Source: Neelides folsomi
Lineage: Eukaryota; Arthropoda; Collembola; Neelipleona; Neelidae
Direction of reading: 5' to 3'
NCBI GenBank assembly: GCA_034687125.1
Contig: JAQGBZ010000062.1
Span: 124,001 to 188,000, forward strand
DNA: 64,000 bases
Shown: one piece after another, positions 1 through 64,000 of the stretch
How positions within the stretch are numbered: the first letter of the stretch is position 1
Layout of the letters: each line of letters opens with the position of its first letter
Program-made: the position numbers and the translations under genes
The notes under the pieces: model-generated
Seen by the model: only the letters and a program-made list of their open reading frames with translations
What the model was told of the DNA's origin: nothing
Database searches by the model: none

Positions 1-3000
1 AGCTCCGGAAGAAAAAATACAGTGAAATAAATTTGAGACGAAATCCTCGAACTTCATCCTTCCAGTTGAGGGAAGTGCGATAAAAATGCCTGTTGTCCTA
101 TAAATATTTAATGGCTCTTCTTGGCCCTCAACCGAAATAATTCTCCCAGGAATGAAGAGGTGGAGAGGAGATATCCTCAAATCATTATAGAAATTGAAAA
201 TTAGATTTCGTGGCTCGTGGATTCCCATTCTTTCCCCGTCGCCTCCACCGTGGCCGAGGGTCCGCTGACAACGAGCCGAAGAGTGGCTTGAATCACGAGT
301 GGTCCTCAGATGACTGCAAACATGGGGAGACGATTCCTTTTGTTTCACGTATGGATGTCTCCTAATGGGAGATGAGCAGCTGAGATGCTTCTCAACGTCT
401 CCCTCCACTTCCATGTTTGTCGTGGAGAAATCCGAGCTTCTGCTGGCTCTTCGGCAAATTGCCCTGATTGCGCTTTGAGTATCTCACGGGCCGAGATAGA
501 TGATAAACTATCGTCCACTCTATCTCTTAAATTGGATGGGACCAGGAAAAATAATGAAGATAAAACATGTGGAAGAACTTTGCCAAGTTTATATATAAAG
601 ATAAAAGGCGTAAGTGACTTATCTGCACTGCCATGAGAGCAGTTCCTTGTCCGAACCTCATTGATTGACTTCGTTCCGCCATTCATCAAGAAAAAAGTTT
701 TCCTCTTTCTTTGTCCTCATTCAGCCCAAACCTCGCATTGTTGGTCAGTGGGGAAGGAGGGCCTTCATAAATACATATTGGAACATTTCTTCCAAATATT
801 GAATTCACCCACGGTGCATTCGAAATCTTTTTTCCTTCCCAGGAGACCGCTATTGATATACATGATATACAGGGACCCAATCTGGGAGATCAAAGGGCCA
901 AACGTCCGCACTCAATATAATGGAGGACAAAAAATAATGATTAATTGCAGGGCAATAATGTGAAGCATTTGGAGAGATCGGTTTCCCCATCATGGCTTCC
1001 CATTCCCGCTCTCTAGCCCTGTAATGAGGAGAGAATGCAGAGGTATTGGGAAAGGAATTAAAATATATATAATATTATATACTTGGCTCAAGGATCCCCT
1101 CATGAAAAATCATGCCATTAAGAGCGGAGATGAGGACATCATCATCATACATCTTTCACAGGCGGATGATTCCACAATTCGGTCGATGAATTCGGCCGTA
1201 GCCCATTGAGGTCCACGAGTATTCCCAGACCGCAGCAAGGTCTTTTGTCCTTCTCCGACCCAACTGTTTAGTTAGGAACACATCAGAGAGACTTTTCCTT
1301 CGAGTGGTAGGGGAATCCACTCGAGCATTGTTTAGACCCACACACACACGACTGGTACGAATGTGCATCTACTCTGGACATTTCCCCACTTAAAAAGGGA
1401 ATCAGTCGACGTGAACGAACCGTCAACCGTCAGCTTGGTCACAATGTCATACATGCTCTTTACGAATTGAAGATTACCACTAATGGACCCGCTCCTTCCT
1501 GCACATTTCCCTTTCATCCTCCTTTTATATATTATCCTAAAGTCAAAATTCATATGCTATTGAACGATGATCCTTTTGAAATGGAACAACTGGGGAGGGG
1601 GAGGAACCCACAGGCTGGAGAGCACTTCTAACTTAATGAGGATAGAAAAACATGGGAGAATCTGCTTTTTTAAAAGAATAAAGAAAACAATGGATGTTAT
1701 TTTATCCATTTACGTCCGCATTTAACCGTTTCTTATCCCTTAAGAAAGAAAGAACTTTTTCCGGGGTTTGATCTACAAATCCCTCCTACAGCTTCTCAAC
1801 CTCAATTCTTCCAAATACTTAACATACATGACATGTACAAGTTGTGTGAAAGCCTGGAAATCCATATGTATGTAATGTGCGTATGTTTAGGGACATAACT
1901 CAACTGTCTTCTATTATTAAGTTCTCATTGTGATAACTTCATATATTGCTTTTATTATTTCTCTCTGACTACATAGGCCCGGCGCTCCAAAGAAAAATCC
2001 ATACTATTGTATCATTTGATATTTGCATATTTATTCAAGTACTTAACCATGATCGTCTTTGTGCGTATATGAGTATAGTAACAATAACACGAGGAATAAA
2101 AAACCAAATTAAGGGCTTCAATTAATGTTCACATCTGAGCTCTTGAAAGGGTTGGGAGGAGGGAAGGGACAGTTCCCCACATGCAGCATTATATGATTGT
2201 TTTGTCCAATTTGGAATTTGGAATGAAAGGCATTTTCAATTGTGTAAAGGGGAGCTGATATCTTCTCCTGGGCACGTTCCCGCTCCTGGAACTAACATGG
2301 TGTCATTGGAAGGAAAATTATTACAGGTTCGAATTCGTCATAAAAAAGAGAAGATTTATAGATTTAATATATTCGCTTCTGTTTCCCGTCACCCAGTGCT
2401 GAACGGGATGTTAAAAAGGCCGAGTGCCCAACTCCTTCGTTCCTCCCAGAGTCCGAGGAATCCATTCATACTCTCTCGAGAATTATACGAGCCAATGTCA
2501 CGGCCATCAGGGTGGAAGTAAAAGGGATTTTACAGAGCGAACCAAGAGACGGATGTTCTTTACTACGATCTTTATTTTAATATCCTTCCCATGCTTTCTC
2601 AGACTGAGGGAATTGGGGTGAAGAACTTCCAAGAATCTGTTCAAGAATTAACTGCAGATTACGAAGAGATCTTTTTATTCCTGTCTTTTGGCGACCGCAG
2701 CAAAGATCCCTTTCTTGTGGTTTTCCCTCCTTAAGCCTCTTCGATGTCGGAATGTCTTAGATTTCGAAGGTGGAATTTCGTGTATTATCTCCCCGATTCA
2801 CTGGAAGATAGGGGGCTGAGATTTCCCGCCATGCTGGAAAGATTATTCTTCCCACCGGCCGCTTCCTGTGTGTTTAAGTCTTTTTCTGTGTCGTAATTAA
2901 GATCACATTCACGGCTTGTTACTCCTTGCCTCGTCCATTCGACCGGAATGTGCGGTGTGGTCGAAATAAGGCAAGTTTCTTTCTCAGGTCTGAGAAGAAA

Positions 3001-6000
3001 ACTTAACTTTCTGTCGGTTGGGCCGCGTAAACTTGTTGGAAGTTGGAAGACAACTTAACTAACCATGATATTCTCCTTTGCTACTTACTTTCCCCGAACC
3101 CTTTCTATTGGAGAACATTAGCCCATGCACCCATCTCCAAGATATCTCATCAAGATTCTACAAATTTACTCACACACGGACTCTAAGAATGTGAAACGAG
3201 GAGATTTACATATTCTAACTTAAACATTAAACTCAGCTCTTCGTCTCACTCCAACCCATCTTTTCATTTTCATAACTGTTTCTCTTCTCAAAATCTTTTC
3301 CTAGGAAATGAGTATGCAAATTTCTTTTAATTCAACTCGACGGAAAGAGGGCATAAATGGGGGAGAGTTGATATCCAAATTCCTCCAAGACGTCCATTTA
3401 ATATTTATTAAATACAAAAATCTGAAATTTTCTCCACTCATCTCAGAGTCATTAACATTCTAAAGCACTTTCAATGATGGCTAATTTATTCTAAATTTTA
3501 TTTCTTATTTATTGTAGGTAAAATCCGGGGATTTGAGCTGAGCTGCATCGTCCTTCAAGAGCCCAGAGAGATAGAGCAGAGAGAAGTTGAGATAAAAGAG
3601 CAAAGACGGGTTTTAATGGGAAATGAGTCAAATTTGTCTTGGAAGTTGAGGATGAATGGACCAAGTGTGCTTTGTGAGATGAGGGATGTAGGAAGGAGAG
3701 GGCCATTGTAATTTAAATAGGTTCCGTCTCTCCTCAATTTTTCTGGAGAAGAAACATGTGGTTTTATAGATGTAATAATTGTTTTGGCTCATAAAGAGTA
3801 AAGTTGGGGCCATTCCGCGAGATTTATACAGGATATTAAATGAATGTGGAAAACAAAAGAGAGTCTCTTAAATACGTTCTTTGGATTTTGGAGGACCGGT
3901 TAGGCGGACAAAGGGAAAGTCTTGGTTCAATTTAGTGAAGGGCCCATGGCTGGGAGCCAATTCATAAAGTGGGCTCCACAAAGGGACCCAAACTTTCTTC
4001 TCCTTTTGTGTAAAGAAGGGAGGATCCCGATTTCTTTTAATACCTCCCGAACCCTTCCTAAAAATTTACATAATGGGTCCCGTTGACTTTCATTGAATAT
4101 CCGAATATTGGATCCGAATGGGGGAAGAACATAAAAAAATGAGTTGCATTCTCATCTCCAGAGACCCATTGTTTACTCTCTTGCACAATGTTTCCTTTCC
4201 TCTCAATGTAAATTGTTGGAGTTCTTTGTCTTCCTAAGCCCATTTCCCTCCATTCGATCCGCTGTGAATATTTCTTAATAAATTAGGAGGAGAGATGAAA
4301 GGTCGCGAACGGAGGCGGATGTTGACTCTGAATCAACATAAGGGCAAATGGAGGAGAGATAAAGGATGTTTTAGTCAGAGTCCAATATGAGGAGTTCTCA
4401 GGCTTCTCGATTTCCTCGATTAATTGAAATCAGTTTAAAGGCGAGGGGAGGGCTTCTGCTCGGATTTACCACCACGTGTGTAATGGGCCATTCCGGCTCC
4501 AGAGTCAATATTTCATCATTCCCTCGGCTCCCTTTATTTACATCCAGACTATTGCAAGGATTACGGAAGAGTTTATCCTGCGTAAACTCGGTTTTTCCAT
4601 ACACTGCCTTCTTTACATGCGAGAAAGCAATCTAGGGCTATATCAGGCCAGCCAATTAAGAGGATTTAAAGATACTTTTTACTTGTCAAGTGAAGTTACG
4701 GAATTTTATCATTCCCTCCCCTCTTTTCAATAATAAAAGTTTTAAATGGCGATTAGCAAAGGACTGAATAGATTCTTTACACTTTCCAACCTTAGCTCTT
4801 GCATTTATAATGGCAACATGGCGAGAAACGTGGTGTTGGGAGGAAATTTATTTCAGTTTCTCCCTCGTCGCATTCTTCCCTATTGTTTATCTAATTTTTA
4901 ATATTGATTCCCCCTTGCCCCCGTCGATTTGAAGAAAAGGAATTCGGGAGATAAAAGAAGTCATTCCACGTTGTAGGGGAGAGATGGTAAAGGGTGGATG
5001 ATGAAAACTTTACGAGAGATTTTGATTCCTGGAAGGTTCGCGTGGAAAGGGAACATTTGAGGATACCTGGGAGCCTTTAATAGATTTGAAAAATCCATTG
5101 GAATAATGAGAGAAAGAGGCGGAGATAGGGATAATGACACCGTTGACGAACTTCGACTCCTAAATATTTGCACGGAAGACCTCCATGTGTAGAGTCAATT
5201 TGAGTCTCGAGGCGATGAGTCCCATCGGACAAGGGAACATTACTTAACGGGAAAAGGGGAAACCAATTCACCTGAGTACTTTCACCTGTGAGTAAGACTA
5301 ACAAGGAGCTCTAATTGAATCCATTATAATTTCCATTGCCTTACTTTTCCGTTTCCCCAACTAGGGGGAGGTTCAACTCCGAACTCGACAGTTTTTGTCT
5401 CATTAGCGACCCAGCCTCCTTCCCAAGGACTCTTGAATAATGGAGGGAGTAATAAAAGAGAGGAGATGTGAGGATTGTCACATTTAAACACAATTCCAGT
5501 TAGGAATTAATAAAAGAGAGTAAGGACCCAAGAGATAACTTCTCTGAGTGAGGAGGAAATGAATTTTTAAGGGAACGTAAAAGAGGAAATATTTCATGAT
5601 GAAGCGGGGAAGAGGGAACTTGAAGGGTAAGGTGGAAAACAACGCTGGGTATTCCGACTTGACATGGCTCTGTCACTTTACAAGCCCGTAAAAACGAAGA
5701 ATCAATTTCAGTCCCGAGAAACAACTTGTGCCTTGTTAAACAAGGATTTCTCCTTAAACCGGATTTATGACCCAGCTACCCTTCACCTTCCCCTAACAAA
5801 GGGAAGGTTCCAAAATAAATAATCAATGGAGATTCAAATTCTGCTCCCTTAAAATCCATATTCATTTTTCATGTTGATCTTTCAAACTCAAATATTTGAA
5901 GAGAGACGCTGAGATATTACAGAACAAAGGCTCGTGTCCCTCCAAGAACACAAACATATTGACATTCACCCATTCAACTCGTCAATCGACCATTGAGACA

Positions 6001-8121
6001 CGGCGTGGTGCACTATAAAAACCCATATAGATTTTTTTGTTTTTGACCTTTGGCAAGGAATTTGATACCTATTCGTTATTATTATTCCCAATTATAGTAA
6101 AGTTCCCCTATACAAATTCCCAACGTAAGACTAATGGGGTTTTTGCGTGATGCGTGAGCCGATGGGCCGTCTCACTATGTAATTTAATCAATTTTCTTAT
6201 TGCATTAATTAATTGTAGCCATGTAGGGGGACATGGGAGGGCAGGGATTCATTGGCACAATTAAAATAATTGCTGTTTTTTATAGATCTCATACAAAGAT
6301 TCCTCATTACGTTACCGGGAGATGAGAGGGCAAGCGGAGGGAGGAATTAAGTTGGTCATGTCGACAAAAAGTCATATTTCATCTATTTGTTTTTATTCAT
6401 GGAGGATGAAGGGGACAACCCTCGTAGGGTCGTAATTACAAATGACGGAATGAAAGACGGAAAACTCGTCTCCGTGTTTATCTTTGACAAGGCTAAATAG
6501 GATTACTCATGTAATCAGGGTGAAAAATGTCGGAGTTGATCTCTATCTTGTTATCTGACTTTTCCTATATCACTACCATACAAATACTTAAGCACATATT
6601 ACATATATGATGGGGAGAGTAGGATGGAGCATTGTTCGATTTTGCGTATTTTTCCCTCTTTATAAGTACAAGTATTGAAAAATCAAATGAGTTTAAATCC
6701 TCAGTTAAGATCCTATCTCCATTTCACTTACCGCCCCATAGCTTGGGGATGTAAATGTAATCCGATGGGAGTGTAAGGTGAAGAGGAGACTTTATGGACC
6801 ATTGTGTGTGTCGTGGAAAGAAGTGTAAAGCGAGACTCGGGGGAGATCCCAAGGAGTGGAACTTGAGACAGAGGAGTCCATTTGTTTATAAGGAAGACAT
6901 CCTGTGGCTTTGAGAGACAAGGGTGTGAGAGCTGAGGGGCTCAACACATTTCCCACGGCAGCTTATCCTCTCCGAAGGTGAGGGAAATAAGGAAGAAGAA
7001 TGGGGAAGTTCTCAGGCCGCTCTTTTCTCCTTTTATCTCTTCTGCCGTTCCGGGTAAGGAGAAAGAACTTTCGCCTTCTTGGCAAGGAAAAGACTTACGA
7101 TTTTGGCTCAAGAAGGAGAGGAGATCGTGATTCGAAATTCCGATCCCTCTCTTACTATACCTTCCTCGGCCCAAGTTCTTTCTCCAGATGGATTTCCTCG
7201 GCCCTACGATTAAGAATAAGTAAAGAGAGTTTTGGAGAACTCGAACGCCGCGACGAGCGACTTCGTGAGGAATGAGAACTATTGATCTTTGTGTCTTCAA
7301 TAGAGTCGTCCAAACTCGATTGTTTGTCATCCTCGAGAGTATATGAAATAAGAGCCGGAGGAGGTGAATTAGCCCTTTCCCCCAATTTCACTCCACTTGA
7401 CAGGAGGGTTGGACAAACGCGAGCGTTTCGAGTTTTTGTATTCACAACTTTTACCATCTAGATCTCTTTGTCGTTTAATTTAGAGAGGCAGAGAAACCAA
7501 TTTTTTACTTTTGATACATTTATACACTTTATGTTTGAGAAGATGGATTTTTGTCAAAGCTCCCTGACGAACTCTGGCCGAGTTGTAAAGATGATTTGGA
7601 AAGAAATTGGAACTTTCTATTTTATTTTCTCTTCCTGTTTTCCTCCTCGATCTCTTCCTTTAACTCGACGTGATGAGATGAAAGTATATATGGCGGAGAG
7701 CTTTGGGGAAAATAAAAATATAGGTAAAGAAAAGTAAAATAAAAAAACGCCGCAAGACACTCGAATTTCCATCAGAATCGGACCAAATGGAAAAGGAAAA
7801 GGTTTACGTCTTTCTCTGCCCCTTGACTCTTTGTGAGAGAGATGAAAAACATTGGAATCCATGTTTTAGATCCAATCATCCAGTTTCCCATCCTGATCCT
7901 TCTTTCCTCATTTTTGGTCAATTTTAGATCTTTGTTATGTGAAAAACGGATTTTAAAGCTAAAAATGTCTCTTTCATCTGCTCATTCTTTAGATCTATTT
8001 TTTACTTTTGACCCAATCGATAAATGTTTATATTTAATGGAATATGTATCTGCAATTTTGCATCATTATTTCAAGCATAAATATTTGTTGTTTTGTTTAG
8101 TTTTGGTTAGGGAGTTACAAA
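1..8121. other. Non-coding region with no supported gene
   Basis: I read both strands and found only short open frames without recognisable domains, conserved motifs or coherent splice structure. The base composition is visibly richer in GGAGG/CCTCC-type tracts than the right half of the window. It could be intergenic DNA or part of a long 5' intron of the klingon-like gene, whose first exon was not located. One ATG at 7000 opens a short hydrophobic peptide followed by a strong donor-like GTAAGG, discussed under rejected items. Confidence 0.5.
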
Positions 8122-8322
8122 TATAATTGTTAATTAAGCGAGACTTACCTGTAAGTGGAAGCTTGATTGAGATTATATGAAGCGTATGAAGTTCCAGAAC
8201 GACAGGAATTGAACACATATGTAGAACATAGTTATACTGACTGAATAAACCCATAACTTTAAAGAAAAAACAATGCACTAGTATCGCAATCCAGCGTCGC
8301 ATTTTCCCCAATAACCTCAGAA
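8122..8322 (+). repeat. Left inverted terminal repeat of DIRS-like element
   Basis: Positions 8182-8322 match the reverse complement of 13575-13717 over about 140 bases with scattered mismatches and one small indel. The outer part 8122-8181 is absent from the other terminus but is complementary to the internal complementary region at 8369-8452. In coding orientation this is the 3' end of the element. Confidence 0.85.
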
Positions 8323-8368
8323 TTTAAAGCCAAATTTTTGATAAATAAAAAACTGGAGGGAGGGTAGG

Positions 8369-8493
8369 AATTCCTGTCGTTCTGGAACTTCATACGCTTT
8401 ATATAATCTCAATCAAGTTTCAACTTACAGGTCTCACTTAATTAACAATTATAATTTAGCGTATTCCGTTCCATTCCGACAGGAATTAAACAC
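8369..8493. repeat. Internal complementary region (ICR) of DIRS-like element
   Basis: The first part (8369-8452) is the reverse complement of the left terminus 8122-8210. The second part (8447-8493) is the reverse complement of the right terminus 13684-13730. The two parts overlap in an AATTATAATT core, as if copied across a head-to-tail junction. The complementarity resumes for a few bases between and after the two nested insertions (8737-8738 and 10310-10311), so the original region was slightly longer. ICRs are established features of DIRS elements and are thought to template end joining. Confidence 0.85.
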
Positions 8494-8494
8494 G

Positions 8495-8736
8495 TACTCC
8501 CAAGTTCCAGTTTGAGATAAAGTTCGTTAGTTTAGCGTCGAGTAAAAAATGATATTCTCACTTTGCCCTTTCGCAATAAACTTTTGTTATTTTTTGGTGG
8601 GGAATGTTAATTTCGAAATTTTAACTTTAATTAAACTGACTTAGACGTTTTTAAAAGCTTTATGGGCACTATGAGAATTTCGTTTTTACTTGACGCTGAA
8701 CTAACGAACTTTATCTCAAACTGGAACTGGGGAGTA
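8495..8736. mobile_element. Small TA-flanked MITE inserted in the DIRS ICR
   Basis: A 242-bp segment including both TA copies has terminal inverted repeats of roughly 65 bases, beginning TACTCCC and ending GGGAGTA, with only a few mismatches between arms. Flanking TA dinucleotides fit a Tc1/mariner-type target duplication. It has no coding capacity, so it must have been moved by a transposase supplied elsewhere. It was inserted into the DIRS element, hence is younger than it. Confidence 0.8.
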
Positions 8737-8862
8737 TGTACAGGGTGAGCCTTAAGTTTCACGGTATTTTCAATTAATCAGCAATCTTTAATATTCAACT
8801 TATTTTATATAAAGTAATTAGGAAGTATGTCTGTAATACATCATAGAATAAGTAAAGAAACT

Positions 8863-10066
8863 TTATTTTTTCACTTGAGCACCATTGACTTCGATGCACC
8901 TCTGCAACCTACCCTCGACTGCTTCGCAAGCTTTTTTGCAAAGATGAACAGGGATTTCTTGAAAAACTCTAACAATGGTAGCTTTCAATTCTCCAATTGT
9001 TGAAGGAGTTTGGGCGTAGACTTTGTCTTTAACATAACCCCACAAGAAGAAATCCAAAGGGGTCAAATCTGGAGAACGAGGAGGCCATATGAAGAGCCCG
9101 TTCCGTCCAATCCAACGATTTCCGAATTTCTGATCCAGGTACCTCCTTACTCTTGCATCAAAATGGGCTGGGGCTCCATCCAATTGAATTCAAGATCTGA
9201 TTCGGAATCTAGCGTTGGTGATGGCGGGCATAACCACCTCCTCCATCATCTTCAGAAACGAATTTCCATTAACGTTTCCGTCGAAAAAGAAAGGTCCGAT
9301 GACTCCACGAGTGGAGATAAGTGCCAACACGCACAATGAAGTCGATCTCATTTTCTTCTCTTTCAGGACATGAGGATTTATCAGTCTCCAAAATATCTGA
9401 AAATTGCATGCAATGAAGCGGAGGATGAAGAGGATGTGGGTGGCGGGAGGGGAGTAGGGTGGCGGGAAGGGGGGGCAGGTGAAAGGGATGGAGGAAGGAA
9501 AGCTGGACAGGAGTAGCATAAGCCAATTAAAGAAAGCGTATTGCTAAATATCTCGTTATGCCGATTTATTGTCCCGTTTAGGCAAAATGAGGCTTCGTCG
9601 CACCAAATGATGAGGTCGATGAATGTAGGATCTTCATCAACGATTGTCAAAAATCGCGTTGCGAATGCAAGTCTTCCTGCCAAATCGCTCTTTTAATTCT
9701 TGCATATAGGATGCGTGAAATGGCTTGAGTGTTAAGTCATTTAACATACGTCTTAAGGTCGTTTGTTTAAAATTAAGTTTCAACGAGAGTTTTCTGGTTG
9801 AGGTTGGTTCGATCGGGCGTTCTTCAATTCGGCGGCTCAGAACTTGAAGATTCTCTTCCGTCCTAATGCTTCTTGGCCTTCCTTGGCGCTTCTTATCCAA
9901 AACACTCCGTCTCAAATTTAACCACCAATTTCCTAACTGTGTCTGGGTTTGGAGGTATTGTTTTAAATGGCCAACGTCGAATAACCTCTAATGCGTTTTT
10001 GACTTCGCAAAATTTTTCAATTACAAAGATTCTCTCCTCTTTATTTAAAATTCGGCGATTTACCAT
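8863..10066 (-). pseudogene. DD41D transposase remnant
   Basis: Reading on the minus strand, the N-terminus starts at the ATG at 10066 (MVNRRILNKEERIF), then shifts frame into a helix-turn-helix region with GRPRS. A second shift leads to the first catalytic motif WCDEASFCLNG. The second and third motifs, MDGAPAH and WPPRSPDLTPLD, lie in the last frame, which ends at 8863. At least two frameshifts and a 155-bp insertion (9399-9553) separate the pieces, so no functional transposase is predicted. The helix-turn-helix and catalytic pieces together cover the length expected for the family. Confidence 0.82.
9399..9553. repeat. CT-rich insertion with 8-bp direct repeat inside the transposase
   Basis: On the minus strand the transposase frame is interrupted after NRHNEIF by a pyrimidine-rich segment. 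The direct repeat AAATATCT (plus strand) occurs at 9391-9398 and again at 9546-9553. Removing one repeat copy plus the intervening 147 bases restores an in-frame reading through NEIFWRLINPHV. The insert has no obvious terminal inverted repeats. The type of insertion is unknown; an 8-bp duplication would suit a hAT-type event. Confidence 0.6.
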
Positions 10067-10398
10067 AATAAATATGAAAAATAACTTTGAGAGAGAGAAA
10101 AGAAAAGCTTATACTCAGAAAGTGAAAATTCGGCTTTCTCAAAGAAAAGTGGCTATTTTTTTTGTGGATTGACCGAAACATCTAATAGTTTGATACATAC
10201 TAGACTATCATATTGCCCATTAATTCACCTTAATTAAAGATATCTAACTTTAAGCATATTAAAAAGATGATCCATTGAAAATGCCGTGAAACTTAAGGCT
10301 CACCCTGTAGATATTTAAAGATGGCAAAAATTCAATAATTAATAAGAATTGTATTATTAACCAAATTAAAATATAAAACAATAAATCACATTACAAAT

Positions 10399-11131
10399 TC
10401 ACTTATTCAAGACCACAAGACTAAATTTCTCAACAAGATCAATTTTACACTTATAGAAATTCAAAAATGTTCTTGATTTAAAAGTCCAACCTGCACATGA
10501 TAAAATTGAATTAATATCAACATCTTTCTGAGAAGCCTTTGAAATTTAGGCATGACGAAAACTGTGACCTTTAATAAAACAATTTGAAAAATTGAAAAAC
10601 GACTGAGATTGGGTAATAAAAAGCATGAAATAATCTCAACAAATTATTATTTAATTGCCGAGGTAAATTTAAAGTACATCTTCAGAGTCTCAACACAAAG
10701 CTTAGGTTCAACCTTATAACTATTTAGTACAATTGATGTACCTAAACCATTAGGTTTAAAAGTTTTTAAAACACGTTTAATAGGAATAACAATCATATCA
10801 CTAATAACAATATCTGACAAATTAATAGCCTGAATTGTTTGACTTTAATGACCAGTCACAAGGGCAATCAAACCAATTTAAAACTTAATTGCTTAATATT
10901 CAAATCAGCGTTATTAGGCCAATTTTGAAACAATCTCAATACAATATCTGGGTCCCATATATTAGAATAGCTTGGTCTTAAATGACCAATTGCTCTCACA
11001 AAACGAGATATTAAACGATGAAATTCAATTGGTACACCTTGAATAAAATCAACAATTAAAGATAAAGATGATCGTGCTGTGTTAACACTATTATAACCCG
11101 ATCCGGATTTATAAATAGTAAGGAATTCCAA
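10399..11131 (-). pseudogene. Tyrosine recombinase (YR) remnant of DIRS-like element
   Basis: The N-terminal part (minus strand from 11131) contains SGYNSVNTARSSLSLI and ISRFVRAIGHLRPSYS, typical of the core-binding domain of DIRS recombinases. A catalytic-domain stretch follows, with AINLSDIVISDMIVIPI. The C-terminal part carries FRHA, an in-frame stop, then SILSCAGWTFKSRTF and a tyrosine codon at 10453-10455 in the position of the nucleophile. The reading ends at the stop at 10399-10401. Stops and frame changes make it inactive. Confidence 0.8.
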
Positions 11132-11200
11132 AACATTTTAATACTAGAAGTAAACATTTTAATTATTTAAAATACAAAATAGCATTTGTATTATCAACTC

Positions 11201-12290
11201 TTAGTAAAATATTTTTCCCATTAAATAATTCTCATTGCTTTTAAGAGATCTTTCAATCGCCATAAGCTCAAGACAATTAATATGCGATATCTTATCTTTA
11301 TTAGACCAATTTCCATGGTATTTAATATCATTAAATGTACAACCCCAACCAGTCAAAGAGGCATTTCTAAAAATCGCAACGTTAAAATCACTATTTGACA
11401 AGGATCGCCCATTCTCTAATACCTTTTGCTTCCACCAGTTTATATCGGCTTTAATACTATCACTAATGATCAAAAAGTGGTTGAAACTGCTATTAGATTT
11501 GATGAGATTAATAGTTTTCTCATGTTCAATTCGTCTAACCTAACCTAACAAACCATAATACACAATGGGAAGACAAGAAACTAGAGTTTCAATCAATCTT
11601 GCTACATCTCTAATCACCATTACATCTTTACTTAAATTATCGCAGAGACACTGTTTTAATTACTTTATATTGAGGTAAAGAAATAAACATTGAAATTGAA
11701 TCGAACACAAAGCCAAGATATTCAATATTATTAACAGGAGGACATTGCACAACTAACTTTTTACTTTGAAATTGTTACTTTGAAAATAAGATATCTAATC
11801 GTTGCACCAATTATGAAAAGTAAAAAGTGGCGTTTGCAAAGTAAAAAGTACAAAGTAAAAGTAGCTAAGTGAACGATTTACATTTTGCAATGTAAAAAGT
11901 ATAACTTGTACAATGGGACCCAGGTTTTAATAGTGATTTTTAGAAATTAATAAAGAAACCTAATTTTAGCAATAAGCATTTACACTATCAATACAAAATT
12001 TTTTCGAATTTTTTCTGTTTTTCCCATTATTAAAAAATCATCAAGGTAAATTACAATCAAATGACTATTTGATTTTAATAAGTAACAACCAGTTTCATTA
12101 ATTTAGTAAATACTCTAGGAGCACAACTTAAGCCAAAACATAAAGAACTGAGTTCATAAAGTTGATTATTCCATCTAAATTTTAAAAACTTGCGGAAATC
12201 TTTGTGGATATTTACAGAATGATAAGCGTTTTCTAATTCAATCTTTGCTAAAAATATATTCTTTTCAATTAATTGAACAACGGTTGTTCG
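11201..12290 (-). pseudogene. Reverse transcriptase / RNase H remnant of DIRS-like element
   Basis: On the minus strand the RT finger/palm region reads KIELENAYHSVNIHKDFRKF and LSSLCFGLSCAPRVFTKLMK, followed by the catalytic box VIYLDDFLIMGKTE (YLDD at 12037-12048). A conserved downstream block, PPVNNIEYLGFVFDSISMF, lies near 11.70-11.75 kb. The RNase H-like segment has INWWKQ, NASLTGWGCTF and HINCLELMAIE (11201-11473). These blocks match the DIRS-type polyprotein. Stops, frameshifts and a probable insertion between the RT blocks (about 11757-11935) disrupt it. Confidence 0.85.
11757..11935. repeat. Probable small insertion with inverted TTTTTACTTT motifs
   Basis: The segment separates two RT blocks that are normally close together. 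Its left part has ACTTTTTACTTTG and TTACTTTG. Its right part has several copies of the complement, AAAGTAAAAAGT, AAAGTAAAAGT and TGTAAAAAGT. The arrangement suggests a short foldback element, but the exact ends and a target duplication could not be fixed. Confidence 0.4.
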
Positions 12291-12381
12291 TGAAGCGAAA
12301 CCCGCTTTTCCTTCCTTGGTTCATTGGTAGCTTGAAGTTTAAACGACTTCTAATGATCCCCTTTGATTGTTGGGATAAGGT

Positions 12382-12606
12382 TTATAACGAGCAGTTTAAT
12401 TGTGCTGGTGGAAACGGCCGATCTTTAAAGATCCCCTTCATGTCATCGTCTAATTTTTCCCCAAAAAGTAATTCACACGCTTGATCCTTCCTCAATGTAT
12501 AAATGCCTGAAATGTCAGCATTAAGACATAGCTTGACCAATGCCCTCCTGTTCGAGGAAATTTCTTTCATTGCTGCTCCAAGGAAAGCAGCGGTATCCAT
12601 GGTCAA
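12382..12606 (-). pseudogene. Gag-like fragment of DIRS-like element
   Basis: The minus-strand open frame has DTAAFLGAAMKEISSNRRAL and LLFGEKLDDDMKGIF, which resemble the helical gag-like region upstream of the RT in DIRS and related elements. It lies directly upstream (in coding sense) of the RT remnant, in the right order. The rest of the gag region up to about 13.56 kb is too decayed for me to translate with confidence. The assignment rests on pattern and position, not on a catalytic motif. Confidence 0.5.
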
Positions 12607-13574
12607 AACTCTTCAACGATCTCTCTTGGGAACCCTTTGGATCTTTTCAGCAGAGTTTCTGATGTCTTAGCTTGAGCAACTAGAAATCGAGAAATATGTT
12701 GCTATAGAAGTTTCAAATGAGCATCATTTGATTTGGTAGAAACTGACAAAACTTGCCAAATCTCAGTTTTAACTCTGAGAGAATACAAATTCTTACAACT
12801 TTCAGGAACTTTGTACGTTTCTCGAATCATCTATCCCTCTTCCTTGCTCAATGACTGCAATGGAATAACTTGGAAAAAAGATGAAACTTCTTGCTTCAGA
12901 GAATTGTATCTGAATTATTTTGATTTTAAATTGCCAAGAGGCTTTCGTCTGTCAACTTATATGTAGTTGGGTCATTATCCATTGTGGAATCAAATAGTTC
13001 AGCAGATTGAGCTTTGTATCCTGAGGCCCATCAAACTGCTCCCAATCTATTTCCTCGTCGATGATTTCATCATCACATTGAGACATAGATTGCAATAGAG
13101 TTCTTTTGAAATTTAATTGCTTCAAGAAGTAATGCCAATTTTGTTAATGTCGAACCTGCATAATGTTACACATTATATTTATTAATAAATAAATCATCTC
13201 TTACTATGTTCTGAGACTTTTGCTGTCAATCCCTTTAATTGCTCAATTAGCATGTCGGTCCAAATCCATGTCGGTTCTTTGAGGGACAGATGAGGACTCT
13301 ACGAGTGATTCGCCGCTTTCGTCTTGACCAGGAATGACTACGTCAAACTTAAGACTGCATATTTTAAAGGCATGGTACATTTGTTTTACTTTAAAAGGAC
13401 TATTTTACTAATTGGAATCGGCTTAAGTTCAAAAAAGTTAACTTACGTTCTCTTTTGTCTCATCCTTTTCGGTGGCATGACTAATATTACGTCCAAAATT
13501 TAACTATAACTGATAATTAAGATGAAAATGAGGAGGTGAAAAAGATACGTCGACTCAAATCAGCATAAAAAAAG

Positions 13575-13730
13575 TTCCGAGGTTATTGGGGGAAATGCGA
13601 CGCTGGATGGCGATACTAGTGCATTGTTTTTTCTTCTTTAAAGTTATGGGTTTACTCAATCAGTATAGCTAGGCTCTACATATGTGTTCAATTCCTGTCG
13701 GAATGGAACGGAATACGCTGAATTATAATT
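13575..13730 (-). repeat. Right inverted terminal repeat of DIRS-like element
   Basis: The reverse complement of 13575-13717 matches 8182-8322 with scattered differences. The outer end 13684-13730 is complementary to the second half of the internal complementary region (8447-8493). In coding orientation this is the 5' end of the element. Confidence 0.85.
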
Positions 13731-16700
13731 ATACGTATGGTATACAAATACTAATGCCAACATGCAGGCAATTTGTTTTGCATTTATTTTGAGTTTACAT
13801 TGAAAAATAAACTTTCACCAATCAAGTTTATCTATGAGGATTGATGTTTCAATATTGAAGCTGTATTTTAATGAAAAAACCTTTTTGAAAAAGGAATAAA
13901 TAATAAAAGGATAAAAAGTTAGGTTTTGTGCGATTCGACGGCCCCGGTTCTCATTCAGATTTGAGTGAAGAATTTATTTGGATTTTTGATGTTTGATGCA
14001 TTTCCTCTTCCTGGGCAAGCATAAAGGGGAGTTGGGCGCAATATATCATTTCTTTGGTTCGGTGATCTTTTCTCCTCTCGCGGTAGTTACGGTGAGAGTC
14101 GGGCGAAGTGGTTGAGGAAACAAGTTTTGGGATTGAGACTCCTCAAGAGGACAAGGAATGATGGGGATGATGGCAAGCGGAGCAGACATCACTTGAAATT
14201 CTTTTTATACCCATTGCGATAAATTTCTTCAATGATGGTCCGATTCGTGACATCTTGGCTCTGAACGTAGGCCTGAGCCATTTCTCCTCCCGGGTTTCTT
14301 CAGCCTAAAGGAGGAACCGAGCCTGAATAAAAAATTAGTATTGATATTACATTGCCTTCCATTACCTCTCGTCTCTTTCCCATTCAATGACATTCCATTC
14401 GGAGGAGCCATCCGACTAATGAAACTATCTTCCTGACCTCCATACCCAACCACCGCATTTTCCCAAAAAACCCCAAACCGCCATTCACATGTCACGAATT
14501 TACTCGCGAATCATATCCCATTAAACCACCTTTGACCTCCAGGAAATTAAACCTGTCCCGGCGCTCGGCCCAAAAAGTAATTAAAGTAGAGCTTGGAGGA
14601 GAAAGGAAATTTTAAAATGAAATCTTTCTCCCCAAGGTGAAAGGGGGTTTATCCCCGGAGCAGCGGGCGGGTGAGAGGTGATATGAAGAACTTGTGAAGG
14701 CCAATATTGCGAGATAAAAGGATTAGCATATCTTAATTATTATAGGGGAGCCATTTGTTTTATTAGAGGGTGGAGCTTTCTCAAGAAGGCACGTCTTTCG
14801 TTTAGAGAGAAAAAAGGCTTTATGACAAATCAAATATTTGAGTCATGGGGCAATCGTAATAGATATTTATTTTCGGGTCCTCTTCCTCGAAATGGCATCT
14901 TCGTGGGTAAATTGCCAACTGTCGTTGGTCCTCTTGAGCCAGAGAGCCTCGTGACAAATATTGACCATCTCCTCATCACTCAGAAACGTAACGAGGGTTC
15001 TCCGACGCTCCCTCCGATTTTTTTCCGAACCTCTCATCTCCCCGACTTCCCAATCTCACTCGGAGAAGAGTCAGCGTTCTCTCTTTCCTTTCTGAAGGAC
15101 CCATTTCTCACTTCCGTGTCGCCCAACGACGTCCTCACAACACCAAGAGGGAAATTTGGAAATTTGAGAAGGCAAATTATTTATGCACTCTACATTTTGA
15201 GAATGGAAAGTTTTGCTGAATTAGCTGTAAGTGGGGAAGAGATTCCATAAATTGTGAGTTTAGATCAGCTCCTGCTGCCTCGCCTGGGCACCCGCGAGGG
15301 AATCCGGCCCGAAAGTGAAAGGTAGGGAAATTCTGAGGAATGGCGGAGGGCATAATAAGTTAGCTGGAGGTGCCGTGGCCCATAAATTAGAACGGAGGAA
15401 GAGGAAATTACCTCTGCATAAGTCAGGGTAGCCTGATAAAGGCCCATTAATTTATATGGACAACTCCGGAGATTAATTGGCCCTGCTCGCCCACAACTCT
15501 CCCTGTTGAGATCCTTGGAGGAGAGATTGGACAAATAGGACAAAACAAGTGTCTAGGCGGCTGTATTGACTCACACCCGCCCAGAGAGCGGCGTTAATTT
15601 AATGCCTATAGATATAACCAGGTGACAAATTCCGAGGCAAATGTCGAGAAGTGAGAATGATGAGAGTTTCCCCACCCTCGCAAAACCCCATGGAGTCGCA
15701 TGTGGAAAAATGGAGTTGGGCTATGGGCATAAATACACCTTTAACTTAAATCACGTCAAATTAATGTTCCGTTATTGCCTCCCCGAACTGCACGACACAT
15801 GTGGCCACACAAGAACGAAAAACTAGTGGCATTTTCACAACTTTCTACCAAACCCCCTCTTTAAACAATAAAACATTTTAAAGGGGAAAATGGCGAATAT
15901 CTTAAAATAAACCAGAGCAGAGAAGTAATGGTTATAAATCAGATCGTCGGAGTTGATAGGTCTATAATTATTTCTCACTATTACTCTTCAGCTTATAATT
16001 ACTCTTACATCCGTCTTTTTTGAATTTAAAATATTTTACTGTCATCTCAGTGGTGCACGCATTTCCATTCCCGCGAGTTTTCCGCCTTCCTTTTGGTGAA
16101 AATAAAATTTTTTACTTTCCGCTAGTTTGTCCGTGTGTATTTATAAAGCCTTCATATTATTTTCAACTTGGGCCCATTTCTTGTCTAAAATGTAAATGAG
16201 TGTTGTGAGGAGGAAAGTGAACCCTTTTCTTTCCCTCCTGCCCTACTTCTTTCTCTTCTGTGAGGAATGAGGAGTGAAAAGTGGATTTAAAATTTTAAGA
16301 ACCGAGTTTCCCCCGAGCTACCTCGGGTAATTTGGCGTTCGAGGTAATTTGAGATAGCGTGATGTGATGGAAGAGATCTCATAATATTATATTGTGTACA
16401 ATGTTTACAATATATGGTACTAATATTAGCAGCTATACATAGCATTTGCTTAATACTGAATATTCCTAGGAATATCAGTAAATGTATATTTACATTTTTT
16501 CTACATCCCACGTATATTTCTCTGCGACAGTCATGTAATAAATAGTATCAAAAAGTTATCCACGTTATATTTCACAACCAATGCATTTTGAATGAGGGTC
16601 AAATGAAATTGAAAATTTGAGATAATTTCCAATTTCACGGTAAATACATATTTCTGTAGGAGAGAGAGCGTGTTTTCAATTTGCATCACCCAATATACAC

Positions 16701-19700
16701 GTTATTGGATATATGAACCGATTTCGGTCCTCGACACTTCCGCCACTTATTGAGTCTGCTTCAACGTCCCATTATGAGAAACTAATCGAGTATGGGCACG
16801 GGGAAATGAAGTGTTTGGTCCTGGAATCGAATGCTCTTCCTCTTCCAACCCACTCGAACCCTCGAATGGCAAAGATGTGTGTGATGCAGTTAGGAGCAAT
16901 ATTAGAAGAGTAAATTGCATCATCAGGGGTAGACACAGTCCATTTTTATTCCTTAATCAAAATTCTATTTTCTCGCTTGCTCCCTCCCAAAGTTCGCAAG
17001 GGAAAGTGTATTTCCCGCTTTGGGCAGACAAATTGCATCCCCCGATTTGTCATAAATTCATCCATTCCATTTCATTATGGTGCATTCCATGCTTTCTTCA
17101 CTTCTCTCTCATTCGGAAAAATGGAATTCGTTTTTCGGCTTCTTTTCCTTCGCTCACTCGTATCACTCATGGACGCGTAGAACTCGCATTTCTCTCATTT
17201 ACGCCCCACGCTCCCTCAATCTCAATCTTCATCACTCCGGACTTTACGAGCCCAATTAGGAGAGTGGGGAAGGGAATATTTGTATGGGGCGGATATTTCT
17301 TGTACTTTTTATGTCTGCCTCTTTGATTTTCCATTTATTCGGGAGAAAGAGATTGAAGGCGATTTTGGAGCTTGGAATAAAAAATAATCCAACCCTCTTC
17401 GGCAATAAATGATGTGCGAAGGAATGGGAATGACAAAGACCTCACACATTCACAGTATTCACAATCCTCCCAATATTCATGTTCTCTTCTCCTCCATTAA
17501 CTCCCAGAGCCCACGAGTTCTCAAAGTTTCAAAATTCTAAAGCTCCACATTATGTAATACTTGTATGAATTTCTATTTTTTGCTCACAAACCAAAAGGTT
17601 CGAGTTGGATATAAAAGTTAAACTATGAAAAGAAAGAAAGGATATGTATATTTATCTTCATATAGGTAGTAGTTGGTGGGACGGAGATAGGACTTGGCTA
17701 GTTAAAGTGTGTGCTTATAAAAAGAACCTTCAATCTCTCCATTCCCTCCGGATTGTTTTCACATCCGGTGATTCACTATATTTATGTCTTAAAGTTGGAA
17801 CGCGTTAGGGCCTTAGACAAAGAATTGCTCAAACAAACTTTGATTCCCTTTTTATTATTTTGAATTCTTCCATGGATCTGAATCCAACAATTGGGAATAA
17901 ATTGAAATGTGGGGAAATGAAGGGAAGTTCTATTCTGGGTTATTTGCACAACGGCCTTAATTTTATGTTCAAAACATGGAAAGTAAATCCTTAACTTGTT
18001 GATCGAATGAATTTATTGTTTATTTAAATTGCTCCTCTTTTCAATTTAAATTGGGCTTTCTCCACATTATTAAACTCACGGCTCACTTTAAGGAATGAGG
18101 CTTGGGCGGAGCGGAGGAGAATGGAGGAAGAATGTGTTCGTGTGAAAGTTTGTTCGTCCGTTCGGAAACTCCTTGGATGGCGGAAGGAGTAATAAAAAAC
18201 TGAAAGTTTCTTAAAGGCTCATGCCATCGAGTGTCTCGCTGAGTGTCGTCCAAAGGATGGGAATTTATCACTCTTTCCCTCTTCCTCCTCCTCACCCACC
18301 GAAGGTCTCCTTTATAAATTCAGAGTCAATAGAGAGAACATTGAGATGAATAATCGATTTGTTCATTTCCCTTCTTTCTCTTTCCAATGCCGAGTGTCCA
18401 ATTCCTTGGGCCGAACTCCTCGCCGCCCATTTACATTCACTCCCGCCACTGTTTTATGGAGCTGAGCTGTTAAAGCCCCCGAATTTGCATGGAAATGATA
18501 CGGGGGGAACCGGGGGAAAAGTAATCTCAACTTTTCCGACTCCCTCCCTCATCCGGTGGTAGAAGTAATGGAGTTCTCTCTCCGCCCTCCGAGACTCCCT
18601 TATCTCCCGAGCACAAAGGTGTCCCGTGGAGGAAGCAGATGAGAGAGATGACCCGATCTCCTCAAATATTATCACTTGGCCTCATACTCGACAATTGTTA
18701 TCGGCCGAGTTGAGCCCCAAGTTCAAATCTCCAACTGCCTTTTGAGGGACATTGCGGGAGAGATATGGCGTATGAGCAGAGGAATCAAATGGGTGGCCTG
18801 GCAAAAAATAATGCTTCTTCAATCTCCTATTCGCCAATATTTAAAGGGAAGTGGGAAAGTTTACTAGTTATGCAAATATGGGAAATAGGATTATAAGCCC
18901 CTCTCCTACCTTTCCCAACATCAGCTACCAATTTGATAAATATTCGAACTACTCTTTTAATTGCGAATCTGACAAATTAAAATTTTAATATCAAACTTTG
19001 AGCCTCATTAAACTGGAAAGTTTCATTTCATAAAATAATACTAAAGGGTTGACTAAAGGGACTCTCATATCTTTTTTACACTCCATTTCCATCAAATTAA
19101 AATTTTGTATCAAGCTACAATATTTAGCTATGAGTATCCATACTGTGCAAATGAATATTAAACAGTACATCAGTATTAGTCAATATGGGAGTCCCGAAGA
19201 TTTTAATGAGTCATGCTTTCCTTGAATCGATCTTTAAATAGAGCCAACGGCGTTTGTTCCATATTTATTTATCTCTAATAGATAATTTATTAAAGATCGA
19301 ATAAAAAATATATTTTACAAATTAAAAAAATTGCTTTTATAAGTAATACAGTAGCGAAATATCTCTAGTGAGCGAATAAAATTCACAAGTTATCCGAATG
19401 TTTGAAGAAGTTAAGAGCTAATTATGCGGCTTATAAAATAATTAATATCTCTTGTTCTCTTTATTAATGAGGGAAATTTTCATTATTAAGAAGTAGAATC
19501 TTAATGAATCACTGCTGAGTTCCTCGGGACGGTTATTAATAATGAGTAATTGCATTTTAACTTTTAGATTTTTGGCAGCCGGATTAAATTAGTTTGGAAG
19601 AGTTTGAGAGGCATTTTAAACAAGGCCCAGTACACAAACAAAGATTAAATTTGCAATAAAATAAGCATTAAATAGGGCTGAATTAGGGCAAAGATTAATT

Positions 19701-20571
19701 ATATTAGTGGCCGTAGAGAGGAGCTCTTTAAAACAGTTATGGAATTTTGATTAAACGTATTAAAGCTCCAGCCTTCTTCTGCATTTCCGAGAGGAATTTT
19801 GGGCAGAACACCTGGGGTAAGTACACACTCTAAATGCATGGTAGGCGGGTGCGAGGAGGAACCTCAGCCATCCTGCTGCTTTTGAAATCGATCTCGATGA
19901 ATAAAAGATCCCTATAGGAAGGAAACTCCCGTAATGAGTTCCTTCTCATTATCATTATCCATTCCTTCATGGAACAGAATACACGCATCCATATTACATC
20001 CATACGCTCGGGTCTTACATCCATGCTTACGAGCATTCTGGTAATGTACACATTTGTGTATTAGACCCATTTACCGTTGAACTCTCATGCATAATGAAGA
20101 ATAATTTATGCGCCGAGATATGGAAAAAGCAATATTTGTGTTCATTTCCTACTTCAATACTCATTAGCATATTGATTACCTATATCGCTTTGGCTTATCA
20201 TCAACATCCTAATTGATTTTACCCAATTTATTATACCCTTTGGATTCTACTCGATTTCCCGATTATACAAAATTTAATTTGACCCTAATGCATATATTGT
20301 AAATACATACAAATAATTAATTAAAGTCAAACGATGCCTTGAACATTAATAATTAAAAGGCTTACTTTATACACATTTACTTTAATGAATAACAATTTAA
20401 TATAAAATTACCTACTGACATTTTGAAACTCTTTGGAAAACTCGCGGTATTTAGCCTTTAATAGTTAAATAGGTCTAGATTTAAACTCTCGGGCCTCTTG
20501 AATTTTACGACCTTTAGACCTCGATTGGACTACGAATGAGTCGAATGCTAAATAATGTTTTTTTCCTTTAG
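13731..20571. other. Non-coding region upstream of first recognised klingon-like exon
   Basis: No domain-bearing frame or paired splice structure was found. Several open frames of 60-170 codons (for example 14822-15250 and 16811-17326) show no recognisable family and no conserved motif, and look like chance frames in CT-rich sequence. The region probably contains regulatory or intron sequence of the downstream adhesion gene, whose signal-peptide exon remains unlocated here or further upstream. Confidence 0.5.
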
Positions 20572-23500
20572 TTCGATGCCAAGAGGACTTGGAGCATCTT
20601 GGAGGACAACCACCAAAGTTCGTGACCCGGGGTCAAACGTATCGAGTCGTTATTGGAGACACAGTCAATCTTCCCTGTCAAGTGGACAACTTAGGTGAGA
20701 TTTGAAATGAGAATGGTCATTTCTTCCTTTTCGGCTTCTTCCTCCCTAACGGTCGTTTCCCAGGATAGATGCATTTACAAGCCCAACGAGTTGGAAATTG
20801 AATTTTAGTGTCAAAGTCTCAGAGTGTCCATTCCGGGAAACTTTACTTTTCTCTTCCCTCTTTTGATGATTGAACGTGAGAGGGAAAGAAATGGAATTCG
20901 GACTAACGGAGTAAAAATGCCCATCCGCTTCCTCCGCCCATTCCCGGGAAGACAAAGTGGCAGAGTACTTTTATCTTCTCTTCTCCTTATGACTTTATTG
21001 GGATTCTGGGGAGGGCAGGGAATAAATCCGCGGCAGGTGAAAGCCCGCGAGAGACTTCTCAGCTGAACCCCACATATCTCTTTGTGAGCTCCCTTCATCG
21101 GAGTTCCTCAAGAGGATCCTCCAAACACAAACGTTTTTTATGCCTCCCGCTCATTCGACCGTTCTTTTCGCAACTTCAGCGCGATTCGCCCAAAGCGACT
21201 TTCTCGGTCTTATTGAAAAATGTGAAAATTTCCATCCTTCGGATATCCTCTAGCCCTCATTTCGGCTCAATGAGCTTCAAATTCCATCGGCTTTCCTGGA
21301 AAATGACTTGGATACACCAAACTATAGGAAATGATAGGGGAGATCGATTAAAGTTTAAATGTTCATTCCAGGGCCGTATGTGCTGCTATGGAAGAGGGGA
21401 AACGCCGTCCTCTCGGCCGGTGAAATGAAGATCACGCTCGACCAGCGAATGCAACTGGTTCAAGGATTCAATTTGGAAATCAAGAAAGTGAGGCCTGGAG
21501 ATGGTGGAGACTACGTCTGCCAGCTGAGCACCTACTCGCCCCAGGAACAGACACACACCCTTGAAATTCTGGGTAAGATTCTTTCATCTCCTTAACTTCG
21601 TTTCATTCCTCCCGACTTCGGTAGATTTTTAAATTAACTCCTCCAGCTCCATTCAGATTCATCCAGGACGATTGGGACGGAACGATGTACCGAATTTCCT
21701 CAAACTTCCCTTCTCTGCTTCCTCCTATTAGGAGAGGAGAAAAGATCATTATTTAGAGCTTAGCTCTCACTCCGCCTCCATGAGTTATTACGAGGAAGAG
21801 GAATGGAGAGGAGTTTTTTGCTTTTGAAGGGATTTCCCAAACTTCGGTCCCAATGTTTAAAAACTGCTGACGAATCAGAAAAATCCCATCTTCGGGGGAT
21901 AATAAAAAATCATATTCTTATTCCTTATTCCAATTTGAGGGACTCATCATATTCCTCCTTATGGTCCCATTAAAAGTTTCAAAACTCCGTAAATAAGATT
22001 AACTTTATTGAGTTTTAATAGTGGACTTTTTCCCCTGGATCCATTTCACTCGAGGAAATGACTCTTATTCTCTACTTTACGGGTTTTAATAAATAAATTA
22101 CTGAGGAAAGGATTTAATGACTTTCCAGGAATGTATAATAAAATACACTTCCTCCAACTTCAACCAGAGATTTCTCATCAAAGACGCCCTCAACAAAGAT
22201 AGGAAACTTTGAAGAATCTCTTCTCATAATTTATTTTTTACTATCCTTCACTGGATTATAATATGATTTATCAAGGAATTAGACCAGAACATATTGAATT
22301 AAAATACAATCGAGTACAATGAAAGATAAATTGTTTTTAAAAACAAATTACAATTTTGCATTATTTGCATATTCTTTTTTAGATGGATTTATGAATCCCT
22401 AATATGACAGTTTTTACTAATGCCATTGCACAAAGCATAGAAAAGTGCTTAGCTTTGGGGAAATAATTGCAAGGCATCATCGTTTTTATTTTAATAAACA
22501 GGTACGCCTCAATTTTGTATTTATAATAGTGGTTGAAAGATATATTAATAAGATAATCAGGACTTTCCAGTAGGGGAAATCATTTCCTTTGAAATTGTAA
22601 GATGAAGTGAAGTCTTTGAATTCATCAATTTGATTAGAAACATCCTTGATGAGGGAGGTTGAGATGAAGGTGAAGGGAGATTGAAACGGAGTCGTTTTGC
22701 CTCCTTCTCATTTACTCCTCCCGACACTCGAGTCTCTAATGAGGTCCTGGGAAATGAAATCGATCTAAAGGAGGACTCCTAAAAAGACCCTCTAATGGGA
22801 AACAATATCATTATGATGAGCTCGCTCCATGTACACAAACATTTCTCATTGTAGGCTCTCCTTTCTCAAAGGGTAACTTGGAGGATAAAAGGGTCCTTAA
22901 TCTCTCCACTTTACCCAAAACAAAGGAATGAATGGACAAACAAGGCATCGATGCGAAATAACGCCTTAATCTATTCTCACCACCCCTGTTGGATCTGGAG
23001 GGCGAATCTTATAAGTTATCTCTTTTGTACAATTCGCATTGTTTATTAATCTGGTTCTGTTATGAAATGGCCTTTGAGCAGAGGGAATTTATTTTCCTTC
23101 TAATTAATTTCTTTTCATTTCAAGATGCATTGAGAAGGATTAAACTTTATTTTGTCATCGGGTTTCAATGCATTAATTTGTTTCTCCCTTTGAGCCGACT
23201 CCTCTTCATGCTCCTGAATTTAATTTTGAACGGAGATTAATTAGGGATTGGGGACAAATTCTGAGGATTTAAACCCAATGAGTGTGGATGGATGAGAGAT
23301 AGGAGACTGGCTAATAAATAGTGTATGATTACAATCACCGCATCTTTGTCCAGCGAGAAGACGAGCATTGTGATAGGGGGGAGGTGCGAAGGAAGGAAGT
23401 TCAAAATGAAATCATAATTCATTTTTGATGGGGAAAGAATGAATTAATCGTGTTAAAAACCGTAGCTTTGGAAGTAATTTATGGAAGCCGAGGTTTTTCT

Positions 23501-26500
23501 CCTTTGCGGTTTCCTTCTACCTCTCTCCTCTTCAGACATTATTTATTACTTCATTTCCCTCCTCCTCCTTATTTTACGAGGGCCGGTCTCATCACCACAA
23601 GTTCTCGGCCCGTATTAGGACCCAAACTCTTCAATTGAATCGGATTCTCAGTCTCGTTTGAGATTTACTTCCCTCCGAAATTCCCTTTTCCGAACAAATG
23701 ATATTTGCTCAAAAATCTCATTTTTTAAACCTGGATTTATTTGATGGGAGTTGAAAGGGAGTCTTATGAGAAACGAAGACACCACCTAATATGAATTTGA
23801 CTAGTCGGGAAGAATATTCGGGGGGGAATATGATGTTATAGGAGAGAATAATATGATAATTTCTCTTCGGACTTGCTCCACTGGGCCAGGAAAGAGGAAT
23901 CTTTGAGAGAGTCACCTTTATTCATCGGCGCTTTTATCAAGGGTTTTCAATTTCATTGGAGCATATTAAAATTCTTCTTTCTAGGAGTATCAATTCCTCC
24001 TAGGTCTTCTTTTCTCCTTTTCCAATATCCGAACACAAAACTGTCTTCAATATATATTATTTCCTTTTATTATGACTGAATATTGAAAATCAAAATTCGG
24101 AATTCCCCCGCTGCACAACTTGTGTTGTTCCCTCATTTCCTCTCTTCCTCAGAGTTTTGAAGGAGTTCCCCATTCTCCTCGAGCATAAAGACGAGAAATG
24201 CTCCGAGAGATTTGAATCTCTTCAAACTTGTGTTGAAAATAAGTGAATAAATTAAAATTAATTAATAGTCGAGAAAGTTGGAGGGAAGAGGAAGAAGACA
24301 TTTCGGATTCATAGTCCCTCCGTTTGACTGAGCATAAAATTGAGCTGAGGGTAGACAGAGAGGGGAAAGAAAAAATTATCACTGTCCCTTCAACGGCTGC
24401 TTCCCCAACTTCTTCATAATTCAATGAGGGAAGAAATAAGAGGAAATATTTTGCATATTAGCCAACTTTGCTTCCGAGCTCATTCCTATGTATATGTGGG
24501 GAAGCGATTGAGAAGTAGGGAATTAAAATGAATGACGACAAGGTCTTTCAATTTTTATGTGAGAACTTGAATTTGGACAAGTGTTGAGTGAAAGAATCAT
24601 TTATCATTTCCGATTGACTCAATCAGGGTTCCTATATTTATTCCCCTTTCCTTGTTACAACAGCGATGACGAGAACTCTCCCCTTATAAAACTCCAATCC
24701 CTCGTGATTTTACCATTTTGAATTTAATCCTGGGGATCTACGGGAGTTTATTGAGGAAAGGTCGCCTATTCCGACCTATCGAGTGTTACACAAACTTTCC
24801 TACACTTTCATTCTCTTCATGGGTTATTCATTTACAAATTGCGAACGAATTCATCATTGTGATTCGGATAGCGGGAAGAGACGCGTTCCGTCGACTCGAG
24901 TTGTGGAGAAAAGGACAAATGTGTCGAATTTTAGATCGTGTTTTTTATGACCAGCGAGGGTGACGGGGAGGAGGTGAGGAAATTTATGGACTTTGTGGTA
25001 ATGACAACGACGGAGGTTTTTTTATCCTCTCGGCACATTTGGAGTTGGGCCTGAGAGGAGCTGGAGCTGAAATAATTCCATCTCCTTCCTACTCCATAAA
25101 TGAAACTTTATGGGGGAGTTTATGGAAATTGATTATCAGTTTACGGAGAGAACTCATTAAGGATCCCTCTTTTTCCTTTCAGTTCCTCCGAGTGTGCGAA
25201 GCGAGCCGACGAACGGACACATTTCCATAACCAAAGGAGACACCGTCACTCTTCAATGCCGGGGTTCCGGGAACCCAAGCCCAATCATCACATGGACAAG
25301 AAAAGTAAGCTTTTTGTTAAATGTTACAATGATAAATCTTATTACTTATTAGAACGACATGTTATTATTAATAAGTAATGAGTTTTCTCATTACTTATTA
25401 GCTATTAAAAATTTCTTTACTTCCATTTCATTTTGAATACCTATAAGCAATATTACGTAACGGGACTTTGTTATTTTTTTAATAAAAAAATTTTACAACA
25501 AGGTATTGCAAAAAATAATATTTATATCAATATTTAAAACAAATGTTATAAGAAGTTATACTAGATATTTAATGTATACAGTAATGTAATTATCTGTTAT
25601 CCACAAATGTAAATATTTGTTATTTGAATATTTTAGAATTAATTTATTTACTTATTAAAATTTTATTTTGCTTAATTAAATGGGAAATTTATGTAGTTCG
25701 TAGTAGAGCTGTTTTAATTTCAAGGAGAATATCAATCTCTAGTTAAGTGTATAACAAATGGTAATTGAACGTAGGCTTAAAGAGATAACAAGGGAGTTAG
25801 TTTACAATAACTACGTGCTCATTATTTAACTGCTTTGTGAATTGAACGGAAAGTGAAATATCTTTCAATTTAGAGGATTAGAAGGAATTTGGCAACTTGG
25901 GTGTTTAGATGTGTCTTGGCGGAATGTCAAGTTAACGGTGGGGGCTCGTAACGTGTAATGCTTTCACTCCACACCCACAGAGCATTCTTGTGTTTTTGAA
26001 GATACATGGAGAAATGGCTCATTAAGAATTATTATGTGAGGAAGAGGTTGAGGAGAATTTGCGGAAACTCTTTGCCAATTCCCTCCTCATTATTTACGAG
26101 GTTCTGAGTGTTGAGTTGGGTTCGTCTCACTCGCTTCCTTCCTTTCTCGGCGGTAAACGGGATGGAACGAGAGTCACATAAACTAAATATAGAAAATGCA
26201 CCAACTTTGTGGATAATAATTTTCTCCTCCTAATTGCCTATTCAATCTTGTCCGGCTTCCAAAGGGGCACAAAGGGGACTTTAACCTAATTTTTCTTGAC
26301 TGACAGAACAATTTGCTGCCAAATGGGGAGCAGTCTGTGGAAGGGAACAGCTTCGTCATTCAAAAGGCTGATCGCCATCAGGCTGGGATTTACCAATGCA
26401 CGGCTTCAAACGGCGTCGGAACTCCCGTCACCGCCCCCATCGAAGTCAAAGTTCAATGTGAGTTTTCTCGCTCGTTAATGTGCACCATAGGCCAATAGTC

Positions 26501-29500
26501 CTATGAATATCTGCATTAAATGCTTCAGAGTTTCGAGCGGATTTATTGGAGAGAGCCGAAAGGGTAATGATGTTTGCAAACGTTTTCGGAAAATTTCTCC
26601 CTGGAGGACACGGCGAGAATGGAAATGTAAATTTTCACATGCTGGTCCGAATGACTCGCAGCTCATTTGGCTCTAATGGACCAGGAGCTCTTTAAATTAG
26701 GCCCATTATTTAATACAGTTTATTATCCACTCCTATGCTCACACATCTGAGCAGGTCTCTTAAGTTCGTAACTCAATTCCTTCCCTATTGTATTGTATTA
26801 TTGTACTGGTATTCTCATTCGGTCCAATTCCCTTATTATTCAACTCTGATATTAGTTAGTTATACTTGTATGCCTTCGCTTGCCTTTTATGGAGAAGAAA
26901 AGCCTTCAAGTCGGGAGAGTCAGAGATGTCGAAAGAGCCGAGGAATTTTCTCTCAAGTTTCTACAATATCCTTCCGGAGAATCCCATAGTGGAAGGGGGT
27001 TACATGCATAAGTGATTTTCATACTCTAAAAATTACACTTCCATCAGCTTGGGCTTATTGTGTCAAAAAATGTAAGATGGGAAGTTATAGGGCGTCTCTG
27101 ACACTGACGAGTTCATTATCGGGTAAAATGTCAGGAAGGCGGGAGAGTAAGTCTTGTGTAATTTCTAAAATGAAATTGTTGAAGGTCGTAATCCTCCTTC
27201 AGATGTGTCATATAAGTGAAGCTCGTTCCTTTCAAACGCCATTTAAATCCCCGCTAGTGGGTTGGGAAATTCATTGGGCAAATCCCTTGAAATTAAATTC
27301 CCTCACTCACCCACAATGTTTACAAATTCAGTCCTTCAAATATTTTTAGGAAAAATATCATTAATGCGAGCTCTTAGCCACAGAGGCTCATCTCACTTCC
27401 GCGAAGAATGGCAATAATAATAAGTTTGCGGATGAGACACATCAGAATATTTGAAAAGGGTGGGGAGAGAGTTAAACTTGAGTATTGAGAAGAGTCGGGA
27501 ATGGGGATAAATGGCAGAATCCCAAGATTCCTGACATTTTATGATCCCTCGGTGTCAATTCACAGAGAGGGATTTTATTTTTATGTGAGTCGTTTCACTT
27601 TGAAAGGATCCTCAGGTTTTGCGAATCCTAATGCGAAAAGCGGTAATGTTACATAACCATTTTCCCCATTCCTGAACTACCCATATGTCCTCTTGGTTAT
27701 GTATCATATAAAAGATATGGGGAAAGTGGGGAACTCTGGCTCGGATTCGTATGCAAAAAGTTTGCATATGTAATGGAGAAAGGAAAAGGAAATTATGGTA
27801 GTAAATCTTGTTAAAATTTTGTAGAGAAGGAAAAGTTGTAAGTAGTTAGAAGTTTCTCCATACAATTCAATCGGGAGGAGAGCTAATAAGATTATTTTTA
27901 TACGAAGAGTTTAGGAGAACTTTTGAGGTAAACTAATAATGAGTCTATCTATGATTGTGGGAAGCGGCAAGGCCTTTTTCCATTCACCTTCGCTCAAGAG
28001 GACAAATTGGATAATTTACCTTCTCCTTCCCACCCAACGGCCAACTCAAAGTGAAGGAAATTTAAAATCGCCTTTCATTTCTCAATCATGGAATCATGAA
28101 AGAAGCTTAGCGCCCATTCTCCCCACAAAGTTAAATTAACAAGGACTATTTACATTACTTTTCTATTATGTTTTTCGGCTCTCTCGATTGTGATTCTCCC
28201 TGTGGCGAATTAATTGTCTTCCCATACGAAATAAATATTAAATAGGTTAAATAAGTTAAAAGGATTACCAAAGGTCGTTCAACTAATAATTCTCTAACAA
28301 AATTGATTTTATTTTTACCTTTACTAAATGGAATGGACTACACAGTTTGTAAGTTCAAATTTTAAATGACAAAGCAGATTACCAGAATTCCTGGTATAGA
28401 ATACCTTTCAACAGTAAAATATTAGCTAAAATTTATTAGTTTTGTGTAGGTATTAGACTTAAAGTTTAGCCCGATTGATGCGAGATTAATTTCTCCAACT
28501 TTTCTGCCCCTTTCTCCTAATCAATTAAGGTTGAATAGGAAGATCTGAGTGATGCTGACGTGTGAATGGCGGAAATAATTCGCTGATTAAACCAAGAGTA
28601 AATTGAGAATGTCTGAAAAATACGTGTGTGTGTGTTATCTTTTCTTAGATCCGCCTGAGATTGAAGTCGAGAGGGGCTGGATCCACTCAGGAGAAGGCTA
28701 CGAAGCTGAACTCGCCTGCATCGTTCACTCAGACCCACCTGCGACCGTAAGTTAAGCCTCTTACTCCTCCGAATTAATTTCCATCCTTGGTTTAATCCCT
28801 CGCGTTTTTCATCGGTGGCCTCCACCTTATTACCGAGTAATTACAAGGGAACTTCCTCTATTAATTATTACTCCCTTCCGCGAAGGGTCTGGTGTTGAGT
28901 TCTCTCGGGGCTCATTTCTCTCTATTACTCCCATCACTTCTCTTTCGAGGTGTAATAAACGAATGCCCATTCACCATTCATCTTCACATTCATTTATCCC
29001 CCTTTATGATCTTTTCGTGTCCGTTTCCCGCCGCACCTCAATATTGCACAATGAAGGAGCCTGAAATCTTATTAGCCCACAGTGCAATCCCTGCCAGCCA
29101 TTGGATTTTTGATTTATCTAATTACACATCAAATTTCAACTGTGAAACTAATTTTGTACAATGCATTCACCAATTTCCATTCTCACCTTTTCATTTTTCA
29201 TTCCTTATGATGACTTTTATAATCTTCAATTTCCCTGATGAAAGTACTGAGAAAGTTTTGTACATAAACCATGTCATGTTTAGTATGGCCGCAAGGTAAT
29301 GATATGCAAAGCCTATTAACAATCTATTTATGAATACGTAACATTCATTTTGTCCATGTTTTTCATAAATAAACATTTGCAAAGAACAAACAGCATGAAG
29401 GAAACATTCTAAAGTTTACAAGTGTATTGTTTCGTAATATAAGTAAATGGAAACTCAAATCTGGGACAAAGAATTTAAACTTTTTCTATAAACTGCGCTT

Positions 29501-32500
29501 GTGTGTGTGCTGTGCACAAATACAATACAATAATGATGGGGTAAGGGAATTGCAATTCGTAAGAAAAATAGTTCAATGAATGTCGAATATGTAGTAAAAT
29601 GCATTTGCCCTCCAATTGTAAATATCAATCCTAAACATGCAAATCTTACTTGGTTTTGAGGGATACATAACATGTCGAGACAGATTGTAAATAATAGTAA
29701 GTAAAAAGGAGCAGAAGCCAATTCACATTCCAAGCCAAATTAGGGTTTAGGATCAAAAAGGAAATGCAATCGTGTGTGATTTGAGATGCAAATAATTTAA
29801 TTCATTTGGGCTCATCAAAGGAGTCGTACGTGCCTCACATGGGCCCAGGAGCTTCGGGAAATTAATGCATAAAGTGATGGGACAATTGAATCCCTGAGAG
29901 TCGTTTGGGGTATCCATTGGGCATAATGTGTTGCTTTCTCTCCAATGGCAATAAATTATGAGGACAAAGGGGCCGGAAGCCTCCGTGGCGAGTTCCGGAG
30001 GAGTTATGTTGATGAGGTCAAGGGACCGAGGCTCCTCTTCACTATTCTCCAAAAGTTGAGGAGCAACCCTTTGCATTTGCCATACAGGGGGTTTCCCAAT
30101 AATCCGGGGATGCCGTGACGAGGAGAGATTATGATTACGATTTTATTATACAGAACCAACTTTCTTTTTGTAAATATGATTGATAGACTATTGAACCAAG
30201 AATTCATGAATGGGAAATCATATGTATTTTATTTCTTTCTGTGAAGAGAAATGGATCCTGCACACTTGATATTCATTTCCATTTTTCTCCCTCAATTTAC
30301 ATTTATGTCTCAACGATCAATTTTCCATGCACATTTCATTTTGTTATGTGCATTAAATTTTATTTGAGGAATAATAATGTTCTATTAGCTCGGAATAAAC
30401 TTCCTTCTAACAGCCCATATATTGTATCCCCACCCCAGTCAGAATATGCAATTTGAGAAGAAAATGGAATTTGTGCAGCGTGATAAGGAGGGAATTAAAA
30501 AGTGAATTACAGTGAGGCCAGGGCGGGAATTAAGCAATAGAGATAGAATTCAACATAAATTGGAATTGGGTAAATGGGGCTTCTTATCTTTGGAGGATTT
30601 GGCGCCAGGAGGAGAGCTTAATCGAAGGAGAAAAAAGTTCCAATATTGGATAATGAACTTTTTCTTTAGCTCTTTTCGCAAAAAGTGGCGAAAAGAAAGA
30701 GACATTTGTAAAAGTCTGCCAAAAATTTTTGGCCAAAGTTGTACGGGTTGAAACGGTTGAGCGGCGATGGCCGAACTCGTGTTTGTTTCCCTTCCGTTTC
30801 TTTCTCTCGGAGTTAAAGGAGACAATAGAAGGAGAAAATTATGGTGAATCGATTGAGACAAGGGGAGGAGAGTTGGTTGGAGGATGTAAGTTTTAAAATG
30901 AAAGTCTTTCGGAGGCGCCAGGAGAGATAAATCTATTAAAATGGGAAATGGGGAGTTTATATACACTCGCGAGCTAATACATTTTGTCTAGTAGTTATAT
31001 GATGGTAGGAGCATGGTCATAATTGGCCTTTTGGATCGATAGGTTAATCATCTGGGAAGACACGTGTGATTTCTTTGCCGTGAGAATAATGAGATGACGG
31101 GCGGAGGAGAGAGCTTTAACGCCTTTAAGAAAAAGGAAACTAAATGTGTAATACATCTTGCGGAAATATGAATTATTGGGTTAAAAAGAAATTGAATTTG
31201 GGTCGATAAAGTCATCATTCAATGAAATGGGAAATTATTTTCCAGTGAGTCGTGAGAAGTTTCGAAGAGGCTCCGGCCCACCTCTATAACTGAATTATGA
31301 CGTGGAATTTTTCCCACTTGAGAATTACACTTTGAGGAGCCACCAGGCTCCCATAAAACTTCGCCTCCAGATTCACTTAATTGATGAAGGAGTATTTTCT
31401 TAAAGGCCCCCTTTCGCTACTTTACCCCCGAAATTGGAAAAACTTCAACCTTCGCCCACTCACTCAAACGAAGCTCATCATCATGACTTTTACTCCTGAC
31501 ACTCGTTCCTGGAAGGAGCCTTCTTTCCACAAGATCTCCAACAGCCCTAATATGTGTTAAAAGTTGTTAAGCTTAAGTGCTTATCTTATACTTTTCCCCT
31601 TCAAAGAAGTTTAACCCTGAGTGCCAAATTGATTTTTTATTATGCTGTACTTAATAAACTCTCTCCTTTGCCAAGATCGATTATGCATCACTTTACTTTT
31701 CTTTCAGTTGAGGGAAAATCATTAGGCCTTTATATCTCTGTATTTAAGTTATATCTGTAGTATATGAATTTTCTAAATCGAAGAATGATTTTCATATCAA
31801 TATTTATTCTTCCTTGAAAAATATTTAGTTTGTCTTTGATGAGAACCTTTGAGAAGAAATGTTGAAAAATGAGGGACAGGGAAAGTAATCTCTGTGAGTA
31901 GTGAAGTCCCAATGTTTTATCCTTTTCTAAGCCATCCATCGACAAGATGAAATGGCGGCTATAACAATAACTTCCTTCCTTTCTCATCATGATATAGATT
32001 GTTCTATGGCTTTACCACCACTTGGGTGTATTTGTTTCATCATTTGTTTTCCTTTATATAAAATCTTGATGCTGTCCACAACAATAATCCAGATGAGGCT
32101 CCGAGAGTAAATTAACTCTTCGTTCCCTATAAATTCAATTATCAACCCTGTGGTTTCCTTCAGAGAAAAGAAAAGCTCATAAATGCTTAATTCCCTCAAG
32201 ACTTCCTTCGAATATCAAATATTATCCTTTTCTTCCTCATAAACTCTTAATTATGGCGGTTCTCACAGGTGTTCAAACATGTTTTATAGGTTCATATTTA
32301 TTCATCTTTATTTTTTCTACCCGCTCTCGATTTACTCATTTCCTCAAAATACATTCTTGCCAAATTATTTCAGCGTGTTTTGATAATTTTATAACTTTGT
32401 GGTCTAAAAAACTTGTACACTTAGGTATTTTCCTTTACTTCTTCAGATACGACAATATGTTTTGAATAAAATATGTGTACAGACAAGTTTAAGGGAGACA

Positions 32501-35500
32501 GTTTTTAAAGTTGTAGCTTCATTTGAGGGCGATGAAAGGTTAAGATAGAGATTGCCAAAGGGAAGCCTTTGCAAGAACTCATTTGTATGTTGATGTACAA
32601 ATGTGAGAGGAACATTTGCCATTGTTTCGTCAACGGAAGGAAGTCGAGACGTTCCATTACATCTTTCTTTACTCTCGACTTATGCTATGATAAATTTATT
32701 AAAATTGCAATCTGAATTTCAGTCTTAAGTATATTTAGATTGTTGGATTCCTTATGAAAGCTGAAGTTTTAAGAACCATCTTTATAGTATTTCAATAAAA
32801 TTTCAATTTCCTTATTTAGAATATCTCTATATGTATCCTACTTTCATACAAAATATTATAATTTTTGTTCGATGTACTATTTAAAAAATTATATTCTGCG
32901 CATCACATTTTGGCAAATGGTTATGAAAATAATTAATAGGCTGCAGGCTGAAAAAATCAATGAAAAAATTATAATTGGGACAACAATCTTTTTTGAATGT
33001 CTCATTTGGCAATTAACATGACGTGACTTGATTGGTTGAGTTTCATAAATCGGGCCTTTAACATTTTAATTTTATTTCATCATTAGTATAAATTAATAAT
33101 GGTTCCTCCCTTGTCCTCAGAGGCTTTAAACTTTCAGAATTAATTCTTTTTTGCGTGCTTCCAATTTCAAACGAGTAAAAAGATATTCCTTCCCTGAATG
33201 CTCATTAGGAACTTTGAAATGAATAATTGCTTGTGGGGAATTATACTCACTCGTAATCATAAGTTAATAAATTCACTCTTGCAAATTTATAGGACCACAA
33301 ATAGAGGAATAATTAAACAAATCACACACGAATATTTGCCTTACTTCTTACTATTTAAATCATTTCTCTGATATTATTATTATTACGCTTAATGAGGGAG
33401 TGGGAGTATCCATCTCATAGTAAAATTAAAGGAACTGGCAAAGTCAAAATATCATATTATTATTATTTGGCCCTGTTTAATGAAAACTTTGGAATGTGTT
33501 TACAATTAAGGAACCATTTCCGAAACACTAATCTGAGAGTAACCCATATAGGAGAATTAATTATATTTGCCTTTGGATTAATTTGATCGTAATGTTGTGA
33601 GAGATAAATGGTCAAAGTCCGGGAAATTGTGCCTGAGAGAGGAGAGATTCGAATCATTGAGAGAGATGGATGGAGTGAGGCATTGGATTTACATTTACTT
33701 CTATATAAGACTCCCTTAATGAAGACAAGTGATCTTCAAATGAGCTGGCCTCATTAAACAACTATTGATTACGAAACTAACGACGACTCTTAATTCTTCA
33801 ATCGGTGAACTATGTTTCCTGTTTGCCCACTCACCCTCCGCCACTCCATTCAAGTCCCCCAGAGAGAGAAAGAGAGCCCTTGGATGAGAATGCAGAGGAT
33901 TCCGTTAAGCAAAGTTTCTTTGTCCGCCTGGGGATGGAGAGGAAGCTCAATTAGCCATTTAAGAGATAAGTGGGAAATTAAGAGAGAGCTCCTGGTCGTC
34001 TGCTGGGCGGGTTGGAGGTCTTATCGGGGAAAATAAATAAAGAAGGACGGGTGAGGTTTGAGAATGCGATACGCGTGCCTTTTAGCCCAAACGTAAAATA
34101 TTATTTAAGGCTTTTTATGACATGGTCAAAATTGCGGCTTCAGATTTATCTCCAATGGGCTCCCTCTTTTCCTATCGACCCTCTCACGAAGGGTCTTTTA
34201 ATTGGCTTTAATTAACACTCTCCTGGACACTTCTGGATATTTATGAGATGAAAAGGTCAGAATTACTTTTGAAATTGATCAACTTCCTTGGCTAAATGTA
34301 TATAAATAAATGTCCGAATCGGAAATGTCACTCACTTTCACTTTTAAAAATTGTAGAGAGGGGGTGATTGTTAATTGTTCAAGGTGTGATTAACTTGTTA
34401 GTAATTAAGCAATTAGTTTTTAGATTAGAAAATAAAAATTTATGCGTTCAATCACCCGAGCTAAAATCAACGTTTTGATAATAAACTTTAACGATTCATG
34501 CAATTCAAGTTGTTTTATTAGTGCTCCAAATGTAAACGAGAAATTAAAGAAATCAAAGCTAAACGTTCTTTTAAATTATCTTAATTGCGATATTATATTA
34601 ATCGTAAAATATCTTTATAGTTGTTTATTAGATTAATGTTGTAAATTAATAAACTCTATTACACATTACAAGTAGGAGATCTAATATACCTACCTAGGTA
34701 TACTTATTTGGATACCCTTAATGTTAGTTTGCACATTTATGTACATTGCCAATTTTTCAATCTTGGTTCTTACATTTATGTAGAGCAGAACAAGAGAATT
34801 GATTGGATGAGCTTAATGATGAAGGCTCTTCAATTTCCCAGTTCTGAATTGAAAAGACTAAATACAGGATAAAGAGAAAAAATGTTCATTTTAAGACTCC
34901 AATGTAATGTATGTATATACCAACTCCACAAAGGTTAATATAAATAAAATATGGTTATAAGGATTAGGTAAAAGTATTGTAGATGTCATCCTTATTCATA
35001 TTATTATTCATATTGTTATAGGTATTCCATATATGGCTAAATATTTCACTCAGATTTATGAGACGTGAGTTATTCATCAAAGGAAGTCGAGAAAAGATTC
35101 TTCCTCATACGCCCAATTCATCTCCCACGCCTTCCGCTCTAAATTCCTTCCGCTTTCCCTTCCTCCAAAAAGGAATTTTAAAAGTGGGCCTAGTGGCAGA
35201 AAGAGTCTAAGAATATTTCTTTTATTGTTTGCGGAGAAGGTGAAGTGGTACCGGGACACGATGGTTTTGGACACGACTGAGAGGCGGCTGATGGAAGAAC
35301 GTGGATCCCGTCACTCACTCATTCTGAGGAAAGTCCAAGCCTCTGACTTTGGCAACTACTCCTGTGAAGCCGACAACAAACTTGGACGCTCAAGGAAACA
35401 CATTGAACTCTCAGGTATGGGTTTATTGAGACATATAAAATACGACCATCTTTTGATATTTACTAACATTGTTCTTACAAGTATCACGTACTTTTAAATG

Positions 35501-37424
35501 CATTATAAGACCAAAAAGAGAATGATAGAATCTCACAGCATTATCTTTTCGCACAAATCTTTTATTCTTATGAAAAGCTATAGCTATAAGGTATACAGAG
35601 TATACAGCGTATACAGTTATACTCAGGGTATAACTCGAATTGTATCCTATATAATTTCGGTATATCATTTTTATTTTCTCTTATAAATATCAGTAAGCCT
35701 GACAAAAGTATTGATATAAAATGGAAAAGTGAAGGTTGAATTTGTTAGGAGTATAAAAAAAGACTGCAGGTTTATTCGATCCCTGTCTCACCGTCTGAAG
35801 AGAAGATAAAGCGTAGCTATTTTATTATGTTTGGGGTGTAATGGGCGGATTGGGGTGCAGACAGGAGAAAGGGATTAGGAAAAGAAATTATTGCACTCTG
35901 GATTCCTCATGGAACTCACGTAGCATATAGAAAAGAGCTGTTTCGCCAATGATGTCCTCACTTTCTCTTGTACCAGACGCGTACCTTGGGTTGTGTATTA
36001 CATCGTACGAACATTTGTAGCAACAAAGGAACAAGGAAGAATATTTTCATTCTCTTTCTCTTTAGGACGCCCGAATCGTGCAGTTTTCCGGAGTGACCCT
36101 GTTGGGAGAATGAGGGACGGATTCAATGCAACTTGGACTGTGGATAGTTTCTCTCCCATTGACGAATACAGGCTTTTTTATAGGAAGAAACACGTGAGTT
36201 GGATTGATCCATAATTTAAACAATTCTACTAACAATGTAATTGATTTCATTCATTTATCAATGTTTATTAAGACGTTTATTAATGGAAATCGCTTAATTT
36301 CTCAGGTGAACGAAACACATGATACTCCGGGAGAATGGCATGATGTTGTGCTCCCTGCATCGGAAATGTACTATCAAGGGAATATGTTGTCGACGATGCC
36401 GAGGGCGGTCACTTCGTTGGCCAAATCTTCATCTTCTGATGTTCACTGGAAGTCTTACCACATCAGGAACCTGGAGCCGGGGTCTATGTATGAGGCAATG
36501 GTGACGGCGAAGAATAAGTACGGTTGGGCACAGCATTCGGATCTTTTCCAGTTCTACACAAAGAACACGGGTATTTTTCTCATTCTCGCCTTTTCCATTT
36601 CCTCAACAAGTGCACGGCTGAAATTCAACGTGTGCATATTTAATAATGATCTTACATTTTTTATCGTTCACTTGAGATTTCTCACAAAATACCTCAACAT
36701 GATTTATTAATCCACACACATGATTGATAACAAACATACAATTTTCACTTTTCACTTTCTATTATCACAATGACCATTTTTATACTCAAATAAGCAATAC
36801 AGTAACACATTTTACTACTAACACATTTTCAACCAAACACAAACATTTGTCCAAATATGTAACAATATTAATTAATTGTGAATGAGTTTGTAAGCTTGAG
36901 TGATTTATTGTTGCAAAGTATATAGTTGGTCTGCTCAATGATAAAACAATCAGTTAGACATAAAAATCATTGAACATTCAACTTTTAGCTTTGAAGAGTT
37001 TGTGAGTAGTTTGTCACTGGAGAATGCTGTATGCTGAATCGAGTGGGGAATAGATCGATGTTAATTATAATCTCGCTTCTTTTTTATGTGCAGATCATTA
37101 CCCGTTCGAATCGTCCCCTCAGCACGATGTGTTAGCAGGTTAGTTGGTTTCTCCTCTCCTCCTCTCCTCTCACCTCTGCTTCTCTTTCTTTCCACTTTTT
37201 GTCGTTTTCCGAGTAACATTTCTTTCTTTCATGCCTGTTTCCATTTTTTGTCAATCGGCGTTAATGAAATGATTTCTTTACCAGATCCGGAAGTGCGAGA
37301 CTTGGGGATCACTGCGGCAGCGTCAGGGTGTCCGTCGTCGTTGATTCCTTCAATTAGAATTTTTCTAGCCGCCCCCCTCGTGTCCAGACTCCTCTTGAGA
37401 ACCGTCATCAGCCCGACTGTCTAA
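20572..37424 (+). CDS. Klingon-like Ig/FnIII cell adhesion protein, 5' exon missing
   Basis: Ten exons keep frame: 20572-20694, 21372-21572, 25183-25304, 26307-26457, 28649-28746, 35240-35414, 36066-36193, 36306-36570, 37094-37138 and 37285-37424 (TAA). They encode about 481 residues. Ig1 has DTVNLPCQV and GGDYVCQL, Ig2 has VTLQCRG and IYQCTASNG, and Ig3 has WIHSGEGYEAELACIV and GNYSCEADNKLGRSR. A FnIII-like domain follows (WTVDSFSPIDEYRLFYRKK to YEAMVTAKNKYGWA). This order and the Ig3 wording match Drosophila Klingon, a GPI-linked homophilic adhesion protein of neurons. The short tail is hydrophobic but contains arginines, so a GPI signal is only possible. The exon with the start codon and signal peptide was not found; it must end in phase 1. 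The start of exon 35240 could be three bases earlier. Introns reach 6.5 kb. Confidence 0.85.
21573..25182 (+). other. Long intron within Ig1-Ig2 linker of klingon-like gene
   Basis: The donor is GTAAGA after LEILG and the acceptor TTTCAG before PPSVRSEP. I saw no additional exon, RNA gene or transposon inside. The open frames here are short and carry no domain signature. Confidence 0.6.
25369..25400. repeat. Perfect 14-bp hairpin in klingon-like intron
   Basis: TAATAAGTAATGAG at 25369-25382 and its exact reverse complement at 25387-25400 are separated by TTTT. A further TTATTACTTATTAG copy lies just upstream (about 25339-25352). It is AT-rich and could be a chance or decayed foldback sequence. 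Confidence 0.6.
28747..35239 (+). other. 6.5-kb intron inside Ig3 of klingon-like gene
   Basis: It runs from GTAAGT after SDPPAT to the acceptor before VKWYRD, splitting Ig3 between its B and C strands. I found no convincing exon, RNA gene or mobile element in it. The longest open frame (30550-30966, minus) has no recognisable domain. Confidence 0.6.
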
Positions 37425-40250
37425 ACAGCCGTCTCTACAAATGTTCAGAGCTTCTAACTCCATACCGCCGGGAATGCATGGGGGAGTCTCTCGTCTGTGC
37501 CCATCTCAAACGACTCCGACTCATCGTCAGTTCAAAGATATTAAGTTACAGAGAAGTGATTGGAGTCAGAAGAGGGGTCCGGGTCAAAATCCTACTTTTT
37601 ATAATGTCCTGAGGAAGCACGTTTAAAATACATGACATTTAGATGAAAAAGCTATTTAAGTAAACCTCGGCGTCCTTTCCTGGCTGTATATTATTATACT
37701 TAATATATGAAATGAAGTCAGCTAAAAGTATATTTACCTCTATTGAATAAGGCTACTTGTATCACTTGTACTAAATATACATAATTCTATACATGTAATT
37801 TTTTGGGTTTAGCGTTTTCACTTGCCAGCTTTACTTCCTGTCGATTCTCATTTTAATAATTTATTTTATCATTACTTTAAAGTAATTTAATGAAATGTCT
37901 TTTTTAATTCAAGTCACTCGGAGTAATTGAATGATTCATGATTGAATGTGGTGTTAGACAATTGATGTTAAATAAAGATATTGATTGGAGTGAGGAATAA
38001 ATGTTGAAATGATATTTAATATGATATTATATGGCGTGTGTGTATCGATTAGATTTAATTGTTGAACGAATGTCGAGTTGAGTCTTAAAGGCACATTTGA
38101 AAGTGTCAAAACTCAAAACCTATTTTTTACTCCATCCTTCAGTGAAATTGAAATGATTTCTATTTCACTCCTTTATCTACTTTAACGTTAGCAGATGTTC
38201 TCTAAATTAGACTTTTGGTTCAGCTAAATACGTATTTTAAATACCTTTAATGGTAAGAAATGTCGAACTTTTCTGAACAATCTGAAAAAAGAATTTTTAA
38301 TGAACTACTGTTGAAATTGTAATAAATGTATGTAGTATATAGGGCGAGAGTTGATGTGTGATCTGCTATAAAAATATAATAACTTACTAAATTCGTAAAA
38401 TATAAGATAAATGTATTTATTACAATTAAGACGTTATGTGTACGTTATTTCTAGAAATAAAATTAGTTACCTTTAATGATTAATTAATTAATTTAATGAT
38501 GTGTGTAGTTTTAGTACGATTATAATGAAATAAAAAAACTGAAAAATGAAGCAATAGATAAAATGTATGATTAGGCTAGTTAAGGCATAAATATAAAAAA
38601 TATGATATTTTAGAATATTGACGTCAACGATGTTAACGTCAAGTCCCAAATCACTAAATGATAATATTAACAAATGAAACTAAATATTTAACGAATAATG
38701 AATTCTAAATAAGGATTATGTCTACATTGAAAACATCAAGTTATTTCACATATATTATATAAAATGATATTCAAGTTTTAATTGTGTTAATTGATAACTC
38801 AAGGGATTTAAATTGTAATTTTTTAATTACATGATTAAGAAATCTTAATAGGAAGAAACACGTGAAAAATTCAAACTTCTTCATAAGATCAGTAAATATT
38901 ATTTATAAATATGATAGATTCTAAAATAAACATTATACTCACTCAATTATTTAAACAGATCTATACAGTTACGTATATTTCAATCTTTGTCATTGACAAA
39001 ATGTATTATAACATTCCTTCAATGTTTGAGGCGTACTGAAAGTTGTATACGAAATTTATTAGGATTTATCTTTTGGCTTCTTTACTTGCACTTTAACAGT
39101 AAAATTTAAATAGCGGAGCTGAATCAAAATCGTTTTTACTTTATTACTGAATTCAAGTGTCTAATGAGTAATATTTATTTAACTTTCATTATTAAACAAA
39201 CTCTCTCGTCAGTAGTTCTTATTTTTATAGAAATCTTTTAATGCCATTCTGGCAATCACAATGTATTTAATTATTTATAAATGCCAATTAAATATAATTA
39301 ATTTTTAACCTAAATGAATGACGTTTTTCTTTTTAAAAATGTTTGATTTTGACATTATTTATACATTTTATCGTTAATTTTCTGAAATTATAATAAATTA
39401 CACGTCTAAACATTTTTGACAAGTTTGAGATGTTTACGATTTTATATCTTACCTTCTAATTATATAAAAATAAGATTAGCTTAATTTTAGATCAGTAATA
39501 ATTACTAACTTCTGAGTTTTCCTCACAATACAATTACTTTAACTTTATCTGTGAAGTCTCTTTGCATTTTCTTCTTAAATTACAATTTAACACACTCTTA
39601 ATTATAGTTGTAGGGTTGTAGAATATAATTAAATATTATAGATGATACAGAAAAATAAATTTATAACTGTGTTTCTTATGCGTGAACTCTGCGTATAATT
39701 AATTGTACTTTACACCATTTTGCGAAAGAGAAGATTAATAAATGTTAGAAATGCCTAGAAAATGTAAATGAAGGAGTCTCGGAAGTAGTAAGAATTAATT
39801 AGGTTTTCTTCAGAGTCATGTTTGATTCCTCTTTTAATTTAATTTAAATAATGTAAATGTGAATTTGTATTGTATTGTGAACGTAAACAATGTACCTATT
39901 GTTTGTATGTTTTGTGTACAAACTTTTTGTAAATAAATTAGGTGAAAATTAAAACATTGTTGTCTTTTTCCGACATTTATTTTTCAGTTTTTTCATAATT
40001 AGATCAAAATAATTTTTCAATCATCTAAATACAATTTTTAATTGAAATTAAGCATTTTTTATAAAAATTTTAGCGTTAAAATATTAAAAATGCAATTATT
40101 AATTAATGCAATTAGTATTCAATAATAAATAATAAAATAACCTAAATAAATAAAATAACCAAATGAGAATTTTATCGGGAACGTGAATTTCATATTCTTT
40201 AATGTATACACTACCAATATATACAAATTATTCATGGTTAAAATTTTCAC
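37425..40250 (+). other. AT-rich 3' flank / possible long 3' UTR of klingon-like gene
   Basis: No gene is visible. The sequence becomes strongly AT-rich soon after the stop codon. Several AATAAA motifs occur; one at 39932-39937 is preceded by TGT-rich sequence and followed by a GT/T-rich stretch (TTGTTGTCTTTTTC), which suits a poly(A) site. If used, the 3' UTR would be about 2.5 kb, which is common for neuronal genes, but nearer signals cannot be excluded. Confidence 0.35.
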
Positions 40251-40252
40251 TA

Positions 40253-41848
40253 CTCTCCGTTCCGAAAAACAATTTACATTTGGTTTTTATAAGATAATGT
40301 CGAAAATTCAATTTATTATTCAAAATCATTTTAAATATAATTACTTGACATATATGAGTAACAACCAAGTTAGTTTTAATATTCAATTGTATTTAAGTAA
40401 TTAATGTTAGTTAATAAAACATCCTTTGTCAGCCGTTTCATAAAACGTTTTACGTTTGAATAAAGTTGATTAAAAGGTAATTGTAATTAAATAATTTTGA
40501 GTAACTTTATTTTAATAGTTTGTGTGACTTCCACGGACTTCGCGTAATTGACCAACGCGATTTGCCATCGAGTCATTGAGGGTCTGAAGACGTTTCAAGG
40601 GAATATTTTCTCATTCCCGGATAATGGCCTCTTTAAGGTTTTCAATGGACCAATACTGTTGACCTTGGCCATAAACAGCTTGGGAAAGTTGGACTCAAAG
40701 ATTCACCATTGGGTTCATGTCGGGGGAATACGCTGACCAGCGTAAAAGACGCTCCCCGACAATTCCTCATCATGCCTAACCATGCTCTTGTTGGCGCTGA
40801 GGTGTGGATTTTAGCGTTATTCTGCGCCAAAATCCATTCTTCGTGTGCGATTTCATCAGCACAATTGAACATATAAAGTTCCAGGACTTGCTGGTATTCC
40901 TCAAAGTTCATCCTCGAAGAAACGAATGCGAGATCAGACTTCCCACCTTACCCGAATCCTGCAAACACCATGACAGATCCTCCTCCAAATGCCGTTTTTG
41001 TAAAACTCCTTTTTTCTTTTCGTGTCATGCCAGTAGCCTTTGTACCCGTCTGGGCCATCCAAATTAAACTTTTCTCGTCGACGAAGATGATTCTTCTCCA
41101 GTGTTGGCCCATTGCTGTCATGTCACGAGCCCATCCAAGCCTTTCCATTTTATGGCGTTCAAGTAAGGGTGGTTTCTTGGTAATTTTTCTTCTGAAAATG
41201 TTAGGCGAGCTGGGTATCACTTTGTGGATTGTCGTTTTACTTTGTGGGAGATTGAGAGAAGCTTTAATCCGGCTTAACGAGAGCGTAGAGTTACTTGCCA
41301 CTCGAAGAATTCTTCTTTTATCCGGAACAGAGACAGTTGATGGCCTCCCTGTAGGCTTGTTAGTCCCATAATTTTCACCCAAACGCAAAAATTTGTTCAA
41401 CGTGGGTCTCGAAATTCGAAGTATTCTGCAGATTTCATATTTCTTTACTTTGCGGGCCAATAATCGGGCACCTCTTTCTTCAACAGTCAATGTTTTCCCC
41501 TTGCCATTTTAGCTTAGCCTTTAATTTTAACAAAAGATGCCCATTTACTCAATTGTAATTATTTGTAATTAATCTTAATAGCTTAATTATTCATATAAAC
41601 AGTTAAAACTTTAACAACTTATCTTGATTCGTTTCAAAACTTGATCCCAATTAAATCCGGTGCAGAATCGGTAAATTTAGTTAATGTAAAGAATTTATGG
41701 TTTAACTTTAAGATATTTCCCTGACATTTGGATATCATATACTCTTTATTATGAGGAATATTTACCGCCATTATAATAATTTCGTCATCGCGCACAACAA
41801 AAATTATCATTCTTAAACCCAACGTAAAACGTTTTTCGGAACGGAGAG
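40253..41848 (-). mobile_element. Tc1-like transposon, decayed
   Basis: It is flanked by TA (40251-40252 and 41849-41850). The terminal repeats start CTCTCCGTTCCGAAAAAC on both ends, are identical for the first 18 bases and stay recognisable for about 55. A further copy of the inner motif AAAACGTTTTACGTTTG near 40440 recalls the IR/DR layout of some Tc1 elements. The element carries a broken minus-strand transposase and lies between the klingon-like gene and MCM7. Confidence 0.82.
40512..41507 (-). pseudogene. Tc1-like transposase remnant
   Basis: The likely start is the ATG at 41507, with an early frameshift into LTVEERGARLLARKVKK. A helix-turn-helix with ISRPTLNKFLRLG and GRPSTVS follows. 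The first catalytic motif reads FVDEKSLIWMAQTGTKATG, then FGGGSVMVFAGFG ends at an in-frame stop. The frame resumes as RMNFEEYQQVLELYMF and ILAQNNAKIHTS, where the usual catalytic QDN has become QNN. After another shift, WSAYSPDMNPM continues to a terminal stop at 40512-40514. At least two frameshifts, stops and a lost catalytic Asp make it dead. Confidence 0.82.
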
Positions 41849-42060
41849 TATTTATCTTAATTGTATAATCTAGAACAATTATCTAACAATAACAAATAGC
41901 TCTTTGCTCTTCACTTAAATTATTATGTAATTAATATACATAGCCATTAGCCATTCACTATGAAGGATTGTGACTATGACCTGTGACACTGTGAGTGAAC
42001 GTTATATTTGAAGAACAAAGACGCTTTTTTATGAATCTTTCTTGCTTTCGCCCTCTTCTA

Positions 42061-42112
42061 TTTGCTCACATTATGAGCGCTAAGTTCCTATTGAGCCAAT
42101 GAGGACCATTGG
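42061..42112 (+). promoter_or_regulatory. Candidate CCAAT-containing promoter segment of MCM7
   Basis: A CCAAT at 42096-42100 and its reverse complement ATTGG at 42108-42112 lie about 200 bases upstream of the MCM7 start. Opposed CCAAT boxes are typical binding sites for NF-Y in replication-gene promoters. I saw no perfect E2F site. The rest of 41851-42313 shows nothing else recognisable. Confidence 0.25.
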
Positions 42113-42313
42113 AGGCAAAATCCCCATAGAGTTCTTTCTTCTTTACTCGCCATTCTCACTATTCATTTCATTCTCCATCCAAACGTCCAGATTCTCCTCA
42201 TCTGGTCTCGGTTTCTTGACTCTTAACAAAGACAATTACTTGACAAGAGATCTTTTGTCAACTTCCTATCATTCATTAACTTTTCACTTCCTTCGAAAAG
42301 TCGTATTTCAAGT

Positions 42314-45300
42314 ATGGAAAAGGTCGGAGATTACGAAGCCGAAAAAGTTCGGTTCAGGGAATTTTTCTCTGGATTCCGCACCGGACCAAGGAAGGCTTAT
42401 ACGTACGCTCAACAAGTGACAAAAATTGCTAACCGTGAGCTAACAACGCTTTCAATTGAACTCGATGACCTTGTGGATTTTAACTTGGAAAATGAAGAAC
42501 TTGTTGAACACATTAAAAATAATGCCAATAGGTTGGTTCGAAATCTTGAATATTTTTATCATTTTTAACTACGATTAAATTGAGTGAAATATATTTTATT
42601 TATAACATAACCATTTCATAATTTCAGATATATGAATCTTTTTTCTGACGTTGTTGGAGACATGCTTGAGGAGTATCGTACAAGGGAATCTATCATTGAC
42701 TCTCTCGACGTCTACTTGTTTCACCGATTGGATTTGGCTAGAAGGCGTGAAGAACCAGCCAATTTGCCACCTGAACTTTTGAGACGTTTTACTGTGTCAA
42801 TTCGACCACCAAGGCTTGATAAACCAACGGGAGTCCGTTCGTTGAAAGCGGATAAAATCGGAAAGTTGGTCTCAATTTCTGGAACCGTCATTCGAGCATC
42901 AGAAGTTCGACCACTTTTGACTTGTGCAACTTATTCATGTGGTATGAGAACATATTATTTACGTTTTCATTTTTAACTATTTAATTATGAATTGGAAAGC
43001 TGATGGTTAAAATCTGGTTCTTAGACGCTTGCAGTGCTGAAACATTCCAGCCTATTAGTGGCCCAACATTCGTGCCATTGTCAAGTTGTGCGTCTGCATT
43101 TTGCAAAGGGAACAAGACTGGCGGTCGGTTGAATATTCAGACAAGAGGGTCGAAGTTCATTCCGTTTCAAGAGTTGAAGATTCAAGAAATTGCTGGTGAC
43201 GTCCCAGCAGGTCAGAATCAATTTAATCATTATTAAATTACAATCCGACAAAGTTATTGTTATGATAGGAAATTATAAAATTTACTTTTACAGGACATGT
43301 ACCACGATCCCTTACTGTTTACTGCAGAGGAGATGTGACAAGGAAAGCTTCTGCTGGCGATCATGTCGTCGTTCATGGAGTTTTTCTTCCTCTTTCGAAG
43401 AACTCAGCATTTGCTCAAATTAGCCAAGGACTTCTCACAGACACGTTCCTTGAAGCACATGTAATAATTTTTAAATGCTAATTGAACAATTTAATATTTG
43501 TTATATTGAATCATAGTTTAATTATTTATTTTACTTCTCAGATTGTGGAACTTGTACGAAAATGGGATGAAGGAGAAATTGGCGGAGAGTTGAGTGAAGA
43601 AGAACTTCATTCTCTTGCTCAAGAGAACTTTTATGAGAAGCTTTCAGCTTCCATTGCTCCGGAAGTTTATGGACATGAAGACGTTAAGAAATCACTTTTG
43701 CTTCAACTTGTGAGTTTAATTTTTTTAAACTATTTCTTTTTGATGTAATAATTATAATAAAAAAAATTATTTTATAAAAGGTTGGTGGAGTTGAGCGAAG
43801 TGTCGGAGGACTCAAAATTCGTGGGACTGTTAACATTTGCTTGATGGGAGATCCTGGTGTGGCAAAATCTCAATTGCTTTCTTACATTGATCGTCTTGCT
43901 CCTCGAAGTATGTCTCTTAAAAATAATGATAGAATTAATAAATTACTTAACGAAATTATTCATTTTTCAGGTCAGCTCACTTCTGGCCGAGGCAGTAGCG
44001 GTGTCGGACTTACAGCTTCTATTATGAAAGATCCAGTGACTGGATTGATGGGTCTTGAAGCTGGAGCTCTGATGCTTGCAGACAGAGGTATTTGCTGCAT
44101 TGATGAGTTTGACAAAATGCAAGACCAAGAAAGAACTGCTCTCCATGAGGTCATGGAACAGCAAACCATCTCGATTGCAAAGGTATTTTTTAACTTAACT
44201 TTCAATAAACATTATTGTATTTTACAAACTTTTATTTCTCTTTAAATTGCATTGCCTAAATGTTTTTTATAATTTAAGGCTGGAATTTTGACAACTTTAC
44301 ATGCTCGAACGGCTGTTTTGGCTGCAGCAAATCCTGCATATGGAAAGTTTAACACCTCGAGATCAATCCAAGAGAATATTAATTTACCAGCTGCTTTATT
44401 GAGTCGCTTTGATCTTCTTTGGCTCTTGGTTGATAGACCGAGCCCTTCTGAAGATTTGAGACTTGCAAAACACGTTACTTACGTCCACACGAATCTCAAA
44501 GAGCCGCCAAGCCAAGTTCAAGTAATAAATTATATAATAGGGTGGACCAAAAGTTCTAATCAGTACCGTTCACTTTTTTTTATTTTTCTTGGATATACAT
44601 TATATATACTTAATCCCTCGTTATATATTCGCCATTCAGTTCAACGCACAATGCCCATCTTCTTTTAAGGTCCCGTATCCATTTTCTGAAAAAGGCTTTG
44701 TCTTTGGACTCAAAAAAGTTCTTATTGCTTCTTTTACTTCTTCGTCGCTTTTGAAGATCTTTCCCCTCAGATGTGCTTTGAGTGGTCCAAATAAGTAGCT
44801 TTGAGTGGTCCAAATAAGTAGTAATCACTTGGCGCTAGATCCGGACTATAAGGAGGATGAATGATCTCGTTGAATTTGAACTTTTTAAGTTTTTCTTGGA
44901 CCGGAAGAGCCTTGTGGGGTCGCGTATTGTCATGTAAGAATAAATGCTCCTTTGTTAGCCTCAATCTCCTCTTCTAAATCAGAGCACATCTTAAAGTACA
45001 TATGATCAATAGTTGTGTTTTTCTTCATATATTCAATGGGTAGAATTCCGTCCTGATCCCAGAAAACCGACGACATAAGCTTCCCACAATCAAATGACCT
45101 TTTCGGGATTTTTACTGCAGGAGATCCTGAATTTTTCCATTCTTTTGATTCTTTTGTTGGTGGATCATAGTGGAAGACCCAAACTTCATCTCCAGTTATA
45201 AGATATTTGAAAAAATCGTCTTCGTTATGTTTTTCAGTAAACGTAAATTTTGTTCACACGCAGAAACTCTTGACTTTTTGCACATCAGTCAACTCTTTAG

Positions 45301-46749
45301 GTATCCACTGTCCTCTGGTCTGTAAATAATTAAAAGTTTTAATATTCAATATACTTTAATATTCAATTTAATTAATTAATAAATTTATTTAAAATGTGAC
45401 TTACTTTTGTCATGCCAAGTTGATCATGAAGGATCCTAAGTGCGCTTGATTTTGACACATCAAATGTCAACGCAATTTGCCTAATACTTTTTCTCTTGTG
45501 TAAGGGCATGTAATCAGAAATGCTTCTAATGGTTTCTGGGACTATCATACTTGTAGGCCTACCTTCACGATGCTGGTCAATAATTGAAAGTGTCCCATTT
45601 CTAAATTTATGTGACCATCGCCGAACTGTAGAATATGTCAACGCGTTTTCGTTATAAACTCGTAGGAGACGAGCATGTATTGATACAGCTGCCGATCCCT
45701 CTAATGTTGGAAATTTTATAACGGCCCTTTGCTCAATTATATCGAAATTGTAATTGTCCATTATTATATGAAGGGAGGAAAAAGGTTGGAAACAAAGAAA
45801 CCAGGATATATACTTTAACATCTTAAAAGTGTATACACAATTTGAAAAAAGTGAGTGGTACTGATTAGAACTTTTGGTCCACCCTATTATTACATTTTAA
45901 TTTAATTTTTATAAACAATTACTTATTATTCATTTCCCAAATATAATTTATAGGCTCTTGATATGTCTCTGATGCGCCGATACATCGAAGCTGCCAGCAG
46001 AAAGAATCCAGCTGTACCTGCTGGACTTTCCGATCGACTTGTTGGAGCTTATGTTGAACTCCGTAAAGGTATGTTGGCTTATTTTATGAATCCTCATTAA
46101 TTGAATGAACGAATGTAATTTAATAAAATTTTGTCAATTAATTATTTATTTTAGAAGCGAGAAATTCTCTTGATACGACTTTTACGTCTCCCAGGACTCT
46201 TCTGGCTATTCTTCGCCTTTCAACTGCTTTGGCTCGCCTTCGTCTCGCTGATCAAGTTATAGATGACGATGTTAACGAGGCTATTCGATTGGTGGAAAGA
46301 TCTCGAGACTCTATTCGTTCACCAGCTTCAAAAACTATTAAACCAGCTTCTGCCATTCAGCAGGTTTGTGTTTTCTAGACTATTACTGGAGTGTAATGAA
46401 TAATGATACATGATGAAATTGTGATTCATTTCAATAGCATCAATACTTTTTTTTAATAAATTCATTTATTTAGATACATAAAATTATTCGCGACATGAAA
46501 GGAGATGCACTTGAGCTAAAAGTGAAAGGGGTTAAGGACAAATGCTTGAAAAACGGATTCACTTTGGATCAAATCGAGCACTGTCTCGACGAATATGAAA
46601 ACATGGTATGTAAAGAATTATTTAATAATAACAGAAATATGAATTTGCTTCCGAGAGTAGGTTTATATATATATATTGTAAAATATTATTGTTTATTATA
46701 GAACATATGGTCCATCAATACCAACCGAACGAAACTGACTTTCGTCTAA
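42314..46749 (+). CDS. MCM7: DNA replication licensing factor MCM7
   Basis: Twelve exons keep frame: 42314-42531, 42628-42941, 43025-43210, 43294-43460, 43542-43709, 43781-43907, 43971-44182, 44279-44521, 45954-46068, 46155-46363, 46474-46605 and 46702-46749. They give 712 residues, close to human MCM7 (719). The N-terminal domain has the zinc-binding cysteines (CDAC and CASAFC). The AAA+ core has Walker [10 protein letters not shown] near residue 374, Walker [10 protein letters not shown] near 434 and arginine-finger LLSRFDLLW. The protein is one subunit of the MCM2-7 helicase, loaded at origins in the nucleus and driving forks as part of CMG. The start codon opens with [10 protein letters not shown] and fits the family N-terminus. 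AATAAA at 46798-46803 gives a short 3' UTR. Intron 8 holds a mariner element. All key motifs are intact. Confidence 0.97.
44610..45761 (-). pseudogene. Mariner transposase remnant
   Basis: It starts at the ATG at 45761 ([17 protein letters not shown]) with helix-turn-helix segments [13 protein letters not shown] and GRPTS. Decayed middle blocks can be read in shifting frames ([14 protein letters not shown], then [18 protein letters not shown]). The second and third catalytic acids are in HDNTRPHKA and [12 protein letters not shown] count 34 residues between them. A 23-bp tandem duplication (44775-44820) follows FGPLKA and shifts the frame before the C-terminus, [16 protein letters not shown], ending at 44610. 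Stops and shifts make it inactive. Confidence 0.85.
44775..44820. repeat. 23-bp tandem duplication in mariner transposase
   Basis: Two exact copies of a 23-base unit (44775-44797 and 44798-44820) lie in the segment encoding YLFGPLKA on the minus strand. The length is not a multiple of three, so it shifts the frame. Confidence 0.9.
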
Positions 46750-47165
46750 ACCTTCTTTTTAAGTTTTGTATTACTTTGCAACCCATTTTAACTTTTGAAT
46801 AAACTTTTACCTAATTTTTAATAATATTATTTATTACTTTTATGCTATTTAAATACTTACTTAACAAACTTCACATACATACCTATTTATGATACATCAT
46901 TACATACATAGAATTTTGAATTGAGAATCCTAAATTAAAGTCTTTAGCAATGCTATTAATGAAATATATTTTTATTATACTATCGACTTGTTTCAATAAG
47001 AAATGTGTTTGCAGTTTGCAGCATAGTTACGTCATTCATTCATTCGTTTTTTATAGAAATTTGTATTCAATTATGTTGTGGTTTTAAATTCCATGTATTA
47101 GTAATAAAAATAGCTTATATCTTAATTTGATTCATTTTTAAATTCTTGTTATTCATAAATTCATA
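46750..47165 (+). other. Short intergenic gap between MCM7 and SLC66A2-like gene
   Basis: It is a 416-base AT-rich gap between genes on the same strand. It contains the MCM7 poly(A) signal (46798-46803) and must contain the promoter of the next gene. I saw no other feature. Confidence 0.6.
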
Positions 47166-49010
47166 ATGTATGATCTCTGGCCATTGATTTACGGAGTTTT
47201 TGCAATAAGCGGCAGTATTGTTCCTCTCGTTCCTCAGTATATGGATTTACAACAGAAAAAAGTGAAAAGAGGATCCTTGTCTGTTTCAATGACGGCTATT
47301 TTAGCCAATGGACTTTATATTATTTATATGTAATTGTTTATTGAAAAAACAAATTAATTTTTATTATATTTTCCGCTATCATTGTTCCATATAAGTACAT
47401 CTATTGTATAATGTTTACAACTTTTGAAACACTAATGAAATTAATATTAACATAAAACAGGTTTTGGACTGGAAGGATTGAGAAGTTCCATCTGTTACAT
47501 AACATTTTAGTAATCTATGCCCATTTCACTATAATTGGCAAGACAGTGAAAGTGAGTTTCTGGATTTATTAGTTAATACTTATTTGCATGCATTTATATA
47601 TAACAACTTCTTATATGATTTATCATAATAGTTTTTTTTATAAAAAACAATTTTGGCATTTCATTCAGGTTATGAGAGAAGAAGGCTTTTTCCCTCGTGA
47701 ACATAATATATTTGGTAATTGTATAGTCTTGAATCAATTATATTTTTGTGATATGTTCACAATATCAATAATTGGCTGATTTCAGATTTTGAACCCGAAT
47801 ATTTTTTACAATGGACAAATACGCTGTCTTATGTATATTTTGCATCTCTTTGCTTCATGGGAGTCATTGTATTTATCCTTTCTGTGCCTTTTCCTTTTCC
47901 TATTGAAATATTAGCATCAATTTCTGTTTGGACTGAAGCTCTCGAAACGCTTCCTCAAATTCTCGAAAACTTCCAACATGGATTCGTTAAAGAGTCGCTT
48001 AAGTGAGTCAAATATAAATGATGTGTTTTTATACTAAATCGATGGTATTGATAACGAATGTGATAATGATTAGTTGTGCAAAATTATAATTACGGAGTTA
48101 GCTTTAGTTAAAATTGGTTAAATCCTCCTTTCAATGGTTTTGTATTGGAAGTACATGTATTTGAGATAATTTAATTTTAGCGCTTGGCGTTTCTGCAGAG
48201 TTCCATTACTTATCCTTTCTCGTTTTTGTTACTCTTCCAGTTTTCTTTTCAAAAAATTAATTGCTTGATATTTTAAGCTAGGTTAAGTTAACAATAATTA
48301 GTTAGTTAATTATTGCTGATTCTAGATTAAGTTAAGTTAGGTTAGGTTTTGTAATGTTGTAATTGATGATTTTATTTTTGAATTTTATTCTTCTAATCAC
48401 CAGTTTCATAATTTTTATCATTAATTTAGGTTAGGTTAGGTTATAATTAGTGATTAAATTTTTTTAAATTTTCTCCGTCTAAACCATCATGAGATCATCA
48501 CTCATCAGATTCACAATCTCTACTATCGTTTTAGCGTAAAAACACACCCGAAGAACTGTTTGACGTGTTTTTATCAATAATGAAAATATAATATTTAACA
48601 GACTTTAACTAACTATAACCCCTCAAATATATTTTTACACACCCAATCATTATCATATTCGTTATCAGCACCATCGATTTAGTATAAAAACACATCGGAA
48701 GTACTGTTTTTTTTACTACTTTTTCCAAATTTTATTACGTACATAATAGTTATTTATCTATTATTAATGTCAAGTGATTATCATTAAATTGTGATTTTTT
48801 AAATTTAAAAGTGAGTTTACTCTTGAAATGTGGATTGGTGGAGATCTCATGAAAGCATTTATGAATTATTCGAGTGGGTATAAATCGTTTGTGCCTCAAC
48901 TCGTCAGTGTAATTACTGATGGAGTGCTTCTCGGTCAACAGTATTTGGAGAAGTTAAGAATCGAACCGAGGCCAAGACGGAGAAGTGAAGACAGGCGAGC
49001 GGCAAGTTAA
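47166..49010 (+). CDS. PQ-loop membrane protein, SLC66A2 (PQLC1)-like
   Basis: Five exons keep frame: 47166-47329, 47461-47551, 47669-47714, 47786-48002 and 48812-49010, giving 238 residues. Two PQ-loop motifs are visible: LVPQYMD near residues 23-24 and TLPQILENF near 157-158. Hydrophobic segments surround each, as expected for a multi-pass protein. The block DFEPEYFLQWTNTLSYVYF corresponds to the conserved DFDPHHFWQW-type block of SLC66A2, and MWIGGDLMKAF to its WTSGDAFK block. SLC66A2 relatives act in endosomal or Golgi membranes, where a role in phospholipid scrambling has been proposed; the substrate here is unknown. The basic C-terminus (RPRRRSEDRR) is cytosolic-looking. AATAAA lies at 49053-49058. 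Intron 4 carries an inverted-repeat element. Confidence 0.85.
48019..48696. mobile_element. Non-autonomous TIR element in SLC66A2-like intron 4
   Basis: The left arm 48019-48072 and right arm about 48646-48696 are inverted copies beginning GATGTGTTTTTATACTAAAT, with two or three mismatches in 50 bases. Weaker similarity continues inward to about 100 bases. A diverged direct copy of the right end occurs internally near 48535-48565. Inside are short TTAGG-containing runs. There is no coding capacity. A target duplication could not be recognised, so the superfamily is unassigned. Confidence 0.65.
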
Positions 49011-49215
49011 ATAGAAAGCAAAATCTTATAATGCTTTATGTTAAAAATCATTAATAAATTGGCAAGTGTATTAATAACTAACTCTTGATGCTATCACTCA
49101 ATTTCATCTCCATGATGCACTTTGAATATTTTTCTTTCACTATTACTTTATCGTAAGCAAGTACCTGCAAGTTCTAATAATTATTATACCCAATATGTAA
49201 GAAATATCTTATAAC

Positions 49216-49598
49216 CAGGGCTGGGCCTTGACTGGTTTTTTACCCTGTTTAAACATGGATAAATTATTTAATTCATCCAGGCTGAATGAATGAGATATTT
49301 ATATCTCTCACGATGCCCCAGTTTTCAGATTAAAATAAATTAAATTTATTTTCATTTAACCCTTTGTGAAAATGAGGAAGAGTAGTGGGTGGCTGAGGTC
49401 GGGTGGAATTAGACCCTGGCCCCTCATGATCTAATGTAAATGCACAGAGAATTTGAAATTCCTTTTATCTCATTCAGGTTTTAGATTTTAGAATATGCCT
49501 AATTTTTTATATTTTATCCATATTCATCCATGTTTAAACAGATTTATACATGTTTAAACATTTTAACATGTTTAAACACCTGTTTATGAACAGCCTTG
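49216..49598. mobile_element. hAT-type MITE with 8-bp target duplication
   Basis: The 383-bp segment begins CAGGGCTGGGC and ends, in complement, CAAGGCTGTTC. It is flanked on both sides by the identical 8-mer CTTATAAC (49208-49215 and 49599-49606). TGTTTAAACATG motifs repeat near both ends and may be subterminal transposase sites. Terminal CAGGG-like sequence plus an 8-bp duplication is the hallmark of hAT elements. It has no coding capacity. Confidence 0.88.
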
Positions 49599-49606
49599 CT
49601 TATAAC

Positions 49607-50050
49607 TTATAAGAATAATGCATCGAAGACACAACTTTGCTATATCACACATGCATAGGAAATACATAAATATTTATGATAGAATGGATTCATTGCAATT
49701 ACTACACTTATTGTAATTATAAGTTCCAACTATCTATCTAAATGTAAGATACTCTACTTCTGTACAGTACATGTATTGTGTGTATACCAATGCTATTGGT
49801 AGAAGAATTTATTGTCAGCAAACTAACCTTGAATTTTACAGCTTAGGGCACATAGGCTACATGGTAGACCTAACATAAGTGTGAGTGGCTTGCTGTATTG
49901 AGAGATATTTTATCTGAGTACTTCAATAAAAGCCAGGCATAATACATCTTTTGAAAATGATCACATAATTAAATTCGAAAATTCAAAGTTTTGGATTAAA
50001 TAAAGAATAATTATATATCATTAGATTTGTATCTTATAAAGAGCAAAGAA
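49607..50050. other. Intergenic region before ribokinase
   Basis: AT-rich sequence without a recognisable gene or repeat. It should contain the ribokinase promoter, but no clear element was identified. Confidence 0.5.
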
Positions 50051-51474
<1,424 letters not shown>

Positions 51475-51688
51475 ACAATTAACATGAAAAATATCTGACT
51501 TGAATAAGATAACAAATAAATTATGTAGCATATGGTATAATAATTATGATTATATCATAATATCACATACATACACAGGTATAATATAGCAACTCTATCA
51601 AGTTTAACGAATCGTTTTATAAAAATTTGAAATTTTATTCAATGTAAAATGTAAGTCTTGCAATTAATCAGTAGCATCACAATTTTTT

Positions 51689-53269
51689 TCATGTACATCG
51701 ATCCTCGCAAGCTCTTTGAGTTATCCCAGTGAGAATATTAATTAAGCATGTGAGCATTTTCCCAATGGCATTCCAATCTGAAATATAGGTAAAAATGTGA
51801 AAATGAATGTGTTTGAAAGTATGCTTCAATTTGTATGCTATACATACAATACATTATGGCACTATGTTAAATATTACCTTCAGTCGTATTCTCTGAAATG
51901 GTTTTGAAATTTGGATACAAAGAAACTAAAAATTTTCCAGGTTCTCCCAATCTCATTGAGCTTGCTAAGAATTCGTTGACAAGTTTTTTAAAACTCTCTG
52001 TGCCTTTTGTATTCTCGGCTTAATAAAGAGCAAAAAGAAAAATAAATAAATATTTAAAACTTTTCTGTTTGTAGAACTTTCTCTTTACAAATAAATAACC
52101 TTAACTAAATGTTTATCATTTATCATTTTCAATAAAAATAGATACCTATCATTGATTGCATGTAGGCAATATGGGAAATATCTCCATACAAAATAGAACT
52201 CCATTGCTCAGGTGAGAATCGGATACCAGCATCCGTCGCTATTTGGAAGATTTGAAGGTCATGTTCTTTACGAAGAGTCTCATATTCACGGAACTCAGGT
52301 TTCAAACTCAATAATGAGCTCGAATCAGTTCGTTTCTTTACATTGAAACATCCAGCTCGATAAAGAATTTGAATGATATGTCCAATTGAAGTTTTCGAAC
52401 CCTTTAAATACAAAATAGAATAGTAATTAATATATTCATCAAATATTTGTTTAACAATATTACTAATTTCTTATAGAAAATCTTATTATATTAACCTGCG
52501 GGAATTGAGGAATAATTCTTTGAACAACAAACATTACAAGAACTTTTCTCGACAATTCCGACCCATCTTCGAGGGCAAGAAGAACTAATTTCAAGGCTTC
52601 TTCTTGCATTGCTGGTCCCATAAATTGACATGATTTGTCTCGGATTGCCACCCATAAATTTTGTTGGTTTTGATAAAATGTTTGTTTGGAAAATTCAAAA
52701 ATTGCTCTTTCTGCTACAATTCGTATGCATTTTATCATTTCCTTTTCTCCATTTACGTTTAAAGTTCGAAGGAGTTTCAATAACTGAAAAGTCAATTTTA
52801 ATACTAATAATATTTTGATATATTTTAGAAACTAATTAAAATAATATAGATATTGATAATCTGAGGAATTTGCATAGTCATTGTTATTACTTTCAATTCT
52901 AATGCTGTTGAGAATTCAAATACTTTCATTATTTTTGCAATTTCATTTAACTTTTCAATACACAATTCACCATCTAGAAATAAGAAAAGTTTAACAAAAA
53001 GTTTAATATAAAATAATTTAAACGGTTATTAGGTTCTTACCTTTAAGAGCCAAATGTTTCTCAATGATTTCAACGTCAACTTCTGATGTGGAAATGAATG
53101 TCAAAAGGGGTGAATTGGGAACTCCGACTTCCCCGATCGCTTCTGCACAATTTGAACAGATTGTGTGCGTACATTTTAACCCGATTGGTACGACTTCTTT
53201 GCAAAAATCTTTGAGACAAATTGGACATTTATTTTCTTTAGGAATTACGGCAGGACAATTGCAACTCAT
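51689..53269 (-). CDS. Short Roquin-like protein (RING-HEPN-ROQ), no CCCH finger
   Basis: Six minus-strand exons keep frame: 53269-53041, 52973-52891, 52783-52496, 52401-52146, 52018-51878 and 51777-51689, giving 361 residues. The N-terminal RING has CPIC at 15-18 and CTHTICSNC at 33-41 but lacks the last two ligands (V50 and S53 stand where Roquin-1 has Cys and Asp). The ROQ RNA-binding domain is very well conserved: [52 protein letters not shown] and [12 protein letters not shown]. Roquins bind stem-loops in mRNA 3' UTRs and recruit decay factors, with E3 ligase activity from the RING. Vertebrate Roquins exceed 1000 residues with a CCCH finger after the HEPN region; here the frame stops before it, and only 215 bases separate the stop from ribokinase. 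AATAAA (minus) lies at 51639-51634. It may be a truncated paralogue. Confidence 0.88.
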
Positions 53270-55428
53270 TTTACTTTTCCGCCCACATGAACCATCCTTT
53301 ATGTCTCAAAGGATTGAAGGCCGAATCTCAAAGTAACACATTGGTCTGTGCTTCCAAAACTTCCAATCCCAAATGCGTTCACTCACAGAAGGTATTTACA
53401 TTCCGTTTATAGAGATTCAACTTTACACTATTTGTACAACAAATCATACATGAGATATAAAATGTAAAGTGACAACGCAAAAGTTTTTTTTATTTTTGTT
53501 GTTTATTTGAAAGTTTGAACGAAATCAAATTGTTTAATTTGTCGGAAAAAAATGTCACCAATCTTTCTGGGAATTCATTTATGGCATCGTTTATTATTCC
53601 AATTCCTAAAGTGAAAAGTATTTTTTACTCTCAATTGAATTAAATCATGATATTTAAGGTTCCTTTCACATTAAACAATTGGTATATTATTGTAACGTTT
53701 CTTTAATACTACCTATACGAGTAAAATACAATATACGTAGGTGTAGGTATCATGTAGTTTTGATTGAAATAACATATAAAATAAATACTCTACTGTACTA
53801 AACATAAAAAGTACACGAGTACACCCAAAAGATTACTTATCTCGTATTATTCTTTTTAGTGTAAACCATGTTATTTTTTATTTAAACTTTATTAATGCAT
53901 AAAATTATTTTAAGTATTAAGAATCCTATTTTTGATTATACTTGTAGACAGTTTCGCAATTAAGGATGGCAATATTTTAACTTTTAGTCCAAATAAGCTT
54001 GACATTGGAAACTACAAAATACCTTCTTTACGTTACAACCACAAACTAATTACCTCAAGGTTGAATGTGATTCTGAAATATCTTATTTAAAGTGCTGTAA
54101 TAATTAATATCGAATGATTTTCGTTCTGCTTCTAATAAAACAATAAAGGCTTCGATAAAATATTTGACTTTAAGTCTCATCAATTTCATATTGATTTATC
54201 GGCGGATGCACATAAACCTTACAATTTTCATCATTTTGTCAAGATCCATGACATGGATCTCAATGTTTTATACAAATACAATATAATCACACACAACTAG
54301 ACAAGTATTCTGATATGATTTTAGTTAAAATGGACACATGCTGTAGTATAAGGAGATACTTACACAAGAATGTAATATTTTAATAGCCGAAGTTCAATTG
54401 AGTGAGCTGGAAAGTTTCATTAATAAACAAAGTCTTTGAAAAGATAAAAATGCGTTGGTTGAAAGCGTCATCCGTTTCTCGTAAGCTATTTAGCTATAAT
54501 TCTCTCTCTCGAGTTCTAAAAATGGCTCATCCGAAGAGAGAAGTGCGGCAATTAAACAGATTGTTCTCTCTCAATTTTCCACGGCACTTTTCATGCTAAT
54601 TCCCCTCGTCTGGATCCACAAGTCCTGAACCAATAAACATTCTTTACATTCACCATTTCTAACCCTCCACAATCTACAAATTTTGGCTTCCTAATGACGA
54701 AGCTTTTTTGGAAATGGATTTAGAGCACATTGTAATACCTACATAAGTTCCGAGAACATGTTTTAAGAGGATATAGTGAATAAACCCAGTAATTCTTAGG
54801 GAATGAGTAACACAGAGTACATAGTCCAAAATCAAAGTTCTGAATATTTATAATATAATATAGCCCAAAATGTCAAATGAACCAATATAACTGCACGAGT
54901 TTAGTTGAGTATAGAACATTTACCACTTTGACTCTAACGAGAGATTCTAATGTTTAAAACATTGTATATTATTATTAGAGTGCAACCATAAGGAATCTAC
55001 TTGTTCGGAACGGAATGCGAGGCAGCACACATGACATGAGACTCATGAGAGTGAAATCAGCACATCAGATGAATATAAAGTGAATTGAATGTAGCTTACT
55101 CATTTAAGAGGACATGAATGTAATGTGTAGGCCAAAATGTAATAAAAAAGCTAAATAGTAAAAGCAATAAGTTGAAATGTAACATGGTCGTATCTCTCAA
55201 GATACAGAGCAAAGAAAGGGAGAATATGAAGTAATAATGTAAATATGATAAGGGCAAATGAAGTGAGTACCGCGTTAGAGAGGAGCGGCAGAGGGGAGAA
55301 TTGGGTGCGTGTGTTGGGCCGAAATCCTCTCCTTCTCTTTTAAATAGTAGTTGGTTGCTGACGATCGAGGAGCTGACGACTCCTCTGCTCACCTCTTTTA
55401 AAAAACATCTTTTTAAATAGAAAGAACG
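53270..55428. other. Divergent intergenic region between Roquin-like gene and 5'-nucleotidase
   Basis: The two genes start head to head, about 2.16 kb apart. The region is AT-rich and holds no recognisable gene. It presumably contains both promoters. An antisense open frame of 172 codons across the nucleotidase start (55096-55614) has no domain and is taken as chance. Confidence 0.5.
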
Positions 55429-58400
55429 ATGCAAATCGCATTCTCCTCCTTTCTCCTTTTCTTCATCTCGTGGGTGAAGTGCGAGTTTCACTTGACGGTC
55501 CTTCATACAAACGACGTTCACTCCAGATTTGCACAAACGAGCAAATATAGCGGAGCGTGTCATCCGGATGAAGCCAAAGAAGGAAAATGCTACGGAGGAT
55601 TTGCCAGACTTCATTATAAAGTCATTATAATACCTTTAGTCTTTCAATATTACTTTTTTATTATATTTCACATAATGTAATAAGGAAGTTAAAAAGGCAT
55701 TTTAATCGCTGATATCAATTTTTGCTATAAACTTTAAATATTTTAACCTTTTTATGATTTAAGGTTGAGGAGATCCGAGCGTCTCATGAAAACGTTGCTT
55801 ATTTGTCAGCCGGAGATTATTATCAAGGAACTGTTTGGTATACTCTGTTTAAATGGCATGTTGTGAGTCATTTCGTCAACTGGCTCAATCACACCGCAAT
55901 GGCAAGATTCACTTTTATGATCTCTTTTCTTTGTGGGGTTTAAACCGCCAGTCATTTATGATCACAAGTTGAAGTTTTAATTCTCAGGCGTTTGGAAACC
56001 ACGAATTTGATGACAATATCGAGGGACTGGTTCCTTTTTTGCAAAAAGCCACATTCCCTGTTGTGAGCTGTAACATTGATGACTCCCTTGAGCCTTCCTT
56101 CCAGGGGCTCTACAATAAATCTGTCGTCGTGGACTACGGCGGCACAAAGGTCGGCATCATTGGCTTCACCACTCAGGTAAGATATAAAATAATGCATGCA
56201 TCCAATAAAGCCAATTGGTGGACCCAGGCGGGACCTAACCAGAGGCTACTTTGCATATTCAATTATGCAAGTATCTGTATAATCCTTTCTTAATTCACTT
56301 TCTTTGGTTAAGCAAAGTGTGTAATAAAATATTTTCGTTGACTTGCAGGAGACGATGGTAAGATTTTCAAGAATGAGCCCGACCAAATTCATTTACATTT
56401 TTACACATACTTTATTTCCAAACTTCCTTCGTGTGGGAGTGGTAAAGTGATAATTATTCCTGAAGGCGATTTCAAATCCTGGGAATCTCAAATTCCTCGA
56501 CGTGGTGGAGGAAGTGAATCGAGAAGCGGAGAAGCTCTACGCCACAGGTGTGAAGATTCTCATTGCTGTCGGCCACGCGGGCTACGACGTTGACATGATG
56601 GTGGCCCTGGTGGATAAAATTGACGCCGTCGTCGGAGGCCACACGAACACCTTTTTGTATCATGGTTGGGAAAATGATCAAAACTGATCAAGGGTGCAGA
56701 GACGTTATTAAAATTATGTATTTTTAGGAAATGCTCCGGACGTTGAGGAGCCAATTGGAGACTATCCAACAATTATTACTCAAAAGAGTGGAAGAAAAGT
56801 CCCCGTTGTGCAGGTTAAGATTGCTAATCAACTATAATTAGATAATTACTTTATGAAGGAGAAATCAAAGACCATTCGACGATCTTTTTATCTCCTCATG
56901 AATTTCAATAAGCTTGGGAGTGTAAATATTAATATATGCAAATTGTAATAGGCTTATGCTTTTGGAAAATATTTGGGATACTTGAACTTGACCTTTAACA
57001 ATGATGGGGAAGTGACGTATTGGGGAGGAAATCCAATCTTGCTTGATTCTTCAGTTCCAGAAGGTATTATTAATTAATTAATTTTTGAAATTTACACCCA
57101 ATTGTTAGTTAATGCTCGAAAATACCTGTATTTGATGTCATATTAAGATACTACATCATTTTATTATTTATTTTGATCTTATTTATGTCAGATGTCTGAT
57201 TGTCAGTTTCCAAAATTCTAAAATTATGGGTACTCCACCCATATTTGCTAACACTCCTCCTAATATTTGCTACATGATTCATATAAAGAATAATATTTAA
57301 ATTTATTTTTTGTTAATTCGTGTATAAATAATTGAATATTTAATTTAATCTCAGACCCAGCAGTTCTGAAAGAAGTGGAAGCATGGGGAATTAACATAAC
57401 AAAACTGACGAGACAAGAAGTTGGAAAGACGCGAGTCTTTTTAGAAGGAAGTTCTCAGGTTTGTCGGCTCCGAGAGTGCAATTTGGGAAACATCATTACT
57501 GACGCAATGGTTTTTATTGTAAGTTGTTCCTGACACTTTGATTTCTTCCTTACACTCCACCCAACTCACGTCATGCATGGATTAGAATTGGGAGTCTTGC
57601 CATGGATTTGGGATATCTTTTAGAGGAGCTGACAAATATAAACTTAAGCACTTGTCAGCATGGCGGTAGTGGAAAGGATCAACCATTTAAACTTTCATTC
57701 ATCTCCCCTATTTAGAATCTCAAATTTCCTGATGACGAGCACTGGAGTCGAGTCTCAATAGCTCTACTTAACAGCGGCAGCATCCGTGCATCAATCGACG
57801 AAAAGTCCAATAATGGTGACACTGATAAAAATCTCAATCCTCAGATTGACTCAATGAAAATACTTTGTATATAGGAACCGTGACGATGGAAGACGTCCTC
57901 ACAGTTCTTCCCTTCCAAAATACCATCGATCTCATTGAGATACAAGGAAACATTCTCAAACAAGCCTTTGAGTTTGCTGTAGAAGGCTATGATCCATTGG
58001 GACATCATTTAGCTGGAAAATTCCTTCAAGTATCAGGTAAGTCATTTTTAATGCAACACTTTCCAATATTAAACTTAGTATTTTTAATAAAACTTATAAA
58101 TCCTTATATGAAGAATTTAAAAATAAACAATCAGGTGTAATCTCTATATAATAAAATAACCGTATCTGTCAGGAGTTCACTGACTTTTAGAGAAAACTGC
58201 TCAACCGGGGGCTCAATTCTAAATGCCAATCTGACGGGAATATACCCTTATAAAAAATGACGGGCCCTTTTTTTAATAAAAATCTTTCGTTAATTAATTA
58301 ACGCCGAATAACCATTAAATTATTTAAGTTCCCCGCTACCCCATTTAAATTTATTTAAAAAAAATGGGCGAGTTTGTTTATTTTTTTCATCTCCAAGTAT

Positions 58401-59438
58401 TTTAATAATTTTTATTAATATTTCCACGCTTCTCCCAAGGCATTCTTTATTGAATTAAATAATTGAATTAAATATTTTAAAAATATATTTGTGTCCGGCT
58501 CCTGGCCCAAAATGTGCCCAGGGATCATAGTTGGGCTAAAGTCCCATTCGGAATCGGACCGGGCAGGAACACTTGAACGAAATCGGAACATGATCGGAAC
58601 CCGATCGGAACAAGACCAGACAGTAGGGTAAAAAATCGGAATCGTACAGGAGCGCATCGTTCCTGTCCGTTCCCACCTTCTGGCTCGGGTTATACCCGAA
58701 TCGGGTAGCAAATGTCAAACTCTGTCATTGTCATGATTTTAAAAGGTTTTTAAGGACTTATAAGAGCCCTGATTAAAAGATAGACACCTGAATTTTATTA
58801 AGATGGGCCAGTTATTGGCCCCTCTTCCTACGTGTTTGTAACTTCTATCCATTATAATTATATGTCCGGGCCCGAAATGTGTCCGGGGGACAGGTATCGA
58901 ACCCTTATATTTTGTACTACTCAGTACTATTTAATAGTTTTTAATGGATAAAAGTTACAAACCAGTCGGGAGACTGGCCGATTACTGGTTAATTTAATAA
59001 AATTTTTAGGTGTAAAGGTGACTTATGATCTGTCACAACCTGTTGGCAACAGAGTGGCAAGCCTTTTGGTAAGATGTCGAGAATGCCGTATTCCTGAATT
59101 TGAATCGATCGACGAAGGCAAGATTTACATTGTTGCTGTTCCCACTTATCTGGCCACTGGTGGAGATGGATATCAAATCATTAAAAAGAATCTTCGAGCG
59201 CATCATATTTCAGGTTTAATTTTCCTTAATTTGCTTTCTTTCTTAAATGTAAAACCATTTTACAGGAATCCTGGACTCTGACACGCTTGTGGAATATCTT
59301 CAAAGAACGGGGCCGTTTATTCAGGGTTTGGAAGGTCGAATTACTTTCCTCAATGGGACTCAAAGTAGTGCAGTGAAAATTATCTCAAGCTTCTTTATCT
59401 TCATTCTTCCTTCCTTTGTTTTCTTTTCTTCTTGGTGA
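55429..59438 (+). CDS. Ecto-5'-nucleotidase (CD73/NT5E-like), GPI-anchored
   Basis: Twelve exons keep frame: 55429-55620, 55764-55901, 55988-56176, 56349-56357, 56466-56664, 56728-56813, 56952-57063, 57355-57518, 57716-57815, 57875-58036, 59010-59213 and 59266-59438, giving 575 residues (human CD73 574). A signal peptide of about 18 residues starts MQIAFSSFLLFF. The metallophosphatase motifs are HTNDVH, SAGDYYQGT, GNHEFD, VGHAGYD and GGHTNTF. The C-terminal substrate domain has NSGSIRASIDE, LPFQNTIDL and ATGGDGYQII. The tail ends FFIFILPSFVFFSSW, a good GPI signal. The enzyme hydrolyses extracellular nucleoside monophosphates such as AMP. The adenine-stacking Phe pair of CD73 appears as Ile and Tyr. 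Intron 2 is GC-AG, exon 4 is a 9-nt microexon (ETM), and intron 10 contains a Helitron. Confidence 0.93.
58141..58988 (+). mobile_element. Non-autonomous Helitron in 5'-nucleotidase intron 10
   Basis: The 848-bp segment starts TCTCTATATAATAAAA directly after an A and ends CTGG directly before a T, consistent with insertion between A and T and no target duplication. Eleven bases from the 3' end is a hairpin with stem CCAGTC/GACTGG and loop GGGA (58962-58977). This 5'-TC, 3' hairpin and CTRR structure is the Helitron definition. An imperfect inverted repeat around GTTTGTAACTTCTATCCATT (about 58831) and 58940-58965 lies inside. No Rep/helicase coding is present, and the internal sequence is unrecognised. 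Confidence 0.78.
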
Positions 59439-62400
59439 AGTTTAAGGACTTTAATTATCTTATAGTATCACATATGTAACAGAGGTATTTGGTTATGACT
59501 CTTATGACCATACAATTTACGATTGTTCGTAAATGAGCTCTTAATCAAGGGATTTTGTATATTCACGTTTGAAACTTACCAAACTAAAATACTAAACCCA
59601 TCGCCCATCGATAAACTTTTACAAAACAAAACCGCTTTTTTCATTTTTAAGTATTCTTTTACACCTACGACTAAACCTTCTTCGAGTTGAGTATATGGAA
59701 TTTTAATTATTTTAAGGATTTTTAGTACTTATAATATGTAATTTCTTTGTTCATGGCATTGTTAATTGTTATTGTAAATATTTAGTATTAAAGAATGATG
59801 CTATGTACTACAGATAGTATTTTGAGCTTAATTCCAATGAACGTGTAAGATAATAATTAACATTTTATTTGTGAGCAAACCATGAAAAATTTTTATATCG
59901 TGATATAAGAGAAAGTACGTGTAAAAATATTTCTTTTTTGTTAATAAATGATAGAAAGTCTATTTTGTAAATTGATTTCAAGAGATCAATCAAAATCGTG
60001 ATCATCATTATATCTTTATGTATACAGGTAGATAGACTAAGTAAATTATTAAAAAACTATTTTTATTTATTGACTAATCAAAATCTAAAGGCTTCCCTGG
60101 ACAGCTACTATAAGTATATACAATATACCGTATGTTAAGTCTGGACTACTGATAGGTAACTTACCTAATTAATTTTGATATCAATACGAAGCACTTGCTT
60201 CTGAGCTTCACTTTTTTTAATTAATCAACATATCGAACTTGAAATGGCAATCTTTCAATAAACTTTATCAGCTATCCTTCAAATGTAAGTTAAAGACCTT
60301 CTGACTTAAGAAACTTTTGATGTAATGTGTATTATTATAAACTTTTTATAACCCAATTACCATTAACATGTAACTTTTATAAAGGAAACGTGAAGTGTGT
60401 GTTGTATATAAATTGTGCATTTAACTTACCAATTAATTAACTGAGCTTAACAATATTGTTAAATACGTATTCACCAACTGTGAACAAAATAAAGACGGGT
60501 GCCAGTAAACGTTTAATGGATGGGAACAGTGAAGCAGCTTGGATTGTTAATTGATGGGATAATTTTTCAATGGAACGAGAGATTGATTGAGATGACTTTA
60601 TGATGAATTCTTGAAATAAAATATTAATGAAATTCAGGACTAACGTGGCGGACACCATGAAAAGGATAAATCTACTTTGATGAGAACACGAGGAGAATTT
60701 CTAATGAGTCCTTTTATATCTTCCATTAATTCATTTTTCAGCAGCACTCATCTATTTTTATGATTAGCAATTCAGAAGCCGTGAACAATTCTTCAACATT
60801 CAATTATTTATGATTTATGACTTTTATTGACATTGGAAATAAGTGATTGAATTCCTAACGCCAATGACGGTGTAAAAACCATTTATTATCCATTTCGATA
60901 AAAATACATTATTGAGAACTTAAATTATTACACACAGGTAAATAATACTTTTTAATGAATAAATTATTTGGTTTTCTGCATAGTACAAGCTTGTTTTGCT
61001 TTTTAAGACTTTCCTAACCACCTGGGGATAAATAAATTTAAAAGTAAGATTGCTACAATTACCTCTATACAATTGTAAACTAAGAATCCAAATACGTATT
61101 TATGATCTTTAGCTTTAACCTTCACACATTTATTAAAAATAATTGGAGTTGGAAAAAATTAACGAAATCAATGCAATTTCAATTAAACACCTGGGCATTA
61201 AATACAACAAGATATCCTTTGGTACTAGTTTAGCATGTTTAAATATAGTAGTTTTGCATTTTTAATCGTTTAATAGGCTTCCTTAAATACTATTTTTATT
61301 AAAAATCTTACTCCGATTCACAGTAATGTATCATGTACAAGTTGCATATATAAAATACGCTTCGGAACTCAAGAATGCAAAAGAGGAAGACTAGGAGCAT
61401 CTAAATAAAATTGGGCATGGAATGTTTCAATACTTTTGGACGATTACTTAATGTTAGTAATAAATGAGATTAAAAGGAAATTGGGTATAAAAAATTGATA
61501 GTTAATAATTATGCCATTAAATCAAATGCGATTTCTAGAAGATCAAAGGTAATAATACATAGTTATACATAATATAACAATTGTAATTCACAATCTTTCC
61601 CAATCTCCCTAATAGCTTAAATAGTATTTTAATATCTTCCGTTTGATCAAGTACTTTTACAAATAATACCAACGAGCATTGTAATAAATTGCAATTCCTA
61701 CGCTCATACTCCATTCGTTTTATAATCTATTAACTTTTGAAGATGCAATGTGTAATTAGTAATGAAGAATGAAGAAATCCACCATCAATCCTTCGATTGC
61801 CTTAATAGCTCCGAGCTGGCTGTGCGGGAGTGGAGAGGTCCATGTGAAATCTACCCAAACAAATCAAAGATTAAATATGGCTATCATCAGTCAGACTCCT
61901 TGTATCATAAATCCATTCCAATTATTTTCCATTCCTAATGGCCAATTACCTGATCGTTAAACTTTCCGCTAAGGACCGACAGGGAGTTTGCCCTTTTCAT
62001 GCTACACAAAAAATGGTTTATTCAATTAGTTACATAGATTTTAATAAAGAATTTGTATTAGTTTTAATGACAGAATGTGCAATGAATAATTGAAATATGA
62101 GGAGTTGCTGAAAGTGTAATTTACAAGGCAGCAACTGCGAATGAAAGAAAAGTGCAAACAAATGAGTGGAGGATCCACAACCCATGAAATGAGAGCAGAA
62201 AAATCAAATTTAATTAATAAAATCTATTGCTTCAAGCACTCTGGTTTTATGCGATCAAATTGTACTCAATATAATGAGAGAATCAAATTATCAGGTATAT
62301 TACAATTACTTATAAAATCCTTATTTGGTATGCAGAAATATTCAGCCAAACTTAATAACAAAATGTATAATTAAATAATTATCATAAAAATAAATAAAAA

Positions 62401-64000
62401 CTAGATTAAAATAATTTACAAATTGATGTTAATAATCGATATATATAATCGCTAGAGTTAAAAAATGACGTGAATGAGTCTCAATAAAAGTACCAAAGTT
62501 GCAATTGCGTATATTTAAAGTGGTTCAAGTCGTGTAAAATATTTGGGTGTGGGTGGCTGACCACTTCCTGCTCTCAATTCACCCTCAGATTGTGGACGTG
62601 GAAGAGAAAAGAGTGTTGATGTGAGTGTGAATGGAAGTTGACCTGGGACATAAATGATTCTCACCTTGTGTACTGCTTGATGTAGTCGGGGTCTCGCCTT
62701 GAGAGCATTTCCATAACTTTCGGAATGGAATTACGAATTGAAGCCCTCAACTTCGAAAACGAACCTGACCGCCTCAACTTCCCAAACTGTACACACAGGA
62801 AGGTCAACTGAAGTTTCCCCTAATCGTCTCTTTTTCTTTCTTCCCCTCACGGAGGAACACGGCTTTTACTCTTACATAATTGCTACGTGCAAAAGCTTAA
62901 AAGCAACTACGGAATGTACAAACTACCTCTAAAAATACTTTAATACTAATGGTATTAGTAATTCTTTCATTAATTCCAATTCAATTGTTTAAGAAAAATA
63001 AGAATTATGTTCGCATTAAAGATAATTTAAAAAATAATTAATTTTTGTATGAAACTAAAAAGGATTAGTAGAAAAACTTAAATAAGTTAAACATAGATTA
63101 CTTATAATAATGATTAAGTATTAATAGTATTGTAATGTACGTTGATACAATACATAGCAGTGACAATCTAATGACTAATGAATGTTAACTCTTGGTAAGT
63201 GAAATCTTGCAGCGTGAATTGACTATGTATTTAATTATAAAATTTACTCAAATTGTATTATGTAAAGATACAAAATAATAACAATAAACAAATTGGCAAA
63301 ATCAAGATTTATTGTAAAATAACAAAATGATTGATTGTTATTTAAGAAATATAATTTTCGATGTAAAATTTAAATAAAATACAGTTATATAAATAAAGAT
63401 AAAGGTACAAAGAAGTAATGACTGAAATCTACAATGTAATTTTAGTAAATAATAAGAATAATAACATAAACATGCATTATGTAGAGTATTTTCTTTCTTC
63501 TAATCTTATGTTTAAAATTGTGTTAAAATTTAATGCAGTGCTTTGTTAGTTAGAGTAATGCAATAAATAGCAAAATTATATTAATTGAAAGCAGTCGTAA
63601 TTGCCTGTTAGTTCTTTGCTAAATGTTATTCTTTTTAATTTATGAAAGATAATGGGTTATTGGAACAATGTACAGAGAACCACGAACGGATATTTAAAAA
63701 TGTTTCTTACAAATAAAATTCAATCCAATGAATTATTTCTAACCATTACTTAATCCATTTAATAATGGTTAAATAATACGACAAGCGTCAGTTATTAGAA
63801 TTCTCCTAGTATCCAACAATTAATAATTTACGGTTTAAGCACCAAGCAGGATTTTAACAGCCGCAGCCGGCGTTAAGTTAAAGGTGTGGCGCGAGTGAGA
63901 ACAACTGCAGTGCAGAGACCTCAAAAACACCTCAATTTCTTCAATAAAAGAATTCCTTCTTTTTAAATGGAATTGATAACAAAAGAACACTTGACAAAAA
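59439..64000. other. AT-rich region without a supported gene
   Basis: The first part may be 3' UTR of the 5'-nucleotidase. No protein domain, splice-linked exons, RNA gene or transposon ends were recognised. A slightly more GC-rich patch at 62500-62900 and another near 63838-63925 could be promoter or exon edges of a neighbouring gene, but neither could be supported. Confidence 0.45.

Follow-up and report, generated by a model that had tools for sequence, protein, structure and literature searches.

A probable dead DIRS1-like retrotransposon copy and its low-copy relatives in Neelides folsomi

DIRS1-like elements, which are rare but well characterised, are the closest described systems to the element reported here. 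Passages of PMC4157794 define DIRS elements by a methyltransferase domain and the Dirs1-like group by inverted repeats, and part of PMC9210276 states that DIRS-like elements can carry a methyltransferase domain, which was found in 38 of the families evaluated. The sections of PMC3266345 on element structure describe the same plan in 28 elements. These have inverted terminal repeats (ITR) with a divergent and a conserved part, in most cases a right extension (rE), and a two-part internal complementary region (ICR) whose parts overlap on a 3-bp circular junction, ATT ends being the most frequent. A box of at least 10 nt is common to both ITRs and both internal halves in the same sections. The replication model of DIRS elements is a proposal that is not fully proven by experiment, as passages of PMC5633606 put it.

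We analysed a stretch of 64,000 nucleotides from Neelides folsomi (GCA_034687125.1, contig JAQGBZ010000062.1, positions 124,001 to 188,000), called the window below. With a probability of about 0.93, its positions 8122-13730 are a dead copy, with an internal deletion, of a DIRS1-like tyrosine-recombinase retrotransposon that is present in few copies. The coding strand of the element is the minus strand, with the left end at 13730 and the right end at 8122, and the domains on that strand follow the order gag-like, reverse transcriptase (RT), RNase H, recombinase, internal complementary region and right repeat. Three further elements in the same genome were compared with it, namely C94 and C91, which form family 1 together with the window copy, and C353, which represents a second family. 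The features of the window copy are as follows.

8122-8180, minus strand: right extension (rE), which has its complement in the internal region alone; starts with the core TATAATT at 8122-8128
8181-8325, minus strand: right inverted terminal repeat, with a divergent outer part (8181-8200), the box GACAGGAATT (8201-8210) and a conserved part (8211-8325)
8355-8368, plus strand: G-rich tract GGAGGGAGGGTAGG, directly adjoining the outer (right-end) edge of the internal region
8369-8453, minus strand: internal complementary region, right half, pairing with 8122-8210
8447-8496, minus strand: internal complementary region, left half, pairing with 13681-13730; shares the core with the right half
8497-8734, no strand assigned: nested MITE-like insert with 57-nt inverted repeats (93%) and flanking TA dinucleotides; not present in C94 or C91
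8741-10307, minus strand: nested mariner/Tc1-like insert between TA dinucleotides, with 46-nt inverted repeats (91%); absent from C94 and C91
10450-11188, minus strand: tyrosine recombinase remnants in broken frames, with matches within C353 recombinase residues 52-316 except for about 239-275
10573-10664, no strand assigned: lone terminal repeat of another inverted-repeat transposon, inside the recombinase region; paired copies occur elsewhere, e.g. on C422
11172-11635, minus strand: RNase H region remnants (match to C353 pieces)
11983-12284, minus strand: reverse transcriptase remnants (match to C353 pieces; RVT_1 9e-06 for 12075-12320)
12520-12899, minus strand: gag-like remnants, matching a C353 piece presumed to be gag by position only
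13572-13719, minus strand: left inverted terminal repeat (repeat search)
13720-13730, minus strand: left end with the core TATAATT at 13724-13730 (sequence and overlap test)

The repeat search paired the ITR arms along two stretches, 8181-8273 with 13627-13719 (93 nt, 86% complementary) and 8262-8325 with 13572-13635 (64 nt, 94% complementary). The right extension at 8122-8180 had no partner at the left end in the repeat search of the window. The internal region at 8369-8496 corresponds, in reverse complement, to the right end followed by the left end. It matches the right end in two blocks, 8369-8432 with 8147-8210 (64 nt, 95%) and 8431-8456 with 8119-8144 (26 nt, 92%), and the left end in one, 8447-8496 with 13681-13730 (50 nt, 94%). 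The two internal halves are joined by the core AATTATAATT at 8447-8456, which is its own reverse complement. Chance is excluded for these matches because the window right end matched the internal region of C94 with a BLAST E value of 1.6e-33, and the block 8122-8493 matched C94 with 8e-145. The sequence-only reading had described a DIRS-like element with broken proteins, readable ends and inverted repeats, as the repeat search and the coding remnants confirm; its view that the internal region resembles a copied circle junction also stands. A possible inverted-arm reading of the family 1 junction (GCTGAATTA ... TAATTAAGC) was seen by eye and, by eye, did not recur in C353.

The right end of the window element gave at least nine matches in the genome, those listed all lying in three elements, the window copy, C94:84645-87027 and C91:16758-18936. 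The C94 element (about 2.4 kb) and the C91 element (about 2.2 kb) are internally deleted compared with the window copy and keep the ITRs and the internal region. In C91, the outermost right ~25 nt could not be confidently aligned and the internal region is without the core. The C353 element (locus L052, 3955-8714) repeats the DIRS plan, with ITRs of 150 nt that are identical at 150/150 positions and with 4216-4347 as the internal region; the core at the junction reads AATTGTAATT, compared with AATTATAATT in family 1. By blastn, C353 matched family 1 in three short stretches (69-75%), and recombinase fragments of family 1 are 37-57% identical to those of C353. The C353 recombinase is an open frame of 328 aa (Phage_integrase, 2.6e-10) that matches fragments in all three family 1 copies (E 2.2e-17 to 1.4e-6). 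The gag-like and RT frames of C353 are broken into pieces, two of which match RVT_1 above the Pfam cut-off (3.8e-07 and 2.1e-08). Used as a query, the recombinase frame gave at least nine genome matches, with only the four elements among the matches listed, and the RT piece gave at least two, in C353 and the window; the counts for the right end, recombinase and RT are all lower bounds. No relatives of the C353 recombinase were found among 4 viral-contig and 21 genome-contig pattern matches. Its PDB sequence matches (E 0.23 and 0.82) were both spike proteins and were discarded, and a structure predicted without an alignment (mean pLDDT 36.7) was set aside.

Inverted terminal repeats are present in all four elements (window, C94, C91 and C353), as is the internal region, the core of which is deleted in C91. 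A right extension complementary only to the internal region was found in three of the four (window, C94 and C353), the outer ~25 nt of C91 being unaligned. The element boundaries had been proposed from the window copy. Among the family 1 copies the left end is the same in 3/3 and the right end in 2/3, but the outer ~25 nt of C91 did not align with them. The internal region had been proposed as part of the element, and it occurs in 3/3 family copies and in the second family.

The overlap of the two end matches was compared in the window element, C353 and C94; C91 was left out, its core being missing from the internal region and its outermost right end unaligned. The exact end matches overlap on the internal region by 7 bp in the window (TATAATT) and by 6 bp in C353 (TAATTA). 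Because of the 7-bp overlap, the span 8122-13730 includes the TATAATT core twice, at 8122-8128 and 13724-13730. An exact overlap is absent in C94, where the 7-bp core needs one mismatch on each side. Against random targets, an overlap of at least 7 bp has a P of 0.0014 and one of at least 6 bp a P of 0.0039, and the core shared by end and target is therefore real in two copies, the window and C353. In both of these, the sequence common to the two ends is the core only. The length of the overlap beyond the 3 bp reported in the sections of PMC3266345 on the junction is not clearly above chance (about 0.05 and about 0.13 for the two copies by rough arithmetic).

RT, RNase H and tyrosine recombinase follow one orientation and order in the two diverged families and are broken in the window. 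The window RVT_1 match at 12075-12320 (9e-06, 26.0 bits) is below the Pfam cut-off of 29.6, and RNase H by Pfam is weak (0.0062, below cut-off). The coding remnants listed above exclude a short RT piece at 11726-11688 (E 0.012) as well as single chance matches elsewhere (E 0.015 to 0.48). In the comparison with C353, the RNase H match ends at about 11172 and the recombinase match resumes at about 11134-11188. At the matching place in the window copy, nothing corresponds to the three C353 pieces that separate RNase H from recombinase, the only listed match having an E value of 0.13 at 8784; therefore about 0.7 kb, as estimated from C353 coordinates, is missing from the window copy. Pfam and NCBIfam gave no match to a methyltransferase domain in the C353 pieces, in which pol is broken, and the window copy is without that stretch. 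By eye, the C353 pieces contain an FPPF / VVVPSW region, which may be a methyltransferase motif, at the place expected for that domain. The MITE-like and mariner-like inserts lie at the inner edge of the internal region, a place that is uninterrupted in C94 and C91, and the mariner/Tc1-like insert (8741-10307) matches DDE_3 and HTH_32 only weakly, under their curated cut-offs. A separate open reading frame of the window (14687-15247) had no PDB match by sequence. Decay after insertion would have combined point mutations with the loss of about 0.7 kb and the arrival of three DNA-transposon pieces. The element had been called structurally complete, and this description is right for its termini but not for the whole element, from which ~0.7 kb is gone and in which the frames are broken and three DNA-transposon pieces are nested.

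Among other explanations, a Ngaro, PAT or VIPER-type element with split direct repeats survives best, and it is very improbable. Pfam did not find a methyltransferase domain, as in Ngaro and VIPER according to passages of PMC4157794 and PMC3266345, but the long repeats are inverted, both in the ITRs (93 + 64 nt) and in the internal region (64 + 50 nt). The window element has direct-repeat families of no more than 39, 30 and 21 nt, the two longest of which follow from its inverted plan; the longest direct repeats in the other three elements are 43, 38 and 42 nt. Split direct repeats (A1 ... B1 A2 B2) were found in none of the four elements. Long direct terminal repeats as in an LTR retrotransposon (Ty3/Gypsy) are also absent from the window element, whose longest direct repeat, of 39 nt, pairs the right ITR with the internal region. 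It is even less probable that the locus is a DNA transposon or foldback element whose inverted repeats trapped unrelated RT-like fragments. The long ITRs and the mariner-like and MITE-like inserts with TA flanks in the window copy would suit such an origin, but the constant order and orientation of RT, RNase H and recombinase across two diverged families argue against it. Against it we also count that we know of no DNA transposon with an internal region complementary to its joined ends. Inverted duplications in single elements can arise by fold-back repair, but a secondary rearrangement of this kind, with the ends duplicated after insertion and the internal region not inherited, is just as improbable, as the internal region is at the same place in 3/3 copies and in the diverged family and, in the three family 1 copies, keeps left and right variants of the divergent ITR.

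The anatomy of the DIRS1-like window element is genuine, was located correctly and is ordinary among such elements. If the published model applies, a transcript without the outermost ends would be reverse transcribed, and the internal region would act as both splint and template, so that the missing ends are restored and a circle is closed. Exchange within a short core that matches the target would then let the recombinase insert the circle, and in this model an ordinary target duplication is therefore not expected. Empty sites were found for 0/3 elements, the joined flanks of the window, C353 and C94 matching only their own loci in the genome. A flank motif lying near several copies was dropped: with up to one mismatch, TAYGTATGGTA occurs three times in the window compared with 1.64 expected, and 19 of 69 loci contain TAYGTATGGT, loci of other transposons among them. 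The sequence-only reading had taken the layout as direct evidence for the replication model, which goes too far; the sequence fits the prediction of the circle-junction model, as set out in parts of PMC3266345 and PMC5633606, without proving that model.

On the right side, the internal region differs from its own terminus within a copy at 3/62, 2/60 and 5/62 positions, and differences between copies are 3/58, 4/60 and 5/60 for the termini and 4/60, 3/60 and 4/62 for the internal regions. On the left side, the corresponding values are 2/39, 2/37 and 2/37 within a copy, and 1/37, 2/39 and 3/37 (termini) and 3/37, 2/37 and 1/37 (internal regions) between copies. The two kinds of distance are about equal on both sides, and the pattern is star-like. 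Because the internal region is no closer to its own terminus than copies are to each other, copy-specific templating is not distinguishable. One change on the right side, A for G in the GACAGG box, is common to the terminus and its own internal region in C94. The right terminus of C353 matches its own internal region at 93% over 88 nt, and has the left ITR version at three sites where the internal region keeps another. C353 thus speaks against the simplest form of the end-rebuilding model; with such a mismatch, the end part would not have been last copied from the internal region, or was later converted, or the internal region itself changed.

The left and right conserved ITRs differ at 9/115 positions in the window and 0/123 in C353, and at 13/120 in C94 and 11/120 in C91, where both stretches overrun the repeat by a few bases. 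The six ITRs of the three family 1 copies have 26 variable columns, of which 20 are singletons and six are informative, amounting to five events with a 2-bp indel counted once. Four of these five events pair the left with the right ITR of the same copy, and one conflicts (P about 0.007 if pairs were random; 3/15, our arithmetic). Private changes common to both ITRs of one copy fit a homogenisation of the ITRs that would have preceded insertion.

Immediately beyond the edge of the internal region that faces the right end, 4/4 elements from both families have a G-rich tract on the same strand. It reads GGAGGGAGGGTAGG in the window (decayed), GGGAGGGAGGGTAGGG in C94, GGGAGGGTGGGTAGGG in C91 (one change from C94) and GGGTAGGGAGGG in C353. 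In each of the 10-kb loci L009, L010 and L052, no place other than the tract has three runs of GGG separated by 1-3 bases. The window tract fails this pattern, and the three matches of the window are elsewhere, at 6235, 9464 and 21008. The pattern has 29 places in 422,704 strand-bases of 65 other loci, which overlap each other and partly the elements. The chance of a single tract within 15 nt of the right place and on the right strand in C353 is about 0.003, for a pattern chosen after the tract had been seen. By G count in 16-nt windows, the tract ranks highest in the loci of C94 and C91, and also in the window element when 8122-8490 and 10314-13730 are counted and the two large inserts left aside; it is not top in C353. 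No DNA hairpin was found at the tract (z -0.47). Our literature search found no publication joining DIRS elements with a G-quadruplex, which does not prove absence from print. The recurrence of the tract in these sequences appears to be new but is exploratory. It is doubtful that the tract is a working cis-signal of DIRS1-like elements, either a G-quadruplex stop or a purine-tract primer site. The tract strand would be the first cDNA and template, and a polymerase extending the 3' end of the cDNA would reach the tract as the copy of the internal region finishes. A G-quadruplex would then halt synthesis where the new end must be ligated; alternatively, the tract might be a purine-tract primer site on an antisense RNA. 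If the G-rich mark recurs in other DIRS families, it would add a testable stop or primer signal to a model that passages of PMC5633606 describe as not fully proven.

Our study contributes two DIRS1-like families of low copy number, found in a compact 75-Mb genome that contains TTAGG arrays, a telomere type that suggests an arthropod host. Their four copies allow a base-by-base check of the published circle-junction anatomy. C353 has the same plan as the window element, from which it has diverged, and has an open recombinase frame. DIRS-1 of Dictyostelium discoideum, on which the model was founded, has ITRs, a right extension and an internal complementary region as here (parts of PMC5633606 and PMC3266345). 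It also has a long overlap of pol and recombinase and enters preferentially into its own copies; unlike DIRS-1, the window, C353 and C94 elements have flanks that match no other loci. In the window element and C353, a short motif of the NTT/AAN type (often ATT/AAT) is present both at the ends and at the circular junction, as TATAATT and TAATTA respectively, and C94 has it only with mismatches. The box common to both ITRs and both internal halves is GACAGGAATT in the window element, as in the elements described in PMC3266345. Table 3 of that paper gives divergent/conserved ITR parts of 24/170, an rE of 50 and an ICR of 38-89 for DpuDIRS3 from Daphnia. For the mollusc elements, it lists 36/32, 48 and 45-88 (AcaDIRS1) and 35/31, 48 and 39-86 (LgDIRS1). 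The window element, with ~20-30/115, 59 and ~50-85, is close in size to DpuDIRS3 and the mollusc elements. The window copy differs from the Daphnia and mollusc DIRS1-like elements, as far as these sections describe them, in being deleted and interrupted and in its exact core overlap of 7 bp compared with the reported 3 bp. They have in common the ITRs, the right extension, the two-part internal region and ATT termini with an AAT circular junction. The window element and its relatives are additional DIRS1-like members, and their architecture is already published, matching Table 3 of PMC3266345.

The decayed DIRS1-like retrotransposon of the window contains the following pieces of DNA transposons and an AT-rich repeat:

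8497-8734, MITE-like element with TA on either side
8741-10307, mariner/Tc1-like element
10573-10664, lone terminal repeat from a different transposon with inverted repeats
11756-11904, AT-rich piece built from AAAGTAAAAAGT-like repeats

The MITE-like element has near-identical copies in the same genome, at 207978-208228 of contig C85 (95%) and 290478-290727 of contig C5 (94%), and the mariner/Tc1-like element has numerous genomic relatives at approximately 64-77% identity. A G-rich stretch lies inside the latter, around 9420-9490. Paired copies of the lone terminal repeat, with starts approximately 640 bases apart, were found on contig C422, and the AT-rich piece is in part common to contigs C114, C120, C38 and C222. 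Elsewhere in the window, open frames at 40951-41508 and 45375-45896 bear Tc3-like and Mos1-like transposase HTH domains.

Two loci of the same genome hold further features of this kind:

L010 (10 kb around the C91 copy of the window family), 4228-4787, another insert, within the recombinase remnant
L052 (10 kb around C353), 3955-8714, element of a second DIRS1-like family

The insert in C91 has perfect 28-nt inverted repeats. The inverted terminal repeats of the C353 element are identical at 150/150 positions, although its right terminus differs from its own internal region. Separately, an arthropod host is suggested by TTAGG, the arthropod-type telomere repeat, which forms arrays on contigs C448, C829, C710 and C171 (19 overlapping matches of six units).
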